The position numbers and the translations under genes are program-made. This document shows, one piece after another, positions 1 to 64,000 of a stretch of 64,000 bases of DNA (position 1 is its first letter; each line of letters begins with the position of its first letter). The stretch lies in assembly GCF_964355755.1 (NCBI RefSeq), contig NC_092672.1, forward strand, positions 24,672,501-24,736,500, in the 5' to 3' direction. The notes below the pieces were generated by a model, which searched no databases, was not told the origin of the DNA, and worked only from the letters and a program-made list of their open reading frames with translations. This stretch comes from Antedon mediterranea (Eukaryota > Echinodermata > Crinoidea > Comatulida > Antedonidae).

Positions 1-1021
1 AAATAAGCCTATGCCTTCGTAAGAAAATAGGAGGAACACAATAACATTACAGTATTTCGAAATTCCTTTTTTATAGCGATTTTTGGAAAAATTAATATTT
101 AGTAAGGCTTGAATTATTTCAGGATTATACAGTTCCATAGTAAAACCTACCAACATTGGATTGCGAAAACTCTGAAAAGGCTACTACTGCTATTGTTTTA
201 AAACAATGAGGGAGTGTCTTGAATTCCATTTTAGACAATGAAGGTGGTGTAGCATGGTTGTTTTTTTATTAACATAACAATGAAATGTGTTACGTTTCGT
301 GTCTTCAATTTGTTGAAGTGTTATTAACAGCAAAGTTAAATATAAAAATAATGGTGAATTATTTTATGTTTTTAAAAATTAGAGGGAAGCTAGATTGCTT
401 GTTGTGTGTGATTAATGGAGATGTTAATATTAATGTTACATTTTATTATGTTATTTATCCAATATTTACTATTTTTATAAATTGTCACGATTGTTGTAAT
501 TCAGTTTGTTAACTGCAAGAACAATTTAAATAAATAAACCTTGCTTATTATTGTTGTTGCGTCCGTTTTCACTTACATTTCTTTTCTTACGTTATGTTAA
601 TATAATATGTTCATTATTGGTTTTATATTTATTTTACTCTGTACAGTATTTGTAAAAATAAATGTTATTAAGTTGTGGTATACATTACTGATTCTGATTT
701 TCAAATGTACAAATTCTATGTGGCAAACTTCACCGACATTGATATACAGTAACAACAACGATAAATGAAGAAAAACATAATTAAAAGTTAATATTTATTT
801 GTAAAGTACACTTAACACACACTCTTCTTCATTATAACTTATAGAAGTGCATATTCTTAAATTAATCTAATGACAGTACATTCGGTACATTTAAGGATTC
901 TTTTAAAACAATAACCGGAGTGCGCGCATCTTTATAAGAGAACATCATTTTAGGGAATATTACTTATTTCTGAATTGTCGTCTGAATTGTTAACTGCACT
1001 TTTACTGATTATCTACGAACC
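1..1021. other. AT-rich stretch without recognisable gene
   Basis: No ORF here resembles a known protein. The longest one (285-512, +) is a low-complexity hydrophobic translation with no domain, codon bias or splice context. I see nothing else that can be supported. Confidence 0.5.
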
Positions 1022-1719
1022 ATGAACGATTGTATTGAATGTCGCGAACCCGTAACGGAACAGCAAGAAGGACTGTTTTGCGAAGAGTGTCACAGAGATG
1101 GCAACATCGTCGGTTTGACTCAGGAGTGAAAAGAGCAGCGTACAGGTTAGCCGTCGAAGAGGGTTTTATTGATTGGACATGTAGAAAATGTGCTCCAGAA
1201 AACAACGTCCAACCGGTGCCGCAACTGGAGATTTTTGCAGCCGACCTTGGCGACTTTTTGGAACCAATCGTTCATAGAAGAAGAGGTACTGAATCTTTAC
1301 CCTGAACCACAACCAATACCAGTGATGCCTGCTGTTGATGATGACATCGTTACTTATCGGCGATTATCAGGAACAACAAAACGTGGGAATGTAAGTTCTT
1401 AAAATATTTATAATCTATTCTTTGTAAAAATTTTTTTATTATCGCATTTTCTTGTGAAAACCAACTTAACCTTCTGTTGTTTCAGGACTCGTTTGTAGAC
1501 AGTCATGGGTACCAATATACAGAGAAGATTGATAAAAGACGGGCAAATACAACATGGAGATGTTCTCTCAGAAACAAGAATGTGACGTGCAAAGCAACAG
1601 TGTTTGAGAAGAATGGAGTTGAAACATTGTGGGACGAGTACTGCGAGGGCCAACGTAGTGTACGTTCTCAAATGCTTGCCGCGAGTAAACTTATCACTCG
1701 CAATGCTCGCGTTGAATAG
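1022..1719 (+). pseudogene. PHD-like plus FLYWCH zinc-finger fragment, two exons, frameshifted
   Basis: The ATG at 1022 opens a Cys-rich stretch (MNDCIECREPV, then LFCEECHR) like the start of a PHD/RING-type zinc finger. At about 1096 an extra GA shifts the frame; the finger continues in the next frame as WQHRRF...DWTCRKCAPE. A second shift near 1250 returns to the first frame and gives an acidic linker (LYPEPQP, DDDIVTYRRL). A good donor (GTAAGT at 1391) and a pyrimidine tract plus TTCAG (1481-1485) define a 95-bp intron. Exon 2 encodes the FLYWCH signature (FVDSHGYQY, WRC, C.AT) but the terminal His pair is not visible and the ORF ends at 1719. FLYWCH fingers occur in chromatin proteins and in MULE-type transposon proteins; no transposase core follows, so this is probably a transposon-derived relic. 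The two frameshifts argue against function. Confidence 0.6.
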
Positions 1720-1733
1720 TGCTAATGTATGTA

Positions 1734-2065
1734 TGTTAGTTAAATTAGTTAAAAAATTAGTAAAAAATCTTATGTTAGTAATAAACATTAAATATAATTT
1801 TAAACTATTTGCAAAATACGTTAGTTAAGAACTTTTGTAATATAACATGTTATTGCTAGAAATAAAGTCAATTTTAATGTATGTAAAGAAGTAAGATATT
1901 AGTGAAAATCGTATGTTAGTAATAAACATTAAAAAAGATATTGTTTCATTGTTACATTTTAAACTATTTGCAAACTATATTACTTATTAGTTAAGTAGTT
2001 TTGTAATATAACAAGTTATTACTAGTATACTAGTAATAAAGTCAATTTTAATGCATGCTAGTGGT
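1734..2065. repeat. Diverged direct duplication of about 150 bp
   Basis: The segment with TATGTTAGTAATAAACATTA and ending AATAAAGTCAATTTTAATG appears at about 1770-1880 and again at about 1910-2055, with indels between the copies. AT-rich and non-coding. Confidence 0.6.
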
Positions 2066-2400
2066 TATATATAAAAAAAACAATTATAAATATAAATGTT
2101 ATATTATATGTTTATTTATAAAATATGGTAGTTAAGTTAATTCGTTCCTAAATTCTCAAACTTATAACATGTCTAAATAAAAATACAGGAATTGATAATA
2201 AATGTGTTAAGATTGTATATAATAAAATAATTTTCATTTTTCTCTATCTGTGATGAATCTAACTGTATCTGAAAAGAAATCGTAGTATTATATACAATAA
2301 TACAAATGTAGAGAACAATCGGTAAAGCAATGCACCCCTATTTTTTTTAATGGAATAAGCCACGGAGATCGCCAATCTAAACAATGCATTTAATATAAAC
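2066..2400. other. AT-rich stretch, nothing recognised
   Basis: No ORF, RNA gene or clear repeat seen. It leads into the 5' side of the LINE that follows. Confidence 0.4.
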
Positions 2401-2462
2401 AATGCAAGCAAGCCTGGCGTTCCATACTAAATACATGCGGCCGAACTCGTTGGCGGCCGAAC

Positions 2463-3745
2463 ACGACGGTATTCACTCGAGAGGAATTAATTCGCCTACA
2501 ACCAGATGTAACTCTAAAGCCAATTGATCTTAAAGCGATTCCTATTCACTATATACGTAAAAGGAAGAGAGGATGCAGAGGAGGTATTAAGGCACGGGTA
2601 AGAAGAAGGAATTACAATAACTATAGTAGATTTAAACCGGCATTGCCCACGATAATTTTTGGTAATGCTAGATCGTTAAGAAACAAAATGGATGAATTAC
2701 AAACGTGTTGTAAATATCGAAATGAATACCGAAATGTGTGTGTGATATGCATATCAGAAACATGGTTTTGCAATACTGATCCGGATGAATTGTTAAGTAT
2801 TGATGGGTTTTCCTTATTTCGTATGGATAGGAGCAGGGATGTCACCGGTAAAGCTAAAGGCGGGGGTGTATGTATCTACGTGAATAATAAATGGTGCAGA
2901 AATGTTTCGGTAAAGGAACAATATTGTTCTGTTGACATTGAATTGTTGACACTTTCGTTGAGACCGTATTATCTTCCGAGAGAATTTAACAGAATATATA
3001 TTACTTGTGCGTATATCCACCCAAATGCTAACGACATGATCGCGGCACAGACTCTGAGGTTATTCGCAGGATGGAGAAGATTGCACCAGATGCACCAAAC
3101 TTTGTGATGGGCGATTTTAACAAGGCCTGCAAGATCAAGAAGTTCCTACCTGAGTATAGACAGTATGTTAAATGTGCTACTAGAAAAGAAAATGTATTAA
3201 ATAAGTGTTTTGGGAATATTAGTGAAGCCTATAAGGCTTATAAATTACCAGGTATAGAAAATTCTGATCATAATTGTATTAATATTATTCCGAAATATAA
3301 ACAGAAACTTAAAAAGCAGAAACCTATTGTTATAGAAAGATTAGTGTGGTCTGAGGATAAGGTTAATGAGTTAAAAGGGTGTTATGAAGCCACTGATTGG
3401 AATATGTTCATAGACTCTTCGGAAACTTTAAATGAGGCTACAGTAGCAATTGTTGAATACATAAAATTCTGTCAAAATCTGATCTTATCCAAAAAGAAAA
3501 TTAGAATATTTAATAATAATAAGCCTTGGCTCACAAAAGATGTAAGAAAGGAATTACTTAAGAAATATATTGCATCCAAAAACAAATGCAACGATATGGA
3601 AAAGAAAAAGATTCAAAAATGTGTAAATAAGAAAATCAAAGCATGTAAAAAAGAATATGGAGAAAAAATTGAGAACAAATTCATATTACAGGTATGGGGA
3701 AGAAAAATAATGAAATGGAACACAGTTTTAAACCAAATGATTTAA
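2463..3745 (+). pseudogene. LINE endonuclease part, frameshifted
   Basis: The frame is open from about 2463 through the basic leader and into the endonuclease: NARSLRNKMDEL, ISETWF, a GGGVCIYVN motif and YIHPNA. Near 3065 the frame shifts, and the next frame carries the GDFN motif (about 3110), the SDHNC motif (about 3265) and a Lys-rich linker with NNKPWLTK. GDFN and SDH are the catalytic-site motifs of APE-type nucleases in LINEs. The last codons (3690-3745) diverge before a stop. The frame passing to the RT part is interrupted again between 3745 and 3870. Confidence 0.8.
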
Positions 3746-3779
3746 TATTTTTTATTCTAGATTTGATGAAATAAATTTT

Positions 3780-5232
3780 AAATGTAAAATGACTGCATCT
3801 GCTGAAGGGTTTAAAAATGAAATGAATGATAAAAGTTCAATAAAAATTGATGTAGATGATGTTAAGAAATAATGGAAAGGGTAAATGTTAGTAAAGCAAA
3901 GGGTCCGGACGGTGTATCAGGGCGTTTGATTAGATCATGTGCCTCTCAGCTTTCACCAATAATAAGCCAGCTTTTCCAGTGTTCACTGAACACGGGGGTG
4001 GTACCTGATCTATGGAAGGTCTCTGAAATTATACCTGTTCCGAAAATGTGTAACCCTAAAATCATTAACGACTTCAGACCAGTGGCATTAACATCTATTC
4101 TAATGAAGATCCTTGAGAAAATTGTTAGAAGTCAACTAATGTCTGAATGTAGTGATTTTATGGATAATAACCAATTTGCATATCAATGTAATAGAGGGGT
4201 CGATGATGCTATTATAACCTTGTTAGACCTGGTGGTTTCACATTTAGATAAGAAGGGGACCTATGCTCGAGGGCTATTCATAGACTTTTCTTCTGCATTT
4301 AATTTGATGCAGCCTCATATTTTAATGAACAAAATGTCTGAATGGAAGGTTAATCCTTACCTTGCTCTATGGGTTGGTGATTTTCTTACAAATCGGCTAC
4401 AGTATGTTAAAGTTGGTAAATCTATCTCAGAGATTAGAAGGATTAACACTGGTGCACCCCAGGGGTGTTGTCTGTCACCAAGTTTATTTACAATATATAC
4501 TAGTGAATGTCGATCTTCATGTAGCATGTGTCATATAATAAAATACGCAGATGACATGGTACTGATTGGTCTATTGAAAAATGCTGACGATCATGTGTAT
4601 AAGGCTGAATATGTTAAATTAATGTCATGGTGCAATGACAATTACTTAAGATTAATTTTAATAAAACTAAAGAAATTATATGGGATTTTAGGAAAAAGAA
4701 AAATTAAAAAAGTTATCTGATAGTTAATGATCAGACAATTGAACGTGTTCATGAAACCAAAAATCTTGGTACACATATTGATGATCAACTTAGTTTTGAA
4801 AAAAATACGGCCGAGATAATTAAGAAAGGTCACCAAAGGTTATATTTCCTAAGAAAGCTAAATAAATTTAATGTTAGCTGTGGTACTTTAAAATTATTCT
4901 ATGAAACAGTTATTCAATCAGTACTAGTTATCTCTTTTATTGCTTGGTTCGGTAATTTAAATGAAACACACAAGAAAGGTCTCATTAGAATTACTAAAAT
5001 AGCATCAAATATAATTGGTTGTACGGTTAATGATTTAAAATATCTTTATGAAAAACAGGTCCTAAGTAAATTAAGTAAAATTTTAGAAGATAAGAAACAT
5101 CCATTACATATGAGATTTTTTAAGAACAAGTCAGGCCGGTTACGGGCTCCTAGAGCTGATACGTCAAGAAACCGACTGTCTTTTGTACCAAATTCAACTC
5201 ATATTTTTAACTCAAAGATTGTTAGATCATAA
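3780..5232 (+). pseudogene. LINE reverse transcriptase part, frameshifted
   Basis: The RT domain is readable from 3872: GPDGVSGR, DFRPVALTS, FIDFSSAFN, TGAPQGCCLSP and the catalytic KYADDMVLIG box near 4545. At about 4655 the frame slips; restored order of motifs is seen in other frames (a DFRK-like motif at about 4690, then NLGTHIDD, RLYFLRKL and an SVL...AWFGN motif) up to a stop at 5232. The C-terminal tail ends with the HPLH and SGRLRAPR motifs, also seen in related form in the LINE fragment at 29067-29649. At least two frameshifts lie in this half. It cannot make a continuous protein. Confidence 0.85.
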
Positions 5233-5403
5233 AAGCGCACATGCAATATATATTTTAAAGTTTTACTGTTGATGAATGTTTTAATTAATGTTTTTAAATT
5301 GTAAATTTGTTCTATGTATGATGTAATTATGAATGTTTTACCATATTTTTCTGTCGAGGAAAACAATTTTTCCATGTACAATTTAGTATATATGGAACGA
5401 ATA

Positions 5404-5438
5404 AAGATTTGATTTTGATTTGATTTGATTTGATTTGA
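5404..5438 (+). repeat. (TGATT)n 3' tail of LINE
   Basis: Five-base tandem repeat directly after AATAAAGA at the end of the LINE 3' UTR, as expected for LINE clades that prime on short repeats. Confidence 0.75.
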
Positions 5439-5515
5439 TAAACTACACCTTTACATAGTTGGCATAAACTACACCTTTACATAGTTGGCATAAACTACAC
5501 CTTTACATAGTTGGC
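5438..5515. repeat. 26-bp tandem repeat, three copies
   Basis: ATAAACTACACC followed by TTTACATAGTTGGC is repeated three times head to tail with essentially no change. Confidence 0.9.
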
Positions 5516-6420
5516 CTAAAAATAACATAAAAAGAATACAAACAATACAACAAATGGATACAAAATAAATGGCGTGAATACAGGAACAACTAATTTTAAA
5601 CCAACCGACTCGATCTATGTTGTAGTCACACATCACTGAAATAAAAAACCATTAAATATTAGAGTAAAAAGTGAAAATAATCATAATAACTTAAACTATA
5701 GTATATATAATAATAACTGAAAAATATCGATAACTGAAAAGGTAACATACACTACTCCACACTAACATTTGCAAGCTAGCTCTGAGATTATAATTTAGTT
5801 TTTCCATGATCTTTATCAACATAGATTAAAATGTTATTGCTGAGGAAAAGTGTATAGTGTTTATATGTACTGTTGCATACAAAGTCACGTTAAATTAATA
5901 ATGTTTCTCTCCGAAGTCCAGGCAATCTAACAACAGGATGCAGGATCTTTTATGCTATAATAATAAATTAATAATGTTTACCTCCGAAGTGCTATACTAG
6001 ATCACGTTATACCCAGATATTTATAATTTATACTACACTATAGATAGAAAAAGAGATCATTCAAACATACTAATATCGATCAGCAAGAAGATAATTTTGT
6101 AAAAAATGAGTTGCAACCATAATTTCCACATTTGGCTAGCCTGAGATCATGTTTACTATTATAAATGCCAATACCTTTAGTCTTATAATAGTGCCCTCTA
6201 TAATGGTTTGACATTTTTTCAAAATATTATAGTGCCCTCTATAGTTTAGACATAATTTTATAAAACCTCCAGGAATATTTAATTTTTCCAAATTGATAAT
6301 TTTAGGTTCACATGAATTGACTGCTTTATAATTATCAGCGAAAGACGCTGCATGGATCCATATCAGTTTGTATATTGCGTTAATGAGGACGATTTTTTAT
6401 TTGTTATTTTTTAAATCCTT
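5516..6420. other. Non-coding AT-rich stretch with short duplications
   Basis: No gene seen. Small repeats only: ATAGTGCCCTCTATA occurs twice (about 6188 and 6229), and a segment with TCTCCGAAGT / ACCTCCGAAGT occurs near 5910 and 5980. Confidence 0.45.
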
Positions 6421-6600
6421 TTGGCTCATCTGACAAAGCTAAGTCCTATGCAGATCTTCATTTTTTAAATTTCCTCTCGGCATTTAATACCATCGACTCT
6501 CTTATGTATTAATAGATAAGCTTTGTTTTGCCCATGCCTCACCTCCATCTATCCAATCTGGAGCAGTTGTATCTTTGATGGTGATTTTACTGAAATGAGT
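6421..6600 (+). pseudogene. Relic of a LINE reverse transcriptase
   Basis: The frame from about 6440 reads a SYADLHFLNFLSAFNTID-like stretch, matching the F-x-D-F-S-S-A-F-N region of the LINE RT at 4270-4310 (TYARGLFIDFSSAFN). Two stops follow at once, and only weak similarity remains beyond. The catalytic Asp of this motif is replaced by Asn. A very old fragment. Confidence 0.5.
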
Positions 6601-6757
6601 ATTTTAAGAATGTTGTTTATAACAGAGGCAAAATGTTTTTGGGAAAAAATGAGACCGTCGATATCTAGCTTTTAATGAAGCAATTGTTGTGGAATATTTA
6701 ATTTCAGTTGGTAGGTTATTCCATATTTAAGAATATTGTTTTTAACAGAGGCAAAAA
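6600..6757. repeat. Two copies of a 34-bp segment about 124 bp apart
   Basis: TTTAAGAATGTTGTTTATAA and the following CAGAGGCAAAA occur at 6600-6635 and, with changes, at 6724-6757, as a direct repeat. Confidence 0.6.
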
Positions 6758-7694
6758 CATTCCACAATATCAGTGTTCAGTGGCATGGTACAAGTTTACA
6801 CCATGAGGCAAATGTATTTCTAATGTTATATTAAAATGGTACAATTGACGTTAATGCTATTAGGCCTGTCAATTTGGCTGATATGCAAGAGCTTATGGTC
6901 AGTGTGATAAAACTGGGTAGATTCAGAAATACAAGATATTCGATATAATACTCATAACGAAGAGTTCAAGTATGTTTACATGACCATTGCGTGATGGTAT
7001 ATCATTACCATCTTTAGGCCTATACAGGATTACACTATCAGGTAAAAGAAAAAATACTTGACCTTGTCGTTACCATGACCATTACGTGATGGTAAATCAT
7101 TAACCTGAGTTAAAAATATATCTTGTAAAGTCTAAGAGAAAGTCCCCTCAAGAAAACATCTAGCACGGGGATGATAAACTCGCCGATTTAATGAATTCGG
7201 TTGTACATGGGTCTAAAAGCATTAAGAGTAGAAGTAAGTTTATAGTGAAGTCGTCTTTATTACCATCAGAACAAATGCTTTTTTTTTGGTAAGAAGTTGG
7301 TCTTAGTTCATTATCAATATATCGTCGTTGGGTTCAAGATCATGTCTTCTGATTAATAAGAAAGACGACTTAACCAGCACTACTTTTGGACCGAGTAAAC
7401 GGTCTTGCCTTTATAAGAAATAACCAATTTGAGGTATTTCAGTGTCAGATTTAGAATCATTGAACCACGTGTCAGAGTCGTGTTTTGGGACGACTGGATT
7501 ACTTCCAAGTCTCTAAACTTGTTGACTGTCTTACTGCTTCTAGCAATTCAAATGGTGGTTTACATGGTCGCTCTAATCCACACGTTCGTTATCAGAGTCG
7601 GAGGCATATTCACTGTCAACAGATTCTGTATCATTAGTTTTAAAAAAGAAGTCACTGAACAGAGGCAAGGAACATGGGTGTAGTACCAGATGTC
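6758..7694. other. No supported gene
   Basis: The ORF at 7429-7683 (+) has a hydrophobic middle but no recognisable domain or splice context, and I do not call it. CATTACGTGATGG-like words occur twice (about 6990 and 7080). Confidence 0.4.
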
Positions 7695-8520
7695 AACTGA
7701 TTTGGCGAGAGCGTAAAACTCATCCTTTAAAAAGTTGGCAAAATTCAGATGGAATCAATAGTTGCAATTGTCGCATTGATTCGATCTGACACACTTAGTA
7801 CAAGAACCGAATGGATCCTTAGTGGGCCGAGGTTATATGCTATATCACCACTCAGTGCGAGAATCAAAAGCGAACAAAATGCAAGATCAGTATATGCTAG
7901 TATGGTTTATTTTAAACTTAGGAATGACGAACGAATAAAGAATCTATGTATAGGCTGGCAAGTTTTGGAAAGCGTGTTATTATTTGTGTTGATTCCACAG
8001 TATCAGTTGACTTTAACAAGTATTCTGCCTTCCTCCTTTTACAAATTACAGATATTAATAGAACTACTAGGGCAGTTCTTTGATGTCCCATGTTTGCTGT
8101 ATGTGGCCTGTACAATACAGACAAATAAATAAATAGATAAACGGTACAGCTTGAAACAAAAACAAAGGGATAAAACTCAATTGTAATTTAAAATACAATG
8201 GAGATCACGGTTAAATCAAAACAACTGTACAGTTCTTGTGAGTATATAATTACAAATTACCGATCTCTTGACAATAAGTTAGTGTTATTTCTTTTGTCGA
8301 GAAACTACTAGGCCTATATTTGGAAAATCACAAGAATGGCAGGGCGTAGGATTGTAATTGATGTATATACTTGAATTTAAACAGGATGCATGTGTTCTTT
8401 TGGTAAAACGCAATCTACAAAATGTGTCACCTGCTTCACAAAGAAGATAGCGTTATTCCATCCATAATCCATACAGGTTACCTACATCTTTAATACAGTA
8501 AGTCGTTTGTTATACACAGT
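7695..8520. repeat. Copy 1 of a dispersed repeat
   Basis: Nearly the same sequence is found at 11020-12085. Shared landmarks are GCGAGAGCGTAAAACTCATC, the GAACCGAATGGATCC stretch, and GTCGAGAAACTACTAGGCC. The second copy carries an extra block of roughly 250 bp between the two halves. The apparent ORF at 7749-8132 is broken in the other copy, so it is not treated as a gene. Confidence 0.8.
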
Positions 8521-8522
8521 TC

Positions 8523-8767
8523 AGTTCATTGTTGCTATATTATTATTCATAGAGAGCACTCCCGGATCACGTCATTATTTCTTATAATATATTTTGAAAT
8601 TTTAAATAATGCCATGTTTAACCAGGTTTTATATTTGTTTCTATATATTTGGCATTAATGAAAATAATGTATTTGTTCTGTATATTGGAAAAAATATATA
8701 AAAAGAAATATATCTACAATATGATTTTAATTATTTGTATATAATTTGACACACGCATATATAAAGA
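8523..8767. repeat. Direct repeat flanking the Penelope-like element, copy 1
   Basis: Begins TTCATTGTTGCT, runs through AACCAGGTTTTATATTTG and ends near ACACGCATATATAAAGACG. Related copies lie at 9717-9990, 12085-12370, 12868-12955 (partial) and 28504-28690 (partial). Penelope-like elements typically have such LTR-like direct repeats. Confidence 0.65.
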
Positions 8768-9648
8768 CGGGTAAGTGTGCTCACAACACTCAATTTATGT
8801 TGTAATGTGTGACATGAATGAAAGTGTAAATATTGGTTGGTATGAGTAGGTTTTCTGTAAACTTATGTAGTGATTTTGTTGTCAATGAGTGAAATGGAAA
8901 CGTCTAGGAAAGGTATAGTGCTATTAGTCATATGTTCTGTGAAAGTGATGTTGTGTGTGGGATCGATTGAGTTTAGATGATAATTAAGGTTGTCAGCAGC
9001 TCCTTCTGGAACAACTGCTAAAACGTCATCTACATATCTTTTCCATATCAGTGACTTAATTTCTGTATTAGCTGTTTTAAGTGCTTCCTCTCCTAGCCAT
9101 TCTAGAAACAGGTTCACCACAATAGGGCTCACTGGGCTTCCCATCGCAACACCTTCTATTTGTTTATAGAAGGATCCGTTGAAGCTGAAATAGGTGGTAT
9201 TTATCAGAAGGGACAGCAATTCTAAAATGTCATCGACGGAGAGATTTGTACGTTCTTTTAAGTCATCATCATTTTTTAGTTTTATTCGTATGATTTTCAA
9301 TGCTAATTCTGTGGGTGTCTTGGTGAATAGGGATACAACATCGTACGAGACAAATGTGTAGTTCTGTGGGACATTTAACGTCGCAAGTTCTTTAACTAAG
9401 TCTTTGGAGTTCTTTACATGGTGTATAGTGTTTCCAACTAGGGGCTCTAAAATATCGGCGAGGCTTTTTCCTAAGTTATAGTATATGGAGTTGATGCAGT
9501 CAACAATAGGACGAAGCGGTAAATTCATTTTATTTATTTTTGAAAGGCAGTAAATTCGTGGTGTTACTTCTGCTGTAGGAAACAGTATTCTTTTTTGCTT
9601 TGGTGTTATTTTCTCTTCTTGGATAACACCAAGCGGTAAACTTGACAT
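8766..9648 (-). pseudogene. Penelope-like element reverse transcriptase (partial)
   Basis: Minus-strand ORF of 261 codons (9648-8863). It contains PRIYCLSKI, LPLRPIVDC, FVSYDVVSLFT, EGVAMGSPVSPIV and the catalytic WKRYVDDVLAVV, then PFLDVSI. This order is diagnostic of Penelope-like RTs. After an in-frame TAA at 8863 the same frame continues as VYRKPTHTNQYLHFHS...LSVVSTLTR to about 8766, so the stop is a nonsense mutation inside the protein. No GIY-YIG endonuclease follows: the coding part runs straight into the flanking direct repeat. The N-terminal region is also missing. The RT core is nearly complete, but the element is dead or needs help in trans. Confidence 0.85.
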
Positions 9649-9716
9649 TATATTGGATCATAATAGAAGTAACATTTTATCACATTATATTGTCAGATCC
9701 AAATGAACTTATTTAA

Positions 9717-9990
9717 CAGTCCATTGTTGCTTGATAATTTATTCATTCAGAGCACACCGGAACACTTCATTCAATTTTTCAATAGTATATTTATATAATA
9801 CAATTTTTAATAACCAGATTTTATATGTTTTTAATATTTTGTAATGACCAATTGATGATATATTTAATATGTATATTGGACAAAATAAAAAAGAAATATA
9901 TTTTACATACTATATATTATTTGATATAACTTAACGTACGCACATACAAAGCAGACAACTAACGGGTAAACTTTACTTTGATTAGAAGAA
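9717..9990. repeat. Direct repeat flanking the Penelope-like element, copy 2
   Basis: Same orientation as the copy at 8523-8767: CCATTGTTGCTTGATAATTT at the start, AACCAGATTTTATATG in the middle, and ACGCACATACAAAGCAGAC near the end. Confidence 0.65.
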
Positions 9991-11019
9991 ATAAATGTTT
10001 ATTTGATTTGATATAATAATTCTAATATTTGCTAAGTCTACTCTGAGACCCGTAAGGTCCGTATTAATGACTGGACTATCTCTGGATTTAGTCTCGACAA
10101 TCTTTAGTCCTGGAATAAACCAGTATCAAAATCGGCAAAAGATAGTCATAAATACGGGCCAATGAGATTGTGGCCTACACTATGCAGTCATTCACATTAA
10201 CCTCAACAAGTCACTGATCGTTTTATATTTTAGTAGGCCTACATATAGATATAGATATCACATACCAGTCCATAAATCACATTTAGTCCAAAATATCATA
10301 ACCAGCAACTACAATTGAAAAACATTCATGTAAACAAGAAAAGCAATTTGCAAATATAAACTGAACTTGTCATGTCACACAACAAAGTGGCAAGTACGCC
10401 ACCACTATTTTGGAACGTAAGTGATAACAGTTATCAGACATTCAAACACTCTCCGTTTATTTAAGTGTTGATATACTATTTGTTAGCAAAGTGTATTTAG
10501 AAGTGATAGTGAGTTGAAAATTACAGTAGGCCTGTACAGATGGCCTATGATTGTGTAAATGCTATTTTAGGAAACAAATGCAAACTTTGTCTTGCTAGTA
10601 CTTAAAGATGTATTGTCCCCCAATAACATGAAAAATAAAGATTAATTAAATCAGACTTTGAATAGATTATTTTGTAGTTTTAATTAAGTTACTCACTTCT
10701 GGCCGTAGAAAAAAATAATAATTTCACTTAAAAAATAACATAATACAGTAAATGGTTAAATTCAACCAAAAATCCATTGGCTGGCAGTCAATTTGATCAT
10801 TTTTGCTTAAATACTTTTTTTAGATCAAATTTATCGAAAAGTGGATAACTATCATGTGACATTAAATTGCATATTCAACAACAAAAAAGTAAAACATTAT
10901 TTTTCATGGGGGACAATACATCTTTAAACGAAATGTCCTAGATTTAATTACTTTTGTATGCCTGCTAACTATATGGCCGTCCAATAAAATGTAATTTGAT
11001 TGTATGAGCATTAAGTGAT
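9793..11019. repeat. Dispersed repeat, copy A (uninterrupted by BEL)
   Basis: The other copy is 28504-28864 plus 36467-39905, where a BEL element and a TTAA element are inserted. Shared landmarks: TCCGTATTAATGACTG, GGGCCAATGAGATTGTGG, AACAAGAAAAGCAA, GTACGCCACCA, and the 0.3-kb TTAA element near the end. Copy A therefore shows the empty sites of both large insertions. Confidence 0.85.
10606..10923. mobile_element. TTAA-type MITE, copy A
   Basis: 318 bp. It starts AGATGTATTGTCCCCC and ends GGGGGACAATACATCT, perfect inverted ends, with TTAA on both sides (10602-10605 and 10924-10927). No ORF. TTAA target duplications are typical of piggyBac and some other cut-and-paste families. The same insertion is present in the paralogous repeat at 39499-39805. 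Confidence 0.85.
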
Positions 11020-12085
11020 GGACTGATTTCGCGAGAGCGTAAAACTCATCCTCTAAAAAGTTGGTACAATTCAGATGGAATCAATAGTTGCAATCGTCGC
11101 ATTGAATACCACGTTGATTCGATCTGACACACTTAGTACAAGAACCGAATGGATCCTTAGTGGGCCGGGGTTATATATGCTATATCACCACTCAGTGCGA
11201 GAATCAAAAGCGAACAAAATGCAAGATCAGTATATGCTAGTATGGTTTATTTTAAACTTCGGAGTGACAAACGAGTAAAGAATCTATGTATAGGCTGACA
11301 AGTCTTGGGAAGCGTGTTATTACTTTGTGTTGACTCCACGGTATCGGTTGACTTGATGAGTATTCCGCATTCACTTCAAAACGTCTATTTACAAATTACA
11401 GATATTAATAGAACTACTAGGGCAGTTCTTTGATGTCCCATGTTTGCTGTATGTGGCCTGTACAATGCAGACCAATAAATAAATAGATAAACGGTACAGC
11501 TTGAAACAAAACAAAGGGATAAAACTCAACTGTAATTTAAAATACAATGGAGATCACGGTTAAATCAAAACAACTGTACAGTTCTTCTTCTTTACAAACT
11601 AGTGTATGATATTGTCTTAAAATGAACTAAAATTAGAACCTGAACGTGAACCTGATTCAAGTTGTCATATTTTACTACAAGATGCAAACTAGGAACAATG
11701 TTAACATATGCAAATTAATTACTTGCGAACTTGATTAAGCTTGGTTGGCGTAGACATAATTTACATTTAAGGAGCTTCTCTAATTTGTTTCGGAAAATTT
11801 ACTTTTTAAATTCTTAAAATGTTGTATGTATCGGCCTGTAGGCCTAATTGTTAGTGTTGTTTCTTTTGTCGAGAAACTACTAGGCCTATATTTGGAAAAT
11901 CACAAGAAGGGCAGGGCGTAGGATTGTAATTGATGTCTGTAATTGAATTTAAACAGGATGCATGTGTTGTCTTGGTAAAACGCAATCTGCAATATGTATC
12001 ATTTGCTTCACAAAGAAGATAGCGTTATTCCATCCATAATCCGTACAGGTTACCTACATCTTTAATAAGTCGTTTGTTATACACA
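11020..12085. repeat. Copy 2 of the dispersed repeat at 7695-8520
   Basis: Aligns with 7695-8235 and 8280-8520 in the same orientation, with an extra block at about 11583-11850 (no gene seen in it). Confidence 0.8.
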
Positions 12086-12370
12086 GTTCATTGTTGCTAT
12101 ATTATTATTCATAGAGAGCAATCCCGGATCACTTCATTATTTCTTATAGTATATTTTGAAACAGCTTTAAATAATACAATGTTTAACCAGGTTTTATATT
12201 TTTTTCTATATATTTGGTATTAATGAAAATAATGTATTTGTGATGTATATTGGAAAAAATATAAAAAAAAAATATATATTTACAATATGATTTTAATTAT
12301 TTGTATATAATTTGACACACGCACATACAAAGACGCAGACAACTGATGGGTAAACTTTTACTTTGATTAG
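12085..12370. repeat. Penelope-associated repeat, solo copy
   Basis: Same sequence class as 8523-8767 (TTCATTGTTGCTATATTATT at the start, ACACGCACATACAAAGACGC near the end) but with no RT beside it. Confidence 0.65.
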
Positions 12371-12461
12371 AAGAATTTAATATTGGATTTGATATAATAA
12401 TTCTAATTTTTGTTAATTATAATCACAGACAAAATGAGATTTTAAGCTACAGTAATCATTC

Positions 12462-12560
12462 ATAATTTTTTATTTTATTTTATTTTATTTCATCATCACC
12501 CTACAGTGACCAAACGTCACCATTAACAGGGCTGAAAGTCGTAAAATATAACATATAATA
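12462..12560 (-). mobile_element. Probable 3' end of a LINE (minus strand)
   Basis: On the minus strand a short 3' UTR-like piece (GGTGACGTTTGGTCACTGTA, then GGGTGATGATG) runs into (AAATA)n. This looks like a 5'-truncated LINE tail. No coding part remains. Confidence 0.4.
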
Positions 12561-12699
12561 TACAAGCAAAAATCAACAGATAACAAGACAACATTTAAAT
12601 ATTACTGACATTAGACAAAACCTTGTGACGGAAACCGTAAGCATTAATCTACAAGCACATTTGTCATAAATGTAGGCCATACAACTTTGGAATGTTGGT

Positions 12700-13446
12700 C
12701 TTTAACTCGCTGAGATTCCGTATTACCGTAGGTTAGAGCCTATTTATACACGTATATGCGTAAGCCATGGCGTACGCATTGCGTAGCATACGCCTTGCGT
12801 GTGAACTAAGCACTTACTACGCCACGGCCGTGGCGTTAGATAACGAGCCTAACGCTGTGTCGTTTGTTCCACAGTTCATTGTTGCTTGATAATTTATTCA
12901 TTCAGAGCACACCGGAACACTTCATTCAATTTTTCAATAGTATATTTATCAAAATATAAATTTACGTAAGGGCAAAAATCGGTAAATCACGCGTTATTTC
13001 TAGAATGTTTACTCGATGGTATATAAAGTTGGTTCGTACTTTCGGTACTAATTTTAACCACCTGATGTAACCCTGTTTACTAATTAAATTGAGTTCGATA
13101 ATTAGCTATTGACGATTAAAACGAATTTAGGTTCAACGATTTGCCCCAAATAGGGGTGTTTTCCGATCGTGGTATACACTGTCTAATGGATGTCAATTTG
13201 AAAAATACCCGCACACAATAATACGAGGACGCTTCGCATTTTCCTATCTCCTCCTACGATAATTGTTTTTAATGGCTGAAAACCGGTTGAACAGTTCGAG
13301 TACAGCATCATAATGTTGAAGACAGGCCGATTTTCTTTAAAAAATGTTATTTTGATACATGTAATATACGTTTTTACAAATGTATTGATTTGTGATGAAT
13401 GGAACATTCCAAATTATTTGGTTTAACCATAGAGGTATAGATTTAG
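12700..13446. other. Non-coding; short palindrome-rich patch and a partial Penelope-associated repeat
   Basis: 12740-12850 holds self-complementary words (GCCATGGCGTACGC, CCACGGCCGTGG). 12868-12955 repeats the start of the 9717-9990 repeat. No gene seen in the remainder. Confidence 0.45.
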
Positions 13447-13454
13447 ATTTATGG

Positions 13455-15100
13455 CAGTGGTGGCGCCAGGATTTCCCCGACGGGGGGGGGGGCCGAATTC
13501 CCCGACAGGGGGCCGAATTCCCCGACAGGGGGGCCGAATTCCCCCACGGGGGGCCGTACGCGCGAAAGCGGGGGTGGGTTTGGGAGGGGGTATTCCCCCT
13601 CCCGAGCCTCAGAAAATTTTGAAAAAATAGATGCTTACACACTGTTTAATGGGCTAGAGCAACTGTTTCCATTTACATTTAATAACAATGTCACATAATA
13701 ATGTAAATTTAAATAAATCTTTCCTAAATACTCTAATTAATACGGATCTTTTTCGACGAACTAATAATAAACTTTGATCCAAAAATGCCTCGATAGTGCA
13801 TGTGTTTAGTGTACGATTGTGCTTTGGTGGTCTGTTAACCTCAGATATATACCCTATAGCCGGGTGAATAACTCAATGTAATTTAGTACCGTATACAATG
13901 ATGATTGCCGTAATCGCCGTGTCTATAACACAAATCAATAAAATGCCGTTTTTTCGGCCGTGTACATAGAACAAGACATTTCATGTTTATGTTATGCCTA
14001 TGAAATAATAATAAAAGAACATCATGTTTATCGTTTTTTTTTATCGTTTATACTGCATACCATTATATAAAAAACCTTCATACGCGAGAAAAAAGTTCAC
14101 GATATTACACTCTACTCTGTACAGGGGTGTAAATATACAGGTCCACGCTAACGCTTGCAGACGGACCAGGGCGGAAAATGGTGTATTTTTGGAGAGTGAT
14201 GACGTCAGCATTCACACGAGGAGCGAGCTAAGACAACGTGATGCTGGTAGTGGGAGTGCATGTGTTTTGAAAATAACTCAGTTGTGGGTATTTTCCGAAG
14301 ATTTTAAATTGCGTTTTCTTTTTAAACTCTTGAATTCATAAATAGTTCTTTCACTATGTAGGCCTATTTACACAACTATAGCTCTAGCCTACTCTTCTTA
14401 ATTAAAAGAGTCAAGTGCGCCGAATCCGCGTCTAGCGACGGTCACGGGTTTGTTGCATCTTTTTTTTCCCTTTAGAAGTAAGCCACCCTATTCACCCACC
14501 TACCCTAGATCAAGATTTATGCGCGAAAAGAAACGTGACCAGACTCTGTTTTATGGTTCGGGCCAACCGCTTCCTTTTCCCAATCGAACCCCCACCCAAA
14601 CCCCTTTAATCGACAGCGAACATATACGCAAGGGTTATTGGTAAATTGAAACAATTCGTAAACTCAACCGTGAGAACATAACTCGTACCTTTATCCCTGT
14701 ATGAACGTACGTCGATGCGTAGTTGCAAATGAATTTTCGATTTTCGCCTGGAATCTGAAAAATACATATTTTGGTCCCTGGATGTAATATGATACAGCCA
14801 AGATATGTCGACGCGTATACCGCAGTGAGTGAAAGATTCGTACAAACAGACACCGCCAGACAAATGCGTACCACATACTGTTTACTTCGCTGTCAGTATA
14901 TCGTACGTACGTCAAAAATGGAATGCCGCAATTACTTAAAATATATAGTAGTACACTTAATATTGTTTTATTTTTTACCAGAAAAGAAATGATCATATTT
15001 TTCTCCCCGACAAATATGGCCAATACTCCCCGACGGGGGGGCCAGCTTTCCCCGACGGGGGGGCTCTGGCCCCCCGGCCCTCCCGCTGGCGCCACCACTG
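13455..15100. mobile_element. hAT-type non-autonomous DNA transposon
   Basis: 1,646 bp. The left end CAGTGGTGGCGCCAGG matches the inverted right end (CTGGCGCCACCACTG) and the element is flanked by a perfect 8-bp target duplication, ATTTATGG (13447-13454 and 15101-15108). Both ends carry G- or C-rich subterminal repeats (CCCCGACGGGGGG). CA..TG ends with an 8-bp duplication are the hAT pattern. Internal ORFs overlap on both strands and none resembles a hAT transposase, so it is non-autonomous. Confidence 0.88.
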
Positions 15101-15202
15101 ATTTATGGGCCCCCTTGGAGAATAAACATAAATAGTATTGCAATGCTACAATACTGTTAAGGTATTAACCACCTTTGATCGCAATTTGAATCGCAAATTT
15201 CT

Positions 15203-15337
15203 TACTGTGTGAGTGTTGGTACTGTTAGATATAATATAAACATAATTATATACAAATAAACTTTATTACTGTGAGTGTGGGTAGGCCCTACTGTTAGATT
15301 ATAAACATATAATATACAAATAAATAAACGTTATTAC
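15203..15337. repeat. Two-copy tandem repeat of about 65-70 bp
   Basis: ACTGTGTGAGTGTTGG...CAAATAAACTTTATT is followed directly by ACTGTGAGTGTGGG...AATAAACGTTATT. Confidence 0.7.
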
Positions 15338-15380
15338 TGACAGTTGCTTCTCAACGTTTGTATTAATTAATAATTTAAAA

Positions 15381-15847
15381 ATATATAAACGTACGTAGTG
15401 GTGTATCGTTACATGTACTTTACTATTTCAATCGACTATGACAGTGAGAGTTTTAACAAAGTATTAAATCGTAAATGTTTTACTGTATTTAGTGGTATAT
15501 TATTTATAGGCTAGGCCTCTAAAACATTAAAAACAATATTTCGTTACTGAGTGGATAAGAATATATTTTAAAATGTTTCCTCTTTGTACCTATCTTCTTC
15601 CCCCATCCCTCAACCCTTAATGTTACATACAAAACACAAATTGGGTTTGTTTAAATGAGTCCAAATAAAAAAATTTGACTCATTTTGTTTCTCTCTCGGA
15701 AGTAATTCCCAGGGTGCTAATTTTAGCTGACTACATAAATCATCGTGTATATTTATTCGTTTCTGTAAACGACAATGTATTATAGTCCTGCAGTACGTAC
15801 ATTTGAAATCTCCATTTTTTTCTCGCTGGAAAATACTGTGTATTAAA
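15381..15847. repeat. Tandem duplication, unit 1 (uninterrupted)
   Basis: Starts AAACGTACGTAGTGGTGTAT and ends AAATACTGTGTATTAAAT. Unit 2 begins at 15848. Unit 1 contains the intact target site GTATTATAGTCCTGC (about 15777-15791). Confidence 0.85.
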
Positions 15848-16168
15848 TAAACGTCGTAGTGGTGTATCGTGACATGTACTTTAATATTTCAATCGATTAT
15901 GACAGTGACAGTTTTAACAAAGTATTAAATCGCAAATGTTTTACTGTATTTAAATTAGAGGTATATTATTTATAGGCCTATAAAACACAAAAAAAATATT
16001 TCGTTACTGAGTGGATAAAGAATATATTTAAAAATGGTTCCTCTTTGTACCTATCCGCTTTCCCATCCCTCAACCCTAATATAAAAAAACCCATACAAAA
16101 CACACATTGAGTTTCTTTAAATGAGTCCAAATCAAAAATGTTGACTCATTTTGTGACAATGTATTATT
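15848..16168. repeat. Tandem duplication, unit 2, left part
   Basis: Matches 15381-15780 with point changes and stops at GACAATGTATTAT, where the composite insertion begins. The rest of the unit resumes at 28384-28455 (TAGTCCTGCGGTACGTACAT). Confidence 0.85.
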
Positions 16169-16464
16169 GGGTCTGTTTCTGCTGCATAACGCAATTTAAC
16201 CGGTTATTTTAAAATAGATTAAAAATAGATAACAATAACAAGACCGCGTTTCTGCTCAACTTGTGCTCCGAAATAACCGGTTAAATCTATGGGTGGTCGT
16301 CGAGCAAAACGTCATCATTACCCAAAATGCAATACACTCAGACGGAAGTGGTAAGGTGGCTGTTTGTTTACATCGACGTCAGTACATGCGTGTGTGATAT
16401 CGCCATCTTAAACATGTTAACATAATAATGGTACTGTAGAACATGTAATGACACTGCTGCTAAT

Positions 16465-17109
16465 ATGTTAAAAATGATGAGTAATTTACAATCCAAACAA
16501 ACTAAGCTTGAGTCCGACATGATAGGTCTAAAACAAGAAATGAAAGAGTGTAGAGAAGATTTTAAAGTCAGTCAGTCGCATGTTGAGGAAAGATTGAATG
16601 ATATAAGAAAAGAAATACATGATGGACCGAGAAATTTACCTGTTGTAGAAGAAATAGTGTCCGAAAAATTAAATGAATACGAGGAGAGAGAAAGAAGGAA
16701 GAATAATCTTATTTTTTATGGAATTGAGGAATCCCAAAGTAAAAACCCAGAAACAAGAAAACAAGATGACACAGATCAGTTGAATGAGATATTGTGTCGC
16801 AAACTAGATGTACAAAAGTATGAAGTTAAAGCAGTCTACAGACTTGGGAAAAGAGATTCAGAAAAATGCAGACCATTGAAAGTAGAGATGGGCCAAGTCA
16901 GTACATGTTATGAAGTCTTAAAAAAACTGAGAAATATAAAGCCAGAATCTGTACAAATATCCAAGGATCGAACAAAAACTGAGAGAGAGAAGTATAAGGC
17001 ACTTAAAATGGAACTTAAAGAGAGATTAGATAGTGGAGAAGAAAACCTCGTAATTAGAAACTATAAAATAGTTCATCGTAGTTTTCGGACCACTGACAGA
17101 GCCGAGTAG
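16465..17109 (+). CDS. LINE ORF1 protein (coiled coil plus RRM-like)
   Basis: 214 codons. The first ~85 residues are heptad-rich and charged (LQSKQTKLESDM, KQEMKECRED), a likely coiled coil for trimerisation or dimerisation. Then comes the RRKNNLIFYGIEES motif and, about 50 residues later, VYRLGK...CRPLKV, the pattern of the RRM-like and C-terminal parts of L1/CR1-type ORF1 proteins that bind RNA. Another ATG lies just downstream (16474), so the start is not certain. The stop at 17109 lies 73 bp before the first ATG of ORF2, but the ORF2 frame is open further upstream and overlaps this end. Confidence 0.8.
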   Translation: MLKMMSNLQSKQTKLESDMIGLKQEMKECREDFKVSQSHVEERLNDIRKEIHDGPRNLPVVEEIVSEKLNEYEERERRKNNLIFYGIEESQSKNPETRKQDDTDQLNEILCRKLDVQKYEVKAVYRLGKRDSEKCRPLKVEMGQVSTCYEVLKKLRNIKPESVQISKDRTKTEREKYKALKMELKERLDSGEENLVIRNYKIVHRSFRTTDRAE

Positions 17110-17182
17110 AAGAAATTTAAAACAACAGAAAAATTTAAGTTTTAATGTTTCAAATACCACAAGAATTAGTAACATTACGTTC

Positions 17183-20035
17183 ATGTATACTAACTGCGAC
17201 TCAATTCTAAACAAGAGAGATGAATTTAAGTTAAGAATAAAAGACTCTGATCCAGATATAATTTTGCTAACTGAAATATTGCCCAAACACTCTTTGTACC
17301 AAGTACAAAAAAATGAATTGGAAATTGAAGAGTATAATTTTTATTATTCTGAGAAAAAAAAAGGTATTGGAATCTACGTTAAAAGTCATTTATCAGTTTC
17401 CGTTGTTGACTTTGAGAGCGATTTTGAAGAATCACTGTGGGTTGAAGTTTACGTTGGCAGTCAAAGAATGGTAATAGGATGCATGTACAGAAGCCCCAAC
17501 AGCACCATGGAAAATAATTTTAAAATTAGAGAGCTATTTGGCAGAGTGAATATGATCAAATGTGATTACTTAATTGTGGCCGGTGACTTTAATTTTGGTA
17601 ACATTTGTTGGCCAGATGAGAAAATTTATCAAGGCGAAAAGATTGAAAGTCAACGTTTTCTTGATATTATTAAAGATCTATTCTGGTACCAGCACATTAC
17701 AGTACCCACTCGATTTAGATCGGGCCAAGAACCAAGTCTACTAGATTTAATTTTTTCCAAAAATGTAGATGAGGTAGAAGATATAAATATTAAACCGCCT
17801 TTAGGAAAAAGTGACCACGCAATTGTTACCTTTAAAGTGGAAGTTGAGGGACAGGAAAGAAGGGAACATACGGAGGCTCGAAACTATTATAGAGGAGAGT
17901 ATGATAATATGAGGCAAGCTTTGAAAATATCAGACGTTAAACATTTTTATGAAATAAATAGTGGAATTGAAATGAGTAAAGCAATTGAAAATAAAATTAA
18001 TGAGTGTGTTTCAATATATGTCCCATTACGAAGAAAAAATGTAAATACAAAAAAAGAATGGATGAACAACGAACTGAAAAACGAAATTAAGAAAAAACAT
18101 AACAAATGGAACAGGTTCCAAAAGAAAAAGAATAAACAATCATGGTCCGAGTTTACCATCCAAAGAAATAGAACCACAGATCTAATTAAGAAAACAAAAG
18201 CAGAGTTTGAGCTAAAACTAGCTAGAGATGTCAAAACCAATCCAAAAAACTTTTGGAAGTATGTTAAAGGGAAAACAAAAAAGAAATCTGGAATTCCAAC
18301 TCTAACTGATAATAATGGCAAAAGTGTAACAGAAGATACTGATAAAGCTAATCTACTAAACGATTCTTTTGCATCTGTTTTCACAATTGAAAATACTGAA
18401 GATATACCTATACTTAGTCCACGAGTAGATGATATTGTACTAAACATAGTACATTTTTCTAAGGAAGGTATCGAGGAATACCTCAATAAGTTAGATATTT
18501 GTAAGTCTCCTGGTCCAGACAAAATAAACTCTCGAGTCTTAAAGGAAACAAGTTTACAATTGGCTGATCTCTTTAAGCATTTATTCACTAAATTGATGAA
18601 GCAAGGAGCTATCCCCCTATCTTGGGGCCTCGCAGACGTTATACCTATATTCAAAAAAGGTAATAAGTCTACACCCTTGAATTATAGACCAGTGAGCCTG
18701 ACTTCACTAGTATGTAAAACTATGGAAACAGTCATTAGGAATAATATAATGGATTATATGGAAAGCAACAATTTGTTCACCAAAAGTCAACATGGTTTTC
18801 GGCCGGGTAGGTCATGTAATACAGCACTACTAGAAGCGCTAAATCAGTGGACCAAATGGTTAGATGAAGGCTCAAGTTTCGATTGCGTTTTCTTGGATTT
18901 CAAGAAAGCTTTTGATAGCGTTCCACATAAAAGATTAATCAACAAGCTGAAAGCATATGGTATAGGAGGAAACTTAGTGCAGTGGATAGAGGCGTTTCTT
19001 ACTAATAGATCACAGGTAGTTGTTGTAAATGGTGTTAGGTCAAACAGCAAAAGAGTAACAAGTGGAATACCTCAAGGAAGTGTTCTAGGACCACTGCTCT
19101 TCAACTTGTATATCAACGACCTTCCTGATCAAATAGATTCCGAGATAACAATTTTTGCAGATGACACCAAGATTTTTAGAAAAATAAATAATTTAGATGA
19201 TGCCAAAAAGTTACAAGATGACATTGACAAGCTGTTTAAATGGTCTATAAAATGGCAACTACCGTTTAACTTAGATAAATGTAGTGTCATGCATTTTGGT
19301 AGAAAGAACAATAAATTTCAATACAAGATGGGCCATGCAGAAAACAAGAAACTACTACAATGGGTCTCCAAAATGACAGATCTCGGGGTCGTAATTGACG
19401 ATAAATTAACTTTCGAATCCCATGTGGCTCAAGTTGCTATGAAAGCAAATAAAAAGCTGGGCATCATATATAGGTCTTTTGATTATTTATCCTGCCACTC
19501 CTTATCTCTTCTGTATAAATCGATTGTAAGACCATCCATGGAATATTGCAGTACTGTTTGGCAACATGTTTTTTTGAAAGAATCTGATAAGTTGGAAAAG
19601 GTTCAACAGCGTGCATCTAGAATGATAGCAGATTTACGTCAGTATGAATACAGTCAACGACTTTCCAAAATGCACCTTCCTACTCTAGAATACAGAATAT
19701 TGAGATCCGCAATGATTCAAGTATTCAAAATGTTCTACGGTTTCACTAAATGTAACAATGAGGATTTTTTTAAGTTAACCACTGAATCTAGAACCAGACG
19801 ACACTTTTTGAAAATTAGCAAACCTCGTACTCACTTAAGGATACGGCAGAAATTTTTTACAAACTCTATTATCGACACATGGAACAACTTGCCTCAGGAT
19901 GTAATAGAAGCTGCAAATGTTAATCAATTTAAAAACCGACTAGAAAAATTTTGGAATCACCACCCACTAAAGTTTTCCCCGTATGATAGAACATGTAATA
20001 GAATATACCGGAGGGACACACAAGCATTGCTTTAG
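17183..20035 (+). CDS. LINE ORF2: APE endonuclease and reverse transcriptase
   Basis: 950 codons without interruption. Residues ~1-230 form the endonuclease: NCDSILNKRDEF, DIILLTE, GIGIYVK, GCMYRSP, AGDFNFG, LLDLIF and GKSDHAIV. Residues ~430-760 form the RT: SPGPDKIN, NYRPVSLTSL, HGFRPGRSC, FLDFKKAFDSVPH, SGIPQGSVLGPLLF and the catalytic IFADDTKIF box. The C-terminal part has SIVRPSMEYCSTVW and a W-N-N-LP ending (DTWNNLPQDVI). This is the CR1-type arrangement, with no RNase H. The frame is open upstream of this ATG back into ORF1, so the true start may be earlier or use reinitiation. All catalytic motifs look intact. Confidence 0.92.
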   Translation: MYTNCDSILNKRDEFKLRIKDSDPDIILLTEILPKHSLYQVQKNELEIEEYNFYYSEKKKGIGIYVKSHLSVSVVDFESDFEESLWVEVYVGSQRMVIGCMYRSPNSTMENNFKIRELFGRVNMIKCDYLIVAGDFNFGNICWPDEKIYQGEKIESQRFLDIIKDLFWYQHITVPTRFRSGQEPSLLDLIFSKNVDEVEDINIKPPLGKSDHAIVTFKVEVEGQERREHTEARNYYRGEYDNMRQALKISDVKHFYEINSGIEMSKAIENKINECVSIYVPLRRKNVNTKKEWMNNELKNEIKKKHNKWNRFQKKKNKQSWSEFTIQRNRTTDLIKKTKAEFELKLARDVKTNPKNFWKYVKGKTKKKSGIPTLTDNNGKSVTEDTDKANLLNDSFASVFTIENTEDIPILSPRVDDIVLNIVHFSKEGIEEYLNKLDICKSPGPDKINSRVLKETSLQLADLFKHLFTKLMKQGAIPLSWGLADVIPIFKKGNKSTPLNYRPVSLTSLVCKTMETVIRNNIMDYMESNNLFTKSQHGFRPGRSCNTALLEALNQWTKWLDEGSSFDCVFLDFKKAFDSVPHKRLINKLKAYGIGGNLVQWIEAFLTNRSQVVVVNGVRSNSKRVTSGIPQGSVLGPLLFNLYINDLPDQIDSEITIFADDTKIFRKINNLDDAKKLQDDIDKLFKWSIKWQLPFNLDKCSVMHFGRKNNKFQYKMGHAENKKLLQWVSKMTDLGVVIDDKLTFESHVAQVAMKANKKLGIIYRSFDYLSCHSLSLLYKSIVRPSMEYCSTVWQHVFLKESDKLEKVQQRASRMIADLRQYEYSQRLSKMHLPTLEYRILRSAMIQVFKMFYGFTKCNNEDFFKLTTESRTRRHFLKISKPRTHLRIRQKFFTNSIIDTWNNLPQDVIEAANVNQFKNRLEKFWNHHPLKFSPYDRTCNRIYRRDTQALL

Positions 20036-20109
20036 ATGTCCAAGATCAAGGTAAATCAAGGTAAATAAAATGTCTCCAGGTCTACAAGTTTTGTTTTTGT
20101 AAAGCCTAC

Positions 20110-20268
20110 TTACCATCGTTAATAAAATTAATTCTCATGGCGCCTTCAATAACATGGGGAGGGTCGTGCAGCGCCCGATCGCCTAGGATAATTTTTATCT
20201 AGCCTAATTCCTCAACAAAGGCAATAATGACACACGGCCCTTCCCACGTGAACGACTGTTGTCTTTCG
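20110..20268. other. Short spacer after the CR1-like LINE
   Basis: Moderately GC-rich, with no gene or repeat identified. Confidence 0.3.
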
Positions 20269-20905
20269 CGAGCGCGGTCCTACAAAAAACCAAACGGAAA
20301 CAAAAACGAGACTCAGAATGTTGCAATACCTACCAAACGAGAGTAGATAATTGTTAATTAATTATGAAACCCCAACTTTTATAGCAAAAATCGTCCGAAT
20401 TTATGTTAAAAACGACGAGTTTAGCCACAAAAACTTAAATCAAACGAGAGTATCCAAGTCATAGAATATCGCACGCACATAGTGCCTTTAATAGAATAAT
20501 GAGTATTAAACATTGTTTCGTATATTTATGTACTAACATAAATAATAACATATTTCTATGCTTAATAAAATCATATTTAATATATTATCAAAGGCTCTGA
20601 TAACCTTTGTTTTCGGTCGATGTGATGTTTTTCTAAAAAAAATATATGTAAAACGATCAAAGTAAGATTGTTCATTGTTCTCCTATTAAAGGCACTAAGG
20701 GCGTGCCATAAAAATACGCTCGTTTGGATTAAGTTTTTGTTGCTAAATTCATCGTTTATAACATAAATTCGGATGATTTTTGCTATAAAATTTTGGTTTT
20801 CATAATGAATTAACCATTATCTACTCTCGTTTGGTAGGTATTTGCAACATTCTGAGTCCCTTTTGTTTCAGTTTTGGTGTTTATATAGGACCATCCATAC
20901 CCTTC
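20269..20905. repeat. Inverted-repeat (fold-back) element, arms of about 190 bp
   Basis: The left arm (20269-20462) and right arm (20717-20905) are reverse complements with scattered changes. Landmarks: TCGCGAGCG at the outer ends, GACTCAGAATGTTGC, CCAAACGAGAGTAGATAA and the ATTCGGA/TCCGAAT word. The ~250-bp loop is AT-rich and non-coding. Looks like a palindromic MITE; no target duplication found. Confidence 0.75.
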
Positions 20906-21214
20906 GCGAGCGTGTACTAACGACTCAAATTGCTTCTTGGGTAGTCCCCGGAACTCCACCCCAAATTTCTCTTTTACTTTCGCAAAAATGCTCTTATTTA
21001 TTATCTGTGATTCTTTTCTATTGCCTGCCATCCTTCCCCGTACTTTCTCTCCCCCCACAACTGAATAACATATCTTGTGATTTCATTCATCCACATACAT
21101 GTTCACTTCTTCGTTCGACTGTCAAAACCACGAGGAAAAAACACATCGTATGCGACGGTATCTGACCCGGGGTCACAACTGTCAATCAAATAACCGTTAT
21201 TTCGTGTTGCAGCT

Positions 21215-23000
21215 AAAGGCTGGTTTCCTGTCGACGTAAGAACATCACTTTTGTTGCGACTACGTCGATTTGTCGTAAGAAATGCGGATTTTACAGGAAA
21301 CCGATTACGATCGAAAATTTACAAAATTGACGCAACGTAAGAAAAATGGTAACGACAAACGATTTTACAGGAAACCGATGACCTAACAATTGTTGCGTTA
21401 CGACGTTTTCTTCCGATTTTACAGGAAACCGGGATTTTTGATCTTACGCTTGAATGACCGCCCTTGCGTCACGTTTCTTACGTCTCTTAAGGCTGGTTTC
21501 CTGTCGACGTAAAGGCTGGTTTCCTGTCGACGTAAGAAGTCGAATTTTGTAACGATTCTTGCGTTTCATACGTTCCTTACGTCTCTTACGAAAGTTGAGA
21601 AAAAATTGACGTCGTTGACGTTAGTCAAGATCGTGTCGGGCCGCAGAAAAACATCTGTAGTTATGCTGCTCCCGAAAGTTGAAATTTTAGCTGTGAAACA
21701 CACGTCGTATGCTTACGTCGATTTTAGTGTTGTTACGAAAGTTGAAATTTTTTTCTTACGTCGGTCAGATTTATGACGTATTTGAAACAACATCTCTGAT
21801 TGGTGTTTCTTTTTAGAGCGGGTTTTATCATTTTTCGCGCGAAATGTTGAATGATGTTATTGTACCTGTAGCTACTCAACATCAGTGTCAGTGCAACTCA
21901 GCATCAGTGTCAGTGCAGCACACCAACATATTATTTTTAGTAGATAGGCTAGGCCCTAGTATTAGTAATAATACTTAATTAATACTGTACTAATAGGAAT
22001 TGATTTGACCAAAATCTAATCAAACTAGCCTATAAGGAGCCTAGGCTAGTATGCCTATGTATTATTGTATGAATCAAAATATGAATGAATTATCCTGGCC
22101 CTTTAGGCCTAGCCTTAAATAGTTTTCAAAATTAAAAAAAGGCAAATCATTTCGGGATTCCTATTATTATTAGACCTACCTAGGCCCTAGGCTAGGCCTT
22201 GGCCTATGGGCCCAGGCATACTTTAATCGAGCATGAGATAGTACTACCGCAGTAAGATACCCATTATTTACAGGCCTATAATAAGAATAAATTTAACAAA
22301 ACAATATAAATTATACAAAATCAAGCAAACAATTTTTTTTTAAAGTTACATAATAATATTATATTGCTTACAAAGGGGCTTTCTATATCTTATCTTGTTG
22401 CAAATGTTCATTTTCGTGACGTTTCTACCGATGCTGATTGTTTATTGCACGTCCATAAATAAGAGTATTAGATTTTGATATGAGTTGTAAACTCCCTGAT
22501 TAGAACATTATTAGGCCTATTATTGACACTACTGTGCATTTGTAAAGTATGTACAACATCGTAAAGTGGGCTAAAATTATAGTAGTAAATACATACAAAT
22601 GTTATTGTCCGGCTTTATTTCACTATAAGGACATACACATTACGTCATAACTCTTGTCGCTCATTGGTTGCTTGTTACGATTGCGCTTACGTCTCTTGCG
22701 AAAGTTGACTTCAAGTCAACTTTCGTAAGAGACGTAAGAAACGTGACGCAAGGGCGTTCATTCAAGCGTAAGATAAAAAATCCCGGTTTCCTGTAAAATC
22801 GGAAGAAAACGTCGTAACGCAACAATTGTTAGGTCATCGGTTTCCTATAAAATCGTTTGTCGTTACCATTTTTCTTACGTTGCGTCGATTTTGTAAATTT
22901 TCGATCGTAATCGGTTTCCTGTAAAATCCGCATTTCTTACGACAAATCGACGTAGTCGCAACAAAAGTGATGTTCTTACGTCGACAGGAAACCAGCCTTT
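21215..23000. mobile_element. Fold-back element A with GGTTTCCTGTCGAC ends
   Basis: Arms 21215-21488 and 22728-23000 are inverted copies beginning AAGGCTGGTTTCCTGTCGAC, with TA on each side as a possible 2-bp duplication. Each arm holds several copies of GGTTTCCTGT/ACAGGAAACC and many CTTACG/CGTAAG words. The centre is occupied by a second element of the same terminal type (21489-22727). No ORF with a known domain. Confidence 0.7.
21489..22727. mobile_element. Element B, copy 1
   Basis: About 1.2 kb, present again in inverted orientation at 26950-28173. Its left end has the terminal sequence AAGGCTGGTTTCCTGTCGAC twice in a row (21489 and 21512). Its right end is a hairpin, CGAAAGTTGACTT/AAGTCAACTTTCG. 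The interior is AT-rich with AGGCCTA clusters and no coding evidence. Confidence 0.75.
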
Positions 23001-23300
23001 AGAGTCAGTTTTTCTAACGTCAGTTACGATTGTTACGTCGATTTTACGTAAGAAACCAACATTTGACAGGAAACCGCTTACGACAATATTTTGGTGAAAT
23101 CGACGTAAACGCAAGAAAAATAGACGATCGACAGGAAACCGGGGTATCGAATCTCCGTCTGATACGTCGATTTATCGCGAATTTACAGGAAACCGGGATT
23201 TTATTGCTTGCGATCACTTGCGTTGCGTTATTAACGATTCTTACGTAAAGTTGACTTGGAGTCAACTTTACGTAAGCGTAAGAGTCGTAAGCGCAAGATA
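23001..23300. repeat. Fragment of the same fold-back family
   Basis: Contains three further ACAGGAAACCG words and a hairpin, AAAGTTGACTT/GAGTCAACTTT (about 23247-23272), flanked by CTTACG/CGTAAG. Diverged from the A and B elements. Confidence 0.55.
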
Positions 23301-23814
23301 TACAATGGAAAAGGATAGGCCTATTTTTAATAGGATACGAAAATACGAATTTCATTAATAAAAGCAGCTTTTTTACAACACCTCTTTACCAAAAAAGGAT
23401 AAAAATTAGCCCTATATTAAAAACGTACAATTATATTCAAGTTCTTTCTATTCACACTTTTCTTTATTTTATTGACATATTCTCCTTCCGGTAATTAAGT
23501 TCATTTTTTTTTTTTGTCTTATGTAGGATCGACCCACTTTTATTTCTTCATCAATAAAATGTTCGTTTACAATGAGTACATTGAGCACATGAGTAATGTA
23601 ATGATACAATACAATATAATTGACATTAACTAACTTTCAGTACAACTGATATCTCACTCCTACCATTGCATTTTATATATAATAGTATAAGGAAAGAAAA
23701 AAAAATTCCTCTATGTTATACACTCTTTACACGTTTTTCAATCCTTAACAATGTACGTATAATTTACCACAGAATTCTTAATTTTATAACTCTTTTTATC
23801 TCTTTCAGGCAATG

Positions 23815-23845
<31 letters not shown>

Positions 23846-23859
23846 ATATTTTACTTTAC

Positions 23860-24978
23860 CTAAATATCAATTTTATAAACGTTAATTTTATACCTTGCTA
23901 AATTGTTACGGTCCATATCTGACCACATTTTTTTTGCCTTTTCTTTATTTATTAAAAACTCACAATTGATTATATCTTCTAACTCCGCAGTGAACATTAA
24001 CCATGGACATTTTTTAACAAGTCCTAGTCTGTGTTTGACTTTATTTTTATAAACACAGAAAGTTAAAATGGAAAATATTTCATTAATTTTGACATCATAT
24101 TTTCCAAGTAAAATTTTCTCCCATGTAACTTTCTGAGTAAATGCAAAACATGTTTTCAACATAGCGCAACATTTTACCCAGCAATGTTTTACTTCTTTGC
24201 ATGTAAATAACATATGCTTTTCATTTTCAACCTCCTCATTACAATATTCACAATAATTACTGTTTGACAAATTCCATAATTTTAGCTTACACCTAGTTGG
24301 TAAAATTTTATGTAGCAACTTAAAATTAAAGAAAGCCACTCTTTTTATGTGCAACATACTCTTAACTTTGTTTTTCCAACATAGATTCCAGTCGATAAAA
24401 CAATTTTGAAGTTGGTTTTCCCATTTATCTTGTGCTTTTGGTATGCACGCTTTATATGCTACCTCGGTAAAAGTGAAATAGAATTGTTTGACAGTTGTAT
24501 AATTTGAAGTAACATTAACATTTTTGTCTATTGTATCAACCTCTTTATGTATATAACAATAGGGTTTCTCAACCACTATAACTTTCCAGTTTCTTGGAAT
24601 AGCGTCAATTAGTGCCATATATTTTAAAAATGCATTTTCCCTTCGTTTCAACAGTGGAGTTATTTCATTAATATGCTTAAATCTAGACTTATCCATAATA
24701 TCTCCTACTGTTTTTATACTTGATTTCACCCAAGATTTACAGAATAGTGATTTTTTGTTATGCATGACATATATATTCTCCCATAACCTCTGAGTTTTTA
24801 TTTCACATATACATTGAGGTTTTTTAGTATAAATATTATTAAACCGTATGCAGGCTTTAAGCAAATTTATATAGAATGTATTCACATATTTGAGTGCATT
24901 ATGCTTCTCAAAGTTTGCTTCCGTCATACTTAATGTATAATCAATTGGATATAAATTGTATAATGTAATTAAGTTCAT
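23860..24978 (-). pseudogene. C-terminal part of a Tx1/L1-like LINE ORF2
   Basis: Minus-strand ORF of 372 codons. Near residues 220-275 it carries FFNFKLLHKILPTR, W, then C-x2-C (YCEYCNEEVENEKH) and LFTCKEVKHCW, the zinc-binding RVT-associated motif near the C-terminus of Tx1/L1-type ORF2 proteins. No endonuclease or RT motif is present, and an in-frame stop lies just upstream of the ATG at 24978, so this is a 5'-truncated copy. A run of about 25 A (T on the minus strand) lies ~20 bp beyond the stop (about 23814-23841). Ordinary retrotransposon debris, though this part of the frame is undamaged. Confidence 0.75.
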
Positions 24979-24989
24979 TAACTATTCTT

Positions 24990-26700
24990 TTATTAGGAGA
25001 AATGATTCGATGTTTTTAAACAATTTAAACCGGCACTATTTGCTCCATCTGAGTTTTACTAATCAATGTTTTTGTTGTTTGTGTTGCTATAAGAAGCATG
25101 CTATTAGATTCTGATGCAGTAGATGTAATATTAAATACAGAAGGTAAGATATTTAATAACAATTAATAATAATGATAACAATAAAGTTATTAAACAATAT
25201 TGCCATTCAATATCCCTCCACACTTAATAATAAGAAGCATACAGTAAATACTTGTTAAATAAATTTATTTACAAATACATTCTGCACAATACTATTTTAT
25301 GGATTAGGCCATTTATATAAATTCTCAAAAATAATAGATGCATACACCATGGCATACAGAATATATAATACCGACAATCAAACCTTTAACTAAATACTAT
25401 AATTACTTACTTATTAACTAAATACATTTTTAAAAAGCAAACACAAACACTTTTACTGATTACCTTAAGTGATATACAGTAACTTTCTTTGCATACACTG
25501 TGTCACACAATATATATGATACAGGAAATTAAACCTTTAAATAAATCTAAAAAGTTGAGTACTAAAATTATAAACATGTTTTTAAACTCTGAAACTGTGG
25601 TACACTGCACTGTAATTTCTCTCTTTCAGATGGGGCTGAATTAAGGACACAAGTTGATTCAATCTTTCTGGTGTCATTCTTGTATATCTATTTAATAAAG
25701 CAAAACAATTTGTAAAGGCAACACATACACTTTCAATGTTGATACATTATCAATGTTAATATCAATGTTTTGTTTAATTTTCAGTGGTACTAAGAAGCAG
25801 ACTTTCTGTTCACATGTAAAAATGTTAATAATAAATAAGTGTGATATTTCCTATGTACTGGGCAGTATTTACTTTGGAATCATTATAGGCCTCATTTTGT
25901 GTTTAAAATTTGCTCTGTAAAAATATTTAACATTTCAAAACTAGTGTGTTGAGGCTTTTCAATAATTATTTTAAATCAAAGAAAAATAATTAAACATATT
26001 TAAAGTGTTTTTCACTTGTTTTTCTTAAGTTAATGACTACAAATTTTAATTTTATAGCATTTTTCTGTTAAGCAGCTGAACTACTGTTATTAGTTATAAT
26101 TATGTGTACAGTATGATAACAGTTTTAGTTACAAACATTTAGTTTTTAAACACATTCCAACCAAAGGGCATGTAAAAGAAGAGTTTCACTGTAGATCATT
26201 TTTGTTGAAGTTTAGAAGTTGGAATTATTGTGTAGAGTGTGTAGATCCAATACATTAAAATGTTAAAATGTTGTTTTTTTTTAATTTGGCCTATCATATA
26301 AAATAAAGTCACACTAAAAAAAAAGAGAGATTTATGCCTAATTCCATTGTTTGTAGGGCCTAGCCTAGTAGGCTAGTATAGGAGGCCTACTACTACTACT
26401 AAGTACTAGGGGCCTAGGCTATATAGTAGGTAGGCCTAAAAAAGGCTTTTAGTAGTAGGCTAGCCTAGGCCTAGTATTACTAAGTAGGCCTACTAGGATA
26501 GGCCTACAAGAAGGCTACGGTCTAGGACATTTTTAGTACAGGTCTCTTGCCTATATTACAGTAAAATAGTAGTGGTATGATGTAGGACTGGGCCTGGGCC
26601 TAGGCATGTTCCGTTTTATGTAGCTAGGCCTATGTACAGTATATGCCACACAGCATGTATGCCTTTCTAAGCCTAGGCTGCCTACCTGAAAAACAATTGC
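24990..26700. other. AT-rich stretch, no gene; AGGCCTA cluster at 26340-26680
   Basis: No convincing ORF. A possible exon-like piece near 25085-25143 ends at a GTAAGA, but it has no partner exon that I trust. From 26340 the sequence becomes a dense run of TAGGCCTA-type words. Confidence 0.4.
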
Positions 26701-26949
26701 CTGACATGGGCAACCATCGATCGAGCAAACACAGAAGCGTAAGAAAAAATTTCAACTTTACGTAACGATCATAAGACGACCGTAAGCGCTTGAAGTTAAA
26801 AAAGTCAACTTTACGAAAGGGTCGTTATCGGCTCGTGAGCCTGCGGTTCAGAACGATCAAAACGACGTTCACTTTTGTTCAACTTAACGGAAGAGACGTA
26901 ACAAACGCAACAATCGTAACAAACGTTAGCATTTCCAAAACCAGGCTTT

Positions 26950-28173
26950 ACGAAAGTTGACTTGAAGTCAACTTTCGCAAGAGACGTAAGCGCAATCGTA
27001 ACAAGCAACCAATGAGCGACAAGAGTTATGACGTAATGTGTATATCCTTATAGTGAAATAAAGCCAGACAATAACATTTGTATGTGTTTACTACAGTACT
27101 ATAATTTTAGCCCACTTTACGATGTTGTACATACTTTACAAATGCACAGTAGTTTCAATATAGGCCTAATAATGTACTAATCAGGGAGTTTACAACTCAT
27201 ATCAAAATCTAATACTCTTATATATGGACGTGCAATAAACAATCAGCATCGGTAGAAACGTCACGAAAATGAACATTTGCAACAAGATAAGATATAGGAA
27301 GCCCCTTTGTAAGCAATATAATATTATTATGTAACTTTAAAAAAAAATTGTTTGCTTGATTTTGTATAATTTATATTGTTTTGTTAAATTTATTCTTATT
27401 ATAGGCCTGTAAATAATGGATATCTTACTGCGGTAGTACTATATCATGCTCGATTAGAGTATGCCTGGGCCCATAGGCCAAGGCCTAACCTAGGGCCTAG
27501 GTAGGTCTAATAATAATAGGAATCCCGAAATGATTTGCCTTTTTTTTAATTTTGAAAACTATTTAAGGCTAGGCCTAAAGGGCCAGGATAATTTATTCAT
27601 ATTTTGATTCATACAATAATACATAGGCCTACTAGCCTAGGCTCCTTATAGGCTAGTTTGATTAGATTTTGGTCAAATCAATTCCTATTAGTACATTATT
27701 AATTAAGTATTATTACTAATAGGCCTACTAGGGCCTAGCCTATCTACTAAAAATAATATGTTGGTGTGCTGCACTGACACTGATGCTGAGTTGCACTGAC
27801 ACTGATGAGTAGCTACAGGTACAATAACATCATTCAACATTTCGCGCGAAAAATGATAAAACCCGCTCTAAAAAGAAACACCAATCAGAGATGTTGTTTC
27901 AAATACGTCATAAATCTGACCGACGTAAGACAAAAATTTCAACTTTCGTAACAACACTAAAATCGACGTAAGCATACGACGTGTGTTTCACAGCTAAAAT
28001 TTCAACTTTCGGGAGCAGCATAACTACAGATGTTTTTCTGCGGCCCGACACGATCTTGACTAACGTCAACGACGTCAATTTTTTCTCAACTTTCGTAAGA
28101 GACGTAAGAAACGTATGAAACGCAAGAATCGTTGCAAAATTCGACTTCTTACGTCGACAGGAAACCAGCCTTA
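26950..28173. mobile_element. Element B, copy 2 (inverted)
   Basis: Reverse complement of 21512-22727. It ends with GTCGACAGGAAACCAGCCTT at 28153-28172 and starts with the CGAAAGTTGACTTGAAGTC hairpin. High identity to copy 1 over its whole length, including the interior. Confidence 0.8.
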
Positions 28174-28179
28174 AGAATT

Positions 28180-28383
28180 GCTCAGCGATAACCGGTTAAA
28201 CGGCGTTCTAACACCGATTTAAATTGGTGTTTTTAACCGGTTATTTTGCGCTGCCTTTTAACCGGTTACCACAAATTTGTCCTGTTTCTGCTGCCAAGAA
28301 AATTGAGTTAATTTATTCACACCGATTTTAATTTATTCACACCGATTTTAACCGGTTATTTTTTATGCAGCAGAAACAGGCCC
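28180..28383. repeat. AACCGGTT palindrome array at the right end of the composite insertion
   Basis: Four AACCGGTT octamers, a doubled TTTATTCACACCGATTTTAA piece and an internal CCTGTTTCTGCTGCC copy of the terminal motif precede the end at 28383. Confidence 0.7.
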
Positions 28384-28468
28384 ATAGTCCTGCGGTACGT
28401 ACATTTGAAATCGCCAGTTTTGTGACGCTGAAATTACTGTGTATTCGAGAACCATCTGTGGGCACGAC

Positions 28469-28505
28469 CTAGATGGTACGCGAGCGAAGCGAGCGTACCA
28501 TCTAG
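28469..28505. repeat. 37-bp perfect hairpin
   Basis: CTAGATGGTACGC (28469-28481) and its exact inverse (28493-28505) surround an 11-base spacer. The centre is the near-palindromic GCGAGCGAAGCGAGC. Confidence 0.85.
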
Positions 28506-28864
28506 TATAATACAATTTTTAATAACCAGATTTTAAATTATATTTTGTAATGACCAATTAATGATATATTTAATATGTATATTGGACAAAATTAAAAAAG
28601 AAATATATTTGACATACTATATTATTATTTGATATAATTTAACGTACGCACATAAAGAGACGCAGACAACTAAACTTTACTTTGATTAGAAGTAATAATT
28701 GTTTATTTGATTTGATATAATAATTCTAATATTTGCTACGTCTACTCTAAGACCCGTAAGGTCCGTATTAATGACTGAACTATCTCTGGATTTAGTCTGG
28801 ACAATCTTTAATCCTGGACTAAACCAGTATTAAAATCGGCAAAAGATAGTCATGAATACGGGCC
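28504..28864. repeat. Dispersed repeat, copy B, left part
   Basis: Aligns with 9793-10160 of copy A up to ATACGGGCC, where the BEL/Pao element is inserted. It resumes at 36467. Confidence 0.85.
28860..28864. repeat. Target-site duplication GGGCC (left)
   Basis: Matches 36467-36471. Copy A (about 10156-10162) has the single uninterrupted site. Confidence 0.9.
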
Positions 28865-30175
28865 TGTAACAGCCTCTACTGTTGGGCGTAGGTTTTCACT
28901 TGAACGATCAAATAAACAATCACAGACAACTTGTAACGCATCAAACACTTTATTCAACTCTCAATGGCGATGGCCATGGCAACTTGCCGATGTGATGAAG
29001 ATCACGATAATGACGCTGATGATGATCAGCTATTGAATAAAGACTGACTTTACTGATGATGATAATAAGATAAGATAAGATAAGATAACTTTTATTGATC
29101 CTCAAAAAGGAAATTCATTGCTCGTCATAATAACAAAGAAAACACTATAAAAACAAATATAGCATAAAAACATTCATATTAAAACATCTAAAAAATTACA
29201 ATATAAAATTATCTTCTTGACTTCCTGTTGTACTGGATGATACCGGAGGGAATAAAGGATTTAGCAAATCGATTTGTTTTCACACTGAGGAGCCTCAATC
29301 TACCACTTGGATTAAGTTGGTCTATGATCACTTTGTGGAGAGGATGAGAGGCATCCGACTCAATGCGTTCGAAATCTTTCTGGAGGTGTTCTAGGTGCAC
29401 ATCGGTAAAGGAAGGCAGTTCCAGACCAATCATTTTACCAGCCCGACGGATGAAAGTTTCAAGGCGTCCTTTATTCCCTCCGGTAACATTACCAGCCCAA
29501 CAGGAGAGGCAATACGTCCAAACACTACATATAACGGATCTATAGAACGAAAGTAACATCAAATCACAGGAGTTAAATTTATATAAAGTTCTCATACAAT
29601 ACATTCTGGGACTTAATTTTTTGCTGATGAAGTCTATATGGTCTCCATCATAATGATGATGATGATGATGGTTTCAACTAGAAACAAAAGATAATAACAT
29701 GTTTGTATTATAACAAGCATTTACGTTTAAATAACTCTTACGGAGCTCCAAACATAACAATAACAAACACTTCCGTGTAAATAGCTCTTGTATAGAGCCA
29801 TGCTCAATCAAGCGGAACGAGCACCGTCCGCATCACACTGGATTTCATCCCATGACAACCGCGGGAGAATTGCGAACGTTACAACATTATACAACAAGCA
29901 TGAACATGCTTTCAATCTTGGCCACAGATAGGCCTACACTCCACGCACCATTTAGACGGCGTTCGGAGTGAAATTTAACTATAATATAATTTCAATCAAC
30001 TACTGCATTAATCATAATTTCTTATTATTATCACAATATTATTCATTAGATGATTAAAACTTACGTTTGTGTCTCTTCTAGATAGACCTACGCATAGAAC
30101 ACATTATCTTTGTGAGCGGACATATTAGACAACATTTAAATATAGAGGGCGCTAAACTAAAAATGAGCCGTAACA
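28865..30175 (-). repeat. BEL/Pao 3' LTR, interrupted by a LINE fragment
   Basis: Identical to 35747-36466 except for two substitutions, one 3-bp indel and the inserted block 29067-29654. The low divergence suggests a recent insertion. Confidence 0.92.
29067..29649 (-). pseudogene. 5'-truncated LINE fragment (RT C-terminus) inside the LTR
   Basis: Minus-strand frame 29604-29209 reads the C-terminal RT tail: LLSFYRSVICSVWTYC, CWAGN, IRRAGKMIGLELPS, HPLHK, SGRLRLLSVKTNR and FIPS. It ends in a (TTATC)n tail (29067-29088 on the + strand). A 5-bp duplication ATAAT (29062-29066 and 29650-29654) brackets it. Since the other LTR lacks it, it arrived after the BEL insertion. Confidence 0.85.
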
Positions 30176-30341
30176 TCCCGGCCCGTTAAAGGCAATTAAA
30201 TCGAGCCTTTACTATATATATACATATGTTACGGGTAACGACAAACAATAAAGGTAATAAGTCTCTTATAAAGTTCACATAAGCCAAATCCAAATATATC
30301 ACTGGCAAACATCGCACAATGTGCATGTCTAATCATTTCCG

Positions 30342-31317
30342 TTGACTTCTAGAAGTATGATCTTAGTGATTTTATATACCAATGACTGTAAGTCAACTTC
30401 TAGTAGCATACATTATTTAAAATACGCGGATGACACCGCCATTGTTGGCCTATTAAAAAACAGAGCTAGTGAAACTGAATATCATGATGAAATCGTTGCT
30501 TTTTTGAATTGGTGTAAGGCAAATTGCCTCTTACTAAACGAAAAGAAAACCAAAGAAGTAATAATTGATTTTCGAAAAAAATGTACTGCTCTGGCTCCCC
30601 TAAAAATTAATAATCAGGAAATTGAATCTGTTGAAAGCTACAAATACCTAGGTGTGACTGTTGATAACAAATTTAGCTGGGAGAAACACTGTAAAAATAC
30701 TATAAAAAAAGGAAATACACGACTGTTCTTTCTCAGAAAACTGAGAAATTATGGGGTAGATAGAACTGTATTAAATTTATTTTACTCTTCGATTGTTGAG
30801 AGTGTGCTCACTTTCTGTTGTGTTGCCTGGTTCTGTGGATGTAGAACAGAAGAAAAAACCAGATTACAATGAATATTAAATAAAGTAGGTAGGATCACAG
30901 GATCTAGACATAATTTGGATGACCTTTGCAACAAAATCATAAGAAATAAGGCTATGAAAATATGCGACGACTCAAACCACCCTTTAAATAAACATTATGT
31001 TAAAATGAGATAAAAAAGACTAAATGTGCTGAGATCGTGCAATAGTAGGGTTATGCGATATTTTAATTCTTTTGTTCCGTATTCTATTAGACTGTTAAAT
31101 GATTTTGCATAATTTTTGAAATTTTTGATGTATTGCAGCTTTATATTTTTTATTTAGTTAATTGTAGTCTTATGTTCATACTTGTACATTGTTAAATAAT
31201 ATATAGTGTTTTTAAATATTGTAATTAATTTTTTTTATATGAAACGTTTTTATATATTTTTGTACAATTTTGTGAAAAGCACTCAAAATATTTTCCTATG
31301 TGGACGAAATAAAGTTA
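30342..31317 (+). pseudogene. 5'-truncated LINE fragment (RT C-terminus) inside BEL
   Basis: Starts within the RT just before the catalytic box: LYTNDCKS, then YLKYADDTAIVGLL, NEKKTKEVIIDFRK, YKYLGVTVDNKFSW and LFFLRKLRNYG. An in-frame TGA at 30870 and a later TAA are followed in the same frame by further tail (RITGSRHNLDDL, HPLNKH) to about 31109. The 3' UTR ends at AATAAAGTTATCAAATTATT next to the BEL pol 3' end. Related to, but not the same family as, the LINE at 2400-5440. Confidence 0.85.
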
Positions 31318-32656
31318 TCAAATTATTGGTCTTACTAGGGTTCCAACCGACGTTTTCAATCTCACAGAACGCACCATTCCATCTGAATCATTCTGGAGCA
31401 CCTCTATCACTCGAGCAAGCGGCCACGAGCATCGTGGACCCGATGGGTCATGAACCAAAACAATGTCGCCAATCGCAACATTCTGCTGTTTTTTTACACC
31501 ATTTCTGTCGCTCTTGAAGTGCAGGCAAATATTCCCGGAGCCAGCGACGCCAGAAAACATCTGCGAGATACTGAGTTTGGCGCCAGCGCCTTCTCACGTA
31601 GCAATCGTCTGCAACAAATCGTCCAGGTGGAAGGCTGGGTCCTGCTCGCAATAGTAAAAGATGATTCGGTGTTAATGCCTCATTGTGTTTTGGATCATCT
31701 GACACCTTTGTTATTGGTCTCCCATTCACTATCGTTTCGACTTCACAGAACAGCATCTGCAATGTTTCATCGTTGATTGTTTGTTCTTCCATCAGCGAGC
31801 TGAGCACCTTGCGTACTGTGCGAATGCATCTTTCCCAAACCCCACCTTGATGGGAAGCTGCCGGAGGATTGAATTTCCATTCAACGTGATTCTGCGAGAG
31901 GTATTGGTGTATCTGTCCTTGATTCCAATCATTAATGGCCGATCGAAGCTCCTTTTGCCCCATAATAAAATTTCCTCCATTGTCAGACCGGATATGCTTT
32001 GGTACGCCTCTCCTAGCAACGAAACGTCGATAAGCATTTAAGAATGAGTTTGTGTCCAATGATGACGCGACCTCCAGATGCACTGCTCTGATTGATAAGC
32101 AGGTAAAAATCACTCCATATCTTTTCAGCACTGATCTAGCATGTTTAACCTTAAATGGTCCAAAGCAATCAATCCCCACAAAGGTAAAAGGCGGGTGCGC
32201 TGGTGTAACTCTCTCGGCTGGCAGATCAGCCATTTTTTGATGTGCTGTCGGAGCATTTCTTCTTCTGCATTGAACGCATTTCCTACTGATCCCTTTGATC
32301 ATTGTTCGTCCTCCTACTGGCCAGTAGATTTGCCTCAGCTCAGATAGGACATGATTGACGCCCGAGTGCCCAGTACAGTTGTGGTAGTGTCTTAAGGTGA
32401 GTATAGTCAGATCACTGGACCTTGGTAGTATAATCTGATGTTTCAGATCTCCACTAACATCGGCCATACTCAGTCGACCTCCAACCTTCAATACACCATT
32501 TTCTAATTTCGGGTCCAACCTAATTAGTGGACTAGTTGACTTTATTGTCTTGCCTGTCTCTAAGCTTCTGAATTCCTCAGGATACGAACGCTTCTGGGCA
32601 CGTCTGATGAGTACCAGTTCTGCTTCCTTCAGTTCATCCACTGAGAGAGGTTCCAC
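31318..32656 (-). pseudogene. BEL/Pao integrase
   Basis: Minus frame 32656-31448 has an H2C2 zinc domain (HYHNCTGHSGVNHVL, then CVQCRRR) and an integrase core with the D, D and E residues in GIDCFGPF, RSDNGGNF and GVWERCIRTVRK. The core is complete. Near 31555 the frame shifts, and the C-terminal part continues in the 31560-31318 frame (NVAIGDIVLVHD, WPLARVIEV, TLVRP), typical of BEL integrase tails. The end is cut by the LINE at 30342-31317. N-terminally it is out of frame with the upstream polyprotein. Confidence 0.88.
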
Positions 32657-35600
32657 AACTTGATTGCTTGTCCTCTTCTGTACTGTCGTTTTCTTGTGTT
32701 TAACATTCTTAAGTTATTCGTGAATCGTAGCACCCAGCCAGTAACTCTTGACAGTGTCTTTCAACTTGAAAACTGTGAAGTTATTTCATCCAGAGTGGTG
32801 TTGATTTCGGCCACAACTAACGCTGTTACGCCCTTCACTTCGGGGTCATTCATTCTGAGGGCGAGATCGTCTGGCATCTCTGGCCACTTGGAATCATTTT
32901 GTGTGAGGAAATTTGGACCGCAATACCACATTTCACTCGTCATCATTTCCTCTGCCGTCATCCCACGGGAAGCTAGGTCGGCCGGATTTTCAGCTGAATT
33001 CACAAACCTCCATTGGTCCTTGTTTGTCCTACTTAGGATTGCCGAAACTCGATTTCCCACGTATGTTTTGAACCTGGTTTCATCGTTGCTCAGATATCTG
33101 AGCACACACGTGCTGTCGGTCCAACACACGGACTGGTCAATTTTAATTTCCTTAAGCTCTTCTCTTATCATAGTGTCCAAGCGTGCTGCTAACAGTGCAG
33201 CCTGCAACTTTTTGAGTCGGCGTTCGGCCAATACACGATTGTTTGGTAATGTTGACGGGGAAGCCTTCCAAGGCATAGCAACATGGTAATGCCCATCCTT
33301 GTATGTCACAGATTCCTCCATACTTGTTAATGCCTGTATGTCACTCTGTGACATTGTCACCTGATCTGATTCGAGGTCACTGAACTCGATGCTGCAGAAT
33401 TTTCTGAACTGCTCGTCTAGATTCCAAACGAAGCCGCATGTCTTGTTTTCTTGCCAAGAACTCAAAGGGCCATTTACCACCCAGCCAAACAGAGTTCGAG
33501 TGGCATATGGACCGCCATTTTGCATGGCTCGCACTTCATAAGGTTGGTGTACCTCCGGTACATCTTGACCAATTAATAACTCTATTTCTGCAGTGATAGA
33601 CGGAATATATATTCCTTGCAGGTGAGGCCACCTATCAACTTCTGCCTGGCTTGCAATAGTGTTTGTTGACACTGGTATGGATTGTCTGGTATATACTCTT
33701 GGAATCTTTACTTGACTTGATCCATATAGATTTGCCACTTCTAGAGATATTGTTGTCGATTTAGTGACAGATTGACCATCCATTGTCATAAGGTTAAGGT
33801 TAACGCCTTTGCCCTTGACACCTAACTTCTGCGCAAGTGCTTCTGTACAAAATGTAATATTCGAGCCATTGTCTAGAAAAGCATAAGTTGAAATTATTGA
33901 TTTTCCTCCCTCTGCCTTAACCTGGACTGGTACAACTGACAAGCCAATTCTTTGGTAGCTGCCTGCAACTGCCAATGACGTGGACGTGGCTGGTAACGAA
34001 TGTGCTTGCGTCTCAGGAGGTGCTGCCTTTTGATTTACAGCAGGCTGTGTTGTGGTATGCTCACCCTTTGGAGGAGAGACTGGATGTAAGAAGGACGAAT
34101 GCTTTTCTGCGCACATCTTACAAAAACTTGGTTTCGGACAAGACGATGCAAAGTGTCCCTTATTAAAACAATTCCAACAAAGCTTCTTTTCTCGTACGAA
34201 TTTCCTTCTGCCATCCACAGACTTAGCCTTAAAACCAGGGCAACGCGACAGCCAGTGTTGCTCTTGACAATAATGACACGACATCTTGGGTTTGGCTGTG
34301 TCGGATGACTGAACGTTAAATGTGGTATTCGAGCGTTTGTTCTTTTGTAGCTCTGTGGTCTCACGAGATACCGGGGTTTTGCCATAAACCGGATCATTAA
34401 GCTTTTTGGCTTCTTTCTGTGTAAAGTCTACAATGTCACTGAAGCGTATGGGCCTTTGTTGATTTCGGTGAACCTCCACCACATTTCTCCAACGATCATG
34501 CAAGTATTGCGGAAGCTTCTCCATGGTCATCCTTATGTTTTCAGAGAACTCTAACACACCTAGACTCCCAACGCAGAGTGTAGCAGCCTTACATTCCATA
34601 AGGAACACTGAAAACTCATCTAGGGCCTTTGGATCATTTGCCTTGATGGGTGCCCAAGATAGCAGCCTTTTTACATATGAGTTTGCGATCACCTCTGGAT
34701 CCCCGTAACGTCTTTTCAACTCTTTCATTGCAGCTGGATAACCAACTTCCGCTTCCAAGTAGGAGTATCCAATAACAATTTGTTGAGCCTCTCCTGTAGT
34801 GAATTGTTCTAAATATGCCATTCTGTCATCGTTGGTGCAGCCACTTTCTATTCGTGTTTTTAATTGTCGCATGAATTTGTTAAAGTCCATACAATTTCCA
34901 TTAAACTTCTTTATTTCTAATTTGGGCTTCCTCATTTCTACTATGGCGTCGTTAACTCTTTTCTCTGGTTTTTTAGCAGCGGGTTGCTTGACCTTGTTAA
35001 CCTTGGGTGACACTGCAACTGAAGGTATCCTTGCAGTTTGCTTCACGGAGGACTGGTCATCGCCTGACGATGGCCTACTCAAGCTGCTTGCTTCTTCTTC
35101 CTCCAAATCTTGACTAAGAGAAATTTCTTCAGCTTCCAGTTCTTCTAGCATCTCTTGTCTGGCCTCTGACCTTGCCATTTCCTTATCTAGAGCATTTCTC
35201 TCTTTCTCTTGCTCTAGTTCGATTTCCAACAGTTTGACTTTCTTCTCACTTTCCTGTTTTTCTTTCAGAATCCGACTCTGCTTCTTCAATTCTTCTAACC
35301 GCTTCAACTCTTCCTGTCTTCTAGCCACAGATCCCAAACTACTACGAGACTTGGATGTCTTTGCCTTCCTTGCCACAGGCTGTACTACTTCCTTACTCAA
35401 GAACCACTTTTCTGCTTCCGACTTTCTATTTTCTGCATAAACAGTTTTTTCACAAAACCAATCATTGTCATGATCTTGCAGGGCATCTTCATTAAGTGTG
35501 TTGCAATATTGGTCATTAGCCAGGATGAATGCTTCATAAGAAGTCATCCACTTTGTGTATCGTAATCTTGCTTCCGTCACTGGCGGATTCTCATTCATAT

Positions 35601-35720
35601 AGTTTCTCAGCTCCTCCGAAGGTTCTTCCAGGCTATACCAAGAGCTTTATACTTCATTTCGGTTGCATATTCTTGTCCCTTGATAGTGGACTTGCGTTCT
35701 CGTTCATCTGATAACGCCAT
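32640..35720 (-). pseudogene. BEL/Pao Gag-protease-RNase H polyprotein with RT core deleted
   Basis: Likely start ATG at 35720 (MALSDERERKST), then a 1-nt frameshift near 35650, then one long frame (35598-32761). In order: a charged coiled-coil-rich Gag (about residues 60-170 of this frame), a conserved Gag core, three zinc knuckle-like motifs (CHYCQEQHWLSRC, CWNCFNKGHFASSC, CKMCAEKHSSFLH), a protease motif FLDNGSNITF, and the pre-RT region. At about 33202-33207 the frame jumps from RRLKKLQ straight to AALLAARLD of the RNase H region, so the YxDD-bearing RT core is absent without loss of frame. RNase H continues (CWTDSTCVLRYL, ENPADLASRG). A TGA at 32761 falls where a Trp is usual in SSW-type motifs; the frame continues ~120 nt beyond. 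Confidence 0.88.
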
Positions 35721-35746
35721 CGTACTTTAGAATATAAACTTGAAAC

Positions 35747-36466
35747 TGTAACAGCCTCTACTGTTGGGCGTAGGTTTTCACTTGAACGATCAAATAAACA
35801 ATCACAGACAACTTGTAACGCATCAAACACTTTATTCAACTCTCAATGGCGATGGCCATGGCAACTTGCCGATGTGATGAAGATCACGATAATGACGCTG
35901 ATGATGATCAGCTATTGAATAAAGACTGACTTTACTGATGATGATAATGATGATGATGATGATGGTTTCAACTAGAAACAAAAGATAATAACATGTTTGT
36001 ATTATAACAAGCATTTACGTTTAAATAACTCTTACGGAGCTCCAAACATAACAATAACAAACACTTCCGTGTAAATAGCTCTTGTATAGAGCCATGCTCA
36101 ATCAAGCGGAACGAGCACCGTCATCACACTGGATTTCATCCCATGACAACCGCGGGAGAATTGCGAACGTTACAACATTATACAACAAGCATGAACATGC
36201 TTTCAATCTTGGCCACAGATAGGCCTACACTCCACGCACCATTTAGACGGCGTTCGGAGTGAAATTTAACTATAATATAATTTCAATCAACTACTGCATT
36301 AATCATAATTTCTTATTATTATCACAATATTATTCATTAGATGATTCAAACTTACGTTTGTGTCTCTTCTAGATAGACCTACGCATAGAACACATTATCT
36401 TTGTGAGCGGACATATTAGACAACATTTAATTATAGAGGGCGCTAAACTAAAAATGAGCCGTAACA
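35747..36466 (-). repeat. BEL/Pao 5' LTR
   Basis: 720 bp, TG...CA ends, followed by the 5-bp duplication GGGCC. Contains a (GAT)n microsatellite (about 35936-35964), which is where the LINE entered the other LTR. Confidence 0.92.
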
Positions 36467-36711
36467 GGGCCAATGAGATTGTGGCCTACACTATGCAGTC
36501 ATTCACAGTACGCATTAACCTCAACAACAGTCACTGATCGTTTTATATTTTAGTACATATAGATATAGATATCACATACCAGTTCATAAATCACATTTAG
36601 TCCAAAATATCATAACCAGCAACTACAATTGAAAAACATTCATGTAAACAAGAAAAGCAACTTACAATATTAATAAACAACTTCACTTAACAGGTCTGCC
36701 TCATTATTTAA

Positions 36712-39164
36712 AGATGTATTGTCCCCCTGAAAAAAAATTTTTTTTCAATATTTTTGTTGAATAGGCCATTTTAATTGCACATAAAAGTTATTCACTTTGA
36801 CCTCAATTTAATTGAAAAAAAAAAATTTTTACACGGGAAAATCGCAATTTAATGTAAAAATTAACCAACCGGAAGCTATTTGTCTGGAAGACAAATGTGT
36901 TCCGGTTTAATTTAAACCTTGACCTGAGTTAGCTCATAAATATTCATATTGTATGGATACATCGTGTGGATGATGATGCTTTCCAAATCAACAGCCAACA
37001 ACGATAGCAATGCATGCGTGCGAGAGAGTCGAGTAGTGATGCGAGACGAATCTTGAAGAAAACACGAATGCTAAGTTAGAATTACAGTTGGTAACTTTGA
37101 TGTTGAATCTTATTCATTTAGGTGAGTTTTTGTTTCGCTAACAGGAGAGGCCTAGCTAGGCCTAGGCCCGATTTTGCTGCTACTGTACTACTTACTAGTC
37201 TACTACTACTACTACTACTAGCACTGACAGTCTCGAGTAGCCTAACTGCTGCCTACTTCTGTCTCTAGAAGTAGAGTGTAGTAGGCCTAGGCAGTACACT
37301 GCTAGCTAGGGCTACAGTAGACCACCACCAGAAGGGATGTATTTTTGTTTTAATCATGATGAATTGGTTTAATTTTTAAAGATTTCAACTATCTATTCGG
37401 CAGTGAAAATTTAAAAAAAAAGAAAATCTAAATATTGTTTTGGATGTTTTACTGATGCAATATTTTAAAAATATTTTCTGTATCAAATGCAATATGTTCA
37501 AATCAACATTCCGCAAATAAACATTTTATGCAGATATTTTGACACAAATTTCTTTTTTTTTTAGGTTGATTGATTGAACAATAAGAGCAAGTAGTGAGAA
37601 ACATAAAATGTATCGTACAGTGGCAACATTCACAATTTATTGAAACATTTCTTACTATTAAAATGACACTTTGTAATGGATGTGAGCGATCTTAGAAGAC
37701 TATAGCTGTCGTAATTACTGCCACAATCAACACATTGATAATTAGTAGACAAATTGACACAAAAAACAATACAGGAATTCAATAAGATATACTGTATATA
37801 TATATTTTATTAACTCCTTTTGCACTGTAATATTTACAGTAAAATTATGAAGTGTAAGTAAATTTGAAGAATTTATCCTGTGTACTGTTGTAGTAGTTTT
37901 TTTTTATTTATTGAATGTTATGTTTACAAAATAATATACTGTACATATAATACAAAAAAAATTATACAATATTTTACAAGCTGGACAAGAACATATTGGC
38001 CGAATGCAGCAGGAGAGTCAGAAATGTTTTTCCTGCAATATCCAATCATATTCCAAAACCGAGTCTATCATTGTTGTTGTCTTTGGGTGACCTCTGTTCC
38101 AGTCTTCATCAGCTCAACGTCTTTAAAAAAAGTAAAAGCAAAGTATGAAAATCTGGAAAAAATAGATCATGCATATTTAGTGCAAAATTGGGCTAGTGAA
38201 ATTGCTTACTTTGACATAGTCAAATAAGTATACTACCTTTCTATGGTAATTAAAACACATTTATAATGTTATAACTTATAAAAAGAGAAAATAAATATTT
38301 GACTTACTACAGTACAGAGAACATTTGTTTGTGTTGTAAAATGGCTAAGCTGGCTTTTCCCCTCTGTCTACTTGTACAGTGCCGCTGGAAGGTTCTCAAT
38401 TTCAGGCTTGTATTGCAACCATTTTCCCTGAAAAATGTTCGTTTTATTTTTATCATAAAAATTAGTTAAACAAGCTTCAACTGTAAATATATATGGTACA
38501 GCAAGCTGGCTGTATTTTCGGAATGTAGCTAAGTAAGGTTGATGGCATATAGCCTAGGCCAGTCTATGAAGAGTACAATGTATAGGGCCTAGCTGGGCAT
38601 CTTCTGCAGGGACCCGATTGTCACAGTCTGCTTGCTACTAGCCTAGTAATATGCAGCAGCATGTATTAATTATTCTAGGACTAGCCCTGAACTGAAAAAA
38701 TCCCAGGCTAAGTTAATTAATTTACCTTCCTGTTATTATTGCGTTATATATATTATTATATTTAAAATAACCGTCTAGGCCTACATACCGACAAATTAAC
38801 AGCTCAGCTTTACATATTTATACGATCAGGCCATCCCAGGGAAACCCACAGTCGAGTCGCGTCGATCTCTGGTGGTGTTGTTGTACCATACAACGTGCAT
38901 CGTCCATTGTTAGATCAGATCTCTGCTGTGTGGATGCTCATTAACATATCATGCATATGTATGAGTTAGCTCTACCGGCCTAATTTCTGAGCCGATGAGT
39001 TCGAAAAAATTGTAAACTTATTTTGATTTTTTTATAAGCGAAATCAATATTTTTTCGGATTTTTTTTCGGTGGAAGTGAATAACTTTATGTGAACTACAA
39101 AACGGTCTATTCAAAATTTGATATTTTCATCTTTATTTTTCATTTTTTGGGGGACAATACATCT
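36712..39164. mobile_element. 2.45-kb TTAA-type element
   Basis: Ends AGATGTATTGTCCCCC and its inverse, with TTAA on both sides (36708-36711 and 39165-39168). Inverted similarity extends, with gaps, for about 100 bp (GAATAG and AAGTTATTCACTT words on both sides). Copy A lacks it. The only sizeable ORF (37880-38227, +) resembles no transposase I recognise. Contains an AGGCCTA-rich patch at 37145-37320. Confidence 0.8.
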
Positions 39165-39498
39165 TTAAGCCCTTAATTTCAAAACTGAACTTGTCATGGC
39201 ACACAACAAAGCGGCAAGTACGCCACCAATATTTTGGAACGTAAGTGATAACAGTTATCAGACATTCAAACACTCTCCGTTTATTTAAGTGTTGATATAC
39301 TATTTGTTAGCAAAGTGTATTTAGAAGTGATAGTGAGTTTACAGTAGGCCTGTAAAGATAGCCTATGATTGTGTAAATGCTATTTTAGGAAACAAATGCA
39401 AACTTTATGTCTGTTCTGTTATACTAGTAGGCCTACTTTAACTAAAATCATTGGTAATGTTTGTCTTGCTAAAAGATGTTGCTAGTAGTTGTACTCAA

Positions 39499-39805
39499 AG
39501 ATGTATTGTCCCACAAAAACATGAAAAATGAAGATTAATTAAATCAGACTTTGAATAGGTTATTTTGTAGTTTTAATAAAGTTAATCAATTCCGTAGAAA
39601 AAAAATGTTTTCACTTATAAAATAACATAATAAATGGTTAAATTCAACCAAAAATCCATTGGCTGGCAGCCAATTTGACCATTTTTGCTTAAATACATTT
39701 CTTTAGATCCAATTTATCCAAAAGTGGATAACTATCATGTGACATTAAATGGCATATTGAAAAAGTTAAAGTTAAAAATTATTTTTCAGGGGGGACAATA
39801 CATCT
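39499..39805. mobile_element. TTAA-type MITE, copy B
   Basis: Same insertion as 10606-10923: internal sequence and both flanks align. The left TTAA has become TCAA; the right TTAA is intact (39806-39809). Confidence 0.85.
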
Positions 39806-39905
39806 TTAAACGAAATTTCCTAGGTTTAATCAATTTAGTAGGCCTAGTAACTATATGGTCGCAATAAAGTGTATTTTGATTGTATGAGCATTAAGCGATT
39901 GATTA

Positions 39906-41264
39906 TTCAAACTTTCGCTTGTCATTTAATTTAATTTAATTGTCATTTAATATTTAATTTTAATTGGGTAAAACAACGAAAGGAATGTGCTCACCCCCAC
40001 AACTAACGTATGCACAATTTTCTATAAATCGATAACAGACCTATCAGAAGTAAAATAGGCATACAACTTATTTTTCCAAGCATGCAATTTGGGTAAAAAT
40101 ACACACAATTTTTCAATAAAAATAGGTAGTCTGTGTAAAAAATAATATAAAAATTTATTAGTTGTTAAGGTTTTTTTTTTAGATTGTTGTAATATTGTTT
40201 ATGGGGCCCTCAAAACGACAACAAAACATAATAATGGCATAAAAATGGCAAGAGGCATTAATAAAAAGATTAAAATGTAGGGCTACAATAAAACAATGTT
40301 AAAAATTGGATTAATTAATATAAGTCATTGCAGTGATTTCCCAGGTACGTACTTCTCAAGATCCAGGTCATAGAATGTAGAGTCGCCCACCCTTCTTCAG
40401 CAGCAGCACACGTCACGTGTGTGATGGCATGATGGCTCATCAAAAAAAGTTCTCAAAATGAAACATGTATTTATATGGGGTGAACATGTTGTTACGTTTG
40501 TTACCGGTAATATTTTATGGTAATTAATAATTTATAGAACAGTGAATGTTAGGAAAAAATGGCGAAATAAATGTAAGGGTACACTCAGCTACTAAACTAT
40601 AATTAGGCCTAGGCTAAATACTACGTACTAGCTAGGCCTAGCCTAGGCCTAGCCTAGGCTAAATACTACGTACTAGGCCTAGCTAGGCCTAGCTAGGCCT
40701 AAGTGTCTGTAGGCCTACTTATGTAGGGTGATGTAGGCCTAAGGCTATACTACTAACTTTCTCTAGGCCTAGTGTCTGTCTATAGGCCTACTTATGTAAG
40801 TTGATGTAGGCCTAGGAGGCCTATATGGCTATACTAGACAAAAAGGGTGCTAGAGTAATAGATAGGAGGAGGAACAGGTAAGGCTGGACCAGGCCTAGTA
40901 CAAGTTAGGCTTATATAGCTAGATACTGTTTAGGCATAGCCTGCTAGGATCATCATAATAGCAGTTTTCATACTGGAATTACCGAAAATGGTTAAAGGTT
41001 TCAAGATGGTTTTAGGCCTGAGGTTAAACCATATAATATTTATATTATAAATAAAGGAAGTAAATTCATTGTTTAGTGTTCATTAAATATCTTTGTATCA
41101 AAATTGATTAAATTCACAGCGTTAATGAATGGTGGCACAGAATAGTTAGCTCTTGTTAAGAAAGCTAATTGTAATACTTTACTCTCTGTCCAAATTAGCT
41201 ATTAAATCAAATCAACATCACAGGCAGAATGGCAAAGCATACCAGGTACGCACACACTCACATT
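39906..41264. other. Non-coding; AGGCCTA-rich patch at 40600-40950
   Basis: No gene or exon I can support, including no P-loop-encoding exon. The patch at 40600-40950 is a dense run of TAGGCCTA words. Confidence 0.4.
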
Positions 41265-41430
41265 TCTATTTTTCTAAGGACACAATTACAACTCCCAAAG
41301 ACTTGTAATAAGACTTTGTTTAGAGCATCTTGTGTATATGTTTGTCTTGTGAACCTAGCTCTGAGGGTCCCTAATGATCAGCAATTGCTGGAGGGATCAC
41401 CCTCATTAAATATGGTTTTAAAAAAATATT
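41265..41430 (+). mobile_element. SINE-like fragment (3' part)
   Basis: Shares CTCCCAAAGACTTGTAATAA and CATCTTGTGTATATGTTTGT with the inverted copy at 41935-42117. It ends with TGAGGGTCCCTAATGATCAG, GGAGGGATCACCCTCATTAA and an A-rich tail. The tRNA-like head is not present. Confidence 0.55.
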
Positions 41431-41715
41431 AAAAACTGTAAATCAAGAAAAACAACATAAAAAAGTAAGTCACAATGTGTACATCATCATCATTTGTCAG
41501 CTTATTGATCATGTCATCTGATTAAAATTTACTATTAAAATTGTTGTTTGACTGTTGAAGTATTTGGCCCTTTAGTATTCTGGGTATGTTGAGGGTTTAA
41601 AATAAGATTTTAATGCAACGTAAAAACAATGTAATTGCAGTATACCATCAAATTATTTTCTGTTTTATTATTAATGCAAACATTCTTTTATAATTATATA
41701 ATGTCATTTTGTCAG

Positions 41716-44700
41716 GTTTAATCCATTGCATATAATAACAGATGCAATGGTTAAAACAACGGTGTGTACACCAGATGCCAGTAACAAAGAAATGTTGAAA
41801 GAAACAACGCAGGATATTTGTAAGTATTCACTTTATTCAGATACATGCTGCAACCAAAATAGATGATTTATTTATATTTTTAAATTTATTTTTTATAATT
41901 ATTTAGGAAAATTGCCAAAGATAACCATAGCGAATTAATTCAAGGTAGCAATCATGTTCACAAGACAAACATACACAAGATGCTCTACATAAACAAAGTC
42001 TTATTACAAGTCTTTGGGAGTGGAGATTTGTCATTAGAAAAAATCCTGGAATATGACAGGGCTTCAACCCAGGACCCTTCAATTGGTAGCCAAGCATCAT
42101 AACCACCAAGCCACAACTCTACTCCAAATTTAAAATTCACCCTGACTCATGCACTGTCATGTCACAACTTGTTTTTAATTTTTTTACCAAATAATTGTTG
42201 TTCTCATGTCATTGTAAATTAATTGAATAGACCTCTAGGTTTAATATTTGGGTGACAATTTGCGACTACGGTAGTTCTTGCACACACTTTGATATTTCAT
42301 AAATGCATGGAGAAAACCACTACCATATAAACATACAAGTTATTTAAATTCAATTTGAGGATAAATTAGTTTTTAAATTATTGCAACAACATCATAAAAA
42401 TGGTTTCAAAGTTTCTATGCTTTTAAAAAACAAATGTAACTGTGTAAGAAATAAAATAATATATACAGGATTTTATTAACATTTTTTAATTTAAAAGCTT
42501 TAGACATGTATGAGGATGCTGTCACTGATGTCACAGTTAAACAAATGTTGAAAAGTCCACGCCATACAAAAGGATACACACCAAGAGCAGGACCATCAAA
42601 GCAGGAAACAAAATCTGGTAAAAGATTTTAATGAAAGTTAAATCAAATTTACTTAAAATTTCTTTATTGTTATTGTAATCTGCTGTAAAATAAATTAATA
42701 AGTATAAACATAAAAGGCACAAAATACCAATCAATATAAAATTGGTACAAAAGAGATTTTTTTAAATAAATTTAATATAAAAGTTTTGATAAAAGACTTT
42801 ATACAGCATTTTGCTGTGATTACTGCTGTGACATTTGAATTCAAATAGAGAATACAAAAGATACACATATTATAATGATGATGGCAAATTGGATCAGGTG
42901 GGAATCGGCAAAAAATGATTTATTACACTAACCTTTGTTCTTGCCGAGTTAATTTGATTCTAAAACATAATGATGAATGCTAATAACAAGGTAGCATCTT
43001 TAATTATATCAACACAATTTTCAGAAAGTAGACATGAGAAAAATAAAAACCCCACAGGAGCATCAACATCAAAACAGGAAGCCAAATCTGGTGAAACATC
43101 AACAAGTTCAAATCATATGCCAAACCCACAAAAAGAGGGTAAATATTTATTTTGAAATGTGTTTGATTGTGCTGTTCATACATATTAATGATATCAGAAA
43201 TAAAGACTAAAAGTGCTAAATATTGAAATGATTAAAGGAGCGGAAATTTAATCATAATCATCAGTGTCTGCTAATGAACATATATTATCTTGCGAGTTAC
43301 TTTGACAGTTAATACTAATACTTGTATATTGTATGACACTGCTGTGTAATCTATTCAACTTGCAGTACAATGTGGTTAAATAAACTCATCACTAAACTAT
43401 TGATTGGAAAGGATAAGGTTTAGAATACTTAAATATTGCATTGGAAATACTTTTTCTTTAAATAAAAAAGTTATAGTTGGTAATCACAATTGAGGAGACC
43501 TGCAAGTTGTTGTATGTGTTATATATTTTATCACAACAGAACCAGTGTATGAAGAAAAACCAGAAATTCCTAAAGGGTTCAGGAACAAATTTGTAAGCAA
43601 ACTTCGCTCTGCAAGAGAAGGTGGTGACTCTAAAGTAGATAGCAACAAGTTTGTTATGCATATCTGGGACTTTGGTGGTCAACCAATTTACCATGTGATA
43701 CAACGGGTAAATTTTATTGGTGTATTTAATTTGTATTAATAGAGATTATAATATTAATACTATAATATTCAATATACATGCCTTCTTCTGAGCGTCTGTT
43801 AGTTTCAGTGTATACTTTGTCTTTTGGCCTTGTTACAATATGAGCACTGAAATCAAAAAGCTTGCTCACTTGATTTGAAGTTAAGAACCTATAATCTTCC
43901 TCCAAGGTATTACAAAAATGTGGATCTAATATAGTACAATATGTCAGTATCAGATATAAAATACAATTATTATTATTATTACAATATTATAAATTATTTT
44001 ATTCTTCATTTAATTTAATAAAGACAACTCGGTCTCTAGTCCCTAATTACCAGAAACCAAACCCAGAATTGAGGTCTAAAGTTCCAAATTCTTTTTTACC
44101 TTTAAACATACATTTGGAATATCAGAATTTCTGTAAACCAAGACATATTATGCCAGCCGAATGGTGTCCAGTTTTGGGAGACTTTAAGTAAAATAGTATT
44201 AATTGATGTAATATAATGTATTATTAGCAGAGAGGGATAGCAAAGAAAGAATGTAATATTAAACATTCATTATTTATTAAACCAATGATTAAGATTGTAA
44301 ATGTTTCCAAGGTTAACATGCACTTTGTGAGGAAAACAAAAGTATCAAATAATCAGTTGTGCCAGTATACTGACACATGTGTATAAACAGTTTGTAATAT
44401 TGACTATTATGATTATGTTTACTAGATATTCATGGTGTCTTATGCTGTTGTATGTGTGGTGTTCAACATGAATGAAGGTCTTAATGCCCCAGCTAAAGTT
44501 CGTGATCCAACTACTGTAAGTAGATTTTACAAATTTCAAATGTTTATGTAATTGTACATAAATAAATTGTTTCCTTCATGTTATTCTTTACCTTAACACA
44601 AACTGTGCAAATAGCAGATGCCTGATATATGATTGTTGTTATTTCCACTTCCATGATAGTGTTGTTAATAGCAGATGCCTGATATATGATTGTTGTTATT

Positions 44701-47700
44701 TCCACTTCCATGATAGTGTTGTTAATAGCAGATGCCTAATATATGATTGTTGTTAATTCCACTTCTATGATAGTTTTGTTAATAGCAGATGCCTGATATA
44801 TGATTGTGGTTATTTCCACTTCCATGATAGTGTTGTTAATAGCAGATGCCTGATATATGATTGTTGTTATTTCCACTTCTATGATAGTGTTGTTAATAGC
44901 AGATGCCTGATATATGATTGTTGTTATTTCCACTACTATGATAGTGTTGTTAATAGCAGAATCCTGATATATGATTGTTGTTAATTCCACTTCCATGATA
45001 GGGTTGTTAATAGCAGATGCCTGATATATGATTGTTGTTAATTCCACTTCTATGATAGTGTTGTTAATAGCAGATGCCTGATATATGATTGTTGTTATTT
45101 CCACTACTATGATAGTGTTGTTAATAGCAGATGCCTGATATATGATTGTTGTTAATTCCACTTCCATGATAGTGTTGTTAATAGCAGATGCCTGATATAT
45201 GATTGTTGTTATTTCAACTTCTATGATAGTGTTGTTAATAGCAGATGCCTGATATATGATTGTTGTTAATTCCACTTCCATGATAGTGTTGTTAATAGCA
45301 GATGCCTGATGGTTTCCCATGCCTGATATATGATTGTTGTTATTTCCACTTCCATGGTAGTGTTGTTAATAGCAGATGCCTGATAATGATATATGATTGT
45401 TGTTATTTTCACTTCCATGATAGTGTTGTTAATAGCAGATGCCTGATATATGATTGTTGTTAATTCCACTTCCATGATAGTGTTGTTAATAGCAGATGCC
45501 TGATATATGATTGTTGTTATTTCCACTTCCATGATAGTGTTGTTTTTCTATTAATTTGTGCTGCTAATAATAATAGATAATTTGTCAAACTAGAACTTAA
45601 AAAATTTTAAATGTAAATTTTGTTCATTTTTTTTTTATTTAGGGAAAAGTTTATGAACATCGAATGACAAATCTTGACTTCATTCTGTTTTGGATTCGTT
45701 CTGTTTTTGTAAACGTAAGAAAAGGAAAAAATAACAAGATAATGCTGATTGGTACACATTATGAGAGCCTTGGTAAAACTGAACAAGAAAGACAACAAAG
45801 GGTACATATGTCATCACATTTCCTTTTAAACAGTGCAAAATTGTATATTGTCATTAATTCATTGGAAACAATATGTAGTTTCATCTCTAACATTGGCAAT
45901 CATGTATGATTGTTTTATACGTCATGTCATGAGCATACTACTGTACTGTGCTGGCTTATGATTAACTAATTAACTTAACTTAATTTTTTTTTCATTTCGA
46001 TATAATAAAACAAATAAAAGGGTATACAAATATCTATGATTTAGCACACATTTTGAATATGTTTTCTTATATTGGTTACAATGTACACTGGGTAAGTAAA
46101 TGCGTAACATAACTTAAATGAAACATTTTTTGCACTTTACAAAAGGGGTTTTGGTTGGCTAAGCACACTCTAAATCTTCCCTTGACATAAGTATAATTCA
46201 AATATGATGTTATTTATTTTAGGTAAAGGAAATAGAGAATATACTTTGGAAAGCCATGGAAGGAAAACCATTTGAGGACATGGTGTATCAAGGAGAGCTC
46301 TTTACCATTGAAAACAGTGTCTCATTTGAAAAGAGCGGTGCTTCTAAAATCATCCTCAAAATACAAAAATTAGTCCAGATGATGATTCTTACTTTTCCAA
46401 TTAAATGGCTACAAGTACTGCTGGAAATACAACAGTTACGAAAAGCCAAATTATATCTACCAACATCTGAGGTTAGAATAAAATATCTTTAACAGATTGA
46501 TTGATGAATGTGTCTTTTAATGTTTAACATCCATTACATTTAAAGCAATAAACCCTGTTTTTGCATTGAATGGTGTTAATTATAGTGAAAAAAAAGCAAA
46601 CTTGTTTTTATTACATTTGAAATTGTGTGGGATACAAGTTTGTTATTGATAGTAATATAACAGTAATCCCTGCTTTTCTGTCTGTGTTAATTGACTGTTT
46701 ATGGTGAATCTTCAACAAATGAGTGTTTGAAGTGAATCTTCAAACAGGAACGGTGCAATTTTAGTAGAGTACCAAGTACCAAAACAAAAGGAACATTTTT
46801 TGTCCTCTAATAATTATTGAAGTAAGTGGTGAACCTTGAGTTTACTGTTGGTTGGGAAAATTTCAGAATTCAAATCTACCCTTGCATGATAAAGTATTAT
46901 GTCCTATATAGACAACCTTTCAACAACGAAATGAATGATAACATCAACAGAAAACCAGTTTGTAATTAATCAGCATTTATTTTTTTCATTACATTTTTCA
47001 TTATGATATTTATTTAACTTTTAGATTAATGATTTACTTGCTCGTTGTAAGATAACTGACAGAAAACTGTTTCTTGAGTACTTGCATGACATCGGCGAAA
47101 TTCTGTTCTACCCGGATGACAAGATCCTCAAAGAAAAAATTGTTATAGATTTGATGGGAGTAGTTGACAAGTTTAAAACAATCATCACAGTTATAGATCC
47201 CAGCATTCAGGTTAGTAAACTTCACTTCTTTGAGTGGTGTCAATCATTGGTGAATATCATCAGACGTAAACATTGTGGTAATCTTTTTTTAGTGTGATGC
47301 ATTTACCCGTATCCGGATATTCACCCCCTGGACATTTACCCCCCGGACAACTACCCCCCGGACAACCACCACCTGGACCACTACCCCCTTAGGACAACTA
47401 CCCCTTTAGGACAACTACCCCCCGGACAAATACCCCCCGGACAACTACCCCCTTAGGACAACAACCCCCTTAGGACAACTACCCCCTGGACAACTACCCC
47501 CCGGACAATTACCCCCCGGACAATTACCCCCTAGGAACAATTACCCCCCGGACAATTACCCCCCGGACAATTACCACCCAGAAAACTATCCCTTTAGAAC
47601 ACCCTAACCACCCAGACCATTCAACAACCTGACTCTGCAACAGTGTATAATAGGAATTAATAACTATATTTTAATTCGTTACTTTGACGAATTACTATTC

Positions 47701-50700
47701 ATTATTGTAAACAAAAGTAAAAGATTGAACATAAATATAGCCTGGTATAAACTGAAGATCGTCACACATGATCATAGGATAGTCGAACGTATTATATAGT
47801 ACTCCCTGTATTTACTGTAAAGACTGGGTTCGCTAATAATAATAATAATTTTTGCGTCAGGACAATGCTTCGATAACCACTGGTCTTAAAAGAATTAATA
47901 TTTGTCTCAAATTTGTCATATATGTATTTTTGTACACTTGAAGAAAAATATCACTTTTGATATTTGACCTCAATGTTCACTCACCGAATAAACGTCGATC
48001 TTTAAATAAATTCCCCTCAAATAAACGGTGACCATGTGACTCCCATGAAACATCATATGGAATAATCGGCGTCTATTTCCATTAGATTATACCCCCTCCC
48101 ATTGAATAAACAACTTTCTTCCAATAAATGTCCACCTAAAAACCACCTAAACAATAAACAGCCCAGGCCGTTTTTTCAATAAATACGATACTTTAAATCT
48201 AGCACATCTAGGGTCTAGCGTGCTGTTAAACAGAATAATCGGTTAAAAACGGGTGTTTCGAAACTAGAGACCCGAGACCAGAGACCAGAGACCCGAGACC
48301 CAATACGAAAAGGGAGACCCACGTACGAAAAGGGAGACCCCACTATACGAAAAGGGAGACCCCACTATACGAAAAGGGAGACACTAATATACGAAAAGGG
48401 AGACCTAAATATACGAAAAGGGAGACCCAATTATACGAAAGGGAGACCCAAATATACAAAATGGGAGGCCCAAATATACGAAAAGGGAGACCCACTATAA
48501 GAAAAGGGAGACCCACTATAAGAAAAGGGAGACCCCACTATACGAAAAGAGAGACCACACTATACGAAAAGGGAGACCCTAATAATATACGAAAAGGGAG
48601 ACCCAAATATAGGTCTCCCTTTTCGTATTGGGTCTCGTTTCAGGTCTCTGGTCTCGGATCTCTAGTTTCGAAACACCCGTTAAAAACAGATGATTTCATT
48701 TTTACAGAAACCGGTCCTATATATTTGTCTACTTTTGGATGGGGGGGGGGGGGGTAGTTGACCGGGGGGTAGTTGACCGGGGGGTAGTTGACCGGGGGTA
48801 GTTACCCGGGGGTAGTTATCCTAAGGGGGTGGTTGTCAGGGGGGTAGTTGTCCGGGGGGTTGTTATCCTAAGGGGGTAGTTGTCCTAAGGGGGTAGTTGT
48901 CCGGGTGGTAAACATCCGGGGGGTAACTGTCTAGGGGGTAGGTGTCCTAGAACCGAAAAGGGAGACCCCCCTATACGAAAAGGGAGACCCTAATATACGA
49001 AAAGGGAGACCTAAATATACGAAAAGGGAGACCCAATTATACGAAAGGGAGACCCAAATATACAAAATGGGAGACCCAAATATACGAAAAGGGAGACCCA
49101 CTATAAGAAAAGGGAGACCCACTATAAGAAAAGGGAGACCCCACTATACGAAAAGAGAGACCACACTATACGAAAAGGGAGACCCTAATATACGAAAAGG
49201 GAGACCCAAATATAGGTCTCCCTTTTCGTATTGGGTCTCGTTTCAGGTCTCTGGTCTCGGATCTCTAGTTTCGAAACACCCGTTAAAAACAGATGATTTC
49301 ATTTTTACAGAAACCGGTCCTATATATTTGTCTACTTTTGGATGGGGGGGGGGTAGTTGACCGGGGGGTAGTTGACCGGGGGGTAGTTGACCGGGGGGTA
49401 GTTACCCGGGGGGTAGTTATCCTAAGGGGGTAGTTGTCCTAAGGGGGTGGTTGTCCGGGGGGTAGTTGTCCGGGGGGTTGTTATCCTAAGGGGGTAGTTG
49501 TCCTAAGGGGGTAGTTGTCCGGGGGGTAGTTGTCCGGGGGGTAGTTGTCCTAAGGGGGTAGTTGTCCGGGTGGTAAACATCCGGGGGGTAACTGTCTAGG
49601 GGGTAGGTGTCCTAGAACCGCATTTACCTGCAAAAATGTAATATCTGCCACACAGAGAACGAAATTATACCTTATTATTTCTATTATATTCTAATAAACA
49701 TATTACTGTAGCACTCCCATTAAGGGAAGACCCAACAAAGTGTCCCCTTAATAGACGTTAGCCATGGTCTTAATCTGTCTCTCTTTCATTTCACAAGTAA
49801 GTTTTAATAAGGTTTAAGGGAAGGCCCAACAAAGTGTCCCCTTAATAGACGTTAGCCATGGTCTTAATCTGTCTCTCTTTCATTTCACAAGTAAGTTTTA
49901 ATAAGGTTTAAGGGAAGACCCAACAAAGTGTCCCCTTAATAGAGGTTAGCCATGGTCTTAATCTGTCTCTCTTTCATTTCACAAGTAAATTTTAATAAGG
50001 TTTAAGGGAAGGCCCAACAAAGTGTCCCCTTAATAGAGGTTAGCCATGGTCTTAATCTGTCTCTCTTTCATTTCACAAGTAAGTTTTAATAAGGTTTAAG
50101 GGAAGGCCCAACAATGTGTCCCCTTAATAGAGGTTAGCCATGGTCTTAATCTGTCTCTCTTTCATTTCACAAGTAAGTTTTAATAAGGTTTAAGGGAAGG
50201 CCCAACAAAGTGTCCTCTTAATAGAGGTTAGCTATGGTGTTAATCTGCCTCTCATTCATTTCACCAGTAAGTTTTAATAAGGTTTAAGGGAAGACCCAAC
50301 AAAGTGTCCCCTTAATAGAGGTTAGCTATGGTGTTAATCTGCATCTCATTCATTTCACCAGTAAGTTTTAATAAGGTTTAAGGGAAGGCCCAACAAAGTG
50401 TCCCCTTAATAGAGGTTAGCTATGGTGTTTATCTGCATCTCATTCATTTCACTAGTAAGTTTTAATAAGGTTTAAGGGAAGGCCCAACAAAGTGTCCCTT
50501 AATAGAGGTTAGCTATGGTGTTAATCTGCCTCTCATTCATTTCACCAGTAAGTTTTAATAAGGTTTAAGGGAAGGCCCAACAAAGTGTCCCCTTAATAGA
50601 GGTTAGCTATGGTGTTAATCTGCCTCTCATTCATTTCACCAGTAAGTTTTAATAAGGTTTAAGGGAAGGCCCAACAAAGTGTCCCCTTAATAGAGGTTAG

Positions 50701-53700
50701 CCATGGTCTTAATCTGTCTCTCTTTCATTTCACAAGTAAGTTTTAATAAGGTTTAAGGGAAGGCCCAACAAAGTGTCCCCTTAATAGAGGTTAGCCGTGG
50801 TATTAATCTGCCTCTCATTCATTTCACAAGTAAGCTTCAATAAGGTTTTCCCAAAGGAGAGGTTCTACTGACCAGAAGAATAACAATTACTTTGTTGCAT
50901 TAACAAATTACACTTTTGTGCTTTTATATTTTTTTAGCCATCTCTGAAACAGCTTTGGAGAAATTTAAATGGGGGCAAACTAGATGAAAGACTGTTGCAG
51001 CATATTTGGAAGGATGAGTCAAATGAGATGATTGACTTCTTTGTGTCTCTGATGCAAACCTTTGGGTTAATGTGTGAAAAAAGGAGTAAAGAGGTATTTA
51101 CATTTTATTTTAAATATTTAATTCAATTATTTTTTAATATATTCCATCTACTACTCATGTTCTATTTTTTTTTCTATAGAATGTTGGACGAATGTTCTAT
51201 GTTCTTTCACGCCTAAAGCCCCTACGTGATGATACAGAGGCTGTTGAATATGAAGAGAAACATGCTGTTTCTCTCTTTCATGACTTTGATGGCTACCTTC
51301 CAGATGATCTCTTTCAACGGGTTGCGACTACATTTATCGAGGAATTTCAAATGGAAGATGTTGAGCCTACATTATCTTACGAGCATGTAGAACTGAACAT
51401 TGATGGCCATCATCTTGTCATTCTAAATGTAGCTACCATCAACAATTGCCGTTTGTTCCAGGTAAACTTGATAATGCAATCATGCCGTGAATGCCAGTAA
51501 AATCACAAGTATTTTATTGGGGGATTGTTCTTATGTTGTTTATTATATGTTTATTAAACCATTTCTTTGTTTTTGTTGGTCACCACTTCTGGATATAACA
51601 GATATTAAAATATACACTGTCAGTAACTTTAAATTTACTTGGTTTATTGCCATTTCTGGAATGATATCAGTAGTAATCACTTTGGAATTGATTTGTTTTT
51701 TATATTGCAGACAACAATTGTCAGAACGACAATCATGAACACAAAATCAGGAAGTAGCTCTCCTGAAGATGATGATCCACAACCTAGCATCTGTAAGAAG
51801 GTAAACTATAAGTACCAAATAAACTAATGTTATCTATGGCCCTGTTTCTGCTGCCAACTAAATACCGTATATTATACGGTATTTTTTGAATACCGTATAT
51901 ATACGGTATATTTTTGGCAGCAGAAACTGCGCTCATAAAAAATATACCGTATTTTGTATACCGTATTTTCTCCACAAAATTTGTGGATAAAATACGGTAT
52001 TTACAAATTTATACCGTATTTTTTGTACCCGTTTCTGCTGCCAATAAAAAATACCGTATTTTTTTTTTACATGACAAAAGGTCACCATTCGTGTTTTTAT
52101 TTTCTGTCGCTGTTAGCTGCTTTACACACATGTATAGATATATTCGGCGAAAATGTGGAGCGAATACGTCATATTTTTACTAAATAAATGTGTGTGGGGA
52201 AGCTAAAATGTCTGACCAACTAAAAGGTAATAAAAGGGACAACCACATTTATAAAGACATTTCTAAAAAAATAAAGCAGGAGTATGGAATAAACTTGTCT
52301 CCAAAGCAAGTAAACTCAAAGCTGAAGAGCCTGCGAAAGCAGTACAACATTGCAAAATACAATAACTCGGGGAGGGAACGAATTAATTGTCCCCATTACG
52401 ATGTTTTCTGTGCTCTCACAACATCTCTATCACTAGGGCTAGGCTGTTGAAAGTGAGACGTAAAACTTCCTTTATTTCGACTTTTAATTATCGATCAAAT
52501 AAATGAATGGCAATTTGGGTAAAAAAGATGAAATTTAACACGACCACCCAAGAAGTATTGTTAGCAGAAACGGGGTACTAAAAAATACGGTATAAAAAAT
52601 ACCGTATTTTTATACCGTATTTTGAGCAGTTGCAGCAGAAACAGGCCCTATGCCTTGTTTTGTCAGTGTAAATTTATAAGCTCCTGGGTTGTTTTTGAAT
52701 GATTATAAATGTCTGTGTAAATATGTAATATAAGATATAAGATAAGACAAGATATAAGTATTATTATTTTTCTCTTTAAATCATCTTAAATGTAGTGAAG
52801 TCATTTTATTGAGATTATTTGAAATATTTTTTTTTTCTAGGTCCTTAATTTCCTTGAAAAAGAATTGCAAGTTTTAAGTCAGAATGGTGCACGTGGTGTT
52901 GAAGTAAAGATGTACATCCGTTGTGCATGTTTAAATAGTGAACGTACTCATATGCAGGTTGTTCGCAAATTTGACCAAGATGTGTTGCCATGTAAAAGCA
53001 AAGCAATGGACGTGAAACGTTACCGTAAACTGTTTGGAGAAATAAAAGATGAACAAGGTATATGCCTAATAATCCATAATACATATGACATAAAACAAAA
53101 CAGGCAAACATTCTTATTTTTGTTCTTTAACTAATGATATTCCAAACCTCAAATTTTCAGTTGATGCATTTTAACCTTTATCTCTAGTTTTTATTTTACA
53201 TGTAAAAAATACCTTTGCTTAATGATGTTTTATCATTTGTATTTAGCTTCTATCTCAAAATCTAATACTGACCAACCTTCTTCTATAAAGAAAAGAAAAA
53301 CCGCTTTAGAAAATTCTTATAATGCGAGTGGCAGCGATGCCCAATCTTCTTTATCAAAAGTTCAAAGAACTACTGGTAATGTTTTATGTTGTTGGTTAGC
53401 ATAATAACAACACCATTTTGTTTTATTCAAGAAATAACTTTACTCATTATATTTCTATTATAAAAACTATGCACACAATTTATTTTATTTGCAATTATAC
53501 ACGCCTCAGTGTATCCTTGTCTTCATACACGCCTCAGTGTATCCTTGTCTTTATACACGCCTCAGTGTATCCTTGTCTTTATACACGCCTCAGTGTATCC
53601 ATGTCTTTATACACGCCTCAGTGTATCCTTGTCTTTATACACGCCTCAGTGTATCCTTGTCTTTATACACGCCTCAGTGTATCCTTGTCTTTATACACGC

Positions 53701-56700
53701 CTCAGTGTATCCTTGTCTTTATACACGCCTCAGTGTATCCTTGTCTTTATACACGCCTCAGTGTATCCTTGTCTTTATACACGCCTTAGTGTATCCTTGT
53801 CTTTATACACGCCTCAGTGTATCCTTGTCTCTATACACGCCTCAGTGTATCCTTGTCTTTCTACACGCCTCAGTGTATCCTTTCCTTTATACACGCCTCA
53901 GTGTATCCTTGTCTTTATACACGCCTCAGTGTATCCTTGTCTTTCTACACGCCTCAGAGTATCCTTGTCTTTATACACGCCTCAGTGTATCCTTGTCTTT
54001 ATACACGCCTCAGTGTATCCTTGTCTTTATACACAAGTGTGTTTGAATGCACAACTGTCGTTTCAGCAGAATCATCCTGGATCGTGGAATACCCTCCAGA
54101 ACCCGATGGGTATTTTTGCCTGAAATGTAGACCGAAATGTATTGTTGGTTTGTGGTTGTTGTGATTGTTCACCGTGTGCTAAGTTGTGCAAAAGGTCCAC
54201 GCGGACGGTGGCCCAAGAGCACTTTGTGAGCGGAAGTGACGGTCGTACAGTTGCCATGAAGTCGGATATTATTTGTTTAGGCTTTGAATGAATTTCAGAT
54301 AAGTAAATAATTCTTGCAGATCTTGAGGGTGGGCGGACAGGTATATGGTTGCAAAGTCAAAGAAAGCTGTGAACCACTCCTGTTCATCTAACCCCTCTTT
54401 TCAATTTAGGGACAAGTTCAAGACCCCCATTGTATTGTATATTGAACGTCATTGGTGGGTCACGGGAGCGAAGATCACACATGTCGACAAACCTATGGGC
54501 CTGAATTTTATTCTTTAGGGTTTCAGAAAGAGCTCCAGCCTTGACCCCACCGGAATAGTAGAAAGGATTGGAAATAAGATTTCCTTTGGCCAGAGGGATA
54601 GGGATATGTTTACATTATGGCGTGGTACTATCGCTAATTGTATCAATTTTCTGGGGGATGCCCGTCGTGAGGTCTCATTCAGCGGGAAGATCAGTTCGGA
54701 CATTCGATGATGTTAGTAATATCAACTGTCGACGATGGGTTACCCTTCAATTGTTGAACCTCGGCGGAAAGGTTTTTAACAATCGCCGTAAGTTCTGCCA
54801 GTTCCGTTGCCCCAATTTTCTTAGGCCTCCTCTTGGCAGGTGTGTTGGTTTTTGCCTTCTTAATGGGTCGAGTCTTTGCATCATGTAGATATGGAAGGCA
54901 ACAAACAACTGACATATACCATTTTAAATCTCTATGTTTTATAGCCTCTTTATCTAACCACTAGACTAGACTCATTAATGTACAATAGATAGCATGTGAT
55001 GGATCATGTAGATATGGAAGGCAACAAACAACTGACATAGACCATTTTAAATCTCTATGTTTTTGTAGCCTCTTTATCTACCCACTAGACTAGACTCATT
55101 AATGTACAATATATAGCATATGATGGATCATGTAGATATGGAAGGCAACAAACAACTGACATAGACCATTTTAAATTTCTATGTGTTTGTAGCCTCTTTA
55201 TCTATCCACTAGACTAGACTCATTAATGTACAATATATAGCATATGATGGATCATGTAGATATGGAAGGCAACACACAACTGACATAGACCATTTTAAAT
55301 CTCTATGTTTTTGTAGCCTCTTTATCTACCCACTAGACTAGACTCATTAATGTACAATAGATAACATCTGATGCATCATGTAGATATGGAAGGCAACAAA
55401 CAACTGACATATACCATTTTGAATCTCTATGTTTTTATAGCCTCTTTATCTACCCACTTGACTAGACTCATTGTACAATAGATAGCATCTGATGCATCAT
55501 AGATATGGAAGACAACACACAACTGACATAGACCATAGCAGAACAGTGCATTGAATCAATTGTGATACTGTACTCTTGATTATGAATAATATATATCTGT
55601 TTTTTTGTATAGATACACAGACTGCTGCTCCTCTGGCTACAAGCTCGTTAGGGACAGGTTAGTGGTTATCATTATGTATCGTATGGACAGTTTGTCTGAA
55701 AATACATGAATATACATAATAGCATAACATCTTGGTGTCATTAGCAGAATAGTTGATTTGATACTGGTATTCTTGATTATGACTAATGTATATGTTTATT
55801 TTGCATAGATGCACCTATTGCTGCTCATTTGGCTGCAAGCTCATTAGGGACAGGTATAGGTGAGTAACATTAGATCATTAGGGACAGGTATAGGTGAGTA
55901 ACATTAGATCATTAGGGACAGGTATAAGTGAGTAACATTAGATCATTAGGGACAGGTATAGGTGAGTAACATTAGATCATTAGCGACAGGTATAGGTGAG
56001 TAACATTAGATCATTAGGGACAGGTATAGGTGAGTAACATTAGATCATTAGGGACAGGTATAGGTGAGTAACATTAGATCATTAGGGACAGGTATAGGTG
56101 AGTAACATTAGATCATTAGGGACAGGTATAGGTGAGTAACATTAGATCATTAGGGACAGGTATAGGTGAGTAACATTAGACCATTAGGGACAGGTATAGG
56201 TGAGTAACATTAGATCATTAGGGACAGGTATAGGTGAGTAACATTATATCATTAGGGACAGGTATAGGTGAGTAACATTATATCATTAGGGACAGGTATA
56301 GGTGAGCAACATTAGATCATTAGGGACAGGTATAGGTGAGTAACATTAGATCATTAGGGACAGGTATAGGTGAGTAACATTAGATCATTAGGGACAGGTA
56401 TAGGTGAGTAACATTAGATCATTAGGGACAGGTATAGGTGAGTAACATTATATCATTAGGGACAGGTATAGGTGAGTAACATTAGATCATTAGGGACAGG
56501 TATAGGTGAGTAACATTAGATCATTAGGGACAGGTATAGGTGAGTAACATTAGATCATTAGAGACAGGTATAGGTGAGTAACATTAGATCATTAGGGACA
56601 GGTATAGGTGAGTAACATTATATCATTAGGGACAGGTATAGGTGAGTAACATTAGATCATTAGGGACAGGTATAGGTGAGTAACATTAGATCATTAGGGA

Positions 56701-59700
56701 CAGGTATAGGTGAGCAACATTAGATCATTAGGGACAGGTATAGGTGAGTAACATTAGATCATTAGGGACAGGTATAGGTGAGTAACATTAGATCATTAAG
56801 GACAGGTATAGGTGAGTAACATTAGACCATTAGGGACAGGTATAGGTGAGTAACATTAGATCATTAGGGACAGGTATAGGTGAGCAACATTAGATCATTA
56901 GGGACAGGTATAGGTGAGTAACATTAGATCATTAGGGACAGGTATAGGTGAGTAACATTAGATCATTAAGGACAGGTATAGGTGAGTAACATTAGATCAT
57001 TAGGGACAGGTATAGGTGAGTAACATTAGATCATTAGGGACAGGTATAGGTGAGTAACATTAGATCATTAGAGACAGGTATAGGTGAGTAACATTAGATC
57101 ATTAAGGACAGGTATAGGTGAGTAACATTAGATCATTAGAGACAGGTATAGGTGAGCAACATTAGATCATTAGGGACAGGTATAGGTGAGTAACATTAGA
57201 TCATTAAGGACAGGTATAGGTGAGTAACATTAGATCATTAGAGACAGGTATAGGTGAGCAACATTAGATCATTAGGGACAGGTATAGGTGAGTAACATTA
57301 GATCATTAGGGACAGGTATAGGTGAGTAACATTAGATCATTAGGGACAGGTATAGGTGAGTAACATTAGATCATTAGGGACAGGTATAGGTGAGCAACAT
57401 TAGATCATTAGGGACAGGTATAGGTGAGTAACATTAGATCATTAGGGACAGGTATAGGTGAGTAACATTAGATCATTAGAGACAGGTATAGGTGAGCAAC
57501 ATTAGATCATTAGAGACAGGTATAGGTGAGCAACATTAGATCATTAGGGACAGGTATAGGTGAGTAACATTAGATCATTAGGGACAGGTATAGGTGAGTA
57601 ACATTAGATCATTAGGGACAGGTATAGGTGAGTAACATTAGATCATTAGGGACAGGTATAGGTGAGCAACATTAGATCATTAGGGACAGGTATAGGTGAG
57701 TAACATTAGATCATTAAGGACAGGTATAGGTGAGTAACATTAGATCATTAGGGACAGGTATAGGTGAGTAACATTAGATCATTAGGGACAGGTATAGGTG
57801 AGTAACATTAGATCATTAGGGACAGGTATAGGTGAGTAACATTAGATCATTAGGGACAGGTATAGGTGAGTAACATTAGATCATTAGGGACAGGTATAGG
57901 TGAGTAACATTAGATCATTAGGGACAGGTATAGGTGAGTAACATTAGATCATTAAGGACAGGTATAGGTGAGTAACATTAGATCATTAGGGACAGGTATA
58001 GGTGAGTAACATTAGATCATTAGGGACAGGTATAGGTGAGTAACATTAGATCATTAGAGACAGGTATAGGTGAGTAACATTAGATCATTAAGGACAGGTA
58101 TAGGTGAGTAACATTAGATCATTAGGGACAGGTATAGGTGAGTAACATTAGATCATTAGGGACAGGTATAGGTGAGTAACATTAGATCATTAGAGACAGG
58201 TATAGGTGAGTAACATTAGATCATTAGGGACAGGTATAGGTGAGTAACATTAGATCATTAGGGACAGGTATAGGTGAGTAACATTAGATCATTAGGGACA
58301 GGTATAGGTGAGTAACATTAGATCATTAGAGACAGGTATAGGTGAGTAACATTAGATCATTAAGGACAGGTATAGGTGAGTAACATTAGATCATTAGGGA
58401 CAGGTATAGGTGAGTAACATTAGATCATTAGGGACAGGTATAGGTGAGTAACATTAGATCATTAGGGACAGGTATAGGTGAGTAACATTAGATCATTAGG
58501 GACAGGTATAGGTGAGTAACATTAGATCATTAGGGACAGGTATAGGTGAGTAACATTAGATCATTAAGGACAGGTATAGGTGAGTAACATTAGATCATTA
58601 GGGACAGGTATAGGTGAGTAACATTAGATCATTAGGGACAGGTATAGGTGAGTAACATTAGATCATTAGGGACAGGTATAGGTGAGTAACATTAGATCAT
58701 TAGAGACAGGTATAGGTGAGTAACATTAGATCATTAGGGACAGGTATAGGTGAGTAACATTAGATCATTAGGGACAGGTATAGGTGAGTAACATTAGATC
58801 ATTAGGGACAGGTATAGGTGAGTAACATTAGATCATTAGGGACAGGTATAGGTGAGCAACATTAGATCATTAGGGACAGGTATAGGTGAGTAACATTAGA
58901 TCATTAGGGACAGGTATAGGTGAGTAACATTAGATCATTAAGGACAGGTATAGGTGAGTAACATTAGATCATTAGGGACAGGTATAGGTGAGTAACATTA
59001 GATCATTAGGGACAGGTATAGGTGAGTAACATTAGATCATTAGGGACAGGTATAGGTGAGTAACATTAGATCATTAGAGACAGGTATAGGTGAGTAACAT
59101 TAGATCATTAGGGACAGGTATAGGTGAGTAACATTAGATCATTAGGGACAGGTATAGGTGAGTAACATTAGATCATTAGGGACAGGTATAGGTGAGTAAC
59201 ATTAGATCATTAGGGACAGGTATAGGTGAGTAACATTAGATCATTAGGGACAGGTATAGGTGAGTAACATTATATCATTAGGGACAGGTATAGGTGAGTA
59301 ACATTAGATCATTAGGGACAGGTATAGGTGAGTAACATTAGATCATTAGGGACAGGTATAGGTGAGTAACATTAGATCATTAGGGACAGGTATAGGTGAG
59401 TAACATTAGATCATTAGAGACAGGTATAGGTGAGTAACATTAGATCATTAGGGACAGGTATAGGTGAGTAACATTATATCATTAGGGACAGGTATAGGTG
59501 AGTAACATTAGATCATTAGGGACAGGTATAGGTGAGTAACATTAGATCATTAGGGACAGGTATAGGTGAGTAACATTAGATCATTAGAGACAGGTATAGG
59601 TGAGTAACATTAGATCATTAGGGACAGGTATAGGTGAGTAAGATTAGATCATCAGGGACAGGTATAGGTGAGTAACATTAGATCATTAGGGACAGGTATA

Positions 59701-61894
59701 GGTGAGACATTAGATCATGAGGGACAGGTATAGGTGAGTAACATTAGACCATTAGGAACAGGTATAGGTGAGTAACATTAGATCATTAGGGACAGGTATA
59801 GGTGAGTAACATTAGATCATTAGGGCAGTGTTACAACCACTTATGTAGTACTAGCTATATAAAAGCTACTGCTAAGAGAGAAACAATAAAGATATCATAT
59901 CATTTATTTCATTTGAACAAATACAAACATGAAAACATAACAAATGTAAATCAATGAGGCACGATTACCTAAAATAACAGCAGAGAAGCCAAAATTAGAC
60001 ATTCAAACATTTTTAAAACATAATTAAAATACATTTTTTGGAAGAAAGTTAAAATTGCTGTATATGAATGACAAGATAGTTTAAATTGTATGAAGTTAAA
60101 TGTATTACAGCAAAATCCACCACAGGTTAGCTAATTCTTTAAAATAATCAAAGCCGAACAAATCAGAATGGAATCGTGCTCATATTTCTTCTAACTTTCA
60201 GAAACATCAAATTATCAACATTATTTTCTTTGATATTATTAATTTGAATACTATAATAACAATTTTCAAATAGTAGACAAAACTTTTCTACGTAGGAAAG
60301 GTGGTCAAAATAATAACTAAAACATCCTTGAAAACAAAACAGCAATTTGTTAAGAGATTGATTCACACACATATATATATATATAAACTTTTATGGGGAT
60401 AAAAATGCAATAATTATCCATCATTTGTTTTGCAGAAAATACATTGCAAGAAAAGTATTTATATTACTAAAATATAAATATGCTTATTTTGCGGTGAAAT
60501 ATTTTAAGATTTGTTTAAGAGTGACTAGTATCAATCATAGTATAATAATTCTCAAACACTTGTTTTTGTAGTGAATACATCACAAGAACAATTCAACAAG
60601 TTGAAGTATGATCTTGGTTCACTCTATATTGGTGAGCGACTGCTGTTGTTGAAATGCTGTCTATTTGAACACGTAGACTTACAGCATCTTGGCAAGTCAA
60701 GTTGCACAGCAAATTACCTATTAAACCAACTACATGAACGTCGTTATATCACACCTACTAATATCCGTCTGTTGCTAGAGGTGGCTGAGATTTCACAGTT
60801 GAAAGATGCTGAAGATCTCATAAATCAATATGTGGTAACCAACAAGGTTCCAAACACTGATGAAGATATAAAGTCAGTTTCACCATATAGGAAACGATTG
60901 TGCAAGGCATTGCAGCAATTTGATCCACATAATTTAAATGATGTAATTGCTTACTATGGATTGAACTTATTAAGTTTACCAACAATTTGGGAATTAGTGT
61001 TTCACCTTGAAAGCAATAGAAAATTACTAGAAGAATCAGAAATAAAGAGGTTGGCTGAGCTTCTTGGACCAATCGCTGAGAGCATACTATTCAATGGTAT
61101 GTATGTTGTATCATGTATAAACATCATTTATAACAATTGAAGTTAATTTATGTGATTTCTTACATACACAGTGTGATTATAAATAATGTAAGCCATGTAA
61201 AGTATATTCAACTATAAATCTCATCATATTTAAATATTGATAGCATAACCTGCATCATTACACCAGCATTGTTAAAAGAGTAAAAATCAATCTCATAATT
61301 ATACTGTAAGACACATGTAAAGACCATTTGCACTGTACACAATATCTTGTTTGACACAACTTTATCTATGTTTGTTAAAGAGTAATTACTAATTTTTAAG
61401 AACAGAAAGTTTACACATTCACATTTTGAACACTTTGTTGACATTAAAAGTCTTTTATACTGAAGAAAAAACTTGCCTATCACAAATAGGCCTATGTGCA
61501 TAGAAACATGCCCTTAGAAATAAGAGTACCTTTTTGAATGGGCCTGCCTTGCCTATCCATGCAAAAATCTATTAGAAAATATGTATTTTTAAAATTTGTT
61601 CCTATGTTTTTGTTATAGTTTTGTAAAAAAAAAAATGAAAACAAATTTGAATTGAATGTTACCTATGATGACTTAAATGGCCTGTTTCAACTACGATACT
61701 ATACAATAAAAGTTTTTCTAATTTTTTTTTCAGATGAAGGAGCAATTCCACTTCTACCCAAGCAGACAATTGAAAGAGTACCACAAACATGTGAAAATAT
61801 CAAGACAATACTATTGCCATGCAAGGCAACCGAACGACTAGGGTATCGTAACCAAAACGAGTATCATTACTATGCAAGACAACCAAACAAGTAG
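41716..61894 (+). CDS. ROCO-family (Roc-COR) protein with death-effector-like domain, multi-exon
   Basis: Exons placed by GT-AG borders and matching phases: 41716-41819, 42504-42617, 43025-43138, 43540-43706, 44426-44515, 45643-45801, 46223-46471, 47025-47210, 50938-51093, 51180-51461, 51711-51800, 52841-53057, 53247-53375, 55613-55657, 55809-55853, 60572-61096 and 61734-61894 (TAG). Domain order: polar N-terminal linker, Roc GTPase (WDFGGQPIYH, then IMLIGTHYE), COR, polar linker, death-effector-like region. Roc-COR proteins are large GTPases that signal as dimers; death-effector folds mediate homotypic assembly in apoptosis and innate immunity. A cytosolic scaffold role is inferred. The first exon listed starts in mid-codon, and the Roc P-loop is not seen, so 5' exons are missing. 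Most large introns and the last exon contain tandem repeats. No kinase or leucine-rich repeats are visible. Confidence 0.8.
41935..42117 (-). mobile_element. tRNA-derived SINE
   Basis: On the minus strand the head reads GTGGCTTGGTGGTTATGATG (A-box-like TGGCTTGGTGG) and, 40 nt on, CCTGGGTTGAAGCCC (B-box-like with one base missing), followed by a body shared in inverted orientation with 41265-41430. It lies in an intron of the ROCO gene. Confidence 0.7.
42504..43138 (+). other. Two 114-nt duplicated exons in the N-terminal linker
   Basis: Exons 42504-42617 and 43025-43138 are both 114 nt, both phase 1 at the 3' end, and encode similar endings (GPSKQETKSG and STSKQEAKSGE). This points to exon duplication of a disordered Lys/Ser-rich linker. 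Confidence 0.6.
43540..45801 (+). other. Roc GTPase domain exons
   Basis: Exon 43540-43706 carries the G3 motif WDFGGQPIYHVIQR. Exon 44426-44515 continues with the hydrophobic strand (FMVSYAVVCVVFNMNEG). Exon 45643-45801 has the FWIRSVFVNV helix and IMLIGTHYE at the G4 position, where Roc domains usually have T/NK-x-D or GTH-x-D. The Asp of G4 is replaced by Glu. The P-loop was not found. Confidence 0.8.
44622..45545. repeat. 57-bp minisatellite, about 16 copies, in an intron
   Basis: Unit ATAGCAGATGCCTGATATAT plus GATTGTTGTTATTTCCACTT plus CCATGATAGTGTTGTTA. Since 57 is divisible by 3, the minus strand stays open for long stretches with a 19-residue repeat; this is a by-product, not a gene. 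Confidence 0.92.
47308..49619. mobile_element. 2.3-kb minisatellite-filled element with 9-bp target duplication
   Basis: Flanked by GCATTTACC on both sides (47299-47307 and 49620-49628). The left end is a C-rich array (CCCCCGGACAACTA, 47315-47600). The right end is the inverted G-rich array (GGGGGTAGTTGTCC, 48740-48960 and 49345-49615). Outer ends are imperfectly inverted (GGATATTCACCCCCTGGACA against GGACACCTACCCCCTAGACA). A ~600-bp internal block is tandemly duplicated. No transposase. A 9-bp duplication would fit a MULE-like family, but that is only suggestive. Confidence 0.65.
48251..48678. mobile_element. 428-bp nested element with 9-bp target duplication
   Basis: Ends GGGTGTTTCGAAAC and its exact inverse, flanked by GTTAAAAAC (48242-48250 and 48679-48687). 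The body is a ~20-bp tandem repeat, ACGAAAAGGGAGACCCAAAT with variants. A partial second copy of its right end (about 49200-49278) comes from the tandem duplication of the host element. Confidence 0.75.
49730..50870. repeat. 94-bp minisatellite, about 12 copies, in an intron
   Basis: Each unit contains CTGTCTCTCTTTCATTTCAC followed by AAGTAAGTTTTAATAAGG and AGGCCCAACAAAGTGTCCCC. The pyrimidine tract plus AG, followed at once by GTAAGT, looks like a 3' and a 5' splice site side by side. Confidence 0.92.
51838..52648. mobile_element. PIF/Harbinger-like non-autonomous element in an intron
   Basis: 811 bp. Ends GGCCCTGTTTCTGCTGC and inverse (GCAGCAGAAACAGGCCC), flanked by TAT on both sides (51835-51837, 52649-52651). 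Twelve copies of ATACCGTAT/ATACGGTAT lie near the ends, together with internal copies of the terminal GTTTCTGCTGCC word. It carries part of a Myb/SANT-like ORF. Family assignment rests on the 3-bp duplication, end sequence and Myb-like ORF. Confidence 0.75.
52190..52450 (+). pseudogene. Myb/SANT-like DNA-binding protein fragment
   Basis: 86 codons (a second ATG at 52208). The stretch NHIYKDISKKIKQEYGINLS, then KQVNSKLKSLRKQYN and CPHYDVF, fits helices 2-3 of the Myb/SANT-like domain of PIF/Harbinger accessory proteins, which bind the transposon ends. Helix 1 with its conserved Trp is missing, so this is a truncated remnant inside the element. Confidence 0.6.
53498..54035. repeat. 28-bp minisatellite, about 19 copies, in an intron
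   Basis: Unit ACACGCCTCAGTGTATCC followed by TTGTCTTTAT. The three forward frames are open through most of it because the unit lacks stops; this is not coding evidence. Each unit places a pyrimidine-rich stretch before CTCAG, acceptor-like. Confidence 0.95.
54060..54870 (-). pseudogene. Relic of a retroelement Gag-like protein
   Basis: On the minus strand, in pieces with frameshifts and stops: a Lys/Pro-rich start with AELTAIVKNLSAEVQQL, then PLAKGNLISNPF and IQAHRFVDMCDL, then EQEWFTAFFDFATIYLSAHP, LFTYLKFIQSLNK and WQLYDRHFRS. The W..AF...Y....P...L..Y and YD..FR pattern is that of Gag-like proteins near DIRS/tyrosine-recombinase-type elements. No RT is present. It lies in a ROCO intron in antisense orientation. 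Confidence 0.45.
54870..55535. repeat. About 123-bp minisatellite, five to six copies, in an intron
   Basis: Unit includes ATCATGTAGATATGGAAGGC, CAACTGACATAGACCATTTT and CACTAGACTAGACTCATTAA. The last copies are more diverged. Confidence 0.9.
55613..55853 (+). other. Two duplicated 45-nt micro-exons
   Basis: 55613-55657 encodes D-TQTAAPLATSSLGTG and 55809-55853 encodes D-APIAAHLAASSLGTG (first codon split). Both have phase 1 at each end and similar upstream introns (TTGATTATGA...), so either can be skipped or duplicated without a frameshift. Confidence 0.65.
55842..59828. repeat. 34-bp minisatellite, about 117 copies, starting at a 5' splice site
   Basis: The unit is TCATTAGGGACAG (identical to the last 13 nt of micro-exon 55809-55853) plus GTATAGGTGAGTAAC plus ATTAGA. 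It is continuous for ~4 kb with few variants (GTGAGCAAC, AGAGACAG, AAGGACAG, TATATC). Each unit has two donor-like sites, ACAG|GTATAG and ATAG|GTGAGT. Confidence 0.95.
59829..60571. other. Remaining intron sequence before the death-effector-like exon
   Basis: AT-rich. Contains AACAATAAAGATATCATATC near 59880, possibly the end of an old retroelement, and a (TA)n run near 60370. The acceptor at 60569-60571 follows TTGTTTTTG. No gene. Confidence 0.4.
60572..61096 (+). other. Death-effector-like exon, possibly two folds
   Basis: 175 codons. Residues ~8-90 (LKYDLGSLYIGERLLLLKCC, then NYLLNQLHERRYITPTNIRL and LKDAEDLINQYV) have the helix pattern of death effector domains. Residues ~105-170 (RKRLCKALQQFDPHNL, YYGLNLLSLPTIWELVFHLE, IKRLAELLG) repeat a similar pattern and may be a second, diverged fold. 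Confidence 0.65.
61097..61733. other. Intron before the last exon
   Basis: Donor GTATGT at 61097, acceptor TTTTTTTTCAG ending at 61733. No gene or repeat recognised. Confidence 0.6.
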
Positions 61895-64000
61895 GGTACC
61901 GTAACCAAAACGAGTATCATTACCATGCGAGAAAACCAAACGAGTAGGGTACCGTAACCAAAACTAATATCATTACCATGCGAGACAACCAAAGGAGTAG
62001 GGTACCATAACCAAAACGAGTACAGTATCATTAATATACGAGACAAACAAACGAGTATGGTACCGTAACCAAAACGAGTAGGGTACCTTAACCAAAACGA
62101 GTAGCATTACCATGCAAGACAACCAAACAAGTAGGGTACCGTAACCAAAACTATTATCATTACCATGTGAGAAAACCAAACGAGTAGGGTACCGTAACCA
62201 AAACAAGTATCATTACCATGCAAGACAACCAACAAGTAGGGTACCGTAACCAAAACTATTATCATTACCATGTGAGAAAACCAAACGAGTATGGTACCGA
62301 ATCATAATGAGTATCATTACCATGCAAGACAACCAAACAAGTAGGGTACCATAACCAAAACCATTATCATTACCATGCGAGAAAACCAAACGAGTAGGGT
62401 ACCATAACCAAAAAGAGTATAATTACCATGCAAGACAACCAAACGAGTAGGGTACCGAATCATAATGAGTATCATTACCATGCAAGACAACCAAACAAGT
62501 AGGGTACCATAACCAAAACGAGTATCATTACCATGCGAGAAAACCAAACGAGTAGGGTACCATAACCAAAACGAGTATCATTACCATGTGAGACAACCAA
62601 ACGAGTATGGTACCGTAACCAAAACAAGTATCATTACCATGTGAGACAACCAAACAAGTAGGGTACCGTAACCAAAACAAGTATCATTACCATGCGAGAA
62701 AACCAAACGAGTAGGGTACCGTAACCAAAACAAGTATCATTACCATTTGAGACAACCAAACGAGTATGGTACCGTAACCAAAACGAGTAGGGTACCTTAA
62801 CAAAAACGAGTAGCATTACCATGCAAGAAAACCAAACGAGTAGGTTATCGTAACCAAAACGAGTAGGACACAGTAACCAAAACGAGTATCATTACCATGT
62901 GAGACAACCAAACGAGTATGGTACTGTAACCAAAACGAGTAGGGTACCTTAACCAAAACGAGTAGCATTACCATGCAAGACAACCAAACGAGTAGGTTAT
63001 CGTAACCAAAACGAGTATCATTACCATGCAAGACAACCAAACAAGTAAGGTACCGTAACCAAAACAAGTATCATTACCATGTAAGAAAACCAAACGAGTA
63101 GGGTACCGTAACCAAAACGAGTATCATTACCATGCAAGACAACCAAACAAGTAGGGTACCGTAACCAAAACAAGTATCATTACCATGTGAGAAAACCAAA
63201 CGAGTAGGGTACCGTAACCAAAACGAGTATCATTACCATGCAAGACAACCAAACAAGTAGGGTACCGTAACCAAAACAAGTATCATTACCATGCAAGACA
63301 ACCAAACAAGTAGGGTACCGTAACCAACACAAGTATCATTACCATGTGAGAAAACCAAACGAGTAGGGTACCGTAACCAAAACGAGTATCGTTACCATGC
63401 AAGACAACCAAACAAGTAGGGTACCGTAACCAAAACAAGTATCATTACCATGCAAGACAACGAAACGAGTAGGGTACCATAACCAAAACAAGTATCATTA
63501 CCATGCAAGACAACCAAACAAGTAGGGTACCGTAACCAAAACAAGTATCATTACCATGTGAGAAAACCAAACGAGTAGGGTACCATAACCAAAACGAGTA
63601 TCATTAATATACGAGACAAACAAACGAGTAGGTTACCGTAACCAAAACGAGTATCATTAATATACGAGACAAACAAACGAGTAGGGTACCATAACTAAAA
63701 CGAGTATCATTACCATGCAAGACAACCAAACAAGTAGGGTACCGTAACCAAAACTATTATCATTACCATGCGAGAAAACCAAACAAGTAGGGTACCGAAT
63801 CATAATGAGTATCATTACCATGCAAGACAACCAAACAAGTAGGGTACCATAACCAAAACAAATATCATTACCATGCGAGAAAACCAAACGAGTATGGTAC
63901 TGAACCAAAAACGAGTATCAATACCATGCGAGACAACCAAACGAGTATGGTACCGTAACCAAAACGAGTAGGGTACCTTAACCAAAACGAGTAGCATTAC
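61816..64000. repeat. About 53-bp minisatellite overlapping the last coding exon, runs off the window
   Basis: Unit TACCATGCAAGACAACCAAA plus CAAGTAGGGTACCGTAACC plus AAAACGAGTATCAT with many variants and partial units; about 40 copies are visible. The first one and a half units are inside the reading frame of the last exon and supply its final ~25 residues and the TAG stop (61892-61894). The right limit is beyond 64000. Confidence 0.93.

Follow-up and report, generated by a model that had tools for sequence, protein, structure and literature searches.

The window, the whole 64 000 nt stretch of DNA that was analysed (G000:C3:24672501-24736500, in a genome of 354 Mb), carries a predicted Roco-type (Roc-COR) gene. 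This assignment follows from the match of the joined upstream exons to COR-A (PF16095, E = 3.6e-12, 46.8 bits versus a curated cut-off of 35.3), together with a weak match to Roc (PF08477, E = 0.01, under the curated cut-off) in one exon, an earlier open reading frame. The exons and the other features of the locus are collected in Table 1. The downstream exon is 525 nt long, and for the domain that it encodes no match was found in Pfam or the PDB. A single-sequence structure model of this domain is all-helical with a mean pLDDT of only 47, and a death-effector name for it was dropped as it has neither profile nor structure support.

Table 1. Features of the predicted Roco gene, with positions in the window (a slash marks an exon-intron border).
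Feature	Position	Strand	Remarks
ORF with weak Roc match	43494-43736	+	IWDFGGQP; E = 0.01, below curated cut-off
ORF with first part of COR-A	47025-47294	+	
Two COR exons of the Roco gene	50938-51460	+	Intron ~51092-51180
Predicted linker exon	53248-53374	+	Ends ACTG/gtaatg, phase 1; read by eye
Micro-exon 1	55613-55657	+	45 nt, homologous to micro-exon 2, phase 1-1
Micro-exon 2	55809-55859	+	Encodes DAPIAAHLAASSLGT(GI), phase 1-1; length 45 nt if spliced at donor 1 (after 55853) or 51 nt if at donor 2 (after 55859)
34 bp minisatellite	55841-59825	+	117 units, TCATTAGGGACAG/GTATAG/GTGAGTAACATTAGA; Tandem Repeats Finder and direct count
Donor 1 of unit 1	55854-55855	+	CAG/GTATAG; broken in 2/19 paralogs
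Donor 2 of unit 1	55860-55861	+	TAG/GTGAGTAAC; intact in 19/19 paralogs; strongest U1 pairing
In-frame TAA	55865-55867	+	Reached if the unit 1 donors are unused
AATAAA	59885-59890	+	Directly behind the array, with ATTAAA or ACTAAA in other paralogs
Downstream exon, predicted helical domain	60572-61096	+	Acceptor tttttgtag/TG, donor AATG/GTATGT, phase 1-1
Predicted last coding exon	61734-61896	+	Terminates at a TAG within the first part of a 53 bp array

Both micro-exons encode 15-residue variants of one peptide that ends in SSLGT. At one other locus (L011:3950-4150) an older micro-exon and its intron are present as a tandem duplicate with a period of 99 bp, and introns of 54 nt may be in use there.

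The 3' end of micro-exon 2 runs directly into the minisatellite. Tandem Repeats Finder assigns it a period of 34 bp with 117.3 copies, 97% matches, 0% indels and a score of 7620, and direct counting gives 117 cores of the form GGTATA(A/G)GTGAG, of which 115 spacings are 34 bp and one is 32 bp. The sequence AGGTGAGTAA occurs in 105 copies within the array, while AGGTGAGT is found in two copies in the window outside it. Each unit comprises the last 13 bases of the exon, donor 1, donor 2 six bases further on, and 15 bp of intron. An earlier note on this DNA had described about 117 tandem 5' splice sites in a 34 bp unit built from an exon-intron junction, starting from a micro-exon with two donors 6 nt apart. 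Count, unit and micro-exon sequence all agree with our analysis, as does the array itself, except that its true end is at 59825 and not at 59828. The further claim of a near-consensus donor in every unit holds for the GT of donor 2, which is present throughout the array of the window, but position +6 of donor 2 is C rather than T in about ten units, one unit reads TAA/GTGAGT and one other has a 2 bp deletion after GTGAG. Near-identical head-to-tail units of about 10-100 bp and a variable copy number, here 0 to 117 among paralogs, define a minisatellite; with a consensus donor in each unit and an array that is continuous with the 3' end of an exon, the present one is, at the level of sequence, a splice-donor minisatellite. 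An Rfam scan of the window gave no match.

The U1 genes of the same genome have the 5' end ATACTTACCTG, which is complementary to the donor. At least 42 U1 snRNA genes are present, in a tandem cluster (G000:C5:15664856-15752909) where they are mostly about 1.7-1.9 kb apart. The predicted U1 duplex reaches -12.5 kcal/mol for donor 2 and -8.2 kcal/mol for donor 1, compared with -14.0 kcal/mol for a perfect site. Among 69 tandem-repeat entries of the sampled sequences, with overlapping periods counted separately, only this array has such a donor, and the runner-up is at -8.2 kcal/mol. Comparison of the paralogs identifies donor 2 as the conserved donor, a point that the earlier note missed: its sequence GGTGAGTAA is intact in all 19, and the exon length up to donor 2 (51 nt in the paralogs, 57 nt in L009) is divisible by three in every one of them. 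Donor 1 is broken in L005 (CAA/GT) and in L009. The frame-preserving length, the intact donor 2, the loss of donor 1 in two paralogs and the better pairing with U1 indicate that the functional micro-exon 2 is probably the 51 nt form ending in SSLGTGI rather than the 45 nt form (55809-55853) proposed earlier.

Both donors of unit 1 keep the frame, as had been noted before; what had been overlooked is that, in our gene model, they are the only productive ones. Reading past both gives GGT ATA GGT GAG TAA, so that splicing from later donors would include the stop codon and give a truncated product.

Relatives of the downstream exon are found at many loci. In 18 of 20 loci on C3 this exon is on the same strand as the micro-exon and 0.8-4.8 kb beyond it, and in 17 of these 18 it joins in phase 1. 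The exception, L047 (G000:C3:23715400-23716200), is the sole paralog in which it has lost its acceptor AG. An array-free homologue (L038, C4:26380000-26386500) has COR, the linker and the same downstream domain within about 4 kb, and among the matches listed that lie within 15 kb of the downstream exon, COR is upstream in 22 cases versus downstream in six. These comparisons favour an intronic position of the array, between micro-exon 2 and the downstream exon, where the inferred exons on either side join in phase 1. The predicted intron from donor 2 to the acceptor is 4712 nt long and 84% of it is array; its counterpart in one unexpanded paralog is about 750 nt (hand count). The downstream exon is open in all 17 copies checked and has a pN/pS of 0.65-0.73, which suggests that it is still translated in the array-bearing genes.

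A polyadenylation-like signal directly follows the array, another feature absent from the earlier description, with AATAAA starting 60 nt beyond the array end. Together with the in-frame TAA of unit 1, the AATAAA or ATTAAA found in this position at many loci could mean that the array serves as 3' UTR, either of an alternative last exon or of the true one, read through to SSLGTGIGE-stop and cleaved after the hexamer. We regard this as quite improbable, and as a sole form it is unlikely, though it may occur as a minor isoform. The hexamer is ACTAAA at four loci, and the 3' UTR was set aside as the main form because the downstream exon, present at the 18 loci mentioned above, is in phase at all but one of them and follows the COR and linker exons in the array-free homologue as well.

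About 20 loci in the interval 19.8-25.1 Mb of C3 have the same micro-exon, with the array present or absent. A genome-wide pattern search returned 316 forward matches and none in reverse, and the arrays catalogued at the C3 paralogs sum to about 316. As they account for nearly all matches, the 34 bp repeat is, judged by this search, confined to one cluster of paralogous genes. The earlier note had named arrays at unrelated loci as the mark of an ordinary satellite; none was found genome-wide, and the repeat is better described as that of a gene family. The same search speaks against a dispersed satellite or a transposon-borne repeat, the one piece in a neighbouring intron belonging to the same gene family. 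That piece (L031:600-965 in G000:C3:23705300-23707600) has ten units, is located in the intron that follows the downstream exon and is detached from any micro-exon. The number of units per locus is 117 in the window and 41, 33, 18, 17, 16, 15, 14, 13, 10, 7, 3 and 2 elsewhere; two loci have a single unit (L014, L015), and in four (L016-L019) the repeat is absent, with no downstream TCATTAGGG. The nearest relative of the window locus has ten units (tree support 99/90). The flanks differ mostly by a few percent among paralogs with 0 to 117 units.

From these comparisons we think it rather likely that the array is a mostly neutral intronic minisatellite derived from a donor-spanning duplication, with a donor of unit 1 used and the rest removed with the intron. 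The founding event would be a duplication that spanned the 3' end of the micro-exon and its donor. TCATTA(GGG) occurs both at the exon end and, 34 bp further on, in the adjoining intron, which points to an origin by slippage or unequal exchange seeded by this shared sequence, after which the array would have grown through repeat instability. Minisatellites are commonplace in this genome, covering 1-49% of five other 10 kb samples and 52% of positions 43001-64000 of the window. Constraint on the donors appears to be weak: donor 2 columns hold nine of the 59 distinct variants where 15.6 are expected (p = 0.03, in a variants-per-column test that ignores sequence-specific mutability). This depletion, which runs against neutrality, could be weak selection, but as a test for selection on the array donors it gave a weak signal only. 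Weak constraint, the abundance of minisatellites and the detached piece in the following intron together argue for a largely neutral repeat, and the array resembles a repeat that has run away more than an established regulator.

Transcription of the gene, the choice of donor and the neutrality of the array are inferred here. The spliceosome would most likely splice from unit 1, mainly at donor 2 (TAG/GTGAGT, 51 nt exon), since exon definition, with an acceptor just 51 nt upstream, and co-transcriptional order are generally known to favour the first donor. The other 116 units would leave with the 4.7 kb intron. Their donors would probably be bound by U1 and then released, and be used in a minority of transcripts; these would carry the TAA at 55865 and would either be degraded or yield a truncated protein (...SSLGTGIGE). 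Exon definition predicts use of unit 1, whereas a proximity rule, under which splicing reportedly prefers the intron-proximal donor when two are comparable (PMC6002489), predicts use of the last or late units and so stands against this choice. The later units might then act as decoys, such that long arrays mostly yield truncated Roco or targets of nonsense-mediated decay and copy number lowers or switches the output. The stop codon included by all donors after unit 1 would fit, as would the human IFI6 gene, where downstream repeat units serve as alternative donors (PMC4526556). We nevertheless judge decoy donors to be unlikely: exon definition generally disfavours very long internal exons, and the intact downstream exon, with the pN/pS values given above across paralogs, is probably still made.

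The earlier note had also suggested that the array could act as a U1 sponge or another regulator of expression. A titration of cellular U1 snRNP by the pre-mRNA would be in line with its 117 strong predicted U1 sites. U1 is, however, generally known to be among the most abundant nuclear RNAs, and with the number of U1 genes found here a single intron could not titrate it unless very strongly transcribed; we consider a sponge highly improbable. The slight donor constraint, a copy number that ranges from 0 to 117 and the fragment in the neighbouring intron all speak against the regulatory proposals, and the latter two are more easily explained by a freely mutating minisatellite than by a sponge.

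The proximity of the array to AATAAA allows a role in telescripting, in which U1 snRNPs on the array would silence the signal and thereby keep the downstream domain in the transcript, with better protection from longer arrays. In human, mouse and Drosophila, U1 shields transcripts from polyadenylation within introns (PMC5499120). In exon 1 of ER-alpha two competing donors are 33 nt apart, a distance described as roughly the minimum at which two U1 particles can bind at once (PMC6002489); the comparable donors of the Roco array are spaced by 34 nt, likewise near this limit, but number 117 instead of two. AATAAA is present at seven of the 11 loci with at least seven units and at none of the eight with three or fewer. 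This association was rejected as evidence since five of the eight low-copy loci form one clade, so that hexamer and copy number are confounded by shared descent. One donor is, moreover, normally known to be enough, and the copy number is erratic. We assign telescripting a small chance; roles as a sponge or in telescripting are possible but unsupported. The predicted arrangement resembles known telescripting in that U1 sites precede an AATAAA within the intron, and differs in that these sites form a tandem array, a situation for which we know of no other telescripting case.

A slightly slimmer chance is given to array length as a tuning device, where the number of U1 sites would set the balance between full-length Roco and a form truncated before the last domain, through either donor competition or protection from the AATAAA that follows the array. 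If so, the sister genes of the cluster would differ in output by repeat number alone.

Splice-donor minisatellites are already known, and the closest precedent, which the earlier note did not mention, is that of human IFI6 (6-16, G1P3). The IFI6 minisatellite reportedly has a 12 bp unit in about 26 copies. It lies at the 3' end of an exon and its units supply splice donors, with downstream units used as alternative donors to give several isoforms (Turri, Cuin and Porter 1995, Nucleic Acids Res 23:1854, cited in PMC4526556). The Roco array shares, at the level of sequence, the position at an exon 3' end and the donor in each unit. New with respect to IFI6 are a longer unit of 34 bp, which is not a multiple of three, far more copies (117, over 4 kb), two donors per unit, later donors that bring in a stop and break the frame, and a copy-number series across a paralog cluster, all in an unrelated animal gene.

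It is a long-standing question how the spliceosome selects one donor when many are equal. The main value of the cluster is that it forms a natural dose series for donor choice (0, 1, 2, 3, 7, 10-18, 33, 41 and 117 units) in otherwise nearly identical flanks, a ready-made test among identical splice sites with a clean readout, as only the donors of unit 1 keep the frame. It also illustrates how an intron can fill up with splice sites once a duplication has crossed an exon border, while the downstream exon is apparently spared.

Other repeats are present in the same gene. Further arrays lie in its introns at 44610-45544 (57 bp × 12 to 16), 49720-50848 (94 bp × 12) and 53495-54034 (28 bp × 19). 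A second minisatellite at 61813-63993 (53 bp unit, about 40 copies) starts within the last predicted coding exon and provides the stop codon of that exon. Between the COR and linker exons, an open reading frame at 52184-52447 contains a Myb/SANT-like DNA-binding domain (PF13837, E = 3.5e-13). Repeats of 15 bp, GGACAACTACCCCCC, occur in both orientations at 47323-47601, 48749-48947 and 49348-49612, alongside 22 bp repeats at 48303-48611 and 48954-49214. The 15 bp motif recurs on a different chromosome (L033), suggesting that it may be a mobile unit.
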